DNA of 64,000 nucleotides, taken from assembly GCA_903642325.1 (NCBI GenBank), contig CAHJWM010000030.1, positions 1 through 64,000 of the forward strand. The letters run 5' to 3'. The notes beneath the pieces were generated by a model. The model worked only from the letters and a program-made list of their open reading frames with translations. It made no database searches and was not told where the DNA came from. The position numbers were made by a program, and so were the translations under genes. This DNA is from Myxococcales bacterium (lineage in GTDB: Bacteria; Myxococcota_A; Polyangia; Polyangiales; Polyangiaceae). Shown here one piece after another: positions 1 through 64,000 of this stretch. Each line of letters starts with the position of its first letter. Positions within the stretch are counted from its first letter, which is position 1.

Positions 1-1
1 C

Positions 2-1186
2 AGCGGCGCGGGCGGCAGCGCCTTCGCCATGAGCGGGGCGAGCGGAATCGCAGGCTCCCCGGCGAACGGCGGAATCGCCGGCGGTGAGCCCGGCGGATCC
101 GTAGGCGGTTCAGCCGGGACCGTCGTTGCGAGCGGCGCAAGCGGAACCGGCGGCGCGAGCGGAATCGGCGGCGCGAGCGGAACCGGCGGCGCGAGCGGGA
201 GTAGCGGTGCTGGCGGCGGCAGCGACAGCATCACGAAGGTGCTCCCGACCAAGGGCTGCGGCCAGGACCCCGGTCAGGCCGACGAGATCGCAGTCAAAGC
301 CACGGTCTTGACGATGGGTACAAAGGACGCCAACTGCGCGGACAGCAAAAATTGCGGGCCGTGGTCCTACACGCGCGAGTACTACGTCACGTTGCCCAAG
401 GGTTACGACAAGAGCAAGGCTTACCCCATCGTCCTGCAAGGCAGCGGCTGCGGCGGCGATGGTAGGGGGGTCTATTCCCTAAACGGCCTAGGTCAGCCGC
501 TGGCGAACAACAGCGTGATCGGAGTCGGCCTGTCTCCCCCGCCGCTCGCCATCGATCACGTGGTCGAGCCTGGCCCGGGCGGTGCGAGCTCGGGCTCGGG
601 CTTGCGCTGTTTCGACGACAAGGAGGGGGACGACTCCGTCGATTGGAACTTTTACGAAGTGCTGTACGACAAGTTGGCGGACAAACTGTGCTTCGATCGC
701 AATCGCGTGTTCGCGGCCGGCTTCAGCACCGGCGCCTGGTTCACGAACGAGCTGGGCTGCAAATACGCGGGCGATGCCAAGCGACCCGTGCGCGGCATCA
801 TGCCAAACACCGGTGGCTTACCCGACAATCCGGCGTACGCGCCGACCTGCACCAAGAGCCCTATGGCCGGCATGTGGGTGCACGAGGACGGGGACGTGAA
901 TAACCCCTGGGCCAATAACAAGCTTGCCATCAAGCGCGCCATGGCCGTCAACGGTTGCACGATTGGGACTTCCTATGACGACCCGCTGCTAGAGCTCGTT
1001 GATTTTCCGATCGGCGGCGGCAACCCCGCGAGCACTTGTAAAAAGATCGTGGGCTGTCCGGAGCTGTACCCGCTCGTCGTCTGCCTCATCCACGGCACGC
1101 AACACGTGGGCCACGAAAGCATCGTCAACCCCGGCTTTGCCACGTTCTTGAAGCTGTTCGAGGCCGCTCCCTTCTTGACCCAGTGA
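2..1186 (+). CDS. Secreted esterase, PHB-depolymerase-like alpha/beta hydrolase (5' end outside window)
   Basis: The frame is open to the left edge of the window, so the start and signal peptide are missing; the first ATG visible is at 29. The first ~65 residues visible are a Gly/Ala/Ser-rich linker, as found after lipoprotein signals in myxobacteria. The rest resembles the secreted polyhydroxybutyrate-depolymerase/feruloyl-esterase group: an entry strand around YYVTLPKGYD, a nucleophile elbow GFSTG with Ser at residue 233 (counted from the ATG at 29), and a C-terminal HVGH that would supply the catalytic His. Several Cys probably form disulfides, which fits export. The substrate cannot be read from the sequence. 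It ends 45 bp before the convergent histidine-kinase gene. Confidence 0.75.
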   Translation, partial: SGAGGSAFAMSGASGIAGSPANGGIAGGEPGGSVGGSAGTVVASGASGTGGASGIGGASGTGGASGSSGAGGGSDSITKVLPTKGCGQDPGQADEIAVKATVLTMGTKDANCADSKNCGPWSYTREYYVTLPKGYDKSKAYPIVLQGSGCGGDGRGVYSLNGLGQPLANNSVIGVGLSPPPLAIDHVVEPGPGGASSGSGLRCFDDKEGDDSVDWNFYEVLYDKLADKLCFDRNRVFAAGFSTGAWFTNELGCKYAGDAKRPVRGIMPNTGGLPDNPAYAPTCTKSPMAGMWVHEDGDVNNPWANNKLAIKRAMAVNGCTIGTSYDDPLLELVDFPIGGGNPASTCKKIVGCPELYPLVVCLIHGTQHVGHESIVNPGFATFLKLFEAAPFLTQ

Positions 1187-1231
1187 GCGGCGCAGCGCGA
1201 GCACGCACGATGAATCGCCGTGTCGCGCCGA

Positions 1232-2647
1232 TCAGCCCTCCGTTGCGCTCGCTCGCGCGCTGAAAGGCACGCCGGTGGGGGGCATCGGCAGCCACGCGCG
1301 AAACGTGCTGCCTTTGCCGGCCACGCTTTCGACCTCGATATTCCCGCCGTGTGCTTCGAGGATGCGCTTGGCCAGGGTCAGCCCCAAGCCGACACCGCCC
1401 GTGCCTCGCGAGCGGCTACGCTCGCCGCGAAAGAAGGCCGTGAACACGCGCGGCAAATCTTCGCCCGGAATTCCCATTCCCTGATCGGAGACCTCGAAGC
1501 AAGCGCGGTCACCGATTTGCGAGACGCTGAGTGAGATTGTCGTATTGGGGTCGGGAGAATATTTATGCGCATTTTCGAGCAGGTTGTCGAGGACCCTGCG
1601 CAGCAGCACCGGATCGGCGCGCGCCATCGTCGGGGTATCGGTGAATTGCGCGTTGAATGGCCGAGCTGGGTGATTCGAGCGAAAGCGAGCGGCCGCCCGC
1701 TCGCCGATGGTCTGCGGTGCGATTTCTTCGAGGTGCAGCGCAAACCCCGCGCTCGGTGCAATGCCGTCGACGAGCTCGAAGCGCGCGGCCGTGAGCACGT
1801 CGTTGAACAGCGTTTCGAGCTCCGTCAAATCGACGGCAATTTCAGACAACGAGCCGCGCACCGCCTCGGCGTCACCTTCGCCCGCGATCTCGAGGGCTAC
1901 GCGGATGCGAGCGAGCGGCGTGCGCAGCTCATGAGCAACGTTGGCGAGTAGCTCCTTTTCGTTCTGGAGCAAACGTTGAATGCGTTCGGCCATGTCGTCG
2001 AAGGCGCGCGCGACATCGCCGACTTCGTCATTGCGCTCGAGCTCGCTCCGCGCTCGTAAGTCGCCTCGACCGAGCGAGATCGCGACCCGCGATAACTGGG
2101 AAAGCGGTCGAGCGATCCAGCGGGCCGTCAGAAAGGCGCCCGCGCCCAGCACCAGCATGCCGGAAATCATGGTCAGAACCAGCGGCAATGGGCTTGGTTT
2201 CGGATGCTCGAAGCGCACTACTAGCAGGCAACCTTGGCCATCGAGCTCGAAGCGCGCGAACGTGTCCGGCGAGTGTCCATGCGGCCCATTGAAATGAGGA
2301 TGCGGGTTCGAAAACGGCGGGGCGTTAGCCTCCGGAGGGTGAGGCTCGAGCTCTTCTGGGGGCCAGGCTGCCCCCAAGCGCGGCGGCGGCAAGGCCGGCA
2401 CGACGTTACTGATCAACAGCCGCTCACGCTCGTCGTATAACGAGACTAGGAGCTTATCGCGCGCGCGCAGCTCTTGCAGCTCGCGGGCGAGCGCCGCTCG
2501 ATCGTTGGCGAAGGGTCTGAGGCGCGCATGCAGAGTCTGCATGTCCCAGCGTCCGGGCAGGTGGGCCATCACGAAGCCGATAATCGACGCACACAACACC
2601 ACGAGCGAGAATTGAACCGCCCCTACGGTGTACAGCCGCCCAAACAA
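1232..2647 (-). CDS. Sensor histidine kinase of an OmpR-type two-component system
   Basis: Membrane histidine kinase of 471 residues: TM1 about 9-30, a periplasmic segment about 31-153, TM2 about 155-178, HAMP about 179-231, HisKA with phospho-accepting His239 in the HELRTP motif, and a HATPase domain with N-box Asn around 355-359, G1 DQGMGIPG and G2 GVGLGLTLAKR. The periplasmic part has a His/Pro-rich stretch at residues 101-127. The start is TTG at 2647, the first start codon after the response-regulator stop, which lies 22 bp upstream in the same frame. Kinase and regulator therefore form one transcription unit, regulator first. The layout resembles CpxA/RstB-type sensors. The stimulus is unknown. 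Confidence 0.93.
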   Translation of the reverse strand: MFGRLYTVGAVQFSLVVLCASIIGFVMAHLPGRWDMQTLHARLRPFANDRAALARELQELRARDKLLVSLYDERERLLISNVVPALPPPRLGAAWPPEELEPHPPEANAPPFSNPHPHFNGPHGHSPDTFARFELDGQGCLLVVRFEHPKPSPLPLVLTMISGMLVLGAGAFLTARWIARPLSQLSRVAISLGRGDLRARSELERNDEVGDVARAFDDMAERIQRLLQNEKELLANVAHELRTPLARIRVALEIAGEGDAEAVRGSLSEIAVDLTELETLFNDVLTAARFELVDGIAPSAGFALHLEEIAPQTIGERAAARFRSNHPARPFNAQFTDTPTMARADPVLLRRVLDNLLENAHKYSPDPNTTISLSVSQIGDRACFEVSDQGMGIPGEDLPRVFTAFFRGERSRSRGTGGVGLGLTLAKRILEAHGGNIEVESVAGKGSTFRAWLPMPPTGVPFSARASATEG

Positions 2648-2668
2648 TCCCGGCGCGCTGGCGCTCTT

Positions 2669-3385
2669 TCATGTGTCGTCGGGCGCGAGCATGTAGCCTG
2701 CCCCGCGGATCGTCTTTAGATAGCGCGGGTTCTTCGGGTCACGCTCGAGCTTGTGACGCAAGCGCGAGATGTGTACGTCGATCGAGCGATCGAATGCCTC
2801 GTCCGCGGAGCCATGCACGAGCTCTAGAAGCTGCTCGCGCGCGAGCACCCGACCGGCCCGCTCGGCGAGCACGCGCAGTAGCGCAAATTCATGCGTCGTG
2901 AGCGCCAGCCGCGCCCCATTCAGGGTCGCCTCCATGGTCGCGCTGTCGACGACCAAGGCGCCGAGCTCGATGCGCGGAGTGGCCGGGCCGGTTTTGCCAC
3001 GCGCGCGGCGCGCCTGCGCACGAATCCGCGCCAAGAGCTCGCGCGACGAAAAGGGCTTGCTCATGTAGTCGTCCGCCCCGCCCTCGAGGCCCATCACCCG
3101 GTCGGCTTCCTCACCGCGCGCGGTGACCATGATGATGGGCACGGCGACCCGTTCGCGAAGCTTGCGACACACCTCGTGACCGTCGGCTCCCGGCAGCATG
3201 ATGTCGAGCAACACGACATCCGGACGTGCGCGCAGCACCTCGGTCAGCGCTTGGTCGCCGCGCGCGACCACGCTGACCTCGACGCCATGCGAGCGCAGGT
3301 ATTGCGCGGTGAGCCGCGCCAGGCGTTCGTCGTCTTCGACGTACAGCACGCTCAAGTGTTCGATGGGTTCTTCGGAGACGCTCAT
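2669..3385 (-). CDS. OmpR/PhoB-family response regulator
   Basis: A receiver domain (acidic pair at residues 18-19, phospho-acceptor Asp61 in LLDIMLPG, conserved Lys109 in SKPF) is joined to a C-terminal winged-helix DNA-binding domain at about 140-235. It is the partner of the histidine kinase encoded just downstream. I chose the ATG at 3385, giving 238 residues. An ATG at 3412 and a longer open frame to 3541 exist, but the extra residues do not resemble the family and no good ribosome binding site separates the options. It probably activates or represses envelope genes in response to the kinase signal; its targets are not evident. Confidence 0.93.
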   Translation of the reverse strand: MSVSEEPIEHLSVLYVEDDERLARLTAQYLRSHGVEVSVVARGDQALTEVLRARPDVVLLDIMLPGADGHEVCRKLRERVAVPIIMVTARGEEADRVMGLEGGADDYMSKPFSSRELLARIRAQARRARGKTGPATPRIELGALVVDSATMEATLNGARLALTTHEFALLRVLAERAGRVLAREQLLELVHGSADEAFDRSIDVHISRLRHKLERDPKNPRYLKTIRGAGYMLAPDDT

Positions 3386-3930
3386 AGCTGGCGAGGATTG
3401 CACTCCTTGCATCTTGAGTCCGCCATACTGAGCCCGCATTTCGTTGTTATGTCGGATTATTAAGCGGAACCTTCGCCCGCGGTCGCGACGAACCTGCCGA
3501 TCCTGGGCTTGGAGCTCGGAACACGTGACTCGGCGAGGCAAGTGTCTGCGACTCGCCTGCGCATCCGCTAATTCGGGCCCGCTTTTCGCGCCGCGAGCTG
3601 CAGTAGTGCCTGGCGAGCGCCCCCCACCAGCCGCATCGCCCGGGTGCTGCGGGTCGTGCGTCTATGTCAGCGGCCCGCCGTCTCGGCCCTCTTAGTGCTC
3701 GCCGTTTTACGGGAGCGCGATGCGGCCGGGTACCGCTTCCCCGCTTCTGCGCTCGCGTCCGCTCCACCGATCGAAACGCTCGACTGGGCATGGCACGTGT
3801 TGCGGGTGTGGCCGGGCAACGTGTCGGGGCCCTCGCGCACCGCCCTCGACACTGAGCTTATCGCGGGTTTTCTGCGGCTATTCGCCGGGGCTTTGCGCGG
3901 CTCGATTGCCTCTGTTAGTCGGACCCGGTC
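3386..3930. other. Intergenic region between divergent regulator and pdxA
   Basis: About 545 bp separate the minus-strand response regulator from plus-strand pdxA. Several overlapping GC-rich open frames cross it, but none has a recognisable domain or consistent coding character. It presumably holds the two divergent promoters. I could not assign a convincing -35/-10 pair. Confidence 0.5.
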
Positions 3931-4950
3931 ATGCCGCGCGTCGCTGCTGCTGCTTCGAACTCTGACTGGCTGGTGGTGTCAGTGGGCTGTCCGTGCGGCA
4001 TCGGGCCCGAGGTATCAGTGAAAGCGGCTTCTAAGGTTCGGGGCACCGTGCTCGTCGGCGATTTCGAGCTACTGCAGGAGGCCGCGGAGCTCGTGCGCGT
4101 GCCAAGAGCGCGGCTAGTGAGGTTCGAGGGTCACTTGACTGATCCGCGGGCCATTTACGTGCACAGTGTGGGCTCGAAGCTCGGCCGGCGCGACCGCAAG
4201 CCCGGTAAGCCCACCGCTGAATCGGGCGCAGCCCAGCTCTCTTACATCAACGAAGCCTACCGGTTGACGAAGGCCGGGCCAGGGCGCGCGCTGGTTACGG
4301 GGCCAGTGAGCAAAGCCGCCATCGCTCACTCTGGGGCGCCTGGCTCGCGACACTTCTTGGGTCATACCGAGTGGCTGCGCGATCTCGATCAGGCGCCGTT
4401 GAGCGTGATGTGCTTTGCCGCAGAATCGCTGGTCACCAGCCTGGTGACGACGCACCTGCCAATCGCGAATGTGCCGAGCGCGCTCACGCCTCGCGCAGTG
4501 AGCGACGCCACATTTCATCTAGGCGAGCTGCTTTTGGCACTGGGAAAGCAGCGGCCCGCCGTGGCGGTCTGCTCGCTGAATCCGCACGCTGGCGAAAGCG
4601 AGCTGCTCGGTCAAGAAGAGCGGCGGGCAATCGTGCCCGGGATCCGCTTGGCCGAACGGCGTCTTGGCCGGCGCGTGCGGGTGTTGGGTCCGCTCGGCGC
4701 CGAGACCGCGTTTCGCAAAGCGGCCGCGGGCGTGTACCAAGGGGTGGTGGCGATGTATCACGACCAGGCCACGATCCCGATGAAGCTCGTGGCGTTCGGC
4801 GATGCCGTCAACGTGACCATGGGCTTGTCGATCGTACGCACGAGCGTAGACCACGGCACCGCCTATGACATTGCCTGGCGCGGCGTCGCCGAAGCCGACG
4901 GCATGCGCGCGGCCCTGGAGCTCGGCCGCCGTTTGCTTTCGAGTCGTTGA
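3931..4950 (+). CDS. pdxA: 4-hydroxythreonine-4-phosphate dehydrogenase (PdxA family)
   Basis: PdxA oxidises 4-phosphooxy-threonine in DXP-dependent pyridoxal 5'-phosphate synthesis, using NAD(P) and a divalent metal in a cytoplasmic dimer. The 339-residue length is normal. Metal-binding His are seen in GHTE (145), TTHLP (175) and YHDQ (277); TGPVSKAA and RTSVDHGTAYD are also typical. One oddity: the N-terminal signature reads GCPCGIGPE instead of the usual GDPAGIGPE, so Cys20 replaces a conserved Asp. PdxA-like paralogues acting on other substrates exist, so the biosynthetic role is likely but not certain. The stop codon overlaps the start of the downstream DNA methyltransferase (TGATG), so the two are translationally coupled. 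Confidence 0.88.
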   Translation: MPRVAAAASNSDWLVVSVGCPCGIGPEVSVKAASKVRGTVLVGDFELLQEAAELVRVPRARLVRFEGHLTDPRAIYVHSVGSKLGRRDRKPGKPTAESGAAQLSYINEAYRLTKAGPGRALVTGPVSKAAIAHSGAPGSRHFLGHTEWLRDLDQAPLSVMCFAAESLVTSLVTTHLPIANVPSALTPRAVSDATFHLGELLLALGKQRPAVAVCSLNPHAGESELLGQEERRAIVPGIRLAERRLGRRVRVLGPLGAETAFRKAAAGVYQGVVAMYHDQATIPMKLVAFGDAVNVTMGLSIVRTSVDHGTAYDIAWRGVAEADGMRAALELGRRLLSSR

Positions 4951-7052
4951 TGGACAGCCGCGAGTCGCAGCTCGCGCTGTGCTTTCATCGGCGCGCCCGG
5001 CGCGCGCTGCTCGCTACGCTCGCGTTCCTGAATGCGCCAGGAACGAGCCGCGCAAAACAAAGCCGAATGCTCGAGGCCGAAGTGATCCACGAAGCACTGA
5101 TCGCCTCCGTGCTACGCTTCGTGGTGCTGATGCTCGGCCGCGCCCGCGGCCTATTCACACGCCCCGAGGATGTTGCGCAGGGCCGGCTGTTCGTCGTGAA
5201 GAGCCTGGAGCTGGAGCTGCAGCCTGATCACTCCGCGGGCGGGCCGGGCTGGAAATTCCCGCCGCTTTTAGCAGGAGCCGAGGCGGCGTTCCGAGCCGAG
5301 CTCACCGACGGGCTAGCGGCCGACGGCGTGGATTTGGCGGCTTGCCCCGCGGAGCTCGTCGGCAACTTGTACGAGCTGCTCATGAGTGAGGGGTTATGTC
5401 GCAACGAGCACGGCATCCTCGGGTTATCGGCCGGCACGAAGCGCAAGCAAACGGGCACCTTCTTCACGCCGCGCGCCTTGACCGAGGTCGTCGTCGCCCG
5501 CGCGCTTGGGCCCCTCGAACGCCAACTCCAGCGCGGGTCGCACGGCACGCACGACTTCGTGAAAGCCTTTCGCGTCTGCGATCCGGCGGTGGGTGGCGGA
5601 GCTTTCTTGGTCGAGGTCGCGCGCGCCCTCGCCGCACGGGACGGCGTGCCGGCGGACGGCGCGAGGCGGCATGCGATCGTGACGCGCGTACTGCATGGCG
5701 TAGACATCAATCCCACCGCGGTTGCGGTCGCGGAGGCTGCGCTGTGCCTATTCGCCGAGGACCCGCGCTTGCCTTTGCACGAGGCCGGGCGAAATCTGCG
5801 TGTCGGCGATGCTTTGATTGGCGCGCCATTTTCGCTCACTGGCTCGCGCACGAGTTTGCCTGCAGCCGGCGCTCACGGCCCCGAGCTCGATTTTCCGCGG
5901 GCATTTCCCGAGGTATTCGCGCAAGGTGGCTTCGACTTGGTGATCGGCAACCCGCCCTGGGTAGCGTACGCGGGCCGCGCAGCAAAGCCGCTCGCGCCGG
6001 CGCGCAAAGCCTATTTGACCGCCCACTACACGACGCTCAAAGGTTATCCAACCTTACACGGGTTGTTCGTCGAGCGCGCCTTGCGCATCGCTCCACACGG
6101 CACCGTGGCCCTCGTACTTCCGAGTCCGATCGCCGATCTCGACGGCTATCGAGCCGTTCGTCGTGCCGTACGCGCGAGTCATACACCGTGCGAGCCGATG
6201 CTCGAGTTCGGGCAAGACGCGTTCGAGTCGGTGACTCAGCCCTGCTTTGCGCTGATCGCCGAGGCCAGCGCGGGCCACGCCGGCGATCACGCGGCCAGTG
6301 CGCTGCCGTTTCGGCTCGCCGAACGCCAGCGCGCGGGTGCTCGAGCGGCCGAGGTCGAAGCGCCTGATGTATTGGAACGGGTTGGCCGCCTGCCCGCATT
6401 TCCGCGCGAGCTTTTCGGCGAAATGGGGTTTCAGACCGCTGGCGGCGTAGCCGCGAGCCTGCTCTTGAAGGCGTCCTTGCCCGACGCGCGCCACGTGTAT
6501 CCATTGCTCCAAGGGCGTGATGTGCGTGAGTTCACCGAGGGGGAGCCACGCCTCTTTCTCGCTCCGGACCGCGAGGCATTGGCCCGGGCACGCTGTCGTT
6601 TGCGCGACCGAGACGATTACGGCCGGGTGCGCTTCGTGATTCGCCAGACGGCTCGCTATCCGATCGCGGCCTTGCACCGCGGATTGCCCTTTCGTAATTC
6701 TTTGTTGGCGGGCTTCGAGCTCGAAGGGCTGCCCCCCGCGCTGATGGTTGGGCTGTTGAACAGCTCATTGTATCGCGCGCTTCATCTGGCGGCGCGGCGC
6801 GACGCCCGCCAGGCCGTCTTTCCGCAGGTCAAGATTGCGCATTTGCGCGCGCTTCCGCGGCCGCCCGCCGATTCTGCGTTGCACGCGCAGATCGCTGACC
6901 TGACCACCGAGCTCACGCGCCTCGGGGTCGAAACCGCGCGTCTCGAGCGTTTAGACGCCGCGGTATTTCGGTTGTTCTCGGTGAGCTCCTCCGCTGCGAC
7001 GGAAGTCATGCAGTTTTTGCGGGCACGGGCCGCGCCCTCTCGAACGCCCTGA
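4950..7052 (+). CDS. N6-adenine DNA methyltransferase, Eco57I/TaqI-like, with target-recognition region
   Basis: Class I SAM-dependent DNA methyltransferase of 700 residues. Motif I (SAM binding) is DPAVGGGAF from Asp211; the catalytic motif IV is NPPW at 334-337, the form used by N6-adenine methylases. Upstream of motif I is the typical SAGTKRKQTGTFFTP region. After the catalytic domain, residues ~470-660 look like a TaqI_C/type IIG specificity domain. The N-terminal ~130 residues show no clear PD-(D/E)XK nuclease motif by eye, so it may be an orphan methylase rather than a complete type IIG enzyme. Its ATG overlaps the pdxA stop by one base. No separate restriction endonuclease is recognised nearby. 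Roles in restriction-modification, BREX-like defence or epigenetic regulation are all possible. Confidence 0.85.
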   Translation: MDSRESQLALCFHRRARRALLATLAFLNAPGTSRAKQSRMLEAEVIHEALIASVLRFVVLMLGRARGLFTRPEDVAQGRLFVVKSLELELQPDHSAGGPGWKFPPLLAGAEAAFRAELTDGLAADGVDLAACPAELVGNLYELLMSEGLCRNEHGILGLSAGTKRKQTGTFFTPRALTEVVVARALGPLERQLQRGSHGTHDFVKAFRVCDPAVGGGAFLVEVARALAARDGVPADGARRHAIVTRVLHGVDINPTAVAVAEAALCLFAEDPRLPLHEAGRNLRVGDALIGAPFSLTGSRTSLPAAGAHGPELDFPRAFPEVFAQGGFDLVIGNPPWVAYAGRAAKPLAPARKAYLTAHYTTLKGYPTLHGLFVERALRIAPHGTVALVLPSPIADLDGYRAVRRAVRASHTPCEPMLEFGQDAFESVTQPCFALIAEASAGHAGDHAASALPFRLAERQRAGARAAEVEAPDVLERVGRLPAFPRELFGEMGFQTAGGVAASLLLKASLPDARHVYPLLQGRDVREFTEGEPRLFLAPDREALARARCRLRDRDDYGRVRFVIRQTARYPIAALHRGLPFRNSLLAGFELEGLPPALMVGLLNSSLYRALHLAARRDARQAVFPQVKIAHLRALPRPPADSALHAQIADLTTELTRLGVETARLERLDAAVFRLFSVSSSAATEVMQFLRARAAPSRTP

Positions 7053-7143
7053 GCGGAGCAACGGCCCTGCGGCACCTGCCATTCGTAGGTGAGCCACCGA
7101 TGAGGTCCTCTCGAAGCCCGAGAACCTCTGCTAATGAAGAGCG

Positions 7144-7815
7144 GTGTACCCCGGGCAGGACAAGCTACTGCGAGTCACTACCGGTGACCACGGGCCACTC
7201 GTGGTGCTTCTGCATGGCTTTGCCGGCGGTCCCGAGGATTTGGAGCCATTCGCTCGGTCGATGGGCGTGCCGGGGCGGTTCATTTTTCCGAGCGGCTTCA
7301 TCGACCTGGCGGCTCATGGTCGGCCGGGGCGAGCGTGGTGGCCAAGCGACGGCTCGGCGCGCGAACAGGCAATGCGTGACGGCGCGGCCCGCGACCTGTC
7401 TGACTTCGAACCGCCAGGGCTTGGCTTTGCGCGCGACGAGCTGAATGCGTTGCTCGATGCGCTATCGGCCGAAGCAGGACCAAGCCCGCTAATTTTAGGC
7501 GGATTTTCGCAAGGAGCCATGCTCGCTTTCGATCTCGCGCTCAACAGTCGGCGAGCCCTGTCGGCCGTTGTGCAGCTCTCGGGTGCCCGCATCGCCCAGC
7601 GGCGGTGGAACCCACTGCTCGTGCGGCGAGCGGGCACGCGCGCGTTCATCAGTCATGGTCGCAGTGACCCGGACCTGGCATTTTCAGCCGCCACACGCTT
7701 TGGTGCAGATCTGCGGACCGCGGGCTGGGGGCTCGAGTTCTGTGCGTTCGACGGCGGACATGAGGTGCCACTCGTGGCGTTGCGCGCGCTGAAACGGTTT
7801 TTGCTCAGCTTGTGA
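7144..7815 (+). CDS. Small carboxylesterase/phospholipase-type alpha/beta hydrolase
   Basis: Single-domain serine hydrolase of 223 residues. It has the oxyanion strand VLLHGFAGGPEDL, the nucleophile elbow GGFSQGAM (Ser122), an Asp in SHGRSDPD and a His in GGHEVP, all arranged as in the phospholipase/carboxylesterase (YpfH/EstB-like) family. There is no signal peptide, so it is probably cytoplasmic. The start is GTG at 7144; an in-frame stop at 7135-7137 excludes a longer form. It follows the methyltransferase by 91 bp in the same direction and is convergent with the GH2 gene, whose stop lies 6 bp away. The natural substrate is unknown. Confidence 0.85.
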   Translation: MYPGQDKLLRVTTGDHGPLVVLLHGFAGGPEDLEPFARSMGVPGRFIFPSGFIDLAAHGRPGRAWWPSDGSAREQAMRDGAARDLSDFEPPGLGFARDELNALLDALSAEAGPSPLILGGFSQGAMLAFDLALNSRRALSAVVQLSGARIAQRRWNPLLVRRAGTRAFISHGRSDPDLAFSAATRFGADLRTAGWGLEFCAFDGGHEVPLVALRALKRFLLSL

Positions 7816-7832
7816 CGGCCCTAGCCGGCCGT
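7815..7832. terminator. Short hairpin between convergent genes
   Basis: A six-base perfect stem (ACGGCC / GGCCGT) with a six-base loop lies between the esterase stop and the GH2 stop, overlapping both gene ends. There is no T-run, so its role as a bidirectional terminator is only a suggestion. Confidence 0.25.
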
Positions 7833-10349
7833 GATGGAAACTCGCGTCGGGCCCTGGGCGTTCAACGCGCGCACGAACCCGCGGGGCGTGGCGCCGGGGA
7901 CCTCGGCCCGGAGCTGCAGACTGCGTTCCACCCCGGGGCGGAGGTCGAAATAGGCGTCTTCGGCCAAAAATCCGGGGATATCCAAAGCCACGGCATGAGC
8001 GAACTTTGCGCTCTGTAAACACAAACGCCATTGGTCGCCTTCAGCGGGCTCGACCTTTGCCTGTAGCCCGATATCGTCGACCGTGCTCGGCAATAGCCCC
8101 CCGGGAAAGTAGCTGGCTTCCGAGATCACGTTTCCGTCACTCGCATCGCGCAGCGACGCACAGACCACGTCGAACTGCCGCGGCCCAAACCGGTACGCGT
8201 GCGTCAAGTCGATGAAGTGCTCGAAGAGCGCAGACGCTTGCAGCTCGAGCGCACCTCGCGCCGGAATTTCCAACGCAGCTTTGGCGGTTGCCACCGCCGT
8301 CGAGCCATTGCGATACACGCGCAGCTCGAGCTCCGCCGAAAGCGACCGATCACGCTCGTTGAGCGCGTTGACGAAGAGACCATTCAAGCCCTCGTCCAAA
8401 AGGAATATTGCCTGAGCCTGCATGGCGCGCTTAACGTAATAATAAGCCGCCTTCGGCAAGCCATGTGCGTCGATCAGGCCCCAGCCGGCGCCAGGCCAGA
8501 GGTCACGCAAAAACCAAATCAATGCGCCGCGGCAGCCCGAAGCCGGACGCCGCCACTCCGCGATCGTGCGCGCCATGACTTCACCGCTGGTCACTCGCCC
8601 GAGCGCAAGCGCCCGTTCTTGATCTTCATAGCGGAGCGCCACCGGGTCGATGCCGAAGAGCAGCTTCGTGTAGTGATCGCGCACATCATCGAAGTCCCAG
8701 CCCGGGCCGCTGTCGCGCGGAACGCGCGCTTTCCAGCGTGGATCGTGAAAGGGTGCGCGCCCGTCACCGAGCAAGCGCTCGATTGTCGAAGCCTCCGGAA
8801 TATTGGCAAAGCCGAGACATTCGGGGGTGAATTTCACCCCTGAGTGCCGCGCGTCGGTGAGCGGGCGGAGGTACGCGCCCACCCCGTAGTAATGCGTCAG
8901 GCCCGCGTCGGCTTGAAACGGCAGCGTGCCGCCGGTCGGCGTGGAGGCCACATAGGGCACGTCAGCGCGACGAGCGACCACCGCGTCGCGCAGCAGAGCT
9001 TCGAAGAGTGAAGACCTCCAAGCCTCGCGCGGCAGGCCCAGCATGGCAGCTTGCTGCTCCACCTCGCTATTTCCACACAGCACGGCCAAGCAAGCACGCG
9101 TTTCGGTGCGCGCTAAAAACTGTTCGGCTTCCCGCTGCACGCTGTCCGCAAAGACGGGATCATCGGCCGGATAATCGCAGTTCGCAAACATGAAATCTTG
9201 CCAGACCAGGACGCCGAGACGATCGCAGGCTTCGTAGAAGGCATCCGATTCGTAAATCATGGTGCCGCCGATGCGCAGCATGTTCATGCCCGCGGCGCTC
9301 GCTTGCTCGACAGTGCGTACCGTCGTTTCATCGTCATTGAGCGACACGACGTCGGTCGGAGCCCAGCAGGCACCGCGGCAGCGCGTTTCCACTCCGTTCA
9401 CGAGCAACGCAAAACGCCCGGCCTCGGTTTGGGTCTCGATGCGGCGAAAGGCAACCGCGTCGAAAGTGAGCTCGTAGCTCTGGCCGGCGACTCGGAAGGC
9501 GATCCGAACCGGGTAGCGCGGCTGAGACCCCGAGCCGTTCGGCCACCAAAGGTCCGCGCCTTCGAGCTCGAGCTCGGCGTCGAGGGTGAGAGTCGTGCCC
9601 TCGGCCATGCGGCGCAGCGGGATCGAGCTCGAGCCGACGTGCAGCGTCGCCGACTCCAGATTCGCGCCGAGGGTTTCCGCTTCCACGTGTGCGCGCAACG
9701 ATTTCCGTTCGCCCACGACGCGAGCGCAGAGCTCGGCGCGGCGCACGGAGAGGTGCCGCCGCCGTTGCAAGCGCACGCCTCGCCACGGGCCGACTGCCGT
9801 GACCGGCGGCGTCCAACCGGGAATGCGGCCAAGCAACGTGGTCCGGAACCAGCGCAGCTGTTGGCGCTCGATGAGCCGCGTTTTGAAACGGGGCCGCGGC
9901 CGGCGGGCGGAGGTCGCGACGTCGAGGGAAGCGAAGCGAATGTGGAGCTCGTTCTCGTGGCCGATCAAAGAGGACACGTCGAGCTCGTGTGCCAAGAACA
10001 TATTCTCGGAACGCAGTACATGCACCCCGTTCAGCCACACGTCGGCCAACGTGGCCAGCCCGTCCAGCCCGAGCCAGAGCGCTTCATCGGCAGCGCACGG
10101 CGCGCTTGCGAAACGCACCCGGTACCACCACTCGCAGGCATCGAACGCGCGCGTACTGGACCAATCCCAGGCCTTGCGTGCCCGAAATGCGCTGGCCACC
10201 GTGCCTGGGCAGTGCGCAACGAGCCACTCTTGTAGCGGCCCGAGCTCGGCGGGGGAAGCGAGCGTGGTGCCCTGCGCGACCTCCGTCAGCTGCCAATGGG
10301 CGACGAGCGGTTCGACTCCGTAGTTCGTCGCAGTACGGACTCGCGCCAT
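7821..10349 (-). CDS. Glycoside hydrolase family 2, beta-mannosidase-like
   Basis: 842 residues with GH2 architecture: N-terminal jelly-roll sugar-binding domain (about 1-190), immunoglobulin-like domain (about 190-300), a TIM-barrel catalytic domain containing LVWQDFMFANCDYP, and C-terminal beta domains. The likely acid/base is Glu429 (CGNSEVEQ, matching the GN-x-E motif of beta-mannosidases) and the likely nucleophile Glu510 (FTPECLGF). It has no signal peptide, so it would act in the cytoplasm. It is the last gene of the minus-strand aminoacyl-carrier-protein operon, 14 bp after the DUF1839 gene. This suggests that the operon handles a mannoside-containing or related glycoconjugate, but the substrate is inferred only from family resemblance; other GH2 exo-activities are possible. 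Confidence 0.85.
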   Translation of the reverse strand: MARVRTATNYGVEPLVAHWQLTEVAQGTTLASPAELGPLQEWLVAHCPGTVASAFRARKAWDWSSTRAFDACEWWYRVRFASAPCAADEALWLGLDGLATLADVWLNGVHVLRSENMFLAHELDVSSLIGHENELHIRFASLDVATSARRPRPRFKTRLIERQQLRWFRTTLLGRIPGWTPPVTAVGPWRGVRLQRRRHLSVRRAELCARVVGERKSLRAHVEAETLGANLESATLHVGSSSIPLRRMAEGTTLTLDAELELEGADLWWPNGSGSQPRYPVRIAFRVAGQSYELTFDAVAFRRIETQTEAGRFALLVNGVETRCRGACWAPTDVVSLNDDETTVRTVEQASAAGMNMLRIGGTMIYESDAFYEACDRLGVLVWQDFMFANCDYPADDPVFADSVQREAEQFLARTETRACLAVLCGNSEVEQQAAMLGLPREAWRSSLFEALLRDAVVARRADVPYVASTPTGGTLPFQADAGLTHYYGVGAYLRPLTDARHSGVKFTPECLGFANIPEASTIERLLGDGRAPFHDPRWKARVPRDSGPGWDFDDVRDHYTKLLFGIDPVALRYEDQERALALGRVTSGEVMARTIAEWRRPASGCRGALIWFLRDLWPGAGWGLIDAHGLPKAAYYYVKRAMQAQAIFLLDEGLNGLFVNALNERDRSLSAELELRVYRNGSTAVATAKAALEIPARGALELQASALFEHFIDLTHAYRFGPRQFDVVCASLRDASDGNVISEASYFPGGLLPSTVDDIGLQAKVEPAEGDQWRLCLQSAKFAHAVALDIPGFLAEDAYFDLRPGVERSLQLRAEVPGATPRGFVRALNAQGPTRVSITAG

Positions 10350-10363
10350 TGCTCCGCCCCGTC

Positions 10364-11347
10364 CTACGCGATCGCGTCGAGGGCGGCCATGGCGGCGTCC
10401 CAGTGCTTGGCCATGTCTTCGAACGCGGGCTCTAGATCGACCGGCTTCTTCGAGCTAGCCGCGCGCGCGCCTTTGAGGATCAGCGCTTTCGCGCCATGAG
10501 AGATTTCCTCGAACGAGCGAGCTGCTGACTCGTAGCCTTTGGGCGCCCGCTCTTCCAACCAACGCAGGTAGGCGGCGCTGAGCTCGTAGCCCGAGCCGAC
10601 TTGGCGCGTCGTCGCAAATGCAAAGGCGTGGTAAAAGCCGATGCCCCGGGCGCGAATGTGCTCGAGCTCCTCGGAAAAATGCCGGCCGAAGCGGCGCAGG
10701 GGGTTGCTCGCGGGCCGGCGCTCGAGCCAGCTGCGGAGCTGCGTTCGAGAGCGCGCAGCAAGCTCCGCGTCCGGCAAACGCTCCGCGCGGTCGAGCTTCA
10801 CGAGCTCGGCGAAGAGCGGCATGAACGTCGGATCCGGCGCTGAGCCGAGCCGGAACGTCTGCACGAAATCTTCGCCTTCGAGCCTGAAGTAGCCGGCATT
10901 GTGAAAGTAGCCGAGCCGCTTGGCTTCGATGTCGATGGACTCGATGGCGATCGTACTCTTCGTATGCTGCGTACGGTAATCGGTGCCCGCGGTGTCCGGT
11001 AACCAGAAGGCGTCCGCTTCCGTGAACACCAGCCGGCCGTGGCTCGTGTGGAACAAGGCATGCTCGAGGAGCGGCTTCCAAACGTTGAGCTCTTGCACGG
11101 TGATGCCGTACAGAACGCTCAGGTCGACGTGCGGCGGCTTGTAAAATGTCCACTGATCGCCGTCGAAGTCGCTCGCGACGGTGAAGGCCAAGCTTGCCGT
11201 GGGGTCGAGCTTGGCGGAGTGCAATACCTCGAGCCAGACGTCGATGTAGCAATTCTTCTCTATCCAGGCGCGCGACTCCGCGTGCAGCGCATGGCGCTGA
11301 TAGGTGGCTGCGTCCAACCCCCAAACCGAGCTTTTGCTCAAGGCCAC
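10364..11347 (-). CDS. DUF1839 family protein of the aminoacyl-carrier-protein operon
   Basis: About 327 residues resembling the DUF1839 family, which I know from neighbourhoods of amino acid:[carrier protein] ligases. Conserved-looking blocks are WGLDAATYQRHALH near the N terminus, NCYIDVWLEVLH, and DFDGDQWTFYKPP. No catalytic residues can be assigned and there are no signal peptide or membrane segments. A longer open frame (to 11524) lies mostly over the ligase gene and is not family-like. I chose the GTG at 11347; a TTG at 11341 overlaps the ligase stop (TTGA) and is equally possible. Either start implies translational coupling. A role as acceptor enzyme or transferase for the aminoacyl group is speculation. 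Confidence 0.75.
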   Translation of the reverse strand: MALSKSSVWGLDAATYQRHALHAESRAWIEKNCYIDVWLEVLHSAKLDPTASLAFTVASDFDGDQWTFYKPPHVDLSVLYGITVQELNVWKPLLEHALFHTSHGRLVFTEADAFWLPDTAGTDYRTQHTKSTIAIESIDIEAKRLGYFHNAGYFRLEGEDFVQTFRLGSAPDPTFMPLFAELVKLDRAERLPDAELAARSRTQLRSWLERRPASNPLRRFGRHFSEELEHIRARGIGFYHAFAFATTRQVGSGYELSAAYLRWLEERAPKGYESAARSFEEISHGAKALILKGARAASSKKPVDLEPAFEDMAKHWDAAMAALDAIA

Positions 11348-12249
11348 AGCTGTTCGCGCACGTGCTTCGGCCACTCCGTAGGGACGAAGCCGTGCGTCCG
11401 GAAGAGGGCCATCACTACGCGTTCCATGCCGAAGCCGAGGCAGGCGGTTTGAGCAATGGCCCCGTCCGGCGTGTTGATCTCGAAGATCTTGCCGAAGTGC
11501 TCTTGGTGATAGTTGAAAGAGCAAACCGCGGTGGGCTTATCCTCGGAGATCACCGGGACGAGGACTTCGAATTTGAGCTTCTGCTCTTTCTGGCTGGCGG
11601 CGAGCATGCGCCCACCACGCCCGAAGAACGGGTCGGCCGCTACATCCGACTTGGCGGGCAGACCGAGTGACGAAAGCAGCTCGACGCCGCGCGCGAGCCA
11701 CATGTTGCGCCAATCGATCACGGCATCCGGCGAGCCCACGCGTACGAACTCGCGCACGCGGAATGCCTGCATGCGAGTCGGCTCGGGCGAGGGCTCGTGC
11801 CGGAACACCCAATTTTGCATGTCCACCAAGCGGCCCTCCGCCGGAACGGTCCCGGTAAAGCTCGGGTACACTGGGTAACACGCGGCTGGCGTGAGCACCA
11901 CGCCGGTCATCTTTTGCAGGTCCTCCCACGGCTTCTTGTCATGGATCCGTTGGCTCAGTTCTTTGTGTTGGAGATCGGTGCCGTAAAACGAAAATACGGT
12001 GCCCGCCAACTGGGGGAACGAATCCAAGTATTCGCTCTTCTCGAACACCTGCCGATCGAGAATGGGTGGGAACGCCATCACTTCCGCGCCGTCATTCTTG
12101 GCTAGGCGGGTCACCAAGTCATTGAAACGTGCGAGCACGTCCTCGAACACCGCGCCTCGGCCGAACGCGCCCGGCACGCCCACGGGGATAATCAGCTTAT
12201 GCCGGACGAGCTCGTCGTAAAGGTCTTGAGAGGAGTAGGTGATTGCCAT
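11338..12249 (-). CDS. Amino acid:[carrier protein] ligase (atypical SerRS-like class II synthetase)
   Basis: 303 residues matching the truncated seryl-tRNA-synthetase homologues that lack the tRNA-binding arm. These activate a small amino acid (Gly or Ala in characterised members) with ATP and load it onto the phosphopantetheine of a dedicated carrier protein rather than tRNA. Visible features are the class II motif 2 region (FRVREFVRVG), motif 3 GFGMER, and candidate zinc ligands Cys124, Glu167 and Cys270, at spacings like those I recall for the Bradyrhizobium enzyme. The start ATG at 12249 lies 3 bp after the dehydrogenase stop, with AAGGA upstream inside that gene. The carrier-protein gene lies two genes upstream, which strongly supports the assignment. 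Amino-acid specificity is not readable by eye. Confidence 0.9.
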   Translation of the reverse strand: MAITYSSQDLYDELVRHKLIIPVGVPGAFGRGAVFEDVLARFNDLVTRLAKNDGAEVMAFPPILDRQVFEKSEYLDSFPQLAGTVFSFYGTDLQHKELSQRIHDKKPWEDLQKMTGVVLTPAACYPVYPSFTGTVPAEGRLVDMQNWVFRHEPSPEPTRMQAFRVREFVRVGSPDAVIDWRNMWLARGVELLSSLGLPAKSDVAADPFFGRGGRMLAASQKEQKLKFEVLVPVISEDKPTAVCSFNYHQEHFGKIFEINTPDGAIAQTACLGFGMERVVMALFRTHGFVPTEWPKHVREQLWP

Positions 12250-12252
12250 GGA

Positions 12253-13428
12253 TCAATCGTCCTTCAGCACGAGCAGCATGGAAGCGTTGGTCGCGTAAAT
12301 CCGATCATTGTTGACCATCAGCGCGGCCGACAGCGCGTCCCGCAGATAGAGGCCAATAGAAAACTTGGAGTCGTTTTTGTAACCCATGATGCCGCAGATC
12401 AAGAGGCAGCGCTGCACGATGTCGGCGAGCGTCGTGGATGTCGATACCTTCACGTTGTTCATCTTCAGCGCGAATGCGATCGACGACAATACCTCGGTCC
12501 CGGCGTCGGGCGCGCTCATCAGTTGTTCGCATTCCGCGGCGACGTCGTGCACGTTGGCTCGCAAGCTTTGCAACATGCCAGCTACCTCCGCCAAGCGGAG
12601 CGCGCTGGGCGGGGTCGTGCCCGGCTTGGCGCGCGCCGCGGAGCGCACGAACGCGCGAGCTTTGGAGACCGCCGCCGTCGCGATGCCCAGCCAACAATTG
12701 GCCCACAAAACGTGCGAGAACGGCACCATGGTGTGAGCCGCGATATCCGCAAACCCGGCTTCCAAGACCTGATCCATGCGGCCCGTCGAGCGCAGCTTGA
12801 ACGGCGGGCTACACGTGCCGCGCATACCGAGGGTGTCCCACACCCCGTTGACCTCCAGCGTGTAATCCGCCTTGCGCACCAAGACCAAGGATTGATCGTT
12901 GGCGGGCGCATCGGTGGAGCGGCGCGCCGTCACCAAGAGCTCGTCGGCGTGCGCTCCGTAGGAGATGGTCGTTGCGTCCTTGTCTAGCTTGAAGCGATCG
13001 CCTTGGGACTCCACGGCGCACACGCTGTTGCGCATCTCCCCGCCGACGCCGGCTTCCGAGGTGACCGATGCGATGAGGTTCTGCTTTTCTACGAGCTCGC
13101 TCAAAAAGTTGCGGAAGAAGCCCGAGCTCCCCGCGTGGCGAACGATACTGGCAACCTGGATTTGATGCATCGCAAACACCATTGCCGTGGACGAGCAGTG
13201 CTGGCCAAGCGCTTCGCACATCTGCGACAGCTCGATCATGCCGCAACCGAGCCCGCCCAGATCCTTCGGGACGAAGGCCGATAGCAGCCGAGCCTCCCTC
13301 AAAGCATCCAGCGCCTCCCGCGGGAAACGCGAGTCGCGATCGACACTCCGCGCATTCGGCGCGGCGACCTCCTTGCCGATCCGCTTGGCGGCGGTGACGT
13401 GACGTGACTCGCTGACATGGTTTGCCAC
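12253..13428 (-). CDS. Acyl-CoA-dehydrogenase-fold flavoprotein of the aminoacyl-CP operon
   Basis: 391 residues with the three-part acyl-CoA dehydrogenase fold: N-terminal helical domain (FVPKDLGGLGCGMIELSQM), middle beta domain, and C-terminal helical FAD domain. The usual C-terminal YEGT motif, which carries the catalytic Glu in medium-chain dehydrogenases, is replaced by LMVNNDRIYATN. In this it resembles flavin monooxygenase-like members of the superfamily (HpaH/DszC type) more than classic dehydrogenases. The start is GTG at 13428, preceded by GGAGAGGAG at good spacing. Position between carrier protein and ligase suggests that it acts on the carrier-bound amino acid or a product of it; this is inference. 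Confidence 0.85.
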   Translation of the reverse strand: MANHVSESRHVTAAKRIGKEVAAPNARSVDRDSRFPREALDALREARLLSAFVPKDLGGLGCGMIELSQMCEALGQHCSSTAMVFAMHQIQVASIVRHAGSSGFFRNFLSELVEKQNLIASVTSEAGVGGEMRNSVCAVESQGDRFKLDKDATTISYGAHADELLVTARRSTDAPANDQSLVLVRKADYTLEVNGVWDTLGMRGTCSPPFKLRSTGRMDQVLEAGFADIAAHTMVPFSHVLWANCWLGIATAAVSKARAFVRSAARAKPGTTPPSALRLAEVAGMLQSLRANVHDVAAECEQLMSAPDAGTEVLSSIAFALKMNNVKVSTSTTLADIVQRCLLICGIMGYKNDSKFSIGLYLRDALSAALMVNNDRIYATNASMLLVLKDD

Positions 13429-13452
13429 GATATCGACTCCTCTCCGGTAGGC

Positions 13453-13695
13453 TCAGGAACCGGTGGTCAGCTCCTCGATTGCCGCGCGAATCGAGGACAT
13501 GCTTTCGAAGACGCCGCGTTTCAACATTCGATCAGGGAATTCGATGTCGAACTTGCCCTCGAGCGCGAGCATGACGTTCACGCTCGCGTGAGACGTGAGA
13601 CCCGCTTGATACAAGTCGCTTTCTTCGCTGAGGCTCGCCGTATCCAGCGAAAGGCGCCCGTGTTCCTTCAGAATGTTGCGAATGTCTTCGATCAT
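13453..13695 (-). CDS. Acyl-carrier-type protein for aminoacyl groups
   Basis: 80-residue four-helix carrier protein. The phosphopantetheine site is Ser35 in AGLTSHAS, the motif seen in carrier proteins paired with amino acid:CP ligases. I prefer the ATG at 13695, preceded by AAGGGA nine bases upstream; an ATG at 13719 would add eight residues. It is the first gene of the five-gene minus-strand operon. It would be activated by a phosphopantetheinyl transferase encoded elsewhere and then charged by the ligase at 11338-12249. The 4'-phosphopantetheine and the loaded amino acid are inferred from the family, not observed. Confidence 0.9.
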   Translation of the reverse strand: MIEDIRNILKEHGRLSLDTASLSEESDLYQAGLTSHASVNVMLALEGKFDIEFPDRMLKRGVFESMSSIRAAIEELTTGS

Positions 13696-14136
13696 CGCTG
13701 GTCGTCCCTTCGTTTCCATACGAATCTACCCTAGAACTTCGCCGCACTTACACAGTTTTGGCGCTGCGGCGCGTGGCAAGTCAGCCGTTTCGCGGTTGGT
13801 GGTTTTGGGGATGAGACGATGCTGGCGCGCGCAACGCAAACAAATGACTAGGCCGGACGGATTGACGAGCTGGCCGACGCTCGCCTAGCCTGTAGGGGAC
13901 ACGGAAGCCGGACCCTCCAAGTAAACGTCGCCCGCCACTGATCCAAATCCTCGAGCGGTGTTTTAGAACGACCCCGTTGGCAACCCTCTCGACCGCCGCC
14001 TCGCGTCTCGCCCGTGTTTCAGACCCCGGCGCACGGCCGCCTCGCTCACACTCGTGGCAATTAAATGAATGTGTGCCGGTTCATTGCGCTGACGGCTGGA
14101 GTTGCTAAGGTCAGAGCACTAACATAGGGCGGTCTT
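13696..14136. other. Intergenic region between divergent operon and GH44 gene
   Basis: About 440 bp separate the divergent carrier-protein and GH44-like genes. It should contain both promoters. The stretch at about 14060-14136 is locally AT-richer than its surroundings, but no clear promoter or operator was identified and no supported ORF is present. Confidence 0.5.
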
Positions 14137-15927
14137 ATGCGAATATTATGGTTGAGTGTTCCGATGCTGTTCGCGTTCGCTTGCGGCAGCAGCTCCGATG
14201 ATGGTTCCAGCGACAATACGAGCGGTGCCGGCGGGGCCCCGTCGGGCAAAGCGGGCAGCGGCCATGGCGGTGGCGCCCAGAACGGTGACGCCGGCAGTCC
14301 CGAGGCAGGCGCGGCCGGGGAAGCGGGCGGCGCAAGCGGCGCGGCCGGGGCTGGTAATGACGCCGCGGGCGCGGCTGGGGTTGGCGAAGTGGTGGTGGAG
14401 GTACCGCCCAGCACCGTCACTCTGGCAATCCACGTCGCCGACGCGCAGCACAAGATCTCTCCGCTGATCTACGGTGTGAATCCCCACGGCAGTATCGTGT
14501 GCGGGAGCGCAACGGCCAAGTATGGGCTGTGCCGGCTCGGCGCGCACGCCTGGTCCACGTATAATTGGGAGAACAACGCTTCCAACGCCGCCGTCGACAA
14601 TTGTTACGAAAACGACGCAGCAATCAGTAGCAGCACCGTGCCTGGCGCGGCGGTGACCTCGGTCGTGACGGCCGCGCAGGCGGTCGGCGCCGCGACGCTC
14701 GTCACCATCCCCACGCTCGACTACGTCGCCGCTGACGAGGCGCCAGGCTCCGCCAGCCCGGATTGCTCGGGGGACGTGCGTAAGTCAGCAGATTACTTGA
14801 ACACGCGCTTCAAGCAAAACCACTCCACTAAAGGCAGTGCGCTGGCCGCCACGCCCGACACCACTGACGCGTCGGTCTATCAGGACGAGTTCGTGAGCTT
14901 GCTGGCTTCACAGGTTAGCACGGCCAAGGTCGTCTTCGCGCTCGACAACCAACCAGACACCTGGGCCACCGACCAGCCCGCGGTTCATCCGAACAAGGCC
15001 ACCTATGCGGAGGTCGTTCAACGCAACGTCGACTATGCGACCATGCTGCGAAACGTCTGGCCGTCGGCAGAGGTCACCGGCTACGTGGGCTACGGCTACT
15101 ACGGCTTTACGACCTTGCAAGACGCGCCGGATGCCGCCGGCAAGGGCGTGTTTCTGGATTATTACCTAGCGCACATGCAGGCCGCCTCCACCACTGCCGG
15201 CAAGCGCTTGATCGACTACCTCGATGTGCATTGGTACTCCGAAGCGACGGGCGGCGGGCAACGTGTCATCTATGATGGCAACACGCCTGGCGTAGCCGCC
15301 GCGCGCGTGCAAGCGCCACGCTCGTTCTGGGACGGCAATTTCATCGAAAGCAGCTGGATCACCAACGCCAGCAAGGCGCCGGTCTCGCTGCTTCCGTGGC
15401 TCAAAAAGAAAATTGCCGACAATTACCCCGGTACCAAGCTGGCCATCTCGGAGTGGGCCTTCGGGGGCGGAGGCGAGATCAGCGGTGCACTGGCGGCGGC
15501 GGATACTCTTGGCATTTTCGGCGCGCAAGGCGTGGACCTAGCCGCCTACGTGTCTACCTCGGGAAGCGACGAATTCGTGGCCGCTGCGTTCAACGCCTTT
15601 CGCAATTACGACGGAGCTGGCGACAGCTTCGGCGATACCTCTGTCGGCGCCTCCACGACCTCCACCTCGTTCGCTCCGGTCTACGCCAGCGTCGACAGCA
15701 CCAACCCCGATCGCGTCGTGGTCGTTGCCTTGAACCGCAGCGATACCGTGCTGCCGACCACCGTAAATGTCGACTACACCACATCCTACGCGTCAGCTGA
15801 CGTGTATCGGTTGACCGCGGCGTCGGCGTCCCTGGTCGCAGGGGCTTCGCTCACCGCGGTGAGTGCTAATTCCTTCGCCGTCTCGCTCCCCCCGTACTCG
15901 GTCACGGTGATCGTGCCCAAGAAGTAG
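14137..15927 (+). CDS. GH44-like lipoprotein with altered acid/base residue
   Basis: 596 residues: lipoprotein signal with lipobox FAFAC (Cys16), a Gly/Ala/Ser linker to about residue 85, then a domain resembling glycoside hydrolase family 44 (endoglucanase/xyloglucanase). The start of the fold is HKISPLIYGVNPHG, followed by a TIM-barrel body and a C-terminal beta-sandwich. The putative nucleophile Glu439 in LAISEWAFGGG is conserved. The family acid/base position, normally Glu in a DNEP context, here reads DNQP with Gln272 (codon CAA), so ordinary hydrolysis would be impaired. The protein could be a binding protein, a retuned enzyme, or a wrongly sequenced active one. It is probably anchored to the cell surface. 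Confidence 0.82.
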   Translation: MRILWLSVPMLFAFACGSSSDDGSSDNTSGAGGAPSGKAGSGHGGGAQNGDAGSPEAGAAGEAGGASGAAGAGNDAAGAAGVGEVVVEVPPSTVTLAIHVADAQHKISPLIYGVNPHGSIVCGSATAKYGLCRLGAHAWSTYNWENNASNAAVDNCYENDAAISSSTVPGAAVTSVVTAAQAVGAATLVTIPTLDYVAADEAPGSASPDCSGDVRKSADYLNTRFKQNHSTKGSALAATPDTTDASVYQDEFVSLLASQVSTAKVVFALDNQPDTWATDQPAVHPNKATYAEVVQRNVDYATMLRNVWPSAEVTGYVGYGYYGFTTLQDAPDAAGKGVFLDYYLAHMQAASTTAGKRLIDYLDVHWYSEATGGGQRVIYDGNTPGVAAARVQAPRSFWDGNFIESSWITNASKAPVSLLPWLKKKIADNYPGTKLAISEWAFGGGGEISGALAAADTLGIFGAQGVDLAAYVSTSGSDEFVAAAFNAFRNYDGAGDSFGDTSVGASTTSTSFAPVYASVDSTNPDRVVVVALNRSDTVLPTTVNVDYTTSYASADVYRLTAASASLVAGASLTAVSANSFAVSLPPYSVTVIVPKK

Positions 15928-16008
15928 CGGCACGGCTCGCATTCAGCGTTCGCACGCCGTCGAGCGGGCAAGCTCAATCACGGACAGAAGTCCCGCGAGG
16001 TCGCGACG

Positions 16009-16527
16009 ATGACGCCCACGCTCAGAAGAACCCTCCATGGCGCGCTCGGCGGCGCCATGGGCGCCGCCTGCATGACCGTGCTCAGGATGCTCGCGCACCG
16101 CGCGGGGCTCATCGAGCAGATGGTTCCGCAAGCGGTCGAAGTTTGGGCTCAGCACACCTTTCCCGGGCGTGCTCCAAGATCGCCCTCCGCGCGCGCATTA
16201 CATCACATCCTCGACCAGTCCTTGCACATTGGCTACGGCATGAGCGGGGGCGCCGTGTATGGCCTGCTCTTTGGGCAAACGCGGGCGTCGGCCAAGACGG
16301 TGCTCGCGTTTGGCTTCGGCGTTTGGGGCGTTGGGTCATTCATCGTGCTGCCCGCGCTGAAAATCATGCGGCCGGAATGGCGGGCGAGTGCGCGTGAAAT
16401 CGCGGTCAACCTGAGCGCTCATCTCGCTTATGCGTCGGCCCTCGCGCTGTGCACTGATGAGCTCGAGCAACAAGCCTTGCTTCAGCCGGTGGGCTACCCG
16501 CTCTCGTTGTCGAAAACGACGGGCTGA
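16009..16527 (+). CDS. Small membrane protein, possibly DUF1440/YagU-like
   Basis: 172 residues with about three or four hydrophobic helices: around 10-30 (GALGGAMGAACMTVLRML), 70-88 (HIGYGMSGGAVYGLLFG), 95-115 and 133-148. The Gly-rich first helix and the HH..DQ..H..YG region recall YagU-like (DUF1440) inner-membrane proteins, but I am not certain of the family. GAGG lies eight bases before the ATG. It stands alone between the GH44 gene and a small basic protein; no function can be proposed. Confidence 0.6.
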   Translation: MTPTLRRTLHGALGGAMGAACMTVLRMLAHRAGLIEQMVPQAVEVWAQHTFPGRAPRSPSARALHHILDQSLHIGYGMSGGAVYGLLFGQTRASAKTVLAFGFGVWGVGSFIVLPALKIMRPEWRASAREIAVNLSAHLAYASALALCTDELEQQALLQPVGYPLSLSKTTG

Positions 16528-16659
16528 CGGCGTGCAGTCGTCGGGAACAGGGTCGGCCGCAGAGGTGCGATGCTGGACCTCGAGCGCCCATCTTTTCTCG
16601 AGGCGTCTGGCGCGAATGCTGCATCGAGACGGCCGGGCTTTGGCAAGGAGTAGTGGGTG

Positions 16660-17037
16660 ATGGCAACAACGTGGAAGCCGTTCGAAAAGCAGGGGCGCCT
16701 GGGTAAGCGGAGTGATTTGCCCGATAGCGTCTTTGCTTTTCCAAAGGAGCGGAAGGAGCCCATGACGAATGCGTCGCATGTGCGGAATGCAGTGGCTCGC
16801 TTCGATCAAGTGGATGGGGTGTCTGACGCGGAGCGGACGCGGGCGTTCGCGAACATAAAACTGGCGGCAAAGCACTTCGGAGTAGAGGTTACGGAGAAGA
16901 GTTGGAAGGAGCTCGGCAGCGCGCCGAGCACCGGTCTGACCCAGGCCACTCGCAAGAAGGCGGCGGCTCGCGGCGCAACTCGTCGGCGCCGCCCTCGCAC
17001 GGTAAAAAAGGCCTCTTCGAAGGCGCGCGCCGACTAG
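16660..17037 (+). CDS. Small basic-tailed protein, DUF6582-like
   Basis: About 125 residues. The centre (residues ~35-80) contains HVRNAVARFDQVDGVSDAER and IKLAAKHFGVEV, as in small DUF6582 proteins. The tail from ~95 is rich in Lys/Arg/Ala and could bind nucleic acid. The start ATG at 16660 has AAGGAG nine bases upstream; a GTG directly before it is an alternative. No function is established. Confidence 0.65.
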   Translation: MATTWKPFEKQGRLGKRSDLPDSVFAFPKERKEPMTNASHVRNAVARFDQVDGVSDAERTRAFANIKLAAKHFGVEVTEKSWKELGSAPSTGLTQATRKKAAARGATRRRRPRTVKKASSKARAD

Positions 17038-17180
17038 AATCACAGGCGGAAAGCGGGAAGCCGCATCGGCACGCGTTCGCTTCTTGGAAGGCGCGCAGCT
17101 CGTCGCCCATCGACGCGTACCGCCGCGCCTCGCCTGCCTGCCTTCGTACCGCCCTGCCTGCCTTCGCCCCAATGCCGGAG

Positions 17181-18113
17181 TCAGCGGCTTGGGCCCCCGA
17201 CCCCTCTCCAAGACGGCCCAGTAACGACCGGTGTCGGGCTCAGGCGCGTGAGGCCGGCGGGCAAACGTTTGACTCGCCGACCGTTCAACAGACGTTGCAG
17301 GTTCATTGCATCGAACGGAGCACGCACTTTGAGGTCGTTGTCGAAGTACACGAATACGTCTCGAGGGTCGGCTTGGCAGTCTACCAATGGCCTGACCCAA
17401 TCCGCCCAGCGCGTGAGGGCGGCGGGGCCGTAGCCGCTCGCATAGAGCTCCTTGTCACCGTGCAATCGGACATAAGCAAAGTCTGCCGTGACCTCGCGAA
17501 TGCAAGGATAAAGCCCGGCGCTATCGGCGACGCACAGGGCAATTCGATGCTCCCGCAGCAAGTCCAAGAATGCGGGCACGGCGAAGCTCGGATGACGGAC
17601 CTCGAGCGCGTGACGCACCGGCAAATCGCACAGCACCTGCGTTTCACTCCGCCCGGCCAAGCGCTCATCATGCCCGCGAGCAAGCGCCGCGGCTTGCTCT
17701 GTCGTTCTCGGCAAGAGACGGAAGAAGCTCGCTAGGCGCTCAGGATCGAAGCTCGTTTGCGGCGGAAGTTGCCACAGAATGGGACCAAGCTTGCCGCGCA
17801 GCCGCATGACGCCTGAGCCGAAAAAATTTGCGAGCGCGATGTCGACGCCCTTCAGCCGCTTCAAGTGAGTGATGTAGCGGGCGCCCTTTACGGAAAAGAC
17901 GAAGTCCTCTGGCGTCTGCTCGTACCAGGCTTGATAAGACGCGGGGTTGATCAACGAATAAAACGATCCGTTTACCTCGATGGTCGGTACCTGGCGGCTT
18001 GCAAAGGCAAGCTCTCCCACTTGCTTGAGCCCGTTGGGATAAAAAACTCCACGCCAAGGAGGGTATCTCCAGCCCGAGATGCCAACGTAGGCGCGCGCTG
18101 CTTGGCCGTTCAT
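17181..18113 (-). CDS. DUF72 (YecE-like) protein
   Basis: 310 residues of the DUF72 TIM-barrel family. It starts with YVGISGWRYPPWRGVFYP, followed by EVNGSFYS, FSVKGARYITHLKRL, LEVRHPSF and YVRLHGD, and ends with FVYFDNDLKVRAPFDA. These are the conserved blocks of YecE-type proteins, for which no enzymatic activity is firmly known. No export signal is seen. It is followed on the same strand, upstream in transcription, by an aldo/keto reductase gene about 100 bp away; the two may or may not be co-transcribed. Confidence 0.85.
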   Translation of the reverse strand: MNGQAARAYVGISGWRYPPWRGVFYPNGLKQVGELAFASRQVPTIEVNGSFYSLINPASYQAWYEQTPEDFVFSVKGARYITHLKRLKGVDIALANFFGSGVMRLRGKLGPILWQLPPQTSFDPERLASFFRLLPRTTEQAAALARGHDERLAGRSETQVLCDLPVRHALEVRHPSFAVPAFLDLLREHRIALCVADSAGLYPCIREVTADFAYVRLHGDKELYASGYGPAALTRWADWVRPLVDCQADPRDVFVYFDNDLKVRAPFDAMNLQRLLNGRRVKRLPAGLTRLSPTPVVTGPSWRGVGGPSR

Positions 18114-18211
18114 CCGTCCACCGAAACATCAACGTGGTCTGCAAGACTCGTGCACGCCGGCGAGCAAAGCACCCGCACTTCGTTCGGCAAAAGGCCTTCC
18201 TGATGCTTGTC

Positions 18212-19291
18212 TCATTTCAGTCGCGCAACCGTGGCCCGAATTTGAGCCTCGCTCGGTGGGTTTGGCGCTCCACGCGGGTCGCGGGTGTTTTGAAACTCGA
18301 CCATCCAGCCTGGATACTCGGCGGGCAACGCGCTCGCGTCGTCTAGCAGGGTCACCTGCTCGCTCGAGAGCGTGAGCTCAGTCGCGGCCAAGTTGTCAAT
18401 GAGCTGTTCCGGGCGCTTGGCGCCGATGATGATACTCGTCACGAAGGGCCGAGTCAGCTGCCAAGCCAGCGCCACGCGAGCGACCGATGCGCCGGTCGCC
18501 TCCGAAACCGTGCGCAGCGCAGTCAGCACACGCGGCAATCGCTCCATATTGACGGGTGGGAAGTCGAAGGAAGCGCGGCGCGCGTCCGCGGGGCCTTTCT
18601 TATCCGGGTCGAACTTACCCGACAGTAGCCCACCCGCCAGGGGGCTCCACGGTAAGATCGCGACACCCTCCGCCCGGCATAGAGGAGCGATCTCCCGCTC
18701 GATGTCGCGCCCGGCGATCGAGTAGTAAACCTGCGCGCTTTGAAAGCGCGCTAGATTGTTCTGCTCCGCAAAGGTGATGGCTTTGGAAGCGAGCCACGCC
18801 GGCAGATTGCTGAACCCGACGTAGCGTGCCTTGCCCGAGCGGACCACGTCGTCCAACGCGCGCACGGTTTCTTCGATCGGTGTTGCGGGATCGAAGCCGT
18901 GGATCTGATATAGATCGACGTGATCGAGCCCGAGCCGCTGTAGGCTGCCGTCGATGCTACCCAGAATGTGCGCGCGAGAGAGTCCCACTTGATTGACTCC
19001 CGGGCCCACGCGCCCGCGAACTTTCGTCGCGATTACCAGCTGCTCGCGAGGCCGATCGAGCGACTTCAGCGCCGCGCCGAGTAGACGCTCGCTGTCCCCG
19101 TCGGAATACACGTCCGCCGTATCGATGAAGTTGACGCCGGCCTCGATTGCGGTCCGAACCAATTCTAGAGATTCCTTGTCTCCGAGCTGGCCAATGGATT
19201 GCCACATGCCCTTGCTTCCGCCGAAGGTCATGGCGCCGAGGCACAACTCCGAAACATATAGACCGGTCTTACCTAGAAGATTGTAACGCAT
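18212..19291 (-). CDS. Aldo/keto reductase
   Basis: 359 residues, NAD(P)H-dependent oxidoreductase with an (alpha/beta)8 barrel. The catalytic tetrad is visible: Asp57 and Tyr62 in FIDTADVYSDG, Lys90 in VIATKV, and His131 in DLYQIHGFD. The C-terminal cofactor region contains SIIIGAKRPEQLIDN. It resembles the YajO/general stress protein 69 group that reduces small aldehydes and ketones. The ATG at 19291 is the natural start. The substrate is unknown. Confidence 0.9.
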   Translation of the reverse strand: MRYNLLGKTGLYVSELCLGAMTFGGSKGMWQSIGQLGDKESLELVRTAIEAGVNFIDTADVYSDGDSERLLGAALKSLDRPREQLVIATKVRGRVGPGVNQVGLSRAHILGSIDGSLQRLGLDHVDLYQIHGFDPATPIEETVRALDDVVRSGKARYVGFSNLPAWLASKAITFAEQNNLARFQSAQVYYSIAGRDIEREIAPLCRAEGVAILPWSPLAGGLLSGKFDPDKKGPADARRASFDFPPVNMERLPRVLTALRTVSEATGASVARVALAWQLTRPFVTSIIIGAKRPEQLIDNLAATELTLSSEQVTLLDDASALPAEYPGWMVEFQNTRDPRGAPNPPSEAQIRATVARLK

Positions 19292-19493
19292 GCACGGAGT
19301 CTAGGACTTCGAGCACGCAAGAAGTCAAGTCGTCTACCATGCCGAGCACCGCGGCAATCAGGTGACAGGGTCGCCCTCGCTCTCGGTCTCGAGATGACGA
19401 GGCTCCGGGGAGCAGCGGCGATCGCAACGAGCCGCGCGTTTGAGCCTTGAAGTCGATCGGGTTCGACGACTGACGCGAACCGGGAGGCGCCTC

Positions 19494-20129
19494 TCAGCGC
19501 TCCTTGTAACGTGGCAACTCGGCAAGGCGAAGGAGCTGTTCGCCTATCGCCTCTACCGGCAAGATCAGATCGACGTCGCCCGTGGCGATGGCCGCCCGCG
19601 GCATGCCTTCCGTCTGCGCATCGTCCGGGCGCTGAGCAATCGTGGTGCCGCCTGCGGCTTTGATCGCTCGCAGGCCCTCAGCGCCGTCGCTCAGCGCGCC
19701 GGAAAGGACCACACCCACGGCTTTTGCGCGGTAAAACTCGGCCACCGACTGAAATAGCGCGTTGACCTGAACCGATACGCCGCCCTCGGGGCGCGGCCGA
19801 ATGCGAAGGTGGCCGTCGATCACGGTCATGTGTTTGTCGGGCGGGATCACGTAAACATGCCCGTACTGCACACGTACCTCGTCGGTAGCCAACACCACGT
19901 CGAGGGTGGTGCGAGCCGCGAGGATCTCGGGCAGCATGCTCGGATGAGTGCGACTCATGTGTTGCACTAAAACGATCGCCAGCGGCGCCCGTACCGGCAT
20001 GACACTGAGCAACTTCGAGAAGGCCTCCAGGCCCCCGGCCGATGCCCCCACCGCTGCCACCAGGAAAGGCGGGGTGACGTAGTCAGCAGGGTTGCCGGTC
20101 GTGGCTTGGATCTGGTTGGTTTCGGACAT
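19494..20129 (-). CDS. Stand-alone CheB-type methylesterase domain protein
   Basis: 211 residues consisting of a CheB catalytic domain without a receiver. The triad is Ser30 (GASAGGLEAF), His57 (VQHMSRTHPSML) and Asp148 (SGALSDGAEG). CheB hydrolyses gamma-glutamyl methyl esters or deamidates Gln in chemoreceptors; here no chemoreceptor gene is nearby, so the target is open. I chose the ATG at 20129, just after the hybrid-kinase stop; in-frame ATGs at 20144 and 20183 would overlap that gene. It is the third gene of the minus-strand signalling operon, whose first product carries its own CheB domain. Confidence 0.85.
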   Translation of the reverse strand: MSETNQIQATTGNPADYVTPPFLVAAVGASAGGLEAFSKLLSVMPVRAPLAIVLVQHMSRTHPSMLPEILAARTTLDVVLATDEVRVQYGHVYVIPPDKHMTVIDGHLRIRPRPEGGVSVQVNALFQSVAEFYRAKAVGVVLSGALSDGAEGLRAIKAAGGTTIAQRPDDAQTEGMPRAAIATGDVDLILPVEAIGEQLLRLAELPRYKER

Positions 20130-20133
20130 GTTC

Positions 20134-22494
20134 TTACTTTGCATTTCGATGGCCTTGGCCGCGGGAGCCGAGCGGGGGCTCACTCTTGGCCTTCTCCATT
20201 TGCTTGGAAACGACGCGCGCGAGCTCAGCGCTATCGAAAGGCTTCTTGATCTTTAGATTGCTCGAGTCCGCCAGGTACTGAGTTGCGACCAACCCGAAGG
20301 CCCCCCCCGTAACGAACACCAACCGTCGGGCAAGGGGGGGGTTGTGCGCCGTGAGCCAGCGGTGAAGATCCACTCCTGACACCTGAGGCATCATCAGGTC
20401 GCACAGAATGACATCGAACGCTTGGTCTATTTCGAGAATAGCTCGGGCCTCCGCGCCGGACGCCGCGGTAACGACTTCGTGCTCGATGAGTAATCGCGTC
20501 ATCACTCTGCGCAGCGGCTCCTCGTCATCGACGACCAAGATCCGGCCGCGCTCGCTGGAGGGCGCAGACACGCGCAGCAGCGTTTCCGAGCCGCGTGCCT
20601 GCGGCGGCTCGACGCCCGCAAAAAGCAGCACCGTGATGCACGTACCGATGCCAACCTCGCTTTCCAACCGAATGTCGCCACCAAACTCCGCGAGGATGCT
20701 GCGGCAAATAGAAAGCCCCAAACCCGAGCCCGAACCGATCTCCTTGGTACTGAAGAATGGCTCGAAGACTTGGGCGATGTTCTCGGGGGCAATGCCCGTG
20801 CCGGTGTCTCTCACCTCCGCGAACACATGGCTGCCTTCCGACCAAGTGCGAACGGTAATGCTGTGCTCCGCGGGCTGGTGCTCGGCGATTCGATGCTCCG
20901 CTAGCCGGCACTCGGCGATGGCGTGGGCCGAATTGATCAACAAGTTTAGGAAGACCTGTGACAGCTTGCCACTCGATGCCCACACGGCGGGCAGCGTGGG
21001 GGCAAAATCCTTGATCAGCGTGGCGCGTGACCGAATCTCGTTCGACGCCATCGAGATCGCCGAGTCGACCGCTAGGTGCAAGTCCACCGTGCGCAGCTCC
21101 GCCGTGTCCACCCGCGAAAACGCGCTCAAAACACCCGAGATGCGAGTTATTCGCTGCGCGCCTTCCAATGCGTCGAGCGCGTGCTGGGTGGCCGCCGCCA
21201 GAATCGCGGGCTCGAGGAACCCCGCGTCTTCGCCGACGACCTGATGGGACGCCTCTTCGCCCGCGACCTCGCGCAACATTCGGGAGCGCTCACAAGCGCT
21301 GGCGATCTTCGGCAAAACTTCCGTCAAAGTCTCGAGGTTGCTCAGCACGTAGGCGAGCGGGTTATTGATCTCGTGGCCGACGCTCGCCGCGAGCAGCCCC
21401 ATACTGGCCAATCGCTCCGTTTGAGCGGTGATGGCTCGACGCTTTTGGGCTTCGGTGTCGTCACGCACGGTCGCCTCGAGCAGGGGCATGCCGTTCGCCT
21501 CCATACGCGCCAAGGTCACCGTAGCCCGAAACTCGCCCGCAGGCGGCCGCAGATAGGTCCACTCGTAGGAATGGCTGCCGTTCTGCATGGCCAGAGCGAT
21601 CATGGATCGCGCCTTGTCTTCCGAGAGCCAGCCATCCAGCTGCCGCTCCGGCGAGCAACAGCGCGGCAACTGCGAAATGAAGTCGGCTTCGTTGCGAGCG
21701 CCGAACATCGTCACGGCCGCTTCGTTTGCGGACGTGAAGCTCCAACTGGGCGGAGCAAGGGTCAGCAAAGCGTTGGGAGAGCTCGCGAACAAGACTCGAT
21801 AGCGCGCTTCGCTCGCGCGAAGCGTCCCTTCGGCGCGCTTGCGCAGGGAAATATCGCTGAGCGCGACGCGTATGTCGTCGCTGCCTTGGGCAGTGCGGGC
21901 CTCGAGCCGCGCCCAGAAGGGCTCACCGGTCTTTTTCACGAGCCTGAGCTCACAGCCATGCGGCGCGCGGCTGAGCATAACCTGCTTTCTGTGCAGGAAG
22001 TACGTGTCTTGATCGTCAAAGAAAACGAAGCGAGTCCATGGCTGCTTGATTAGGGCGCTCCTCGCCACGTCCAAAAGCCCCGCGGCGGTGAGATTCGCAT
22101 CCACCACGAGCCCCGTTTCGCCGATAGTCAAGTAGCCGACCGGCGCCAGATCGTAGAGATCGAAGTAGCGAGCGCGCGAGCCCTCTAATTCTTCCTGAGC
22201 TCGGCGCAGCTCCTCATTTTGAAGCTCGAGCTCAATCTGGTGAACACTGAGCTCGTGCAGCAGCTTGCGAACGGCATCGGCGGAAAGCGCGCTGAAGTCC
22301 TGCGGGATTTTGGGGGCGCGCTCGCGTACTTGGGCTTGCGCTCGCTCGCGTAACTCACGCGCGGTCGCGGCCGCGGCCGTCTGGAACATGCCGGACTCGG
22401 CAAGGGCCTCGCTTGGCTCTTTGTTTTCGTTAGGCAAGGGAGTCCTTTGATTCTCGCTCTGTAGTAAACACGGCGTACGCGTCTCCGGACTCAT
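20134..22494 (-). CDS. PAS-containing hybrid histidine kinase with C-terminal receiver
   Basis: 786 residues, soluble. It has an N-terminal coiled coil (about 40-110), two PAS domains (about 105-215 and 225-350), a HisKA domain with His374 in SVGHEINNP, a HATPase domain (N box in LLINSAHAI, G2 GSGLGLSICR), and a C-terminal receiver with phospho-acceptor Asp699 in LCDLMMP. The ATG at 22494 overlaps the preceding CheB-CheR gene by 65 bp; a TTG at 22437 with AAAGGA upstream is an alternative. Phosphotransfer from His374 to Asp699 is expected, and possibly to separate regulators. The operon context suggests that it works with the two CheB/CheR proteins. Confidence 0.9.
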   Translation of the reverse strand: MSPETRTPCLLQSENQRTPLPNENKEPSEALAESGMFQTAAAATARELRERAQAQVRERAPKIPQDFSALSADAVRKLLHELSVHQIELELQNEELRRAQEELEGSRARYFDLYDLAPVGYLTIGETGLVVDANLTAAGLLDVARSALIKQPWTRFVFFDDQDTYFLHRKQVMLSRAPHGCELRLVKKTGEPFWARLEARTAQGSDDIRVALSDISLRKRAEGTLRASEARYRVLFASSPNALLTLAPPSWSFTSANEAAVTMFGARNEADFISQLPRCCSPERQLDGWLSEDKARSMIALAMQNGSHSYEWTYLRPPAGEFRATVTLARMEANGMPLLEATVRDDTEAQKRRAITAQTERLASMGLLAASVGHEINNPLAYVLSNLETLTEVLPKIASACERSRMLREVAGEEASHQVVGEDAGFLEPAILAAATQHALDALEGAQRITRISGVLSAFSRVDTAELRTVDLHLAVDSAISMASNEIRSRATLIKDFAPTLPAVWASSGKLSQVFLNLLINSAHAIAECRLAEHRIAEHQPAEHSITVRTWSEGSHVFAEVRDTGTGIAPENIAQVFEPFFSTKEIGSGSGLGLSICRSILAEFGGDIRLESEVGIGTCITVLLFAGVEPPQARGSETLLRVSAPSSERGRILVVDDEEPLRRVMTRLLIEHEVVTAASGAEARAILEIDQAFDVILCDLMMPQVSGVDLHRWLTAHNPPLARRLVFVTGGAFGLVATQYLADSSNLKIKKPFDSAELARVVSKQMEKAKSEPPLGSRGQGHRNAK

Positions 22495-25438
22495 TCACCA
22501 AGGCCGTGGCGGTCAGCGAGACTTCGATGACCCTCCCATCCCGAGTCAGGCGTCGCATGCGGTAGGGCTCCAGCACCTCGGCCTGCATCAGGCGCTGCAG
22601 CACCGCCGCCGCCGCCCCGCGATGCGCCTCCGGAATCAGATGCCGGATATTCATGGTCAAGGCTTCCGCCTCGCTCCAACCGTACAGAGCAGTTGCACCA
22701 CGATTCCAAGCCAGGATTTGGCCGTCCAAGCCCTGCACCGTGATCGCGTCACTGGCATCGCGCATCACGGCCGACATCCGCCGTAGGGACTCGTCTTCGA
22801 GCATCGCGGCCTGGGCCCGCTTCTGCTCGCTCACGTCCATGAACGTGATGACGGCGCCCTCTATGACGTTCTCCAGCGTGCGGTACGGTCGAATGCGCAG
22901 CAAGTACCAGATGTCCGCGCGGGTTTTGACCTCGACTTCTTTGTGATTCAACGTGTCGAGCACGTCTTGTATGTCGAAAATCAGACGGTCGTAGCCAATG
23001 AGGTTCGAGACGATGTGAGCGAGGGGCCGCCCCACGTCGGTGCGGATCAGATTGATCAAGGGCGTCACCGCGGCTGTAAACCGCTGAATGCGCAGCTGAT
23101 GGTCGACGACGATCGTGCCTACGCCCGTGCCCGCGAGCAGGTTGTTCATGTCGTTGTTGACCTGCGACAAATCAGACACCTTAATCTGCAACTCCGAGTT
23201 GACGGTCGCTAGCTCCTCGTTTAGCGACTGCAGCTCTTCCTTCGAAGTCTCGAGCTCTTCGTTGGTCGACTGAAGCTCCTCGTTCGTCGACTGAAGCTCC
23301 TCGTTGGACGAGCGGAGCTCTTCGTTCGCCGTCTGCATTTGCTCTTGTGTACTTTGCAGGTACGCGTCTTTGGTCCGAAGCTCGTGGCTCAGCTCGGCGA
23401 GCCGCCGGCCCATGTCGCTGGTGGCGACTTCAGTGGGGTGATCGGCGCCCGCATCGTCACCATCCCACGCCGCCTCTGCACCGACGACCTGAGCCTCTTC
23501 GAAGGAGACCAGAAACAAGTTGGCTTGCTCGGCGCTAGAGCTTCCGGCGAAAACGGGCTGAACGATCAAATTGACCGTCGTCGAGTCGAGGTCGGTCTTG
23601 ACGCGAAGCTTCGCGTGGGAAACCATTTTGTTTTGTAGGGCCGCGGTGTGGAGCGCGCTGTTTAGAGGTTGCCGCAGACCTTCGCGCGCCATGTTCAAGA
23701 TGCTGAGCCCCGCCTCACCAGGTGCAGGCTCCAGGTACTTCCCGGTGTGGCCGTGGAGGTAGAGCAATTCGCCCTGCTCGTTGACCAGCGCGCCGACCGG
23801 CGCGCGAGCGAGCAAGGTACGTTCGGTTAGCTCGCGCAGCGGGAGCTCGCCGTTGTTCGGGGCGCGGCGCGCCGCCGGCGCACCCGAACTGCTGCGCGGC
23901 GCGATGCCGACAGTCGGCCGGCGGGAATTCTTGGCATCGCCCTTTCGCCGGTACAATTTGGCTTTGCGGTCGACTGGCTCGAACAGCCCAAGCGCATCGC
24001 CCACCGTCTCCGAAGAGCCAAGAAAAAGCAGCCCGTTGGCATTCAACGCGTAGTGGAACAGCGGGATCAACTTCTGCTGGAGCTCCGGACCCATGTAGAT
24101 CAGAAGATTTCGGCAACTCACGAGGTCGAGCTTGGAGAACGGCGGATCTTTGATTAAGTCGTGCGCGGAAAAGACTAGGAGTTCACGGATGTTCTTGTGA
24201 ATGCGATAGGCGCCGTCCTCGCGCACGAAGAAGCGGGCGAGACGCTCCGGCGAGACATCAATGGCGATGCTCGCTGGATAAAGTCCGGTACGAGCCACGT
24301 CGATGGCTCGACTATCGATGTCCGAGGCAAAGACTTGGAACTTCAAGTTCCGCTTCACCGTGTCCATCTGCTCGCTCAACAGAATCGCCAGGGAATAGGC
24401 TTCTTCTCCGGTGGAGCAACCGGTAACCCAAAGGCGAAGGACGGAATCGGCAGGCCGCTCAGCGAGCAGCGAAGCAAGCTGCTGCTCGGCCGCGGCAAAG
24501 GCCTCGGGATCGCGAAAGAAGCTGGTCACGCCAATCAGCAGGTCTCCAAAGAGGGCATCTAGCTCACCGACATTCTCTCGCAGGTAGCTCAGGTAATCTT
24601 CCAAATGCTCGATTTGCTGAGCCGCCATGCGTCGATCGATGCGGCGGCTGACCGTGTTCAGCTTGTACTGCGAGAAATCATGACCCGTGTGCGCGCGAAG
24701 CAATACGAAGATTTTCTTCAGCACGTCGTCGGCCTTCGGGCTCGAAGACGTGTAGTCGTGAGGCAACTTGCCCTGGGTGCGTGAGACGTAAGCAAAGATC
24801 TGCGCGGGCATCTCAGCCGGGGGTAAGGTGTAGTCGACGAGCCCGGTAGCGATTGCGCTGCGCGGCATGGAGTCGTAATCAGTCGATGCGGGATTCTGGG
24901 CCATCGCCATGCCCCCTTGGGCCTTGATTAGGCGCATCCCCTCGGTGCCGTCGCTGCCAGCCCCCGAGAGGATCACGCAAATCGCACGCTCACGCTGATC
25001 CTGCGCCAAAGATTTGAAGAAGAAATCAATCGATAGACGCTGACCCAGCGTAACCGTTGCCTCCAACAGCTGCAGACAGCCATTCAGCAAGGCCATGTCC
25101 CGATCGGGCGGGATGACGTAGGTGCAGTTTGGCAGAACTCGCATCCCATCTACGACCTCGAGCACTTCCATCTGCGTGTAGCGTTTGACCAACTCGACGA
25201 GCATGCTTTCGTGATCGGGCGCCAAGTGCTGGACGATGACGAAGGCCATGCCACTGTGCTCGTGCGCCGAGATGCCAGAGAAGAACGCTTCGAAGGCGGC
25301 CAATCCGCCGGCGGACGCACCGATGCCGACGATCGGAAAACGCCCACCGGCCGCGCCGGCCGGCTGATTTTGTGCGTCGCGCGCCCCCGATTCATCAGGG
25401 CGCGCTATCACTAATTCCGTCGCGCACTGCTCTTCCAT
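22430..25438 (-). CDS. CheB-CheR fusion protein with coiled coil and PAS domains
   Basis: About 1002 residues. Residues ~33-215 form a CheB methylesterase domain (Ser42 in GASAGG, His71 in VQHLAPDHESM, Asp in SGAGSDGTEG). A CheR methyltransferase follows at ~235-500, with SAM-binding GCSTGEEAYSL and DLVSCRNLLIYM. A long coiled coil made of NEELQST-type heptads lies around residue 700, and then two PAS domains reach the C terminus. Members of this family join methylation and demethylation activities to sensing, and their substrates are mostly unknown. I chose the ATG at 25438 rather than the upstream start at 25510, whose extra residues are not family-like. It is the first gene of the three-gene operon. 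Confidence 0.9.
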   Translation of the reverse strand: MEEQCATELVIARPDESGARDAQNQPAGAAGGRFPIVGIGASAGGLAAFEAFFSGISAHEHSGMAFVIVQHLAPDHESMLVELVKRYTQMEVLEVVDGMRVLPNCTYVIPPDRDMALLNGCLQLLEATVTLGQRLSIDFFFKSLAQDQRERAICVILSGAGSDGTEGMRLIKAQGGMAMAQNPASTDYDSMPRSAIATGLVDYTLPPAEMPAQIFAYVSRTQGKLPHDYTSSSPKADDVLKKIFVLLRAHTGHDFSQYKLNTVSRRIDRRMAAQQIEHLEDYLSYLRENVGELDALFGDLLIGVTSFFRDPEAFAAAEQQLASLLAERPADSVLRLWVTGCSTGEEAYSLAILLSEQMDTVKRNLKFQVFASDIDSRAIDVARTGLYPASIAIDVSPERLARFFVREDGAYRIHKNIRELLVFSAHDLIKDPPFSKLDLVSCRNLLIYMGPELQQKLIPLFHYALNANGLLFLGSSETVGDALGLFEPVDRKAKLYRRKGDAKNSRRPTVGIAPRSSSGAPAARRAPNNGELPLRELTERTLLARAPVGALVNEQGELLYLHGHTGKYLEPAPGEAGLSILNMAREGLRQPLNSALHTAALQNKMVSHAKLRVKTDLDSTTVNLIVQPVFAGSSSAEQANLFLVSFEEAQVVGAEAAWDGDDAGADHPTEVATSDMGRRLAELSHELRTKDAYLQSTQEQMQTANEELRSSNEELQSTNEELQSTNEELETSKEELQSLNEELATVNSELQIKVSDLSQVNNDMNNLLAGTGVGTIVVDHQLRIQRFTAAVTPLINLIRTDVGRPLAHIVSNLIGYDRLIFDIQDVLDTLNHKEVEVKTRADIWYLLRIRPYRTLENVIEGAVITFMDVSEQKRAQAAMLEDESLRRMSAVMRDASDAITVQGLDGQILAWNRGATALYGWSEAEALTMNIRHLIPEAHRGAAAAVLQRLMQAEVLEPYRMRRLTRDGRVIEVSLTATALVNESGDAYAVFTTERESKDSLA
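23211..23336 (-). repeat. Six tandem 21-bp units encoding a coiled coil
   Basis: Six consecutive degenerate 21-bp units begin at 23211, 23232, 23253, 23274, 23295 and 23316, each starting AGCTC on the plus strand. Each encodes one heptad of the CheB-CheR coiled coil, for example NEELQST. The third and fourth units are nearly identical. Unit number could change by slippage without a frame shift. Confidence 0.8.
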
Positions 25439-25921
25439 TGCACACTGCCTTGCTCCTACACGCGCCCCGCTCGTGGACGGCAACCGTCGGCCCGCGAGGG
25501 ATACTCGCACACTCTGTACCGTTCGAGCCTAGTCGTTTCATCGAGCTGCACTCCGGTCACGCGGTGCACGGCATATATGCAACAGGCGGGCAAGCAAACT
25601 CCGTATTTCGCACTCGAGAAAGCTGCGTCGGGGAGGATGCCTGAGCCGCGATGACGGGCATGGAACTAAAAGCGCCGACCACGTGCACCCGGCCTCTTAG
25701 CTCCTGGCTCTGTCTTGCAAATAAGAGTCATCGCTATGTTACAAACACGATGGCGGTCGCTGAGCGATAACGGCGCGCGCAGCGCCCTCCGACGGCCAGC
25801 GGAGAGAGAGCAAGCCCGGGGCGACCCCGCAACGACTTTCGGTGTTGACGACCAGTTCCGTGTCTCTTATAGTAGACTTGAAGCTCGGGCGTAAGACCGA
25901 GGTCACGGCTAGGAGCCCGCT
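25439..25921. other. Intergenic region upstream of signalling operon and DUF2325 pair
   Basis: About 480 bp between divergent transcription units. It contains a strong plus-strand promoter-like element at 25845-25873 and a 10-bp palindrome GCATATATGC near 25570. No coding sequence is supported here. Confidence 0.5.
25845..25873 (+). promoter_or_regulatory. Sigma-70-like promoter
   Basis: TTGACG at 25845-25850 and TATAGT at 25868-25873, separated by exactly 17 bp, each one mismatch from consensus. Transcription would start near 25880, about 40 bp before the TTG start at 25922. Confidence 0.6.
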
Positions 25922-26356
25922 TTGCCCCAACCATCAAAGGTCGAATATACGCGCTCAGTGCGTCACGCTCCGCTATCGGTCCTCGAGGGAGGCGCCCGGA
26001 GCGGCGCAAACACCGCGCGGGTCGTCGTGGCGTGGTGCCCAATGAACGATGGCGGAACAACCGACTTGGAGCCGACTCAGGTGGAATTGGAGGCCGAGCT
26101 CGAAACGACCGCTTCCACGACTTGGACCTGTCGGCAATCTTCGAATTCTGGCTGGGCGGAGGCGCTCTCCGCGGCGCATTGCCGCGAAGTCGTGCTCACC
26201 GCGCTCAACGACGACCTTCACGCAAAGCATTTGGTGTTCGAGCTGGCGGGTCTCCTCGCGCTCAAGCTTGCCGCGACCCAGCCTCTCATCCGCGTTCGTT
26301 TTTTACCATCGGCCGCGCGCGCGAAGCGCCGCTCGGCTCGATACGGAACGGTTTGA
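25922..26356 (+). CDS. Hypothetical protein upstream of DUF2325 gene
   Basis: 144 residues with no recognised domain. Support comes from a near-consensus promoter about 50 bp upstream, AGGAG six bases before the TTG start at 25922, and a same-strand DUF2325 gene 12 bp downstream. Residues 41-125 look protein-like: an acidic stretch followed by amphipathic helices and the hydrophobic segment HLVFELAGLLALKLA. An ATG at 26042 is an alternative start giving 104 residues. The C terminus is basic. It may act together with the DUF2325 protein, but nothing shows how. Confidence 0.5.
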   Translation: MPQPSKVEYTRSVRHAPLSVLEGGARSGANTARVVVAWCPMNDGGTTDLEPTQVELEAELETTASTTWTCRQSSNSGWAEALSAAHCREVVLTALNDDLHAKHLVFELAGLLALKLAATQPLIRVRFLPSAARAKRRSARYGTV

Positions 26357-26368
26357 ACGTCAAAAACG

Positions 26369-26701
26369 GTGAATCTCGGCATGCACATCGGAATCGTTGG
26401 AGGCGTAGAGCGGGGCGGTCAGCGCTACGCGGCGGCGGCGGCGAGCAGAGGGCACTCGTTCGAGTTCCATGGCGGTGATATGGCCGGCCGTGGCTCCGAT
26501 TCGCTCGGCGCATTGGTTGAGCGCTCGGACCTCGTGATTTGCGTTACCGATGTGAACAGCCACGGGGCCGTGCTCGGAGCGCGCCGCTACGCTCGCGCGC
26601 TCGGTCGGCACTTCCTGCTCACTCGCCGCCTCGGGTTGTCGCGCTTCCGAGCATTGCTCGTGGCGATTGACGAGCCAGCTCGGCTCGCGGCGTTGATTTG
26701 A
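26369..26701 (+). CDS. DUF2325 domain protein
   Basis: 110 residues matching the DUF2325 fold: an N-terminal GIVGGVERGGQRY turn, HSFEFHGGD, and the block SDLVICVTDVNSHGAVLGARRYA, where an Asp/Ser/His cluster is typical. DUF2325 proteins are small Rossmann-like proteins of unknown biochemical role, often near stress or metal genes. The start is GTG at 26369; an ATG at 26381 is equally plausible. It lies 12 bp after the preceding hypothetical gene and is probably in its operon. Confidence 0.7.
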   Translation: MNLGMHIGIVGGVERGGQRYAAAAASRGHSFEFHGGDMAGRGSDSLGALVERSDLVICVTDVNSHGAVLGARRYARALGRHFLLTRRLGLSRFRALLVAIDEPARLAALI

Positions 26702-26934
26702 GCGCGCCATCGACGCGCCTTTGCCGCCCGGGTGGGGCGAGAGTCAGCCCTTCTTCCGCGCGGCCAGCTAGGCAGGGAAATGAGCCAATTCGGCAGCCCG
26801 TCGACGAACGCCGGCCCAAGCGTGCAGCCTGGCAAGCGAACACCGACAACGCAACGCAAGCGCCGGCCCTTCCCTAAGCATGAGTCGAGCCTGGCACCGG
26901 AGCGCAACCCATCGCGACAGCGATCACGAGAGCG

Positions 26935-29169
26935 CTATCGCCAATCGAGCCGCGGCGCGAGGCGTACATAGTCGGCCAAGATCTGGATCGATTCGTTCAA
27001 AATCGTATCGTCGACCGAAGCTCGCTCCGCCTGGTGACCGGTCAGAGCGTGCGCTGTCTTGTGCTCGCTGTCGGTGGTGGCCCGGGTATCCGCAAGCGAA
27101 GTAGTGGCTGGCAAACCGGGCGAGTCGACGTTTTTGAGGGTAATCGCATACGCTTTCGGTGCGGCGGCCAGCAACTTCTTGCCCGCCGCATCCCGCTCGC
27201 TTTGACGCGCCTTCGCTTGCGCCATCTCGTCGCGCCGTTCGGCCTCGTTCAGTGACACCGATTTGTCGGCCAAGTTTTTGCGAAGCCGTGACACGTCACT
27301 GGCGACGTACGCAAACGCTTTTTCGCTCGCGACACGGGCGCTGGATGCCTGACGCAGCCGAGCCAGGTATGGCTCGACCGCGTCGGCGTGGTCGTGCAGC
27401 GCCGGCGGCACGGTATCCCAGGGCAGTGGACTTTTCATGGCCGATTCGCTCACATCGCCGAAGTCACTCGTCGACGGCAACACGATGTCGGACGCGACGC
27501 CCCGCAGCTGCGTCGAGGCGCCACCTGGACGATAAAACTTCTCGATCGTGACCTTCAGAGCGCCTGGGTCGTAAGAATGAGTGAGCCCAGCGTCGTCCAT
27601 GATGTGGGCCAGAGGCAGCACGCTTTGCACCGTGCCCTTGCCGAACGTCGACGAGTCGCCCACCACCACCGCACGGCCGTAGTCTTGCAACGCACCGGTC
27701 AAAATTTCCGAAGCGGAAGCGCTGAACCGACTCGCCAGCACCACGAGCGGGCCCTGGAACTGCTCGGTGGCATCGGTATCCGCATCCACGCGAATGGCGC
27801 CACTTGGGTCGCGCGTTTGCACGACTGGCCCTCGGCGAATGAAGAGGCCGGTCAAGCTTATCGCCTCGTTCAGTGAACCCCCACCGTTGTGCCGCAGATC
27901 GAGCACGACCCCACGCACGTTCTCCGCGTTCAATTTGGCGAGCAAGCGAGCCACGTCCTTCGTGACACTGCGGTGCTCACTCTCTTCGCCATCGCCCATA
28001 TCGGCGTAAAACGAGGGCAGCTCCAGCACCCCCAAGCGCAACAGGGAGCCTTTCCCGTTCGGGAGATCGAGAATGCGCGCGCTCGCCTGTTCGTCCTCTA
28101 GCTTGATCTCGTCGCGAATCAGCGGCACGAGCTTGGGCACCGAGCCTTCCGGCGCGCCCTCGGCCAGAATGGTCAAGGTCACCGGGGTTCCCTTCGGTCC
28201 GCGGATCAGCTCGACCGTGCGAGAGAGCGGCATGTGCTTGAGCTCGACGGCCGCCTTCCCGGGTTGCGTCACGGCGATGATGCGATCACCCGGCTTCAGC
28301 TCGCCGCTTCGTGCGGCGGGGCCGCCTGGGACGAGCCCGTGGATCTCGCAGTAGCCATCGTTGTTCTCGAGCGTCGCGCCGATCCCAAACAGAGCGAGAT
28401 TCATTTGAATCGATAAGCTCTCCATTTCTTCGTGGCCCAAGTAGTCGGAATGGGGGTCGTAGACGTGGGCGAGCGCGTTGAGGTAAATCTCCAGCACCTC
28501 CTCCGCATCGAGGGCCTTCATCGTGGCGAGCTGCTCTGCGTATCTACGCTTCAACGCGTCGACGATCTTTTCGGGAGCCGCGTCAGTAAGCTTTTCTTGC
28601 AAGTATTCAGCGCGCAAACGCTGACGCCAAAGATCCTGAGCGGCCGTCATGTCCGCGGGCGGCTCGGCGTGCTCGCGATCGAGCGAGTATCGATCGTGCG
28701 TCGTGAAGTCGAACGTCTCGGTTTGCAGCAGATGCGTCGCGTAAGTGCTCTGTTGCTCGAGCCGCTCCAAGTAGCGGGCCATGATGGCGCGCGCTGCGCT
28801 CGTGTCGCCCATGGTCCGAGTGCGCTGCGCCAGTGTCGTCCGGTACGTCGCGAGCTCACGCAGATCCGAGCTCAGAAAAAGCGAGTGCGTCGCGTCGAGC
28901 GTATCCAGGTAGCCGTCTAAGAATTTGCCCGCCAGCTCTGCGTCGAGCGGATGATGAGCAAACTGCGATCGGGCAAGGATATCGGTCGTCAGCCGCGTGA
29001 TGTTGGCCTCGGTGCTGGGCTGGGCGGCCGTCGGCAAATGAGCCGGGCTCGATGCGGCCGTTTTGGATACGGGTCGCGCGGCCGAATGGCCATGCACCCC
29101 CGCGCTACAGGCGCCGCTGCATACCGCTAGTACGGTGACGTAAGCTTTGACTTGGCTGGCATTCGGCAT
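26935..29169 (-). CDS. prc: C-terminal processing protease Prc/Tsp (S41 family)
   Basis: 744 residues. An N-terminal hydrophobic export signal ends around residue 21, followed by the Tsp N-terminal helical domain (about 50-230), a PDZ domain (GIGATLENNDGYCEIHGLVPGGPA, about 255-345), and the S41 protease core with Ser487 (SASASEIL) and Lys511 (STFGKGTVQ) as the Ser/Lys dyad. The C-terminal DUF3340-type region follows. Tsp degrades periplasmic proteins with non-polar C termini and can control cell-wall hydrolases. The protein is slightly longer than E. coli Tsp owing to the C terminus. It is monocistronic as far as can be seen. Confidence 0.92.
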   Translation of the reverse strand: MPNASQVKAYVTVLAVCSGACSAGVHGHSAARPVSKTAASSPAHLPTAAQPSTEANITRLTTDILARSQFAHHPLDAELAGKFLDGYLDTLDATHSLFLSSDLRELATYRTTLAQRTRTMGDTSAARAIMARYLERLEQQSTYATHLLQTETFDFTTHDRYSLDREHAEPPADMTAAQDLWRQRLRAEYLQEKLTDAAPEKIVDALKRRYAEQLATMKALDAEEVLEIYLNALAHVYDPHSDYLGHEEMESLSIQMNLALFGIGATLENNDGYCEIHGLVPGGPAARSGELKPGDRIIAVTQPGKAAVELKHMPLSRTVELIRGPKGTPVTLTILAEGAPEGSVPKLVPLIRDEIKLEDEQASARILDLPNGKGSLLRLGVLELPSFYADMGDGEESEHRSVTKDVARLLAKLNAENVRGVVLDLRHNGGGSLNEAISLTGLFIRRGPVVQTRDPSGAIRVDADTDATEQFQGPLVVLASRFSASASEILTGALQDYGRAVVVGDSSTFGKGTVQSVLPLAHIMDDAGLTHSYDPGALKVTIEKFYRPGGASTQLRGVASDIVLPSTSDFGDVSESAMKSPLPWDTVPPALHDHADAVEPYLARLRQASSARVASEKAFAYVASDVSRLRKNLADKSVSLNEAERRDEMAQAKARQSERDAAGKKLLAAAPKAYAITLKNVDSPGLPATTSLADTRATTDSEHKTAHALTGHQAERASVDDTILNESIQILADYVRLAPRLDWR

Positions 29170-29525
29170 CGCAGCTCAACGGATAGCCTGCCACACTCAT
29201 TCCGGGCGCAAAAAAGACGCTCAGCCCCGTTTTGGAGCCAGCGCGTCCGTTTTGGCCGCCGATCTAGTCCGAATGGCCCTGTAGAGCGCCGTCGAACGGA
29301 CGACGGCGCGGCCCCCCAGCGGCCTTCCTCGCCTCACGATTGCATCGTCGCTCGATCTTGCTTGCGCCGATGACGGTTGCTGCCGCCGCGTGCCAGCTCA
29401 CGATCGCGGTGCCGCACCGGGCGTCGCGCTCGTGAGCGAGCGGAGCTGCGAAATCGGTCGCGTCAGATGCCTGAAGTTTTCTGGATGCCTATTGGGTTTT
29501 GGGGGCCGGCCGTTCTGTCGAGTGC
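29170..29525. other. Intergenic region between divergent protease and exported-protein genes
   Basis: About 355 bp between divergent genes. No supported ORF, repeat or clear promoter was found. Confidence 0.5.
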
Positions 29526-32500
29526 ATGCGCTGTGTCTTCGATCTGCGTCGTAACTTTTTTATCGTCCTATCTACGCTCGTGTGCGCTGCTGCATGTTCC
29601 TCTGCGGAACCTGCAGCCACTGTCGGTGACACGGCTACCGACCCCGCCTTGACCGTTGGGCACGCAAACTGTGAGGTGCCGAACACGGGTTGCCCGTGCG
29701 AGGAGGGAGCGACCGCCGATTGCGGCCATGTGACCGAGCGCTTCGCAAGCTACGTCACTTGCTCCATGGGAACTCGAAGCTGTGAAGGCAGCGCCTGGGG
29801 CGCGTGCGTGGCCGATCGCGTCTCCGTAAAGAGCGTCGTGCCGGAGAAGCCCGGCAGCAGGCCGCAGACACTCGGGTCCGGGCTGACGTGCCCAAGTGGC
29901 TTCGATGACTGCGATCCCTATTGTAACGCTACGACGGACACTCCCGGGGGGTTTACCGCGGGCTCTGGCTTCACGAATACCCCGGCCGGGCTCACCTTGA
30001 CGGCGACGGCATCGCCCACGTGCACCTCGTTGACACTGAGCCCTTCGACGACCACCGTGACTCTTACCGGCTCTGCCATCACGGGCCTGTCCGCGTCGCC
30101 CGTGACGTTCACGCTGACGGCTAACCCCGCAGGCTGCGTCGCGGCGCCGTTCGCCACTACCTGGACAATCGACAAGTTCGACCGCGCCACCATTACCGGC
30201 AGCAACAACCAGAATGGCTCGCTTTCACTAGCGGTCCCGATTGCCGGGCCAATCAAGATCACCGCCTTCGCCGCCGGTCAGGTCACAAGCACGAATATCA
30301 ACGTCAAGGTCAACGTTCTCGAAACGCCCACCACCGCCTCGGCGGCGGCTCCGAACAAAGCCGCATCCGCCTCCCAAATTTCGGCCTTCGGCACGCTTGC
30401 GGCTCCCAATGCGGGCTTCGGCTTGAGCAGTCCGACCTGGCTTTATCCGTACCCAAACACGTATTTCCCACTGGCGCTCCCCGCCCCCATTGCCCAATAC
30501 CGGTATACGTTGAGCGCCGGCGATTCGACGAGCCTGGCTTCCGCCGTGAAAGTCTCGCTTCGTTACCCGACGGGTGTTGCCGCGAGTGCCTCGACATTCA
30601 ACTACTCTTTGATCATGCTCGAGAGTAACGCGGTCACCTGCGCGGCGACCCCCGCCCAATGCAACATGCTGGACCCGCAGGTGGTGTTCCCCCAGCTTGC
30701 TTGGAATTACTTCGAGCAGACGGCGCGCGGGCAAAACGCAGAATTGATCGTGCAGCGGCTCCGGAGCGGATCCAATGCGCTCGAGCCCGAGGTTCGGCTG
30801 CCTGTACATTTCGTGCGAGGCCAGCTCAAGGGAACGGTGTTCTACCAGTCTTACAGCTCGCCCAAGGGCGGCAATCAGGGCGCGATTCTATCGATTGCGC
30901 CCGGCGCCACGTCGCCCACGCTCGCGGTGCAGCCGAACGGGACTTGTACCACGTGTCACACCATCAATTCAGACGGCAGTCGGCTGATTTCCAACGGCGG
31001 CCTCGACTCCAATGGCAATTACACTCAGGACGTGTCCAACAGATTCGATAACACGTCGGGGGCGCCCGCACCTGCCACACTCAACACCTACACGAATAAT
31101 CGTTTCTCGTTCGGCGCCCCGTATCTGGACGGGACCCTTTATATGACCCATTCCGGTGAAACCGAATGGCATTCGCCGAGCGTCGTTTCGAACTTATACA
31201 AGGTTTCCGTCCCCGCGACCCCCATCGCCGTAACGAATTGGCCGAGTGACATGGGGGCGGTCAGTCCAAGATTTTCAATCGCTGGCGACGAGCTGGCGTT
31301 TGGATTCTGGGGCGGGAGCAGCCTCCCATGTGCCGCGGGGTCCGTCAGCCCGTGCACCGGCTCACCCTCGAAGCTGCCGTCAGTTGCAGCCGGCACTCGA
31401 TTGGCGGTGGTGGACTGGGGATGCTCGACCGCTACTTGCACCAGTGCCTCCACGGGCTGGAAGATTTCCAATGCCCGAAACCTCACCCCGGGAGTCTCTC
31501 AGTGGGTGGCTTGGCCGACCTTTACTCCAGATGGCGATTCCGTCGCGTACCAGCGCCAATACCGGTCTTCGAACGTCCTCCTCACCCACAATCCATCGGA
31601 CGTGAATAGCGTAGATGGCGCTCTGGCCGAGCTCTGGATATCGGATGTTCCGGCGACGGGCGCGACCACGGCCACGCCCACGCGGCTTTCGGCGCTGAAC
31701 GGCCTGAGTTCAGCGGGGGTTTCCTTCCTACCGCAACAAGCGCGGACCATCGTCAATGACGCCTATCCGCTTTACAATTACGCGATTGCCCGGCACGAAA
31801 TGGGGCAGACGATCACATCCGGAAGTGGCAGCCCGCCGGTGACGTTGGTGAACTCATCTGCTACCGGGCCGTTCGACATTCGAATCGACATTGTCGCTGG
31901 CGGCGCCCTAGGCACGGCCACTTTCAGATGGAGCTCTGACGGCGGAACCACCTACAGCGCGACCCTGTCTACCGCGGCCACGGTCTCCCTGGGGTCCAAG
32001 GGCATCGACGCCGTGTTCCCATCCGGAACGTACAACGCCACCAGCAACTATCAGGCACTCGTCGGGCGAGTGGGGCTGGCGGGCACGCCGACCGGCGGGC
32101 CCTGGGATTTCCGTCTCAAAATCGTCGCCACCGGCGCGTTGGGGACGGCGACGTTCAAGTACTCGAGCGACGGAGGCTCGACCTATAGCAGTCCTCTGAC
32201 GACCGCCGCCGCCGTGTCACTCGGGTCGACGGGTTTGGTCGCAAGCTTCGCCAACGTGACTTATTCGTTTACGGCGTGGGCTTGGGGGGCGTTCGTCTCC
32301 CACTACCACCAAGACAACGCTCAATTCCAACTGTTCCAGACCAATGACTGCACGAACAACGTCACGCAGTCTGGTTTCTATGATTATCGGACTAATTATT
32401 ATCCGTCATTTGCGCCGACGACGGTAGACGGTGAAGCGTGGCTCGTCTTCACGACCCGCCGTATGTACGGCAACATCGCATCGGAAAGCAGCTGGGACGG

Positions 32501-33281
32501 TCAGCCCACCTATGCGTGTACGTCGGGCGAGACGCCGGCAAAGAAGTTGTGGATCTCCGCGATCGATTCGAATTGGTCGCCGGGGACCGACCCGAGCCAC
32601 CCGGCGTTCTATCTTCCCGGGCAGGAGCTCGCCGCGGGAAACTCGGAGGGCAACTGGGTCAGCTCGCCTTGTACGCCCACGGACGGCACGTGCAACAGCA
32701 GCGACGATTGCTGCGGCGGCAGCGGGGCGCCTCTAACCTCGGAGTGTCGTGTCACGAACGCTTCGGTTTTTCCCCCCGTTCGGCAATGCAAACTACTCAG
32801 CACTTGCGCGCCGAGCGGCGCGTCCTGCACGCTCACGAGTGACTGCTGCACCGGCTTGACTTGCCCGAGCGGTGGCGGCTTGTGCGTGCAGGAGCCGCCC
32901 AAATTGTTCACCCCGCAAACCAATACGCGCGAGTACGTGGCCAATTGTCCGACCGGCACCTTCCCCAAGTGGCGCTTTTTGGAGTGGCAATCTACGGTGC
33001 CGAGCGGGACGAATATCGCGTTCTCGGTGCAAACGAAGAACCAAGCGAGCGATGCTTATTTGCCGGCCTCGCCGTTGCTATACGCCACCGCCACTCAGAC
33101 TACCGCCGCCAATCAATGGCAGCGCGGCACGACGCCCATGGAAACTTTGTTTGCCGGAGTACCGTTGATTTCGCGGAATTATCTGCTCGTGAGCATGGTG
33201 TTCACGCCGAACAGTGCCGGCTCGCTCGCTCCGACTTTGACGGGATGGCGACAGCTCTACGATTGCGTTCCAGCCGAGTGA
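29526..33281 (+). CDS. Large exported Cys-rich protein with CxxCH motif and TolB-like propeller region
   Basis: 1251 residues from the ATG at 29526; a TTG at 29499 would add nine. The N terminus has a hydrophobic export segment ending at AAACSS, possibly a lipobox. Residues ~50-150 are Cys-rich, followed by Ig-like beta repeats. A CTTCH motif at residues 474-478 could bind heme c, and behind it lies a region with propeller-like SPRFSIAGDELAFGFW and FTPDGDSVAYQR blocks. Two ~60-residue tandem modules (GPFDIRIDIVAGGALGTATF and GPWDFRLKIVATGALGTATF) follow. The C-terminal part holds two DCC-type Cys-knot modules. It is probably surface-exposed; no enzyme activity is recognised. It is in operon with the lipoprotein 8 bp downstream. 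Confidence 0.75.
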   Translation: MRCVFDLRRNFFIVLSTLVCAAACSSAEPAATVGDTATDPALTVGHANCEVPNTGCPCEEGATADCGHVTERFASYVTCSMGTRSCEGSAWGACVADRVSVKSVVPEKPGSRPQTLGSGLTCPSGFDDCDPYCNATTDTPGGFTAGSGFTNTPAGLTLTATASPTCTSLTLSPSTTTVTLTGSAITGLSASPVTFTLTANPAGCVAAPFATTWTIDKFDRATITGSNNQNGSLSLAVPIAGPIKITAFAAGQVTSTNINVKVNVLETPTTASAAAPNKAASASQISAFGTLAAPNAGFGLSSPTWLYPYPNTYFPLALPAPIAQYRYTLSAGDSTSLASAVKVSLRYPTGVAASASTFNYSLIMLESNAVTCAATPAQCNMLDPQVVFPQLAWNYFEQTARGQNAELIVQRLRSGSNALEPEVRLPVHFVRGQLKGTVFYQSYSSPKGGNQGAILSIAPGATSPTLAVQPNGTCTTCHTINSDGSRLISNGGLDSNGNYTQDVSNRFDNTSGAPAPATLNTYTNNRFSFGAPYLDGTLYMTHSGETEWHSPSVVSNLYKVSVPATPIAVTNWPSDMGAVSPRFSIAGDELAFGFWGGSSLPCAAGSVSPCTGSPSKLPSVAAGTRLAVVDWGCSTATCTSASTGWKISNARNLTPGVSQWVAWPTFTPDGDSVAYQRQYRSSNVLLTHNPSDVNSVDGALAELWISDVPATGATTATPTRLSALNGLSSAGVSFLPQQARTIVNDAYPLYNYAIARHEMGQTITSGSGSPPVTLVNSSATGPFDIRIDIVAGGALGTATFRWSSDGGTTYSATLSTAATVSLGSKGIDAVFPSGTYNATSNYQALVGRVGLAGTPTGGPWDFRLKIVATGALGTATFKYSSDGGSTYSSPLTTAAAVSLGSTGLVASFANVTYSFTAWAWGAFVSHYHQDNAQFQLFQTNDCTNNVTQSGFYDYRTNYYPSFAPTTVDGEAWLVFTTRRMYGNIASESSWDGQPTYACTSGETPAKKLWISAIDSNWSPGTDPSHPAFYLPGQELAAGNSEGNWVSSPCTPTDGTCNSSDDCCGGSGAPLTSECRVTNASVFPPVRQCKLLSTCAPSGASCTLTSDCCTGLTCPSGGGLCVQEPPKLFTPQTNTREYVANCPTGTFPKWRFLEWQSTVPSGTNIAFSVQTKNQASDAYLPASPLLYATATQTTAANQWQRGTTPMETLFAGVPLISRNYLLVSMVFTPNSAGSLAPTLTGWRQLYDCVPAE

Positions 33282-33288
33282 GGCAGCC

Positions 33289-34362
33289 ATGAAACTTTGG
33301 GTCAGCATCGTCGGTGCGCTGGTAGCGGTTGCGTGTAGTAGCGACGATCAATTGCCGCCGTATGACTCAGGTCTGGCCGGGCAAAGCGGCGGGGGCGGCT
33401 CAGGCACGCGGGCGGCCGGGGGCTCGGGCACGCGCGGGGGCGACGCTGGGCACCCGAGCGGTCCGGAAGACGCGGGCGCGGCCGGTGAGTCCGGGGCAAG
33501 CGACGGCGGAGCGGGCGGCGAGAGCCAGGCGGGTACCGCCAGTGGGGGAAGCGCGCCCTTCTTTCCCTGCGCGTCCAGCGCGGCCCCGCCAATGGGCGCG
33601 CTTTGTGATCCTGACGCGAAGCTCGGCAAGGTGACCACGGTGCCGGTGGACGGAGCCGGCGCGGCCCGGCTGATCGCTATTACGCCTGACGAGCTGACGC
33701 TTGCGTGGGCGTCTCCGAACGAGGAAGGCGCACGCTTCTTCGTTGCGGATAGGCCGACCCCCGCCGACACCTTCGACGCCCTCGCGCAAATCAGCACGAG
33801 CGATAACGTCGTCGGTCTTAGCCCGGACGGCTTACGGCTCGTCACCCTGTCGAGGGACGGCAGCACTTACGGTGAGCTCACGCGGGACATGCGCGGCCAA
33901 GACTTCGGTGCATCCTCGACGGCTTTGTTTGCCAAGATCAACGCCGCCGGCCGCAGCTACAGTGACTGCGTGATTTCAGCCGACGACTCGACCTTGATCT
34001 ACACCGCGCTGACGGACGATGCCGAGGAGTACCCGATCAAGGTTTCGACCCGCAGCGGCCAGGAGCCGTGGCCTGAGGGGTCGGCTCTGTCGAGCTGCGA
34101 CCTCCAGCGACACGGCGCGTTAGTGCGCCACCCGACCGGACTGTCGAAGGACGGCCTCACGCTGTTCTTCTTCGACGCGGCCCGTAAGCACGCACGCGCT
34201 GGGTGGCGCAGCAGCGCGAACGCGGATTTCAGCTTCTTCAGGGACCTGGACGGAGTGGGGCCGGCCGCTGTGAATGAAGACTGCAGCATACTCTATTACT
34301 CGGGTGTCTTCCCCCCTACCGGGCTGGCGTACGCCTCTCTTTCTCGTTCTCAGGCGCCGTAA
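33289..34362 (+). CDS. Lipoprotein with TolB-like beta-propeller domain
   Basis: 357 residues: lipoprotein signal ending AVAC (Cys16), a Gly-rich linker to about residue 85, then a domain with repeating propeller-blade motifs (ITPDELTLAWASP, LSPDGLRLVTLSRD, ISADDSTLIYTAL, LSKDGLTLFFFDA). Such WD40/TolB-like domains mediate protein contacts in the envelope. It lies 7 bp after the large CxxCH protein gene and shares its propeller type, so the two probably act together at the cell surface. Confidence 0.75.
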   Translation: MKLWVSIVGALVAVACSSDDQLPPYDSGLAGQSGGGGSGTRAAGGSGTRGGDAGHPSGPEDAGAAGESGASDGGAGGESQAGTASGGSAPFFPCASSAAPPMGALCDPDAKLGKVTTVPVDGAGAARLIAITPDELTLAWASPNEEGARFFVADRPTPADTFDALAQISTSDNVVGLSPDGLRLVTLSRDGSTYGELTRDMRGQDFGASSTALFAKINAAGRSYSDCVISADDSTLIYTALTDDAEEYPIKVSTRSGQEPWPEGSALSSCDLQRHGALVRHPTGLSKDGLTLFFFDAARKHARAGWRSSANADFSFFRDLDGVGPAAVNEDCSILYYSGVFPPTGLAYASLSRSQAP

Positions 34363-34754
34363 AGCGCCGGCCTACCGCCGTGAGACTCAGGTTACGACAA
34401 CGCCGCTCGCTTTCTCGTTTCCGCCAGCGGCCCCCCGCTCGATAAGGCTCCTCACGACCTCACGTGAGCCCCCTCGAGCCGTGATCGAAGCCGCTCGTTT
34501 GAAGTACAAGGTCATCATCTGCGGTGGATACAGGGTCCTCGGCCACCAACAGTCGGCGATCGACAGTCTCGATCGCTGCCCGCTACCCTGAGTCCGATGA
34601 CGAGATCCGTACATGAATTGACGAGATCCGTGCATTGCACTGACCGCGGCCCAATAATTTTCCCGGCACCCTGCCGCGTGGCCAAGTCCCGTCGCACTGC
34701 TTGACGGCGGGATGTCGATAGCCACCAATACGCGAAGTATTCTCGGAGACGATC
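34363..34754 (+). other. Intergenic region upstream of metallopeptidase gene
   Basis: About 390 bp without a supported gene. The notable content is a pair of 17-bp direct repeats at 34598-34614 and 34619-34635. Confidence 0.5.
34598..34635. promoter_or_regulatory. Pair of 17-bp direct repeats, two helical turns apart
   Basis: TGACGAGATCCGTACAT (34598-34614) recurs as TGACGAGATCCGTGCAT (34619-34635) with one mismatch and a 21-bp period. This places both copies on the same face of the helix, about 120 bp upstream of the M36 peptidase start. It looks like a tandem binding site for an activator; the regulator is unknown. Confidence 0.45.
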
Positions 34755-37700
34755 ATGCTATCCGACCGATTGAGACTCATTGCGTTCGGCGCTTGGGGCG
34801 CTCTCACCTGTGGCTTGACGGCATGCGGCGACGCATCCAAATCCGGGGTGCCCGCCGCCCTTGCCAGTCCGCCCGGTGCGGCGCAATCGAACGCACCCAC
34901 CGTGCTCGCGGCGGCGCCTCTCGCTCGAGTGCTGTCACGCAACGCGCGTGGCAGTGCTCGCATGCTTGCTGGTGCGCGCGACCTCGCCGCCTCACCGCTC
35001 GCCATGAATGCGGAAGCGGCCGCTCGCTTGCACCTCGAGCGACACGCGAGCTTACTCGGCCTGAGCAAGGGCGTGATCGGCGAGGCCGTCCTCAGCGACG
35101 TGCACTCGCTCCCCGGGGGGGCCGGTGTATTCAGGTTCACGCAACGGGTGAACGGGGTCGAGGTTTTCGGTGGCCGAGCGAGCGTGGTACTCGACGGGTC
35201 ACGTCGACTGGTATCGATCGCCAACACGCTTTCACCCACCGACGGAAAGGGCCGCCTGGGCAGCGCGACTGCCTTCGCGAATGCGGTAGAAACCGCGCTG
35301 TCGCAGGCCTACTCGCTCATCGCGAAGACGCCGATCGCGGCGAGCGAGGTGCAGGACACCGGCCCGCGCGGGGAGGACGTTCACGGCTATAGCCTGTCGA
35401 CCGCAGCCGGCGCGATGCGCATCCTGGAAGCGACAGGCAAGCGGATTCTCTATCCGGAGGACGGCTCGCTAACGCCCGCCTATTATGTCGAGATCCTCGG
35501 TCGAGATCCGGGTACGGAAACCGATCGCGCCATGAGCTACGCCATCGATGCCAAGGATGGCCGTGTTCTCTATCAGGCGTCTCTGACGCAGAGCGAAGCC
35601 TTCGGCTACCGAGTCTGGGCCGACCCCACGGGCAATCATATTCCTACTGACGGTCCGTTCGTCGATTACACCCCGCACCCCACGGGAACTCTCACCAGCG
35701 CTCGCCCCACGTTCACCGCACCGAGCCTGATCACGATGGAAGGGTTCAACAAAAACCCAAGTGGAGTGGCGGACCCTTGGCTCGCTCCGACCGACACCAC
35801 CACCTTTGGCAATAACGTTCGCGCCTACTCCGATCGCAACGACGTCCTCAGCGACTCGGGTGCTCATCACAACGACGGCTACAATGCGGGGGTCGACATC
35901 CGCGCCGACGTGACCGGTTTCGAAATGTTCGACCGAACCTACGATGTCACGAAGGCCCCGAACGTCAGCACCGACCAGATCAAGGCCGCCGTCACCCAAA
36001 TCTTCTACGTGACGAACTGGCTGCACGACTATTGGTATGACTCGGGCTTCGACGAAAAATCCGGCGTCGCCCAGTTGTCGAACTACGGGAGAGGCGGCAA
36101 GGAGGGCGACCCTCTACGGGCGGAAGCGCAAGACGAAGCCGACAGCGGAGCCGCGAACAATGCAAATATGAGCACGTTTGCCGATGGCACGTCGCCGCGC
36201 ATGCAAATGTACGTGTGGAAGGGCAACCCGATGCGCGATGGCACCATCGACAACACCGTGGTTGCGCACGAATGGGGTCACTACCTGCACCACCGCCTCG
36301 TGCTGTGCGGCTCGCCGCAGTGCGGGGGGATGAGCGAGGGTTGGGCGGACTTCGATGCCCTCATGATGGTCATCAAAGACGGGGACAAGTTCGACGGGGG
36401 GCAGGTTTACCCGCTCGCGCAATATGCGACCTCCGCCCTCGGCAATTCGGTCAATTCTTCCTACTTCGGTATCCGTCGCGCACCGTATTCGACGGATCTC
36501 AGCAAGAACCCGTTTACCTTCAAGCACGTCCGCAAAGCGGCGACGCTGCCGGGCGGGGCGGCGCTTGCGCAATCCGCGGCCAACATGAGTGAAATTCACA
36601 ACGTGGGCGAGATCTGGGCGAGCGCGCTGTTCGAAGGCTACGTGAATCTCCTAGCCGTCGGCAAAGCCGCCAATCGAAGCTTCGACGACACCAAACGACG
36701 CATGGCCGACTATGTGGTTGCCGGCATGAAGGCGACCCCGACGGAGCCGACATTCGTCGAGCAGCGCGACGCTCTCTTGTCCGCCGTCCTTGCCACCGGT
36801 CGCGTCGATGACTTTAGCGCGCTCGCGCAGGGGTTCGCCAAGCGCGGGTTCGGCGTGGCCGCGGTTGCGCCGCCGGTCTCCTCGAGCACCCTGAACGAAT
36901 CGGTCGAGAACTTCGAGGCCAAGGGGAACCTCGCCTTCGTCGACGCCAGTGTCGACGATTCCACCCGTTCCTGCGATCACGACGGTTACCTCGACGCGTC
37001 AGAGGCCGGCAAGATCAACATTCGCGTGCGCAACGGCGGTTGGCTGACGCTCACGAAAACTCAGATCAGAGTCAGCTCGAGCGATCCCAAAGTCACGTTC
37101 GATGCCGGCGGCCTCGTCACGGTTCCGGCCATCGTCCCCTATCAGCTGATTCCGCTCAGCATTGGGGTCACGGCGGCGGACGTTGCGACGGGCCGGAGCA
37201 CGATTCCCATCACCATCACGCTCAGCGATCCCGACGCGGCCAATCCCACGTTGAATACGACGTTCTCGACGCTATTCAACGTAGACGACAACCCCGGCTT
37301 GACCGCGGTCGACGACGTGGAAAGTGAGCATCCAGCTTTTGTGCCGACGTCCGACTCGAAGTCACTGCCGGCCCCCTCCTGGTCGCGTACGGGCGACGGC
37401 GCGGCCGGGCACCTCTGGCACGGCGACGATGTCGGCACGACCAGCGACGAGACCTTGGTTTCACCCACTCTCACGGTCAGCACGACGGCCGCCTTCACGA
37501 TCGCTTTCAGCCATCGCTACGAGTTCGAATCGGGCCCGCCCGCTCCGGACAAACCAGATGTGTATTTCGACGGCGGCGTCATCGAGCTCTCCGACGATGA
37601 CGGGGCGAACTGGAAGGACATTTCGAGCTACGCAAACCCGTCCTATACGCGCACGGTCTACCTCAGCAACGACCAGGGACAGCCGAATACCAATCCGCTG

Positions 37701-38231
37701 GCGGGGCGGAAGGCCTTCGGCGGCCAATCCGCCAATTATCCGATGCTGGCCAACGTGTCGCTCGACCTCGGCATGCAGCTCGCTGGCAAGGCAGTCAAAA
37801 TACGCTTTCGCATCGGCACCGATCAAGGTTCCGGGGCGGCGGGCTGGGACATCGATAACATCGCATTCGGCGGCATCACCAATACGCCGTTCGCCGCCCT
37901 CGTCGATAACGCAGGCGCGACCTGCCCGGTGAAGGCTCCTCCGCCGACGGACGGAGGCGCGGGCGGCGGCGCAGGCAGCGGCGCGGGCAGTGGCGTGGGC
38001 AGTGGAGGGCAATCGAGCGGCGGAGCGACATCCGCCGCTGGGGTTGGCGGCAAAGCGCCGTCCGTGAGCGTCACCGGAGCACAAGCGGCCCCGGCCAACG
38101 CGGCAACACCGAGCAATAGCGGGTGCTCTTGCTCGACAGGCGTGACGATGCCAGTCAACCGCTTCGGCAGCGCCGTGGCGATGCTTGGCCTGCTCACGCT
38201 GGCCTCGCGTCGCCGCCGCATGTCGACGTGA
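34755..38231 (+). CDS. M36 (fungalysin-like) metallopeptidase with MYXO-CTERM-like tail
   Basis: 1158 residues. The N terminus has a lipoprotein-type signal (LTAC, Cys around 24), then a prodomain resembling FTP/PepSY (about 80-270). The zinc peptidase domain carries HEWGH at 505-509 with Glu506 as catalytic base, and a downstream GWADFDALM supplies the third ligand region. C-terminal beta domains bind or shape substrate. The end has a Gly/Ser linker, CSCS, a hydrophobic helix and an Arg cluster (SRRRR), typical of the MYXO-CTERM sorting signal. GGAG precedes the ATG. It is probably a surface-attached or released protease used in feeding on other bacteria or proteins. Confidence 0.92.
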   Translation: MLSDRLRLIAFGAWGALTCGLTACGDASKSGVPAALASPPGAAQSNAPTVLAAAPLARVLSRNARGSARMLAGARDLAASPLAMNAEAAARLHLERHASLLGLSKGVIGEAVLSDVHSLPGGAGVFRFTQRVNGVEVFGGRASVVLDGSRRLVSIANTLSPTDGKGRLGSATAFANAVETALSQAYSLIAKTPIAASEVQDTGPRGEDVHGYSLSTAAGAMRILEATGKRILYPEDGSLTPAYYVEILGRDPGTETDRAMSYAIDAKDGRVLYQASLTQSEAFGYRVWADPTGNHIPTDGPFVDYTPHPTGTLTSARPTFTAPSLITMEGFNKNPSGVADPWLAPTDTTTFGNNVRAYSDRNDVLSDSGAHHNDGYNAGVDIRADVTGFEMFDRTYDVTKAPNVSTDQIKAAVTQIFYVTNWLHDYWYDSGFDEKSGVAQLSNYGRGGKEGDPLRAEAQDEADSGAANNANMSTFADGTSPRMQMYVWKGNPMRDGTIDNTVVAHEWGHYLHHRLVLCGSPQCGGMSEGWADFDALMMVIKDGDKFDGGQVYPLAQYATSALGNSVNSSYFGIRRAPYSTDLSKNPFTFKHVRKAATLPGGAALAQSAANMSEIHNVGEIWASALFEGYVNLLAVGKAANRSFDDTKRRMADYVVAGMKATPTEPTFVEQRDALLSAVLATGRVDDFSALAQGFAKRGFGVAAVAPPVSSSTLNESVENFEAKGNLAFVDASVDDSTRSCDHDGYLDASEAGKINIRVRNGGWLTLTKTQIRVSSSDPKVTFDAGGLVTVPAIVPYQLIPLSIGVTAADVATGRSTIPITITLSDPDAANPTLNTTFSTLFNVDDNPGLTAVDDVESEHPAFVPTSDSKSLPAPSWSRTGDGAAGHLWHGDDVGTTSDETLVSPTLTVSTTAAFTIAFSHRYEFESGPPAPDKPDVYFDGGVIELSDDDGANWKDISSYANPSYTRTVYLSNDQGQPNTNPLAGRKAFGGQSANYPMLANVSLDLGMQLAGKAVKIRFRIGTDQGSGAAGWDIDNIAFGGITNTPFAALVDNAGATCPVKAPPPTDGGAGGGAGSGAGSGVGSGGQSSGGATSAAGVGGKAPSVSVTGAQAAPANAATPSNSGCSCSTGVTMPVNRFGSAVAMLGLLTLASRRRRMST

Positions 38232-38369
38232 GCACTCGAGCACCATCTCGCCACTCAAGCGCACGCCGATCATCCCGCGATCGGCTCGCTCTTGCAAAAT
38301 ACAGCTCGCGGTCAAATGTTGCGACTCGTGGCCACTTGCGATCCGCGAGATCGGCCGAAGGTTGGAGCC

Positions 38370-39203
38370 ATGTTGCCAAAAGTCTGGTTTATCACGGGCA
38401 CCTCACGCGGGTTCGGGCTGGAGTGGGCGACGGCCGCGCTCGAACGCGGCGACAAAGTCGTGGCCACGGCCCGCAAGCTCGACCCGCTACGGAAGCTCGC
38501 GGACAAGTATTCGAGCACGTTGCTGCCCCTCGAGCTCGACGTCACGAACCGGGAAGCGGTGGTTTCCGCGGTGGACCAGGGGTACGAGCACTTCGGGCAG
38601 CTGGACGTGGTGATCAACAATGCGGGCTACGGCCTGTTCGGTATGGTCGAAGAGGTGAGCGAAGCGCAAGCGCGCGCACAAATGGAGACCAACTTTTTTG
38701 GCGCGCTGTGGGTCACTCAGGCGGCGCTGCCCCACCTCCGCGCGCAAAAAAGCGGCCACATCATTCAGGTGTCTTCCATCGGGGGAATCACGGCGTTCCC
38801 GCTCGTCTCCATGTATCACGCGTCCAAGTGGGCGCTCGAAGGTCTGTCGCAGTCGCTCGCGCAAGAAGTGCGCGGGTTCGGCATTAGCGTCACCCTGATC
38901 GAGCCGGGCGGCTTCGCGACGGACTGGGGCGGGTCTTCCGCAGCACATGCGGACGCACTGCCGGCGTATGACGCACTGAAAAAAGAGGTCGCCGAGCAAC
39001 GCAAAAAGCGTTGGCAACCCGGAGATCCGGCGGCAACCCGCAGCGCCCTCCTCAAAATCGTCGACGCCGAGCATCCCCCGCTCCGCGTTTTCTTCGGAGA
39101 TGCGCCGCTCGCCATGGCCAAAGCAGATTACGCGTCGCGCATTGCGCTCTGGGAAGAGTGGAATGCCGTCGCTATCGAGGCGCACGGAACGAAGGCGCCC
39201 TGA
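38370..39203 (+). CDS. Short-chain dehydrogenase/reductase
   Basis: Classical SDR of 277 residues with the NAD(P)-binding TGTSRGFG motif at 10-17, NNAG, catalytic Ser in VSSIGG, and YHASK with Tyr and Lys. The start chosen is the ATG at 38370, preceded by GAAGG/GGAG; an upstream in-frame start at 38292 adds residues with no family match. It lies ~140 bp after the peptidase gene and is probably independent. The substrate is unknown. Confidence 0.9.
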   Translation: MLPKVWFITGTSRGFGLEWATAALERGDKVVATARKLDPLRKLADKYSSTLLPLELDVTNREAVVSAVDQGYEHFGQLDVVINNAGYGLFGMVEEVSEAQARAQMETNFFGALWVTQAALPHLRAQKSGHIIQVSSIGGITAFPLVSMYHASKWALEGLSQSLAQEVRGFGISVTLIEPGGFATDWGGSSAAHADALPAYDALKKEVAEQRKKRWQPGDPAATRSALLKIVDAEHPPLRVFFGDAPLAMAKADYASRIALWEEWNAVAIEAHGTKAP

Positions 39204-39417
39204 GCCTGCCTGAACGTGCGGGCGCGTCGCCAGTGCAGTGTCGCGCGAAAGTAGCCGAGGCTCGAACAGTGAACGCTCGCTCTTGGAATGGGCGTGTGCC
39301 CTATCCGTCCGGCGTGGGGCGTCGTTTCTTGCGCTCTGTGAAGAGTGGAACGCCGTCGTTATGGAAGCGAGACGGACGACTGCAGCTCGAATCTCTCGAA
39401 AATGCCGACGCAGCGAC

Positions 39418-40488
39418 TCAGGGCTTCGGCACTGGCCGCGTGTCGTTCACGAAGCGCAAAGTGAAACGGTCGCTCTCGCCGATTGCCGCGTATTTGGCGC
39501 GGTCTTGGTCGCCTAGGCGATAAGTGGGCGGCAGGGTCCACACCCCGTCCGGGTAATCTTTTGTATCCTTCGGGTTCGCGTTGACCTCCGACTTGGCGCT
39601 GAGGGTGAAGCCCGCTGCCTCGACCTTCTCGATCGCCCAGGCTTCGGGGACGTAGCCGAGCTTGGAGGTGCGAGTCACGTCCGCGCTCACTGCCGCACGG
39701 TGGTCGACGATGCCTAATACGCCGTGCGGCTTGAGCGCGTGCTTGAACGCAGCAAGCCAGGCGTCGAGCGTGCCGTCGTTGACCAGGTTGTGGAGCTCGC
39801 GAATGACGAGCACGGTGTCCAGTGTGCCGTCGAGCGGCAAGCTCGGGCTTCGAGGGTCGAACCGCAACGGCTCGACCTTGCCGTAGAGTTCGGGCGAAGT
39901 GTCGAGCAGGAGCTTCACGCGATAGCCGGACAGCGAGTGCTCGTTCGGCGGCCCGTTCGGGTCGTCGCTAGTGACGAAGAGCTTGCCGCGCGTCGCCAGT
40001 AGAGGCGCCAGCAGCTCGGTGTACCACCCGCCGCCGGGGCTATATTCGAGCACGTGCGAGGCCGGTTCCACGCCGAAAAATCCGAGCGTCTCGCGCGGGT
40101 GCCGGTACTTGTCTCGCTCGGCGTTGCCGGGTTGACGATGTGCGCTCGCGAGAAGCACTTTAAGCGCCGCACTCAGCGAAGGGTAGCTGGCCTCAGCCAG
40201 GCGCTTGGCCGCGGCATGCAGCTCGGGCGTCCAGCGCGCGACTTCCGCTCGATGATCCACGTCGGCCTTGACCCGCGCCTTTTCCGCACGCTCCGCCTCA
40301 CTGGGCGCCTTGCCGCGCTCGGCCGTGAGCGCGGTTGCTGCGCTCGCTAGCGGCGGTTCTGCGCTGGGTGCGGAGGCAACCAGCGCCGGGCCCGCGCGGC
40401 TCGCAACGGGCTCGGCGGCGGGTTTCGAGCCGCACCCGAACCCGAACGCAGGCAGCAAGGCGATGATAGGCGCAACGCCGAGCCTCAT
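39418..40488 (-). CDS. Exported lipoprotein with methyltransferase-like fold
   Basis: About 356 residues. The N terminus (MRLGVAPIIALLPAFGFGCG) has a lipoprotein signal with Cys19. A Lys/Glu/Ala-rich helical segment follows, then a Rossmann-like domain with HVLEYSPGGGWYTELLAP in the position of motif I of class I methyltransferases, TLDTVLVIRELHNL, and a C-terminal strand region. Exported proteins of this kind are known and are annotated as SAM-dependent methyltransferases, although SAM is not expected outside the cytoplasm. The ATG at 40488 is chosen because it begins the signal peptide; a longer frame to 40644 has no such feature. Confidence 0.75.
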   Translation of the reverse strand: MRLGVAPIIALLPAFGFGCGSKPAAEPVASRAGPALVASAPSAEPPLASAATALTAERGKAPSEAERAEKARVKADVDHRAEVARWTPELHAAAKRLAEASYPSLSAALKVLLASAHRQPGNAERDKYRHPRETLGFFGVEPASHVLEYSPGGGWYTELLAPLLATRGKLFVTSDDPNGPPNEHSLSGYRVKLLLDTSPELYGKVEPLRFDPRSPSLPLDGTLDTVLVIRELHNLVNDGTLDAWLAAFKHALKPHGVLGIVDHRAAVSADVTRTSKLGYVPEAWAIEKVEAAGFTLSAKSEVNANPKDTKDYPDGVWTLPPTYRLGDQDRAKYAAIGESDRFTLRFVNDTRPVPKP

Positions 40489-41000
40489 CGGCCTGTGTCT
40501 AACAGAATAGACGCGGATGCACAAGCAGAGCAAGGCCCGCGGGGGCACGCGCGCTTTTAGTAAACGCGTGACCACATTCGAGCGTCGTCGGGGCGCGATG
40601 CGCGTGTGGATCGTGCCGAGCGCGTCACGCCGAGCGCCGCCCACGCTTCGCTAGAGTCAGGGGGGAATTGTTGTGATGGTCGCACGACACGACAGAGCTC
40701 GGCGCAGCCTTCGGCGTCCTTGCCGCATCCGCCGCGACGTAGCCCCGCGGCCGACCCTGCGCCGCTGATCACGTCAGGCGGGGGTCGCGCGCGACGCCGA
40801 AGGCAGGGCGCATCTCGACCGTGCCGCGTGATCATCAATCAAACAGGAGCTGAGGTTGCTGCGCAGCATCTTCGTAGATGCGGTGAGAGCGGTCGGGCGC
40901 GCGAGCGCGAGCGGGCCATCGCGGCCGTGACAGCATGGACGCGCAGGGCTGGTGCGGCCAAATTGGCGAACGCTCCTGCGGCTAGGCAGCCGGCGGCATT
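40489..41000. other. Intergenic region
   Basis: About 510 bp between divergent genes. Only GC-rich overlapping open frames with no family resemblance are present. Nothing else was seen. Confidence 0.45.
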
Positions 41001-42433
41001 GTGGGCATCATGGCGCTCGATGGGGCCGGCACTTTCTTGCTAACCATGTTCGCCGCACAGAAGACGAAGCGAGTTGCACAGCGCAGGAGTGCGCCGGACT
41101 CGAAGCCGCGCGTGCGCGGCTCGACCGCTTGGAAGAGTTGGGCCGCGTTGGCCGCGGCCAGCCTGATTGGCGGCTGCGCTAGACCGAGCTCAGAGGGGGG
41201 CGCGCATTCACCGCCCGCCCCGACGGTCGACGAGGACACCCAGCGCGGCCGCGACTTCATGGCGGCCCTCGTCAGCGACTCAGCGGAGGCGGCCGAGCGA
41301 GATTTCGATTCACGAATGCGCACGGCGCTTCCTTATTCAGCGCTGCGCGCGAGCTGGCACGGTCTGCAGAAAAAGTACGGCGCTTTCTCGTCCTGGCGGC
41401 TCGCCAAGCGTGATCACTTGTACGATAAGGACCGCTTGACGCTCGAGGTGCACTTCGAGCAGGGCCTGCTGGACGAGCTCCTCGTCTTCAGCGCGAATCA
41501 CGAAATCGTCGGCTTGTTTTTTTCTGCGCCCCGCTCGCCCCTTGCGGCGGCGCCGACGCTAAGCGCCACTCAGGCAAATCAGATTGAGGTCAGTGTTGGC
41601 CCACTCGCGCTGCGCGGTACCCTGGTCGTGCCGCCAAGCGCAAGCGGAGCTCCGGTGCCGGGCGTCGTGTTCGTCGCCGGGTCCGGCCCGAGTGACCGCG
41701 ACGAGACCGTGCTTGGCGTGCAGCCGTCCGCGATTTAGCTCTCGGCCTAGCTCGGCTAGGCATTGCCTCGCTTCGCTTCGACAAGCGCACGTTCGCGCAT
41801 CCGGAATCGTTCAGAGGCGGCTCGGTCAGCGTCGAATCCGAGACGATCGAAGACGCAATCGCGGCGGTTCGAGTGCTGCGAGCGCGCCCTGAAGTGGATG
41901 GGCAGCGGCTCGTCGTGCTTGGCCACAGCCTAGGCGCCCTATTAGCCCCCGAGATCGCCGCGCGCGCCGGTGGGGTGAGCGCGCTCGTGCTCCTTGCCGC
42001 GCCCGGACGCCCCCTTCCCGACCTGTTTCTGGAGCAACTGCGCGCGCGCAATGCCATGCCCGGCGAGTTGACTGCGCTCGCAGCGAAGGTGCGTGCACTG
42101 CCGACTCTGTCGCCGACGGAGCCTGTCCTGGGCGTCCCTGCCGCCTACTGGCAGGACCTCGCGAAACGGGACGAATTCGCCGCCGCGCGTGCCCTCGGCC
42201 GCCCCGTGCTCCTCCTACGCGGGACGAACGACCAGCAAGTTGCCGCGATTGACCAGGAACGCTGGGTCAGTGAGCTGACTCATCACGTGCCCCTCGAGAG
42301 CGCCACGCTCCCCGGCCTCGATCACCTATTCGTACAAGGCGGTATGCCGGCTCCAACAGAGCCACACGTCTCGCAAGACGTCGTCGAGCGCATCGCCGCG
42401 TTCATGAGCTCACTGAATCCGCACAAGCCATGA
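41001..42433 (+). pseudogene. DUF3887-alpha/beta hydrolase lipoprotein, split by a one-base frameshift
   Basis: The first part (to the stop at 41736-41738) holds a lipoprotein-like signal (SLIGGC), a DUF3887-like domain, and the start of an alpha/beta hydrolase with FVAGSGPSDRDETV. The second frame continues exactly where the family sequence expects (DLALGLARLGIASLRFDKRT) through the nucleophile elbow GHSLGA to GLDHLFV with the catalytic His. Restoring one base near 41728-41731 would rejoin CAG-CCG-TTC-CGC-GAT, giving the family motif PFRDLA. So the gene is either freshly broken or carries a sequencing error. The exact start is unclear: ATG at 41001, 41010 or 41046, or a GTG near 41111 just before the signal. 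Confidence 0.8.
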
Positions 42434-42621
42434 CAGCGCGTGCGGCCCGCCGGTTACGCCGCGGCGCGGCCGGCGCGCTCGCAAGCGGCGCGCCAGCTTA
42501 TCTTACGCGGGTACGGGGCAGGTGGGAGGAGTCACGACCACCAACCTGCAGGCCGGGCTCGCGCGCTCGCCAGGGCCGTCCGCGCCAGTGCTCGCCGCAG
42601 GCCAAGCGCTCGATGCCAAGG

Positions 42622-43395
42622 TTATTCGGTCGCGAGCGTGGTTTGGATCCAGTTGCCGGCAAACGCGGCCACTTCCTCCCAGCCTGGCTCTCCACAGATG
42701 AAATGCGCGCGGTTCGGAAATTCCTTGAAGCTCACGATGCTATTTTTATCGGAGTAACCCTGGGCGTTCTTGGCGATCAACTCCGGGGGAACGATTTGAT
42801 CTTTCTCGCCGGCGATGAAGAGCAGCGGCGGATGCGGCAACTCGAGATCCACTTTACCGTCCTCCATCATGCAGTCACGCAGCACGTTGCGGCTGTCATG
42901 GGTTGCGGTACGCTCGTACGCTGCGTTCGAGGATTCGACCGGCATGGTATTGGCGAAGCTCGCGTGAAACCCTTCTGCGGTCATCAGAAACGGATCGTTG
43001 CCGGCTATTGGATTGGCAATCGACATGCTGTTTTTGAAGAACCCCCAATCGAACGCCAGCATGCGGTTCGGAGCGACGGAGCTGATGCACACGCCGGCGC
43101 TGAGCAGCTGCATGCGCGCGAGCTCTTGGACGATGAGGCCACCCACTGAGTGCCCAACGACCACCGGCTTTTCTGAAAACGCGCGCACGAAGGTCGCAAA
43201 TTCATCGACCAGCGTTCGCAGGTGCAACGCGCCGAGCCCTTCCGGAATGTTGCGGCGGAGCTCCGCTGGCTCCCCTTCGTGATACGGCCAAGAGGGCGCG
43301 CTCGTCACGAAGCCGAGCCCTTCGAAGTACGTTTGCCACGAGGCCCAGCTCTTGGAGTTTTGAAACATTCCGTGAATGAAAACGACGTTGGTCAT
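42622..43395 (-). CDS. Alpha/beta fold hydrolase
   Basis: 257 residues with VVFIHGMFQNSKSW (oxyanion strand), nucleophile elbow GHSVGG (Ser83), an Asp in AGEKDQIVPP and a His in NRAHFICGE. Between residues ~105 and 190 is a helical cap. It has no signal peptide. GGAAGAGG lies a few bases before the ATG. The overall pattern is of the esterase/haloperoxidase-like group, with unknown substrate. Confidence 0.88.
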   Translation of the reverse strand: MTNVVFIHGMFQNSKSWASWQTYFEGLGFVTSAPSWPYHEGEPAELRRNIPEGLGALHLRTLVDEFATFVRAFSEKPVVVGHSVGGLIVQELARMQLLSAGVCISSVAPNRMLAFDWGFFKNSMSIANPIAGNDPFLMTAEGFHASFANTMPVESSNAAYERTATHDSRNVLRDCMMEDGKVDLELPHPPLLFIAGEKDQIVPPELIAKNAQGYSDKNSIVSFKEFPNRAHFICGEPGWEEVAAFAGNWIQTTLATE

Positions 43396-43687
43396 TGGGT
43401 CCTCTTCCTAAGGTTGGCAGGCGTTTTGCTCCCTTTTCCGCAGTTGCGGAGGGGAAGTCGAAACATGACGGGGCCAGGTCGTGAGGCAAGTGCGCGGCGT
43501 CTCCCAGAGCGATTGAAAACGTCGTTGCCACCGTGCAAACGCGCGAGCTAGAATACGAAGGGAGTGGCGTAATAGCGCTGTATTCAGCGGGCGCCTTCGC
43601 CGACGGCAAAAGCGTCTCAGCTGGATGCTGTCCACCGACCGGGCCGGTTGCGCGTGTGCCAGCGCCTCACGCGCGGCAAACGCGTCG

Positions 43688-44179
43688 TCAAATTTCGTTC
43701 GCCACGAGAAGCGCCTGGAGCAATGCCTTCAACTCGACCTCGAATGCCGGCCCACGGACGATTGGCTCACCGCCGACAATCGTCGCGCTGACCGCGCCGA
43801 GCGTGTCGCACAAGGCCTTTAGTCCACGGCGGCCCCGCTCGCGGTGACTCACGGAGGCCGTGACCGCGACGATTTTTCGTTCGAGCTCGCCAGAGCCGAT
43901 CGCCCAGTCAATGCCATTTTTGAGGCTGCCCGGCAGGCTGTGTCCATACTCCGGCGAGGCGATGAGGAGTCGCTCGCTTCTGGCTAATGCGCGGCGCCAC
44001 TCCTGCACCGGCACCGGCGCCTCATTCGTCTCGAGGTCGGGATTGAAGTGCGGAAGCGCGCGCAAACCATCGAAGATGACCATCTCCATCCCGAGCGGCG
44101 AAAGCTTCACCGCCCTCTGCAACAGGTGGAGATTGGCTGACCCCGCTTGCAGACTGCCGCTGATCGCTAAAACAAGCAC
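43688..44179 (-). CDS. NAD(P)H-dependent FMN reductase family protein
   Basis: About 163 residues with a flavodoxin-like fold: LAISGSLQAGSAN (FMN phosphate loop), ASPEYGHSLPGSLKNGIDWA (flavin-binding, typical of NADPH-dependent FMN reductase/YieF-type proteins), and VTASVSHRERG. The GTG at 44179, with AAGG eight bases upstream, is chosen; a much longer frame to 44344 has a non-homologous basic N terminus. It may reduce quinones, flavins or metals such as chromate; the substrate is not defined. Confidence 0.8.
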   Translation of the reverse strand: MLVLAISGSLQAGSANLHLLQRAVKLSPLGMEMVIFDGLRALPHFNPDLETNEAPVPVQEWRRALARSERLLIASPEYGHSLPGSLKNGIDWAIGSGELERKIVAVTASVSHRERGRRGLKALCDTLGAVSATIVGGEPIVRGPAFEVELKALLQALLVANEI

Positions 44180-44363
44180 GAAAGCCGCCTTATCTTGCGC
44201 GCCTGGCCCGGCTCCGGGGCAGCCTGATCGCCGTTTCTCATGCTCATGATTGTAACATCCGCGTGAGCGTCGGGGCTCCGCTCGATCGACACGACCGGCA
44301 AGCGCGCCGTGCAGCCCTTGCCGCGAGCGCTTAGCTCGCTGCAAATGCGTTCCGGAACGGATT

Positions 44364-45674
44364 CTAATTCCGCGTCTCGGCGGCCCGCTTGCGGAGCAAT
44401 GCGCGCTCGCGCGCGTTCTTCGTGAGCGACGCCGCGCGGTCGAGCTCAGCGCGCGCCTCGTCGAGGCGGCCGAGGCGCGTCAGAAAATCGGCGCGAACCG
44501 CGGGGACGAGGTGGTAGCCCTGGAGCGCCGGCACGTTCGCGATCTCGTCGACAATCGCGAGCCCCGCCGCAGGGGCGTCCGCAAACGAGACCGCGACCGC
44601 GCGATTCAGCTCCACGATCGGCGACGGCGTTGCGTTTGCTAACTCGTCATAAAGCGCGACGATGCGCGGCCAATCCGTGTCCTCCGGCGTTCGCGCGCGC
44701 GCATGACACGCGGCGATTCCGGCTTGAAGCAAATATGGCCCCCGCGGTTGGCCGAGCGCTTCGCCGCGCGCCAGCGCTTCGAGGCCGCGCGCGATGAGGA
44801 GGCGGTCCCAACGCGCGCGACTCTGCTCGAAGAGCGGGATAGGCGTCCCGTCCGGCAACGTGCGCGCGCCGATGCGTGACGCCTGAACCTCCATCAGCGC
44901 GACGAGACCGTGAACCTCGGCTTCGTTCGGGACCAGCTCGGCAAGGATTCGGCCGAGGCGGAGCGCGTCTTCGCAGAGGCCGGGACGCATCCAGTTCTCA
45001 CCCGCGGTCGCGGCATAGCCTTCGTTGAAGACGAAGTAGACAACCTCGAGCACCGACGCGAGACGTGGCGCGAGCTCTTTTCCGCGCGGCACCTCGAACG
45101 CGGCGCCGGACTCGGCGAGGGTGCGCTTCGCCCGAACGATCCGCTGCGCAATGGTGGGCTCGGAGACGACGAACGCGCGTGCGATCTCTTCCGTCGTAAG
45201 CCCGCCGATAACCCGAAGCGTGAGCGCGACGCGGCTCTCCGCACCGAGCGTCGGATGGCAGGACGCGAAGATGAGACGGAGGAGATCATCGCCAAGGTCG
45301 TCGTTGGCCGCCTGCTCGATCGCGCCGGCTGCGCTTTCGTGTCGAGCTTCCATGGCGCGTGTAATTTCCACTTCTTTGCGTTCGAATCTCTTGTGTCGAT
45401 CGATGCGATTGAGCGCGCGATTCTTGGCGACCTGCATCAGCCATGCACCGGGCTCGCGGGGAATGCCGTCTTGCGGCCAAGTCTCCAGCGCGGCGACGAG
45501 CGCATCCTGGGCGAGCTCCTCGGCCGTGCCGAGATCGCCGCGAACGAAGCGAGCGAGCCCGGCGACGAGCCGTGCCCACTCGATCCGAAATACGGCAGCA
45601 AGATAACGCTCCGCTGCCAACCCCGCGGCGACCGTCGCGGTGGCGGCCGCTTTCGCGCGCGCGTCGTCGTCCAA
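44364..45674 (-). CDS. ECF sigma factor with DUF6596 and C-terminal helical repeats
   Basis: 436 residues. Sigma region 2 covers about 25-90 (DLGTAEELAQDALVAALETW, then AWLMQVAKNRALNRIDR), and region 4 about 130-185 (GLTTEEIARAFVVSEPTIAQ, the -35-binding helix-turn-helix). The DUF6596 region follows (VYFVFNEGYAA), then TPR-like helices to the end. This type of ECF factor is usually encoded next to a YCII-domain protein, as here. The TTG start at 45674 lies three bases after the restored stop of the YCII gene. Its targets and signal are unknown. Confidence 0.88.
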   Translation of the reverse strand: MDDDARAKAAATATVAAGLAAERYLAAVFRIEWARLVAGLARFVRGDLGTAEELAQDALVAALETWPQDGIPREPGAWLMQVAKNRALNRIDRHKRFERKEVEITRAMEARHESAAGAIEQAANDDLGDDLLRLIFASCHPTLGAESRVALTLRVIGGLTTEEIARAFVVSEPTIAQRIVRAKRTLAESGAAFEVPRGKELAPRLASVLEVVYFVFNEGYAATAGENWMRPGLCEDALRLGRILAELVPNEAEVHGLVALMEVQASRIGARTLPDGTPIPLFEQSRARWDRLLIARGLEALARGEALGQPRGPYLLQAGIAACHARARTPEDTDWPRIVALYDELANATPSPIVELNRAVAVSFADAPAAGLAIVDEIANVPALQGYHLVPAVRADFLTRLGRLDEARAELDRAASLTKNARERALLRKRAAETRN

Positions 45675-45677
45675 GCG

Positions 45678-46114
45678 TCAGCTCTTCGGGTGCTGCTTCT
45701 CGACCTGCTGGCGAAGCTTCTCTTCGGCCGCGCGGAGCTGGCCGGTCGGGTCAGAGGGCGCGAAGTCCTCCGGCGAGAGAAGAGCTGACGGATCTCGAGC
45801 GTGACGCCCGGCGGGAACGGCGCGCGGCTCATCCAGGCGATTGCTTCTTCGCGCGACTTCACCTGGATGATCCAGAAACCGGCGATGAGCTCCTTTGACT
45901 CGGTGAACGGGCCGTCCTTCACCGATGTCCTGCCGCCCGCGGCGAACGCGATGCGCGCGGCCCTGGACGTGGGGTGGAGCCCTTCGCCGGCGAGCATGAC
46001 CCCTGCCTTCACGAGCTCCTCGTTGAACTTGCCCATCGTGTGCAGCTCTTCACCGCTCGGGAGCTGACCAGCCTCGGACTCTTTGCTTGCGGGGACGAGA
46101 ATCATGAATTTCAT
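45678..46114 (-). CDS. YCII-family protein, frameshifted near its C terminus
   Basis: The first ~113 residues are an intact YCII domain (MKFMILVPAS, then GPFTESKELIAGFWIIQVKS), normal for proteins paired with this ECF sigma type. Just after EIRQLFS the reading frame changes. In the expected frame the next residues are PEDFAPSDPTG to EKQHPKS, ending with TGA at 45678-45680, three bases before the sigma start. The apparent frame instead runs on to 45437 with Arg-rich residues. A two-base (TC) gain at about 45770-45776 explains this. The gene start has GAAGGAG upstream. The domain core is intact, so it may still work. Confidence 0.75.
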
Positions 46115-46790
46115 GGTGGGTATCTCCTTCTATCCAACCGACCAACGACGCTTCCCCGGATCGACACGCCTCTAAAGATTTTATTACAACAACCCAAGGC
46201 GGTGGTGCTTCCGAGGACCAGCAGTGAGCTTCCCCCTGACCCGCGGCCCTGGGAGCGTCTCGGCTTGTCAGGATGGTTCTGTTGATCGCCGATTCCACTC
46301 GAGCCAAGACTTGCGCCGGGGGGCGCGTTCGGCTCGCGGCTCTTCGCCGGGACGGACCAGCCGCCGCACACGGCCGAGGGCCGAATGAGACGGCGAGCGT
46401 GCCAGGGGCGGGTCAATACGCCCCACCGCCTGAACCGCGATGGTCATGCAAGCGGGCCAGCTCCGAAGTGGCGCAACCTTTAAAAAGACACAGAGCTCGG
46501 ATGACAAATCAACACCGAGCCACATGATTCATGAGCGTCATTCCGAGCTGCGCGCCGACCGTCAGAGAGGCGCAGCGGCTCGCAAGCCGACCAAGACTTC
46601 GCCCCACAGCGGTAATATTCAACTTGGCCGTACTTAAACCTCGATTGCAACGCAATTTATCGCTCATTTAGGGTGCGTGTGAGGTTTTTGATGCACATGT
46701 TTAGCCCTTCTCCACTAACTGTTCGGATTTTGCGAAACGCCGGCTGGTGTCCTTCCATCCGCCCCTGCCGCAATCGAGTGAGGAACGTTC
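46115..46790. other. Intergenic region upstream of first DUF1592 gene
   Basis: About 675 bp between divergent genes. Several short open frames cross it without any family resemblance. The last 150 bp are AT-richer and should include the promoter for the DUF1592/DUF1552 pair, but no clear -35/-10 pair was found. Confidence 0.45.
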
Positions 46791-48581
46791 GTGATCACCA
46801 ATCGCTCGCTAAGTTCTAAAAATGCGGAACGACTCTGGCTGTTCCCCTGTGTACTCGCGCTGGCGAGCTGCACCGGGCTCGTCGAAGGCGAGAAGAAGGG
46901 GGACACCGGCTCGCTGGCGGCCAATGGGGGTCCGACCAGTACGACCGGGCCGACCACTACCATCGGAGGCGGCGGCGGCGGCGGCGCGGTAGCTGGAGGC
47001 GGCGCTCCCGGAACTGCGGATGGGGCTCCCGCATGCGCGGCCACAACGCCGGTCACTCCGCGCGCCCCCCTTCGGCGGCTCACGCAGTTCGAATACAACA
47101 ACACGCTCAGCGACCTGAACCTCGACACCACGGATCTCGCGCAGAACCTTCCAGCGGAAGACCTCAGTAACGGGTTCGGCAATGACGCCGACTCCCAGTC
47201 CCCGTCGAGCGAGCTGATCAAGAAATACGAATCGATCGCCGAGACGGCGGCGGCACAAGCCACGAGCGGAGCGAAGTTCGCGACCACGCTCCCATGTTCG
47301 GTCAATGTTACCGCTGCGACCGAAGTCACGTGCGCGCGTAGCTTCGTGGAAAGTTTCGGTCCAAAGGCGCTCCGCCGGCCCCTCCAGGCGGGTGAGTCCG
47401 ACAGCTTTATGTCGCTCTTCCAGACCGTGCGAGCGGGCTCGGGCTCTACCTTTGCCACGAGCGTCGCCGCCATCATCGAGGCAATCGTTCAAGACCCGTC
47501 GTTCATTTATCGGCTCGAATTCGGCGTCCCTGTCGCTGGTCGAACGGATGTGCTTCGCCCGACCGGCTCGGAGATGGCCGCGCGCCTGTCTTACATGCTG
47601 TGGGGCACCACCCCCGACGATTCGTTGCGTGCAGCTGCCGCCTCGGGCGGGCTCGACACCCCGGAGGGTGTTGCCACGCAAGCCGCGGTGATGGTGGCGG
47701 ACCCCAGAGCCAAAAATCAAGTCCGGTACTTCTTCGATAATCTTCTGCCCATTGCGAGCCTGAACTCGCTCACCCGGACCACGTTCCCCGCCTACACGTC
47801 CAAGCTCGGCGCATTAATGCGCCAGGAAACCGAGACGTTCCTCGAGCACTTGGTGTTTGATGGGCAGGGGGGAAGCTGGGCGTCGGCTTTTACGGCCAAC
47901 TACACCTATGTGAACGCGCAGCTCGCTACGTTTTACGGGATCCAGGGCGTCGTGGGTGACCAGTTTCAGAAGGTCAACGTAGACCCAGTGAAGCGCCTGG
48001 GCCTGTTGAGCCAAGCTGGGGTAGTCGCCGGTACGATTCATTCTGAGGAAACGAACCCGGTGGTGCGCGGCGGCTTCGTCGTGCGCAAGCTGCTGTGCCA
48101 GGCCATTCCTCTGCCAACCGGCGCGATCGGCGCCATGGTGGTGGTGCCGGCGGCGGATGCCAACAAGACGGCACGCCAACGTTACTCGGCGCACAGCTCG
48201 AATCCCGTCTGCCACGTCTGCCACACCAATATGGATCCGGTTGGGTTTGCTTTCGAGAACTACGACCCGATCGGTCAATGGCGCGATCAAGAGAATGGCA
48301 TCACGATCGACGCCACCGGTACCTCGCCGGCCCTGGGCACCTTCAAAGGCCCAGCCGAGCTCGGCCAGCTCATGTCGCAATCTCCCGACGTGCAGCAATG
48401 CTTCGCGACTAGCTGGGTGAACTATGGCTACGGGCGAACGGTCACCTCGAACGATTCAGACGCCTGCGCGGTAAGCTCCGTGCAAGCCAAGTTCAAGGAC
48501 GCTGGTTACAACGTGCAGAAGCTCTTGTTGGCTTTGACACAGAGCGACACCTTTCTCTACTTGCCTGCGGTGCGGGAGTAA
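46791..48581 (+). CDS. DUF1592-family lipoprotein with CxxCH motif
   Basis: 596 residues. The lipoprotein signal ends LASC (Cys27) and is followed by a Gly-rich linker to ~75. The module order is that of the DUF1587-DUF1595-DUF1592-DUF1588-DUF1585 proteins of planctomycetes and myxobacteria: RRLTQFEYNNTL at the front, ALRRPLQAGE, DPSFIYRLEFG, MAARLSYMLWG, and ETNPVVRGGFVVRKLL. A CHVCH motif at 474-478 precedes MDPVGFAFENYDPIG, as in cytochrome-c-like sites. The start GTG has GAGG seven bases upstream. The function of these proteins is unknown. The Tat-exported DUF1552 partner starts 5 bp downstream. Confidence 0.88.
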   Translation: MITNRSLSSKNAERLWLFPCVLALASCTGLVEGEKKGDTGSLAANGGPTSTTGPTTTIGGGGGGGAVAGGGAPGTADGAPACAATTPVTPRAPLRRLTQFEYNNTLSDLNLDTTDLAQNLPAEDLSNGFGNDADSQSPSSELIKKYESIAETAAAQATSGAKFATTLPCSVNVTAATEVTCARSFVESFGPKALRRPLQAGESDSFMSLFQTVRAGSGSTFATSVAAIIEAIVQDPSFIYRLEFGVPVAGRTDVLRPTGSEMAARLSYMLWGTTPDDSLRAAAASGGLDTPEGVATQAAVMVADPRAKNQVRYFFDNLLPIASLNSLTRTTFPAYTSKLGALMRQETETFLEHLVFDGQGGSWASAFTANYTYVNAQLATFYGIQGVVGDQFQKVNVDPVKRLGLLSQAGVVAGTIHSEETNPVVRGGFVVRKLLCQAIPLPTGAIGAMVVVPAADANKTARQRYSAHSSNPVCHVCHTNMDPVGFAFENYDPIGQWRDQENGITIDATGTSPALGTFKGPAELGQLMSQSPDVQQCFATSWVNYGYGRTVTSNDSDACAVSSVQAKFKDAGYNVQKLLLALTQSDTFLYLPAVRE

Positions 48582-48586
48582 AAGTC

Positions 48587-50017
48587 ATGACAACTTTCCG
48601 ACTAAGTCGACGTGCGATTCTACGAGGCGCCGGCGGTATCGCCATCGCTCTTCCCTGGCTCGAGGCGATGGGTGTAGAGAAGGTCGCTCACGCGGCGTCC
48701 GCCCCGGCCAAGCGGTTCATCACCGTATGGCAGCCTGGCGGTACGGTGACCTTCAAAGACGCGAACGCCACCCAGCCCAACGATCGCTTCTGGCCCACGG
48801 GGACGGAGACCGCCCCGGTCATGAACGAAATCACGGCCGGCCTGGCGCCCGTGCAGAGCAAGTTGATCTTTTGCAACGGGCTCAAAATGGGGCCGGCGGG
48901 CAGTGGCGAGCAACATCAGGAGGGCATTGTCGGCATGCTCACCGGCGGCAAGCAGTCGAGCGGTGCCGGCTCATATCCGAAGTACGCCTCGATCGATCAG
49001 ATCCTCCGGCAGCGCTTCAACGATGCCGGCTATACCGGCTCGAGCATCGAGATGGCGGTGCGGTGGGCCACCGGCAAGTCCCAAGGTCGCCTCTCACCGA
49101 TCAACGCGCTGAACTTCGAGTTTGCGGGCACGCATGCGCCGATGCCGCCGCAGATCGATCCTCAGGACATCTGGAAAACGTATTTCGTTTCGCTCGCCCC
49201 CAGCTCGGCCGCGGCTACCGGAACGCAGGATCTGGTGACCGCGCGGAAGAAGTCGATCCTCGACTTTGTGGACAAGCGCTATAGCGCCCTTTCCAGCCGG
49301 CTTGGCACGGCCGATAAAGCCAAGTTGGATGCGCACCTCACCAAGCTCCGCGAGCTCGAGATGAGCTTGTCATCGGTTGTCACCGCCACGACTACCTGTA
49401 AAGCGCCGGCGCAGGTCAGCACGGCGGGCTATAATCCAAAGACTGGATTGCAGTCGGCGGGCGACGGCTCCACGCTGGATCTCGGCACCGATGGCATGAT
49501 CCCCACCGTGGGCAAATTCATGATGGATATGATGATCATGGCGCATGCCTGTGACATCACTCGCGTCGGCACGTTGCAGTGGTCGGACACCGAGGCCAAG
49601 CACACCTTCCCCTGGTTGAAGCTTGCCAATCACCATCACTTCTATCAGCATGACGGCGGGTTTCAACCGAATCAGTGTGCTCAGATCGGTACCTGGTATT
49701 GCCAGCAGCACGCCTACCTTGTCTCCGAAATGGACAAGGTCGATATGGGCGGCCACACCCTACTCGACGAGAGCGTCGTGCTCTTCGGCTCGGAGCTCGC
49801 TCATCCCCCGCTCCATACCAAGAACAACATGCCTTTCATTCTCGCGGGCAAGGGCGGTGGGCTCAACCCAGGGACGAACGGTCGTCACATCAAGTTCGCA
49901 AGCGGTGGCACCTCGAATGACCTGATGGTTGCGATCCTCAATCTGTTTGGTGACACGCGCACGACCATCGGCGACGCCGAGTTCAACCACGGTAAGCTCT
50001 CGGGCCTAACCGGCTAA
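48587..50017 (+). CDS. DUF1552 protein with Tat signal
   Basis: 476 residues with a twin-arginine signal (LSRRAILRGAGG, Arg8-Arg9). The mature protein shows the DUF1552 pattern: RFITVWQPGGTV, EQHQEGIVGMLTGG, KLDAHLTKLRELE, and a C-terminal segment with HHHFYQHD and GSELAHPP. These have been related to the alkaline-phosphatase/sulfatase-like DUF1501 group, but no activity is assigned. It pairs with the DUF1592 lipoprotein 5 bp upstream. Tat export implies folding, perhaps cofactor loading, in the cytoplasm. Confidence 0.88.
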   Translation: MTTFRLSRRAILRGAGGIAIALPWLEAMGVEKVAHAASAPAKRFITVWQPGGTVTFKDANATQPNDRFWPTGTETAPVMNEITAGLAPVQSKLIFCNGLKMGPAGSGEQHQEGIVGMLTGGKQSSGAGSYPKYASIDQILRQRFNDAGYTGSSIEMAVRWATGKSQGRLSPINALNFEFAGTHAPMPPQIDPQDIWKTYFVSLAPSSAAATGTQDLVTARKKSILDFVDKRYSALSSRLGTADKAKLDAHLTKLRELEMSLSSVVTATTTCKAPAQVSTAGYNPKTGLQSAGDGSTLDLGTDGMIPTVGKFMMDMMIMAHACDITRVGTLQWSDTEAKHTFPWLKLANHHHFYQHDGGFQPNQCAQIGTWYCQQHAYLVSEMDKVDMGGHTLLDESVVLFGSELAHPPLHTKNNMPFILAGKGGGLNPGTNGRHIKFASGGTSNDLMVAILNLFGDTRTTIGDAEFNHGKLSGLTG

Positions 50018-50390
50018 GCAGCGGTTCACGCCGGGCTCTGCCCCGGTTGACCCCGACGCTCAGTAAATAGCGGCGCCGTCGTGCTCGGCGCCGCTCAGCG
50101 CGCCGCCCGAGGACGTTGCGTGATATCGCGGCTTGGCGTGGAGGCGCGGCATGCCGCGAATTCCGTCTGCAGGTCGCGTCTGCCTCGACCTTTACAGAAC
50201 AGACGTCAGGTCGGATCGCGCGCAAGTACCGCTGAGGTTCAACGGGCACGAGCGTTAGCCTTTGCTTCGGCATCGTAGTCAGGTCCTTGAGGCGAGCCGT
50301 CGAACGCGGGCCGTCACCTTGACAATGCGTTGTCGCGAAGACATGGTTCAACCGGTTGAACTGGCCGATTAAAGGCAATTTGGAGCGGCT
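50018..50390 (+). other. Intergenic region with promoter and palindrome
   Basis: About 370 bp. Near its start a small inverted repeat (CCGGG 50031-50035 / CCCGG 50042-50046) may terminate the first pair. At its end lies a promoter-like element with a palindromic operator (50319-50361). No gene is supported. Confidence 0.5.
50319..50361 (+). promoter_or_regulatory. TTGACA promoter overlapped by 16-bp palindromic operator
   Basis: A perfect -35 hexamer TTGACA (50319-50324) is followed after 17 bp by a weak -10 (CATGGT, 50342-50347). The perfect palindrome GTTCAACCGGTTGAAC (50346-50361) overlaps the -10 and ends 29 bp before the ATG of the second DUF1592 gene. This is the position of a repressor site. 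The same 12-bp core recurs at 56901-56912. Confidence 0.6.
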
Positions 50391-52244
50391 ATGGCGGATA
50401 AATCCAAGATGCGAGTTCAATGCGGCGCGTGGCCCGCGGCACTGCTTCTGTCTGCTGGGCTAGCCGCGTGCACTGGGGCCGTCGACACATCCGGTAACAC
50501 GCGCCCCAACGGCGTCGGTGGCGCGCCTGCGGTAAGCAGCGTCGGCGGCGCGGGTGGCGTGAGTATCGCTGGCGGCGGCTCAACCCCGCCGCTAGGTACG
50601 AGCTCAGCTACCTGCACCAGCCTCAACCCCGTTCAGCGCCGGCTCTGGCGCCTGTCAGTAGAGCAGTATCAAGCTTCCTTGAAGGATCTTCTTGGCCTGC
50701 CGAGTGCACCGCAGCTCACCAACCGGGGAGGGGAAGCGCAGTGGGCGTTCTTCAGTGACGCCTCCCTGGGCGTTGACGATTCGTTCCAATATGCGCTGTA
50801 TCAGGCCGTCGAGAGTGTGTTGCCGAGCATTCCCGCGTCGCTCACTAGCTGCAAGTCAGGTGAAGTTCCTGCTGCCTGCGCCACGCGCATCGCGACGGAT
50901 TTCGGCGGGCGCGCCTTCCGTCGCCCGCTCACCGCGGCAGAAATCACTGCACTCGTGAGCAGCCCTGGGCAGCCGGCCGCGGGAGCCACCGCGGCCACAT
51001 CTGCGGCGCCCTTCGTGGCGGCAGGCAGCGATACGCAGCTAGGCCTCAAGCTGATGATCGAAGCGATCTTGCTGTCGCCCTCTTTCGTGTATCGCACCGA
51101 GCTCGGGCCGGCCACGCTGAGCGCCGATGGCAGCGGGAAGTTCCCCGACACCAAGTTGACCCCCTACGAGGTGGCCACGCAGCTCGGCTTTACGTTCCTG
51201 GGCTCCGTGCCCGACGCCGCGCTCGAAGCCGCCGCGGCGGACACCTCCGATGCCGGGCTCGGTTCCATCAACGGCATCAGTGCGCAGGTTGACCGCCTGC
51301 TCGCGCTGCCAGCCGTGAAGCAGAACCTCACGGCCATCGTCGCTGCTTGGTTCAACATCGGTCAATTGTTCCTGAAAACGCACGATGCCTCGTTCTTAGC
51401 CGCATTGCCCAGCGCGGATCAGATGACGCAGACGGGCATTCAGAGCGACCTCTATGCGTCGGCTCAGCAACTGATCACGGACACGCTCTGGACCAACCCG
51501 GGCAAAATAAACGATCTGCTCAGCTCGCAGAAGGCGTTTTTCAACACGCGGTTGGCCGCCTTGTATCCGGAGGTCACTTACCCTAATGGGCCGCCCACTT
51601 CGCTCACCACGTTCGTGGAGGCCACGTGGCCCGCATCGGAGAACCGCATTGGTTTGCTCAGCGACCCGAGCTACTTCTGGGCGCAGTCCGATCCCGCAGC
51701 CAACTCCATCGTCAAACGCGGTAAGGCCGTGCATGACGACGTCATCTGCGCGGATCCACTGGGTCCCCCCGTCGATCTGAGCTCACCAGCGGCCGTGGCC
51801 GTGATCGCCAAGGGCGACAGCGAGGTCACTAAATCCGACGCGCGCTTGGCGACCTTGCCGTGCAGCGCCTGCCATCAGCAGATGGACGCCTACTCACGCG
51901 TTCTCCAACACTTCGGTCCGGTGGGCAATTACCGCACGGTGGATGAAGCAGGCCGCGCGATCGACACCTCTTACACCTATTCCGCGCCATCACCGCTCGC
52001 CCCGCAAACTATCGCCGGCCCGAAAGAGCTGGCACAGGCCTTGATTGGCAGCGGGCACATCAGCGGCTGCGCCGTGCAAAAGATGGCCAGCTACTTCATT
52101 GGATCGATGATCCAAAAATACGACACGTGCGAGCTACAAACGATTCGCACGGCTCTCGATAAGACAGACGGCACGCTGCCGTCGCTGTTCCGCACGGTCG
52201 TCGTCGCCGATTTCGTTCGAGCCCGGGCTGGAGGTAGCAAGTGA
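50391..52244 (+). CDS. Second DUF1592-family lipoprotein with CxxCH motif
   Basis: 617 residues. Lipoprotein signal ending LAAC (Cys27), then a Gly-rich linker to ~65. The order is as in the first copy: RRLWRLSVEQYQASLKDLLG (DUF1587-like), RAFRRPLTAAE (DUF1595), SPSFVYRTELG and EVATQLGFTFLG (DUF1592), and a C-terminal DUF1588/1585 part with CSACH at 491-495 before MDAYSRVLQHFGPVG. The copies are clearly diverged, so this is an old duplication or separate acquisition. GGAG lies five bases before the ATG. The stop overlaps the GTG start of the second DUF1552 gene. Confidence 0.87.
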   Translation: MADKSKMRVQCGAWPAALLLSAGLAACTGAVDTSGNTRPNGVGGAPAVSSVGGAGGVSIAGGGSTPPLGTSSATCTSLNPVQRRLWRLSVEQYQASLKDLLGLPSAPQLTNRGGEAQWAFFSDASLGVDDSFQYALYQAVESVLPSIPASLTSCKSGEVPAACATRIATDFGGRAFRRPLTAAEITALVSSPGQPAAGATAATSAAPFVAAGSDTQLGLKLMIEAILLSPSFVYRTELGPATLSADGSGKFPDTKLTPYEVATQLGFTFLGSVPDAALEAAAADTSDAGLGSINGISAQVDRLLALPAVKQNLTAIVAAWFNIGQLFLKTHDASFLAALPSADQMTQTGIQSDLYASAQQLITDTLWTNPGKINDLLSSQKAFFNTRLAALYPEVTYPNGPPTSLTTFVEATWPASENRIGLLSDPSYFWAQSDPAANSIVKRGKAVHDDVICADPLGPPVDLSSPAAVAVIAKGDSEVTKSDARLATLPCSACHQQMDAYSRVLQHFGPVGNYRTVDEAGRAIDTSYTYSAPSPLAPQTIAGPKELAQALIGSGHISGCAVQKMASYFIGSMIQKYDTCELQTIRTALDKTDGTLPSLFRTVVVADFVRARAGGSK

Positions 52245-53842
52245 CTTCATACAAGTTCTCGCGAAGGTCGATGCTGCGAGCCGCTGGCGGTTCGGCGGCG
52301 CTGCTGTTGCCTTTGATCCGCAATATCGAAGCGCGCGCCGCTGGCGCGAAAGCACCGCTCCGATTGCTGATCATCCATCATCCGCTCGGCACCGCTTCGG
52401 GCGGCGTGAACTGGGCGCCGCAGGTCGGCGCGACCACGAGCAACTTCGTATTGCCTTCGGAGAGCGCGCCCTTCGCGCCTCTGCAATCGAAGATGGTCAT
52501 GGTGGATGGCCTGAATTTGGTTACCGCAACCAAGTCTACGAGCACCAGTAACAGCGGCGCGAACACCCACGAAGGTGGCATCGTGGCGATGATGACGGGC
52601 GTGCCCACGCTCGGCGTGCACGGGCAGCAGGACCACTGTGCGGGCGGGCCCTCCATCGACCAACTGTTGCTCGCGCAATCGCCAGTGTTGGGCGGAGCCG
52701 GGTCCATGACCAAAACGCCGTTCGAGCACTTGGCGCTCGCGGCGGACATTCGCTCGGACCGCGATGAAGTGGCGCCCCGCGTGCTTTCCTACAATACGCC
52801 GGTCAACGCGAGCGACATCAGCCTGGCGCGTCAACCGATTTACCCAGAAACGCAGCCGTTGAACACGTTCAATCGCATCTTCGGCGGCGCGTTGCCAACG
52901 GGCACGGATACCAAAGCCTTGTTGGCGCAAAAGCTGAGCGTACTCGACTTCATGCGCGGGGATCTGGCGCGCATGAATACGCTGATCCCAGCCAGCGAGA
53001 AGGACCGGCTGGCGGCGCACGCGGTAGCGATTCAAAGCCTAGAGTCGAGCTTGCGTCAGAGCTACGGCGCGGGCGCCAACACCCTAACGTGCAGCAAGCC
53101 CACGGCGCCCCCGAACTTCGCGGCCGTGGGTGAAACCGGCGGCGGAAAAATCGGTGGGATCGCCAGCTCCTCCAGCAACTTGAGCGGCGAGGATTATTAT
53201 CCGGCGACGGCCAATTGCACCGCCAGTGAAGCCACCACCTGCCACGCGCATCAGGACGTTGCGATTAACCAACTTCGCATGATCAAGACGGCATTCGCCT
53301 GCGACTTGGTGCGCGTCGCCACGTTCATGTATTCAGCAGGGACGAATTGGGTCGTGTTCCCTTCTACTTTTCAGGGAGCCACGATCAGCTCTGCCGCCCT
53401 CGGCAATAACGGCCAGTCGACGCCGCACCATCCCCCGAGCCATGCCAATGACGCGGGCACGAATGCCTGGCTGAATCAGATCGACACGTTCTATTCGAAC
53501 TTGACGAGCACGATGCTGCAAGAGTTCGCCACCACGCCCGATGTAGACGGCAATATGCTGCTCGACAATACCATCGTCGTGTACGTCACGGAGGTGTCCC
53601 GGGCTTGGGACCACAACCAGCAAAACATGCCCATCATCGTGTTCGGCGGCAAGAATACGGGCCTGAATGGTGGCACGTACTTGAAGGTGACGGGCGGTCA
53701 CCTCGATCGCCAAAGCGGCGGCTCGGGCAATCGGCCATTCAACGATCTGTGGCTGGCGATCGCGCCTAAGTTCGGTGTGAGCTTGAACGGGCTAGGAGCC
53801 GCCAGCCAGTTCACCGGGCCTCTCTCGGGCATCTTCGCCTGA
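52241..53842 (+). CDS. Second DUF1552 protein with Tat signal
   Basis: 533 residues. The Tat signal is FSRRSMLRAAGG (Arg8-Arg9). The body has LLIIHHPLGTASGG, NTHEGGIVAMMTG, KLSVLDFMRGDLARM and HHPPSHANDA, a DUF1552 pattern distinct from the first copy, with VYVTEVSRAWDH near the C terminus. The start GTG (GTGA) overlaps the stop of the DUF1592 gene by four bases, so translation is coupled. Function unknown. Confidence 0.87.
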   Translation: MTSYKFSRRSMLRAAGGSAALLLPLIRNIEARAAGAKAPLRLLIIHHPLGTASGGVNWAPQVGATTSNFVLPSESAPFAPLQSKMVMVDGLNLVTATKSTSTSNSGANTHEGGIVAMMTGVPTLGVHGQQDHCAGGPSIDQLLLAQSPVLGGAGSMTKTPFEHLALAADIRSDRDEVAPRVLSYNTPVNASDISLARQPIYPETQPLNTFNRIFGGALPTGTDTKALLAQKLSVLDFMRGDLARMNTLIPASEKDRLAAHAVAIQSLESSLRQSYGAGANTLTCSKPTAPPNFAAVGETGGGKIGGIASSSSNLSGEDYYPATANCTASEATTCHAHQDVAINQLRMIKTAFACDLVRVATFMYSAGTNWVVFPSTFQGATISSAALGNNGQSTPHHPPSHANDAGTNAWLNQIDTFYSNLTSTMLQEFATTPDVDGNMLLDNTIVVYVTEVSRAWDHNQQNMPIIVFGGKNTGLNGGTYLKVTGGHLDRQSGGSGNRPFNDLWLAIAPKFGVSLNGLGAASQFTGPLSGIFA

Positions 53843-53869
53843 GCGCGTAACGCCGCCGCGTCGCGCTCA
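53840..53869. terminator. Inverted repeat between convergent genes
   Basis: Perfect 8-bp stem TGAGCGCG (53840-53847) / CGCGCTCA (53862-53869) with a 14-base loop at the DUF1552 stop, between convergent DUF1552 and HxlR genes. There is no T-run; termination is plausible but unproven. Confidence 0.35.
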
Positions 53870-53872
53870 GAC

Positions 53873-54283
53873 TCAGGCTGTCGCGGCTTTCGCTCGAGAC
53901 CCGCGCCGCGGGAACGTCCGGCGATTAGCGTAGGTGCTGCCCGCAGCTCGGTCCTTCGTTTCGCCCACGCGCGGGACCCTGCCTCTTGGATCTCGCGCAG
54001 CATCTTGCGCGAGCCGGCGTCGAGCTTCTTGGCATCCGTGATCCAGTAGGAGCCCCAGGCGCCCGATCTGAACGATGATCGGTAGGAGAGCGATGCCTTT
54101 CTCCGTCAGGCTGTCGATCGCCTTTTGCTTGTGCGACGGATCGTCGGCCCTGCTGAGCACGCCGTTCTCGACCAAGCGCGCCAGCCGGTCCGCGAGGATG
54201 TTCGAGGAGATGTGCTCGTCGGACTGCAAGAGCTCGCAGAAGTGCCGCTTGCCTCCGAACATCAGGTCGCGCAGGACGAGCAA
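53873..54283 (-). pseudogene. HxlR-family regulator remnant
   Basis: Residues 1-75 read as an HxlR winged-helix core (LLVLRDLMFGGKRHFCELLQ, ISSNILADRLARLVENGVL). The family's N-terminal helix with its Cys is missing: the frame upstream reads GGTWT, but meets a stop 13 codons earlier. After QIG the frame departs from the family; the expected continuation (AWGSYWITDAKKLDAGSRKM, then LREIQEAGSRAWAKRR) is present one frame away. A one-base gain in the GGG run at 54062-54064 explains this. The only usable start is TTG at 54283. I regard it as a decaying gene, unless both changes are sequence errors. Confidence 0.7.
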
Positions 54284-54614
54284 GGTCCACGTGCCTCCGA
54301 AATCACGGCCGCTACGATGAAACCCCGATCATCCGGAAGCGGTCTGAGGCGAAGAGAAGACCCGAGGCGGGGCCTCGACCATCGCCCATGGGTCGGCTCG
54401 GTACCGATTGCATCTACCTCAATGGCGCCTGTTCGCCTGCCCTAGGTATCGCGGTGACCGCTCGTATGGCGCTCAACGTTTGCGGGCCGCGTCGTGCCTC
54501 GCTGAGCGGCAAAAATAGGCGCTTAACGTCGGCAACCAAGCCGTCTAAGTAAGCTGCTGGATAGCGGCAGATGGATTGAGTGTGGTCTGGCATGAGTCTG
54601 GCTAGAGGGCGGCG
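54284..54614. other. Intergenic region
   Basis: About 330 bp between divergent HxlR remnant and DUF6321 gene. It probably includes decayed HxlR 5' sequence. No other feature was seen. Confidence 0.4.
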
Positions 54615-55040
54615 ATGACAAAAAAGTCGAGCAAGAAATCGGGCTCTTCGCTGCGCGCTGGGCGCGCGTCGAAAGCTCGCGTGGGGCGAACTGCGCCACG
54701 CAAAGATCCCAAGGGCGGCCTGACCAACGCGGGCCGCCGTTACTTCGCCGAGAAGGAAGGCTCGCACCTGAAACCCGGCGTGAAGGGTGCGGCGGATACG
54801 CCCGAGAAGCTCAAGCGCAAGGGCTCATTCTTGCGCCGGCACTTCGCCAAGCCACGGGGCCCGATGCTCGACGCCCGCGGCAACCCAACCCGCCTCGCCC
54901 TATCGGCGCACGCTTGGGGCGAGCCTGTTCCAAAGACAGCGGCGGCGGCGGCCCGTTTGGCCGCAAAGGGCGCGCGCTTGTTGGAGCGTTACGCGAAGGC
55001 AAAGTCAACTGCATCAAGCCGAGGTCTGCGTGGCCGCTAA
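54615..55040 (+). CDS. DUF6321-like small basic protein
   Basis: 141 residues. After a Lys/Ser/Arg-rich start (1-35) comes GGLTNAGRRYFAEKEGSHL, KPGVKGAADTPEKLKRKGSF and GNPTRLALSAHAWGEPVP, which match the conserved core of DUF6321 proteins. The composition suggests nucleic-acid binding, but no role is known. Its 3' end overlaps the next small basic gene by 11 bp. Confidence 0.75.
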   Translation: MTKKSSKKSGSSLRAGRASKARVGRTAPRKDPKGGLTNAGRRYFAEKEGSHLKPGVKGAADTPEKLKRKGSFLRRHFAKPRGPMLDARGNPTRLALSAHAWGEPVPKTAAAAARLAAKGARLLERYAKAKSTASSRGLRGR

Positions 55041-55209
55041 AAAGAAAAACTCGCTCGTCAACAACATCAATAAACGCAAGAAAGCCGGCAAGAGCCGGCC
55101 GAAGTCGCGCTCGACCGTGTCCAGCGCGGCTTATTCGAAAATGGAGCAGGGTTGGCCCAAAAAAGCCAGCAAGCGTCCCACCAAGCGCGCCAAGAAAAAA
55201 TCGGCGTGA
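55030..55209 (+). CDS. 59-residue basic protein
   Basis: Short Lys/Arg/Ser-rich protein with NSLVNNINKRKKAGKSRP, then STVSSAAYSKMEQGWP and a KKASKRPTKRAKKK tail. This SLV..IN.RKKAG.S and AY..ME.GWP pattern is shared with small uncharacterised proteins I recall from other bacteria. The GTG at 55030, with GAGG upstream, overlaps the end of the DUF6321 gene, suggesting translational coupling. It is too short for a confident family call. Confidence 0.55.
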   Translation: MAAKKKNSLVNNINKRKKAGKSRPKSRSTVSSAAYSKMEQGWPKKASKRPTKRAKKKSA

Positions 55210-55345
55210 AGCGTTTGGCGCGCTCACTCACGAGTGGGCTTCGGATGGATGGGCGCGTAGTGAAGCACGCTCACGCGCGGCCGCGGTTCGCGAGCTGCTC
55301 GCGGGCGGTCGATTCCACATTCGAACATCGCGTGGCGAGGCCATT

Positions 55346-55407
55346 GTAACCTCAGCAAGCGCCTGAGCGGGGGTGAGGTCGTAGTAACCTCAGCAAGTGC
55401 CTGAGCG
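55346..55407. repeat. 24-bp direct repeat
   Basis: Two copies (55346-55369 and 55384-55407) beginning GTAACCTCAGCAAG differ at one base and are 38 bp apart. The second contains the GTG at 55397 of the following gene. It may mark a small duplication at the start of the decayed toxin locus. Confidence 0.6.
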
Positions 55408-55891
55408 AGCCCGCGAAACGCCGAGCAAGAACCGGATGACATTCGCCCTCATCGACGTTGCGGAGCGCATGCTTCGCCAGCGGCTCCGGCGGGAATGCCC
55501 CGAGATTCCTGAACAGGAGTGGGAAGAACGGATTGGTGCCTGGTACGCCGGTCGTCCAGGCGCTGGGCTGGGTGACGGGTGGGGATCCCCGCGGCGTGGC
55601 CTCGCCGCTAAATGCGTTCGAACGTTCGCTCAAACGCATCTTCCTCGAACTCGGCAATGCCAACGTGCCGTGTGCACTGATCGGGGGCCTGGCCGTTTCT
55701 GCGCGCGCGGAACCGCACCACTCGTGCCGAGGAATCGCCACTTCTGCCGAGGGCGACGATGCCGCCAAGCAACGCGTGTCTTACCTTCAGAACGGCGGCT
55801 ACGTGATGCGGATGCTGCTCGAGTAAGAGACGACGGTTTGCATCACAACGGTACGCCTCACTCGCGACAGCGAACGGTCGGTGTACATTGA
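55397..55891 (+). pseudogene. Remnant of small partner gene of a nucleotidyltransferase toxin
   Basis: The first ~60 codons (from GTG 55397 or ATG 55436) read FALIDVAERMLRQRLRREC, then EEWEERIGAWYAGRPGAGLGD-like residues, as in small helical proteins encoded before AbiEii-like nucleotidyltransferases. Beyond about 55590 the frame overlaps the toxin remnant in another frame and is not family-like, so the natural stop has been lost or shifted. It may have been the antitoxin of the pair. The pairing is recalled from the family context, not proven. Confidence 0.45.
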
Positions 55892-56196
55892 TCTGCTCTT
55901 TGCTTCCTCGGGCATCGAGCCAGAAGTCGTCGCGGTAGCCGAAGAGCTTGCCGCCTTCCCTACGTGACAGTGCGCTCGCCACTCGCGCACACTTCATTGC
56001 AATGGAGGTGTTGGCTCGAGACGACCGCCATCGCCCCCAAGACTTCGACGATCTCCGCGCGTCATTGGCAGACGCCTCCGATGAAGAGCGGAACAGAGCT
56101 CGTGAAGCCGTAGCCCTCATCGAGGCCCGCGGCTACAATCGAGGCAGCAGCGTTGCCGACGACCTCATTCGGGCGATGATCGACACGGCTCACTGA
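55572..56196 (+). pseudogene. AbiEii-like nucleotidyltransferase toxin, decayed
   Basis: The frame from GTG 55572 reads NAFERSLKRIFLELG and ALIGGLAVSARAEP, the start of an AbiEii/AbiGii-type nucleotidyltransferase. The following DxD catalytic region is scrambled. There is an in-frame TAA at 55824-55826, after which the same frame continues with VDLL-like IDLLFASSGIEPE to a TGA at 55965. The rest is found in two other frames: YVTVRSPLAH, then HFIAMEVLARDDRHRPQDFDDL to 56196. So it has one stop and at least two frameshifts, and is surely inactive. Confidence 0.75.
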
Positions 56197-57159
56197 CATA
56201 CTGGGCATGCCACGGACGCGCGATCGATGCAGATTGCAGACGTCGACCGAGACGCCGATCTACGCTTTGCTGAGAGCACTCGCCTTGGGCGCTGCGACGC
56301 AGACGAATCGCGTTTGCTTCATGGGAGCGGCCGGGGGCGCTGCTCAGCGCGGCTCCTGCCGGCTCTCGAACGGCTTCTGGTGTCCCGCGCCTGCAATGAC
56401 TTAGTTAAGCGGCGTCGCTCGGTTCTTATGCCCGAGGCCTGAATCTCAACGCAAACGCGCACTGCTTCCTCGCCGAACCAAACCGGATCGACTTCACCAT
56501 CACCTTTTACTTTCGTCTCTCGTAACGATCATTGATGTACCGTTAGGTGACGATTGCCTAGGCCCGTTAAGTTACTGCGCATAGGGACCGGCCGGGGCGC
56601 CGAAAGCGCACACGCGCAGAAAGACAGGCCTTGGACTTACCTAGGCACCCGTCCATAGCGGTTAAGCAATACAAGTGCCGCGCAGTTGCGAGTCAAAAAT
56701 CTCGTACGCACTCGCTAACTTGGCGATTTAGGCGAACAGGCAGCCAAGTTACACGCTCGTTTGGTCGGCCCCCGCTTGCGTCATCCAAGTCGCGCAGGTC
56801 CCAGTTCGCCCTCCGTGAAAATTCTCGAGCACACTCGAAGAACGGCGCAGGCCTCTTGAAGGGCCGACTCGGCTTGCGGACACCGGCAGATAAGTGCTAA
56901 TCAACCGGTTGATTACCGGGAAGAGCGCGGGTTGACGCGGGTGTTGATCGCGACTGCAGGACGCAATATGTACGCCATTGGAAGCGACCGACCAGCGGGT
57001 CCCGGGCGCATTGGAACGCGGCACGGGCAACCGCAGCATTGAACGATTTGTGGCTTAAGCCCGCAGCAGAGGTCACAGTCAGTGAGAGAGAGTCTCGTTG
57101 CAACTCAGAGCCGACGACTCAGCGGCATTTTGCCTGATCGAACCAAGGAAAATTATTTC
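56197..57159. other. Long non-coding stretch upstream of lipoprotein-porin pair
   Basis: About 960 bp without a supported gene. It contains a perfect 18-bp palindrome at 56898-56915. An open frame from 57082 joins the lipoprotein gene, but its first 26 codons are not signal-like. Confidence 0.5.
56898..56915. promoter_or_regulatory. 18-bp perfect palindrome, probable operator
   Basis: TAATCAACCGGTTGATTA is perfectly self-complementary. Its 12-bp core equals that of the operator at 50346-50361. A possible promoter lies at 56874-56879 (TTGCGG) and 56896-56901 (GCTAAT), again overlapping the palindrome at its -10. It is ~245 bp upstream of the lipoprotein ATG. Confidence 0.55.
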
Positions 57160-58287
57160 ATGAAGTCTCTTATGCGCATCTCGGTCGGCACACTCGGTGT
57201 AGCCATGTTCGCTTGTTCCTCGTCGGCCACTCCCCCCCCCACAGATGGCACGTCAGCCGTCGGTGGCGGCGCACCGGTTGCGGGCGGGCCCTCTGGAGGA
57301 AGCGACGGCACGGTGACCATCGGGGGCGCGGGAGACACGCCGACCGCCGGCGCAGGCACCGCCGAGGGCGGTGGAGGCGGAAGCGATGTCGCGTCCATGG
57401 GCGGTGCTGGTGGTGCGACGGCGACGGGCGGAGCGCCAAGTGGTGGAAGTGTGGGTGCTGGCGGGGCCACCGGTGGCTCTGGCGGCCGCGCGGCCGGTGG
57501 CTCCGCGGGTACGACGGGTGCGGCGGGTTCAGCGGGGGCAGGTGCCGGGACTCTCGATCCAACCACGTTCACTGGAGGCTGGGACGGAGCGCTGGTTGAG
57601 TACGGCTGCGGCAACAGCGGTAGCAGCTATGACTGCTCTCAGCCCGCCGCCGCCGGCTGCAAGCAATACGACCAAAAGAGCAACCCGGTCGTTAGTACGA
57701 TACCCCCATCGAATGGCGCTCCCACGACCTGGACCATGGGGGGAAACCCCGGCACCAACTACAACGTCACCGTACACGTGCGCGGCGTCGTTGAGGTGAT
57801 TTCCTATGTCGGCGGCACGAGGGCTGCTGGCAATACGTCTATCCTAACCACGCCTCGGAATCTTTTTCAGGTCGGCGGCGTGCCTCAAGACGTCAACGGA
57901 CCGAGCTTCGACTACAACACCTACGAGGTCCACGTTACACCCGCAGTCACTGGCGAAGCGAACGTTTACTATCTGAACTCGGTCACCGTTGCGCAGAATC
58001 CGCACGCGTCCAACACCCCCACTGTTCATCTCACATTCGACGTCGACTATTCGGCGACCATCAAGGTCCCGGGCGGCGGCAAGGTGACGCTTAAGGTCAC
58101 TGATACGAACTGCCGGCAGGTGCAAAATTGCGGTGATACGACCGGAAACACATGTGCCAAGCCTCGGGTGGTCAATATCGCGGGTTCAACCCCGGCCGCC
58201 CCAACCTTCTCACAGCCCTTGGTCAGCGGCGGTTATTACGGCCAGTGGGTATTCTTTGACGTTACCAACGTGACGGTAGCGCAGTGA
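57160..58287 (+). CDS. Gly-rich lipoprotein with C-terminal beta domain
   Basis: 375 residues from the ATG at 57160, preceded by AAGGA. The lipoprotein signal ends MFAC (Cys around 19), followed by a Gly/Ala-rich linker to ~150. The C-terminal domain (about 155-375) is beta-rich with paired Cys (EYGCGNSGSSYDC, DTNCRQVQNC) and the segments TTWTMGGNPGTNYNVTVHVR and YYGQWVFFDVTNVTV. It may be a carbohydrate-binding-like sandwich. Family unknown. Its stop overlaps the GTG start of the porin gene, so both act together. Confidence 0.7.
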   Translation: MKSLMRISVGTLGVAMFACSSSATPPPTDGTSAVGGGAPVAGGPSGGSDGTVTIGGAGDTPTAGAGTAEGGGGGSDVASMGGAGGATATGGAPSGGSVGAGGATGGSGGRAAGGSAGTTGAAGSAGAGAGTLDPTTFTGGWDGALVEYGCGNSGSSYDCSQPAAAGCKQYDQKSNPVVSTIPPSNGAPTTWTMGGNPGTNYNVTVHVRGVVEVISYVGGTRAAGNTSILTTPRNLFQVGGVPQDVNGPSFDYNTYEVHVTPAVTGEANVYYLNSVTVAQNPHASNTPTVHLTFDVDYSATIKVPGGGKVTLKVTDTNCRQVQNCGDTTGNTCAKPRVVNIAGSTPAAPTFSQPLVSGGYYGQWVFFDVTNVTVAQ

Positions 58288-59576
58288 ACAGAAAGACTCT
58301 TGCCGCCGGCCTCAGCATTCTTACACTCATCGGTTTAGGCCGGAAGGCACACGCAGAAGTTCCACTTCTCGAAGAAAAGGACGGCGGTTGGGAAATCTAT
58401 ACTACCGGCCGCGTGGGCGGCTTTGTAGAGTTCTTGGATGGGGATGCCATACCAACCAGCGCGCATGCCGGCCACACGCTTGCGACCACTGGCGCCGGCA
58501 TCCCGGTCGTAGGTAACCCAGACCCAAATCAGCAACCGTTCCCGAACACCGCCGGGCATGTGACGTCCTCGCGTGTGCGAAGCGGCTTCTTAGGCAACAT
58601 TTTAAGCCTAGGGGTCCGTCATGCACTCACAGATAAAACCAAGGTCAGCGGACAGGTCTCCATTTGGTCGACCACTGAGACGGACTCTCAACAAACCTAC
58701 TTCAGGAATCAGGCCGACGTGCGTGAGGGCTACCTAAAGGTCGAGGGGCCCGGGGGGGCTCTGTTGGTAGGTCGCGCGCTTTCCATCTTCGGGCGTGGCG
58801 CTACTGAAACTGACTTTTTGTACGGCCATGGGTACGCAGTGGGTGCACCGAGCGGCTTTTCGGACTTTGGGCCATCGGGTGGCCACATCGGGTTCGGTGT
58901 GCTCGCGAACGTCTTCGCGGCGGGCGTCGCTTACGCAACGCCCTCCTTCAGCGGACTCCAGCTCACGGTTGGCTACTACGACCCCGCGAGAACCAATGGC
59001 ATTATCTATCAGCGCAGCAAGTTGGGCCGCCCCGAAGCATCCCTGACGTATGACGCCGCGTTCGGGTCGGGCAACAAGCTACACTTGTTCACGGAGGGTG
59101 CCTTTCAGAAGCTCTACGACACCGCGAGCGATAATAGCAAGTCCATTTACGGCGCCACGGCGGGGGCTCGCCTCGAAGTCGGGCCCTTTCACGCTGGAGT
59201 TGCCGGTTATTCAGGCAAGGGACTCGGCGTTAATTATTTCCTGAACCAGAGCGACAGCATCATCAATCAGGCCACCCAAAACTTCCGGCCGTTTGACGGC
59301 ATCTATGTGCAGACGCAGTTATCGGTGAGAAAGTTCGACTTCAACGCCGGCTGGGGCATCACTCGAGCTCATCAGATGACTGACGACCTTGACCCGCAAT
59401 ATGGCAATCAGCCAGATTACCTCAAGTCTCAAATGGGTATCTCCGGTGTGGTCGTCTATCACTTCTCAAAGTTTTTACATGGCGCTCTGGACTATTTCCG
59501 AGCCGACACGCGCTGGTGGCTCGGAGAGAAGCAGGTTATCAATTCGTTCAATGCTGGTATGAATCTAACCTGGTGA
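58284..59576 (+). CDS. Outer-membrane porin-like beta-barrel
   Basis: 430 residues: signal peptide cleaved after KAHA (about 24), then alternating hydrophobic/aromatic strands typical of Gram-negative trimeric porins (GGWEIYTTGRVGGFVEF, GPGGALLVGRALSIFGR, GLQLTVGYYDP, KFDFNAGWGITRAHQM). The protein ends NAGMNLTW, with a C-terminal aromatic residue like the beta-signal recognised by BamA. The GTG start overlaps the upstream lipoprotein stop (GTGA), indicating translational coupling. Confidence 0.82.
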   Translation: MNRKTLAAGLSILTLIGLGRKAHAEVPLLEEKDGGWEIYTTGRVGGFVEFLDGDAIPTSAHAGHTLATTGAGIPVVGNPDPNQQPFPNTAGHVTSSRVRSGFLGNILSLGVRHALTDKTKVSGQVSIWSTTETDSQQTYFRNQADVREGYLKVEGPGGALLVGRALSIFGRGATETDFLYGHGYAVGAPSGFSDFGPSGGHIGFGVLANVFAAGVAYATPSFSGLQLTVGYYDPARTNGIIYQRSKLGRPEASLTYDAAFGSGNKLHLFTEGAFQKLYDTASDNSKSIYGATAGARLEVGPFHAGVAGYSGKGLGVNYFLNQSDSIINQATQNFRPFDGIYVQTQLSVRKFDFNAGWGITRAHQMTDDLDPQYGNQPDYLKSQMGISGVVVYHFSKFLHGALDYFRADTRWWLGEKQVINSFNAGMNLTW

Positions 59577-59799
59577 TTGCGGTCGAGAGCTATTGTAATC
59601 GTAGTGTGTGTGGCTCGCGACGCATTGTCCGTCACGGCGCGGGGGAAGTTCGGTACCCTCGCAGGCGTCGACTTTTCGGCGTTGGTCAGCGAGATCCGTC
59701 ACCAGCGAGACGGATCGTAGGAGCGAGTGCCCGCTGCGCACCGGCGACAGCGGTCGCGAAAGATCCCGCTGTGGCGGTAACGTACGCGATACACTCGTG

Positions 59800-60129
59800 T
59801 CACTTTCCGGAGGCGTTCCCCCCTGGACTGGCGCCGGAGCCCACACCGCCAACTCCCGGCCGGAAACTGCTTCCGCTACTGGCCGGCGGCGCATCCGTAC
59901 CGGTGCCCCGAGTCGACCCGTTGTCGGGCGCATTCACGTTCACGGGGGGGGGCGTACTGGTGGTCGGAGGTGCGTTCGCGTCATCGCCGAAGCCGGGGCC
60001 GGTGGTGGCGTTCGTGTTGGACGCGGGAGCCCCGCTGACGTCGTTCGCAGGCGGGGTGGCGGAGCTTGCGCAGGCGATACCCGCCAAACTCGCAAACACG
60101 ATGAACGCGATGGCTGAATGACGATTCAT
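59800..60129 (-). CDS. Small Gly/Pro-rich lipoprotein
   Basis: 109 residues: lipoprotein signal ending GIAC (Cys around 20), then a low-complexity Ala/Pro/Thr/Gly-rich sequence with no domain. AAGGAG five bases before the ATG at 60129 makes the start convincing; a longer frame to 60243 is unlikely. It may be a surface spacer or a processed lipoprotein; no function is evident. Confidence 0.6.
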   Translation of the reverse strand: MNRHSAIAFIVFASLAGIACASSATPPANDVSGAPASNTNATTGPGFGDDANAPPTTSTPPPVNVNAPDNGSTRGTGTDAPPASSGSSFRPGVGGVGSGASPGGNASGK

Positions 60130-60733
60130 GGATTCTCCTTCGTGGTCTACCATTGAAATGCAGAGCATGCCGTGCACGGTTCGTGCCGTCAGTTGCAGCT
60201 CTGAGACGCCCGCACGCCAAGGTTCTGCAGTGTGCAAGCTCACACGTCGGAGAAGCTGCTTCAGGCTCTGACTATCCGACGTATTGGCCGGCCAAGCTTG
60301 CGGTGGCGTGTGACGGATAGCGCGGCCTTCTCCGAAACTTGAACCGATTCCAGCTCGTTATGGCTAGCTCACCCGATTGAGCGAGTTGAAGTTGACGATA
60401 ACCGGCCTGACCAGGTGTGTGTTTCATCTTGATCCAGTTTCGCGCTGGAGGGGCACGTCACGCGCAGCCGTATCTCGGTTTTCCGCGTAGCTGATCGGTT
60501 CGCTCCGGTCAGCGCTGCGCTCGACGACTCGCCGGATCAAGGCGTTTCGGCACGGGACGCCGAAGGCTGTGCCGCGTTGAGACGAGCTGGGTGACCATCA
60601 AACAACCTTGTAATTGGATTGGATGATGTTCACTCGGTGCAGCCAGGAATGCTCAGCCTTCGGCGGCACGACCGGCCGCTCGAGCGCGCGAGCTGCGCTC
60701 TGTTGGCGACGGCTAGCTGTGCGGGGCGGCCCG
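60130..60733. other. Intergenic region
   Basis: About 600 bp between two minus-strand genes. No gene, repeat or clear regulatory element was recognised. Confidence 0.45.
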
Positions 60734-62098
60734 TTAAGCGCGGCCCGAGGCTGAGCGGCGCCGTCGGTGCAGGAGCAATGCTGCGAGCGTTGCGCCCGTC
60801 AGATAGCTCGCTAGGCCGCTCCGCGGTCGACTGGCACTGAGCGCGCAGCCGCTGGCGGGTGGGGTTTCGGAGGGGCTGCCGGGCGCAGAGGCTCCGGCGG
60901 CGCCGCCCGTTCCACCACTGGCGTGATTCGGGCTGCCCGCGGAACCCTGTGTGCTCGACGCGCCGGCTGCGCTCGGCATGGGTGCTTCGGAAGCCGCGTT
61001 TGTATCGGGCACGCAGACGCCCGCGCGACACGCTAGCCCGGGCGCGCCGCACAACGCCAAGTTGGTTCCATTGTCGGCCACGCCGTCGCAGTCGTCGTCG
61101 AAGTCGTTGCAAACTTCGGTGCGTGGCGGGCCAGGCACGCATTCCGTGCTGTTGCAAACGTCCGATTCCCGTGCGCACCAGCCGACCCCGCAGCGCGCGC
61201 GTGCGCCGTCGTCGACCTGCCCGTTGCAGTCGTTGTCTTTTCCGTCGCACACCTCGGCCGCGCCCGGGTACACGGTTGCGTCGCTATCGTTACAGTCGCC
61301 GTCACAGAGACCAAAGCCCCTGGGGGCGATGCAGGCGGTTTTCATGGCCTGACCCGTCACGCCGTGGCCATCACCGTCTTGGTCAGTGCAGTAAGTGGCA
61401 ATCGCGAGGCCTTCGTCGACCGCGCCATTGCAGTTGTTGTCTTTTCCATCACAGATCTCCGCCGCCCCCGGGTAAACGGCTGAGTCGTTGTCGTTACAGT
61501 CGCCCACCTTCGTCGCGTAATACTGCGGCAGGCTACACGCGATGGTGTAGCCGGAGCTCTCGGCTCCGAAGCCGTCGCCGTCGTAGTCATGATAATACTT
61601 CGACCCCGAGCAGCCGTAGGCCATGCTGAAGAAGGCTTGCCCCTCTCCATCGCCGCGCTGGGTGCGGTCGCCGTTGGCTGAATTGGCCCAGACGCTGAAG
61701 TCTGCTCCGCCGGGCTGCGCGGGCGGGGTCCAACCTACGGTGAACTTCGTGAAGCCGCCGCTGCCCGTGCGAGGGCCGTTGTGCGTGACGCCGTTCCCAG
61801 CCAGTTGAGTGCCCGTGTCCACGATGCTGAATTTTCCGACTGAGCTATCGATGAAAAAGCCCGCGACGGGGCCGTTCGTTTGCGAGATACTGATGGTCAA
61901 GGTCACCATCTGCGATGGCGCCAACGTGGTCAGGCTGGGCGTGATCGTCACCGTGGGCGTCTGTCCACCAGTGTGACATCCGGCGCAGCCTTCCGACCCC
62001 TGACCGCTGGCGTGCGCCTGGGCGTGGCTCGAAACGCAAAGGATGAACAGGAACAGCGCGCAGATAAGGGCGGCCGACCATTGCGGCTTTCGAGGCAT
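60734..62098 (-). CDS. MopE-like putative metal-binding protein with MYXO-CTERM-like tail
   Basis: About 454 residues. After a signal peptide (cleavage about SSHAQA) comes a CAGCH-containing anchor-V-like domain (about 35-150). Next are repeated MopE-type motifs: DGDGFG, DCNDNDSAVYPGAAEICDG, KDNNCNGAVDEG, DCNDSDATVYPGAAEVCDG, and KDNDCNGQVDDG. The tail has a Gly/Ser linker, one hydrophobic helix and an Arg cluster (HRRRR), as in MYXO-CTERM. The Asp/Asn motifs suggest calcium or other metal binding. ATG 62098 is preferred; upstream in-frame ATGs form a repeat (ATGCCG/ATGCCA). Confidence 0.85.
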   Translation of the reverse strand: MPRKPQWSAALICALFLFILCVSSHAQAHASGQGSEGCAGCHTGGQTPTVTITPSLTTLAPSQMVTLTISISQTNGPVAGFFIDSSVGKFSIVDTGTQLAGNGVTHNGPRTGSGGFTKFTVGWTPPAQPGGADFSVWANSANGDRTQRGDGEGQAFFSMAYGCSGSKYYHDYDGDGFGAESSGYTIACSLPQYYATKVGDCNDNDSAVYPGAAEICDGKDNNCNGAVDEGLAIATYCTDQDGDGHGVTGQAMKTACIAPRGFGLCDGDCNDSDATVYPGAAEVCDGKDNDCNGQVDDGARARCGVGWCARESDVCNSTECVPGPPRTEVCNDFDDDCDGVADNGTNLALCGAPGLACRAGVCVPDTNAASEAPMPSAAGASSTQGSAGSPNHASGGTGGAAGASAPGSPSETPPASGCALSASRPRSGLASYLTGATLAALLLHRRRRSASGRA

Positions 62099-62264
62099 CG
62101 GTGTTGTCATCGGCATTGGCATCGGCATCGCTCGCCACGCTGCGCGCGGGGACTATAGCGCGCCGTGCTGGGCGCGGCGAGGTCATCGAAGGGGCCACCG
62201 TGGTCTTCAAACTGGCGTCTATGCGAATGGTCTGTCTTGTCCCAAAGGTTTCGGCTCGGGGGCG

Positions 62265-62534
62265 CTAACTGCCCGGACAGGGCGCCCGGCGCGGTTCGCA
62301 ATCTACTAGCCGGTAGCGAGCTTTCGCTTCTTCTTGGTAGTTGCCGATGAACAGCGAACGGCAGTCCACGCTCGTGCATTGAAAGCAAATTTGACGCACA
62401 TGGGCGACGCGCACAATCGCGGCGATGAAGCGGGGCGCGCGCGGCGCCTCGCACAGCGGGCACGCTTCCGGAAAGCGATCGACGTTTGCGGCGCGTACCT
62501 GCTCACCGTCTAGAAAGCTGACCAAGAGCGCCAT
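62265..62534 (-). CDS. Small Cys-rich protein, DUF4145-like fragment
   Basis: About 89 residues with ACPLCEAP and QICFQCTSVDCRSLFIGNY, a zinc-ribbon-like pair of Cys clusters resembling the N terminus of DUF4145 proteins. These are usually about 200 residues, so this is either a short version or a truncated relic. The ATG at 62534 is chosen; one at 62549 is an alternative. Confidence 0.4.
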   Translation of the reverse strand: MALLVSFLDGEQVRAANVDRFPEACPLCEAPRAPRFIAAIVRVAHVRQICFQCTSVDCRSLFIGNYQEEAKARYRLVDCEPRRAPCPGS

Positions 62535-62570
62535 CTTGATTCGTTCCACAAATCGAGCTGCTGGGCCGAG

Positions 62571-63923
62571 TCAGCGCGAGCCGGTGCTCCGCGCGGGGCT
62601 GATGGGTAACAGCACCGCGGCGTGCTCGAGCTCGGCTTCGGCTTGCGCAAACGCCTTTTCGAGCTCCAGTGCTTGAACGCGGGCGTCCCACACCGCACGA
62701 TAGGCATCGAGCAGGTCGAGGATCGCGAAAGTACCCGCTTGATAGCTCACCTCGGCGCGAGCCAAGAGCTCGTCCGTTGCTTTCAGACCGCCTTTCTGAA
62801 AGGCATCGAGCGCCTCGCGGGCTCGTTCGCGGGCTTGCCAGGCGCCGTGGACTTCGATGAAGATGCGTTGTTCGATAGCGTCGGCGAGCGCTCGCTGTCC
62901 ACCCGCCTCCGCCAGCGCCCGGCCAATGAGGCCTTGATTTCGATCGAACGCGGGCAGAGGCACGCTGATGCTCGCCTGCAGTGAAACGCTCGAAGGCCCG
63001 CGCGTGAAATACGGTCCGACGGATAAGCTGGGGATGGGCGCGACCTCACGTCGATAACGCGCGGCGCTGGCTCGTGCCGCCACGACACCGCGCCGGGCAA
63101 GCTCCAGGTCGGGCCTGCGCTGCCGAGCGATGCTCTGAAGCTCGGCTTCGCTCTCGGGGCCGCGAAAGCCGAGCAGGCCCTCGCGCGTGACGGGCGCGCT
63201 TTGAAGACCTGGAACGGCCATCAAGGATACGAGCTTGACTTCGGCCCGGTCGCGACCCGTTTGGGCCGTGGCCAACGCCGCGCGAAATGTGGCCTCGGCA
63301 GTGCTGATACGGAGCGTGTCGTAGGCCGAGTTGGCGCCGGCCGCCGCGCGCGCCGAAACGACCCGCGCGATGCGCGAAAGCTCTCGCAAATTCTGCTCGA
63401 TCTCCTGGGTTTCGGAAGCCGAGAAGGCGCGCTCCAACATCGCGTCCTCGACATCTCCCGCTTGATCCCAAACCTCGCTCAGCACGTCGACCTCGGCCAC
63501 ACGCAAGTTGGCGATAGCCTCGTTTTTTCGCATGCCAATCTGCCCAAACACGGGCACCGGCACCGTCAGCTGTGGCCCGATGCTGCCGGCTCCGTTCAAG
63601 TTGGGGCCCGACAAGAGATACGACCCGGACACGGTGAGCGAGGGGTTCGGCCACAACGCTGCCGTCGCGACGTCGAACTGCGCGGCTCCAATTTTAGCGC
63701 GGAGCGAGGCGAGCTCGCGGCCGTGCTTGAGCCAAAGGTCGAAGACTCGGTCTTCAGTGGCAGGACCGGCATCCGTGGCTCGTGGTGCAAATGACGCAGC
63801 GCGGCCGTCTTCAGCGCGGCCGTCTTCAGCGCGTGCCGGCTGAGCGAAAGTTACGGCCAGCACGCCATAAAAGCCGCTGATTGCGAGCGAGAGCGGCCGC
63901 TTCATGCCGCTTGCGCGGGTCAC
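62571..63923 (-). CDS. TolC-family outer-membrane efflux protein
   Basis: 450 residues: signal peptide (LSLAISGFYGVLAVTFAQPARA) and two repeats of long alpha-helical hairpins with beta-strand inserts, typical of OEP/CusC-type channels. Visible features are LWPNPSLTVSGSYLLSGPNL, SARAAAGANSAYDTLRIS in the first half and SYQAGTFAILDLLDAYRAVW in the second. The GTG at 63923 has GGGAGG six bases upstream and is preferred over the ATG at 63905. It probably pairs with an RND or similar pump encoded beyond the right edge of the window. Confidence 0.88.
   Translation of the reverse strand: MTRASGMKRPLSLAISGFYGVLAVTFAQPARAEDGRAEDGRAASFAPRATDAGPATEDRVFDLWLKHGRELASLRAKIGAAQFDVATAALWPNPSLTVSGSYLLSGPNLNGAGSIGPQLTVPVPVFGQIGMRKNEAIANLRVAEVDVLSEVWDQAGDVEDAMLERAFSASETQEIEQNLRELSRIARVVSARAAAGANSAYDTLRISTAEATFRAALATAQTGRDRAEVKLVSLMAVPGLQSAPVTREGLLGFRGPESEAELQSIARQRRPDLELARRGVVAARASAARYRREVAPIPSLSVGPYFTRGPSSVSLQASISVPLPAFDRNQGLIGRALAEAGGQRALADAIEQRIFIEVHGAWQARERAREALDAFQKGGLKATDELLARAEVSYQAGTFAILDLLDAYRAVWDARVQALELEKAFAQAEAELEHAAVLLPISPARSTGSR
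63798..63827 (-). repeat. Two tandem 15-bp units in the efflux-protein gene
   Basis: Two identical 15-bp units (63798-63812 and 63813-63827), followed by a partial third, encode AEDGR-AEDGR just after the signal peptide. The repeat is in frame and could vary in number. Confidence 0.7.
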
Positions 63924-64000
63924 GTCAGACCTCCCGCTTGGGGCGTTAGGCGGTGGTCCGGCGGAAGCGTGGGGCTCGCCTGCGCAGCCGTGACGCGCAA

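Follow-up and report, generated by a model that had tools for sequence, protein, structure and literature searches.

The window (the whole 64,000-nucleotide stretch analysed, part of contig C30 of a 5.8-Mb genome) carries five genes on its minus strand, from 13719 to 7821, encoding a carrier protein (CP), an ACAD-fold flavoprotein, a SerRS-like ligase, a DUF1839 protein and a GH2 enzyme (Table 1). The first-pass annotation had described a minus-strand cluster of this composition, with gaps or overlaps of -10 to +24 bp. All five genes lie where it placed them, their families are confirmed by Pfam and NCBIfam, and the spacings measured from CP through ACAD, ligase and DUF1839 to GH2 are +24, +3, -10 and +14 bp. 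For the DUF1839 gene, the GTG-initiated form is preferred; a longer form with a TTG start was discarded as an over-extension. Sequence comparison places the closest named relatives of this DUF1839 protein in Polyangiaceae.

Table 1. Genes and residues of the five-gene cluster and of the adjoining hydrolase gene (positions in the window).
Feature	Position	Strand	Family or remark
Aminoacyl carrier protein (CP), stand-alone, 88 aa	13453..13719	-	NF005480
CP phosphopantetheine Ser43 (motif AGLTSHAS)	13591-13593	-	Conserved in homologues
ACAD-fold flavoprotein, 391 aa, GTG start, without canonical catalytic Glu	12253..13428	-	PF02771
SerRS-like amino acid:[carrier protein] ligase, 303 aa, catalytic core only	11338..12249	-	NF005479
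DUF1839 protein, 327 aa, GTG start, predicted BtrH/CcbD-like cysteine acyltransferase fold (model)	10364..11347	-	PF08893
DUF1839 Cys33	11249-11251
DUF1839 His128	10964-10966
DUF1839 Thr132	10952-10954
DUF1839 His149	10901-10903
GH2 beta-mannosidase-like enzyme, 842 aa	7821..10349	-	PF22666
GH2 acid/base Glu429	9063-9065
GH2 nucleophile Glu510	8820-8822
Alpha/beta-hydrolase (phospholipase/carboxylesterase family), convergent with GH2, optional accessory	7144..7815	+	PF02230, 49.6 bits

The ligase belongs to NF005479, a family that NCBI names 'amino acid--[acyl-carrier-protein] ligase' (422.6 bits, cut-off 357), and it matches Bll0957 of Bradyrhizobium (PDB 3mey) with an E-value of 3.4e-73. Its residues C124, E167 and C270, kept in 76/76 homologues, align with the zinc-ligand positions of Bll0957, which we take to be the Cys/Glu/Cys of the catalytic core. 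The protein has no tRNA-binding domain: residues 111-300 align to positions 306-508 of a type-2 SerRS of 527 residues, that is, to the core only. The CP is likewise a member of its family (NF005480, 101.9 bits, cut-off 72), matches both the aminoacyl carrier protein of 4h2w (chain C) and Atu2571 (2jq4), and has its Ser43 in 71/71 homologues. Structures and in vitro activity of amino acid:carrier protein ligases have been known since 2010; the enzymes of Bradyrhizobium and Agrobacterium were reportedly described by Mocibob and colleagues in 2010 and 2013. These relatives charge Gly, Ala or Ser, and their biological role 'remains unknown' (PMC9437257). The window thus shares with Bll0957-type systems the ligase family, the cognate CP family and the zinc-ligand positions, but whereas published work ends at the charged CP, the genes described here would supply a downstream pathway.

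The first-pass annotation had made its claim depend on the co-occurrence and order of the genes in related genomes, and when this comparison was run, the genes were found to travel together. Among 290 genomes of the same class, 31 encode a ligase above the cut-off, 29 a DUF1839 protein and 28 both (Fisher p = 1.7e-34 over the 290 genomes, phylogeny being ignored), and the single genome with DUF1839 but a ligase below the cut-off has a ligase fragment truncated at a contig end. Scanning GTDB genomes added 80 loci, which come from Myxococcota, Alpha-, Beta- and Gammaproteobacteria, Acidobacteriota, Planctomycetes and Actinobacteria (taxonomy taken from record titles and plasmid records). The 83 loci compared span at least five phyla; ACAD, ligase and DUF1839 genes are contiguous in 72 of them, GH2 is present in 76 and CP in 70. 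Three arrangements recur: the colinear order CP-ACAD-ligase-DUF1839-GH2 (27/83), a GH2-CP pair divergent from ACAD-ligase-DUF1839 (23/83) and CP-GH2 located downstream (11/83). Identical five-gene order is also found on plasmids of Rhizobium, Azospirillum, Shinella and Caballeronia. In the 48 loci covered by at least 6.5 kb on both sides, ligase was found in 46, CP in 47, ACAD in 46 and GH2 in 47, together with two genes that do not adjoin the window cluster, encoding a twin alpha/beta-hydrolase (39 loci) and a holo-ACP synthase (34 loci). Distances within the different families are correlated (r 0.62-0.84, species phylogeny not being controlled), which is compatible with joint inheritance. 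Since the gene order recurs across phyla, the clustering is not due to chance; the cluster is real and more strongly conserved than is apparent from the window alone.

The flavoprotein belongs to the ACAD fold family (PF02771, 56.6 bits, cut-off 22.9; PF00441 above and PF02770 below their cut-offs), but it is distant from the characterised families, the best match being FadE16-like, at 119.9 bits against a cut-off of 600. The catalytic Glu of canonical acyl-CoA dehydrogenases is absent from either known position, as seen in the window protein and its aligned homologues. At the usual site, YEGT is replaced by V/I-N-NDRI, in which V or I precedes a conserved N-D-R motif, whereas four canonical ACAD paralogues of the host genome have [Y/G/F]EGT; the Glu position of the isovaleryl-CoA-dehydrogenase type is also replaced. 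The sequence relatives of the flavoprotein include the ACAD-fold oxygenases DnmZ, nitrososynthase and DszC. A glycyl group has no beta carbon, so that alpha,beta-dehydrogenation is impossible if the amino acid is glycine. Given this constraint and the missing canonical base, oxidation at C-alpha/N or N-oxygenation is favoured over alpha,beta-dehydrogenation, and in view of the residues and of these relatives, oxidation of the alpha-amino group or N-oxygenation would be as likely as dehydrogenation. The earlier suggestion that the amino acid is oxidised is plausible, yet unproven; the canonical dehydrogenase glutamate is lost from the flavoprotein.

The DUF1839 protein is a clear member of PF08893 (356.7 bits, cut-off 22.5). 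Searches of its profile against PDB sequences returned nothing up to E 1, so the fold link described here rests on a predicted model (AlphaFold2, from 26 sequences; pLDDT 92.6, pTM 0.91). In Foldseek, this model matched AziU3, CtaG and CcbD with E-values of 3.6e-6 to 2.4e-4. Alignment with VIA-align gave a Z-score of 18.3 with CcbD (281 residues, rmsd 3.5), 18.2 with AziU3 and 17.0 with CtaG, the next match scoring 7.6; the model thus has a BtrH_N-type fold, the three proteins aligning at Z 17-18 over 274-286 residues. BtrH and BtrH_N proteins (butirosin), CtaG (closthioamide) and AziU3 (azinomycin) share with the predicted structure the fold, a Cys that opens the first helix and a similar D..LP strand motif.

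At the sequence level, membership of DUF1839 in BtrH_N was tested and not found. The Pfam model of BtrH_N (PF14399) matched none of 26 DUF1839 members at E 10, and an hhalign comparison of the two families was not significant (probability 4%), the sole aligned segment being the D112-LP strand found in both. C33, D112, H128, K130 and H149 are present in 83/83 DUF1839 homologues, all 83 of which have T or S at position 132, whereas H127, H131 and D147 are invariant in BtrH_N proteins. In an alignment with BtrH_N and CtaG (not from coordinates), T/S132 falls at the canonical His position and H149 at the third position of the triad. A Cys-His-Asp/Glu triad in canonical positions was accordingly not found; Cys33 is present and the triad is rearranged. 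The catalytic set is more likely C33, T/S132 and H149, with H128 as the equivalent of the first BtrH_N His; H128 had been considered as the catalytic His and was dropped in view of the BtrH_N alignment and the published triad. This mapping agrees with a survey in which DUF1839 was assigned a papain-like fold and a C(T/S)H triad (PMC10318531). Since the triad is rearranged despite the invariant Cys, we liken DUF1839 to these enzymes and regard its membership of BtrH_N as unproven.

The closest of these structures provides a candidate reaction. In a ping-pong reaction via its catalytic Cys, CcbD condenses a CP-bound proline with the amino group of a thio-octose into an amide, and it also tolerates other acyl groups (PMC12945683). 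The lincosamide condensing enzymes CcbD and LmbD match the DUF1839 model over nearly the whole chain, and the likeness may extend to a CP-bound aminoacyl donor and a Cys nucleophile, a sugar amine being the acceptor expected for DUF1839. The differences are also clear: identity is about 12%, the order of the triad differs, and no ACAD or GH2 partner of the type found here is listed for lincosamide condensation. Moreover, the partner of CcbD is an NRPS adenylation domain (PMC4351081), whereas the DUF1839 cassette has an aaRS-like ligase. DUF1839 thus resembles enzymes of the CcbD/BtrH type in its modelled fold and probably in its chemistry. Alternatively, DUF1839 could be a cysteine hydrolase, a thioesterase or amidase that frees the oxidised amino acid from the CP as the end product of the pathway, GH2 having a different substrate. 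Most proteins with papain-like folds are hydrolases, the triad does not have the arrangement seen in CcbD, and the survey cited above guessed from gene context at an acyl-CoA-dependent role in glycan processing at the cell wall (PMC10318531). We nevertheless find such a hydrolase improbable: by a wide margin, the nearest structures are CP-dependent acyl-transferring enzymes, and GH2 is kept in 76 of the 83 loci and persists beside DUF1839 even where CP, ACAD and ligase genes are not found nearby.

These isolated pairs occur in Ramlibacter: at three loci (L045, L048 and L086), the available DNA has divergent DUF1839 and GH2 genes but none for ACAD, ligase or CP. Their persistence argues that DUF1839 and GH2 share a substrate. 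At L048, about 10 kb were covered on both sides and still contain no CP, ACAD or ligase gene, so that its DUF1839 and GH2 proteins would either have another substrate or depend on genes located elsewhere, which counts against the pathway proposed below.

The GH2 enzyme has the N-terminal domain PF22666 (77.8 bits, cut-off 27), and among solved structures it comes closest to the beta-mannosidases 5n6u (E 5.9e-56), 6bye and 2je8. Both catalytic glutamates are conserved (E429 in 69/71 and E510 in 71/71 homologues), and GH2 is therefore probably an active retaining glycosidase or transglycosylase. No signal peptide is apparent by inspection, and the enzyme is probably cytoplasmic. A glycosidase with intact catalytic residues could also serve a catabolic or salvage route, in which GH2 and DUF1839 degrade an aminoacylated glycan and the CP takes up the amino acid that is set free. 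This we judge very improbable, as GH2 has no visible signal peptide, no sugar importer recurs among the clustered neighbours of the cassette, and the ATP-dependent loading of a CP is unlike salvage routes, none of which, to our knowledge, uses it. The first-pass annotation had left both directions open, an amino acid transferred to a sugar or removed from it. Transfer is supported by the likeness of the DUF1839 model to CcbD and by the over-representation of polysaccharide genes described below, and removal is graded as less likely.

A first enrichment test had found polysaccharide genes in 6/20 locus regions and 0/20 control regions, using seeds that partly came from the same loci. For this reason, the test was redone with Pfam families and control regions from the same genomes. 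Among 125 proteins flanking 20 DUF1839 loci, we detected Poly_export (3), GT2 (3), Bac_transf (2), UDPG_MGDP_dh (2), Polysacc_deac (2) and Acyl_transf_3 (4), whereas none of these six families was listed twice or more among 125 control proteins from 20 regions. As polysaccharide genes are often near the cassette, we consider a surface polysaccharide, rather than a small glycoside, the likelier destination of the amino acid.

The twin alpha/beta-hydrolase points in the same direction. It fuses relatives of both exosortase-A-associated hydrolases, 1 and 2 (TIGR03100/03101), with scores below the cut-offs, and matches PF01738 and PF08840; a fold search returned only general alpha/beta-hydrolases. 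It differs from the exosortase-associated proteins in its active sites: in the N-terminal half, the nucleophile is replaced by Arg in 42/47 sequences and is never Ser, and the C-terminal half combines a Cys, present in 47/47, with a conserved Asp-His, as in Cys-type alpha/beta-hydrolase acyltransferases and dienelactone hydrolase. In Rhizobium NLR16a, a Wzx-like flippase is fused to this protein, and GT4 glycosyltransferases are encoded on either side. Neither the twin hydrolase nor a holo-ACP synthase was found adjoining the cassette of the window. A search of the whole host genome located a twin hydrolase, with a different phosphopantetheinyl transferase (PptT/EntD-like), on contig C13, in an exopolysaccharide locus whose other products include an FkbH protein, a hexapeptide acyltransferase with a fused CP, EpsD/EpsE-like glycosyltransferases and a Wzc-like protein.

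The same enzymes might instead make a small diffusible glycoside (an antibiotic, a signal or a symbiosis factor), as in the case of lincosamides, with DUF1839 coupling a free amino sugar with the amino acid carried by the CP, GH2 removing a protecting sugar and the polysaccharide neighbours being coincidental. All close structural relatives of DUF1839 come from antibiotic pathways, and no polysaccharide genes adjoin the cassette of the window, which lies outside any such locus. Several rhizobial and Caballeronia plasmid loci comprise the five core genes only, the cassette adjoining nifDKENX on a plasmid of R. gallicum and an ABC/RND-adaptor exporter in Caballeronia (the plasmid gene table being incomplete). 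Since several loci hold the five genes alone, a small glycoside has to be considered, but we hold it to be less likely in view of the enrichment of polysaccharide genes, the fusion of the twin hydrolase to a flippase in one species and the spread of the cassette over very diverse taxa, which would be unusual for one antibiotic.

We are moderately confident that the five genes form the core of a conserved CP-dependent pathway for linking a small, probably oxidised amino acid to a sugar amine. By analogy with its relatives, for which this step is known, the ligase would activate the amino acid with ATP and load it onto the phosphopantetheine arm of the CP. The flavoprotein would then oxidise the CP-bound aminoacyl group at C-alpha/N or N-oxygenate it, and Cys33 of DUF1839 would accept the acyl group and pass it to a sugar amine, as CcbD does. 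The constant linkage of GH2 and its intact glutamates suggest that it works on that sugar conjugate too, whether ahead of the transfer or following it. In many species, a dedicated holo-ACP synthase would arm the CP, and the twin hydrolase, with its Cys at the nucleophile position, would work with the system. A fuller scheme can be proposed, plausible but tentative, in which an aaRS-derived enzyme supplies an amino acid that is oxidised on the CP and delivered by DUF1839 to an amino sugar of an exported polysaccharide, in several phyla, with a cytoplasmic GH2 as a constant partner and the twin hydrolase (a dead half and a Cys acyltransferase half) as a frequent one.

The ligase, CP and GH2 are members of known families; what is new is that the modelled structure gives DUF1839 a specific candidate reaction. 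We rate the cassette as a probable system of CP-dependent aminoacyl transfer to amino sugars in which an aaRS-derived ligase replaces the NRPS adenylation domain. Amino acid:carrier protein ligases, which have hitherto lacked a known purpose (PMC9437257), are now tied to a fixed set of partners, and through the candidate reaction of DUF1839 the role of the charged CP becomes testable with purified enzymes. If true, sugars would here be decorated with aminoacyl groups by a new route, one of interest for bacteria that live in soil, with plants or as symbionts.

Finally, the alpha/beta-hydrolase encoded next to GH2 in the window has homologues in 17/83 loci; at two of these (L035 and L037), its gene also adjoins GH2 in convergent orientation.

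The two halves of the twin alpha/beta-hydrolase, an accessory protein encoded at many cassette loci, were compared across the L051 protein and 46 homologues: the expected nucleophile position is occupied by an arginine in the N-terminal half of 42 of these 47 proteins, and by an invariant cysteine in the C-terminal half (47/47). The host genome (G000) encodes a twin hydrolase in a second carrier protein (CP) module, together with an FkbH domain protein with a hexapeptide acyltransferase, an acyltransferase-CP fusion and a PptT-like transferase. This module is enclosed in an exopolysaccharide locus, suggesting that several CP-based modules for polysaccharide modification make use of the twin hydrolase.

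Features discussed in this section
Feature	Position	Remark
Twin alpha/beta-hydrolase	L051:13546-15372	46 homologues
Second CP module, host genome	L119:7832-13602	G000 contig C13, about 87.8-93.6 kb
Eco57I/TaqI-type DNA methylase gene	window:4947-7052	
GH44 protein	window:14137-15927	divergent from cassette

In Ramlibacter MAGs (loci L045, L048 and L086), DUF1839 and GH2 genes form divergent pairs, with no CP, ACAD or ligase gene in the available DNA. Ligase-like proteins of a second group, which do not reach the NF005479 cut-off (357 bits) and mostly score about 110-170 bits, are encoded in about 27 of the 290 class genomes, and nearly all of these genomes lack DUF1839; this group possibly corresponds to another SerRS-like ligase family.

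On plasmid pRgalR602b of Rhizobium gallicum R602sp (L179), nifDKENX-fdxB and a gene for a repressor of exopolysaccharide production lie directly upstream of the five-gene cassette, and an ACC deaminase gene follows it. No obvious restriction partner of the window's DNA methylase was seen in the part read, and the GH44 protein has a lipoprotein-like N-terminus.
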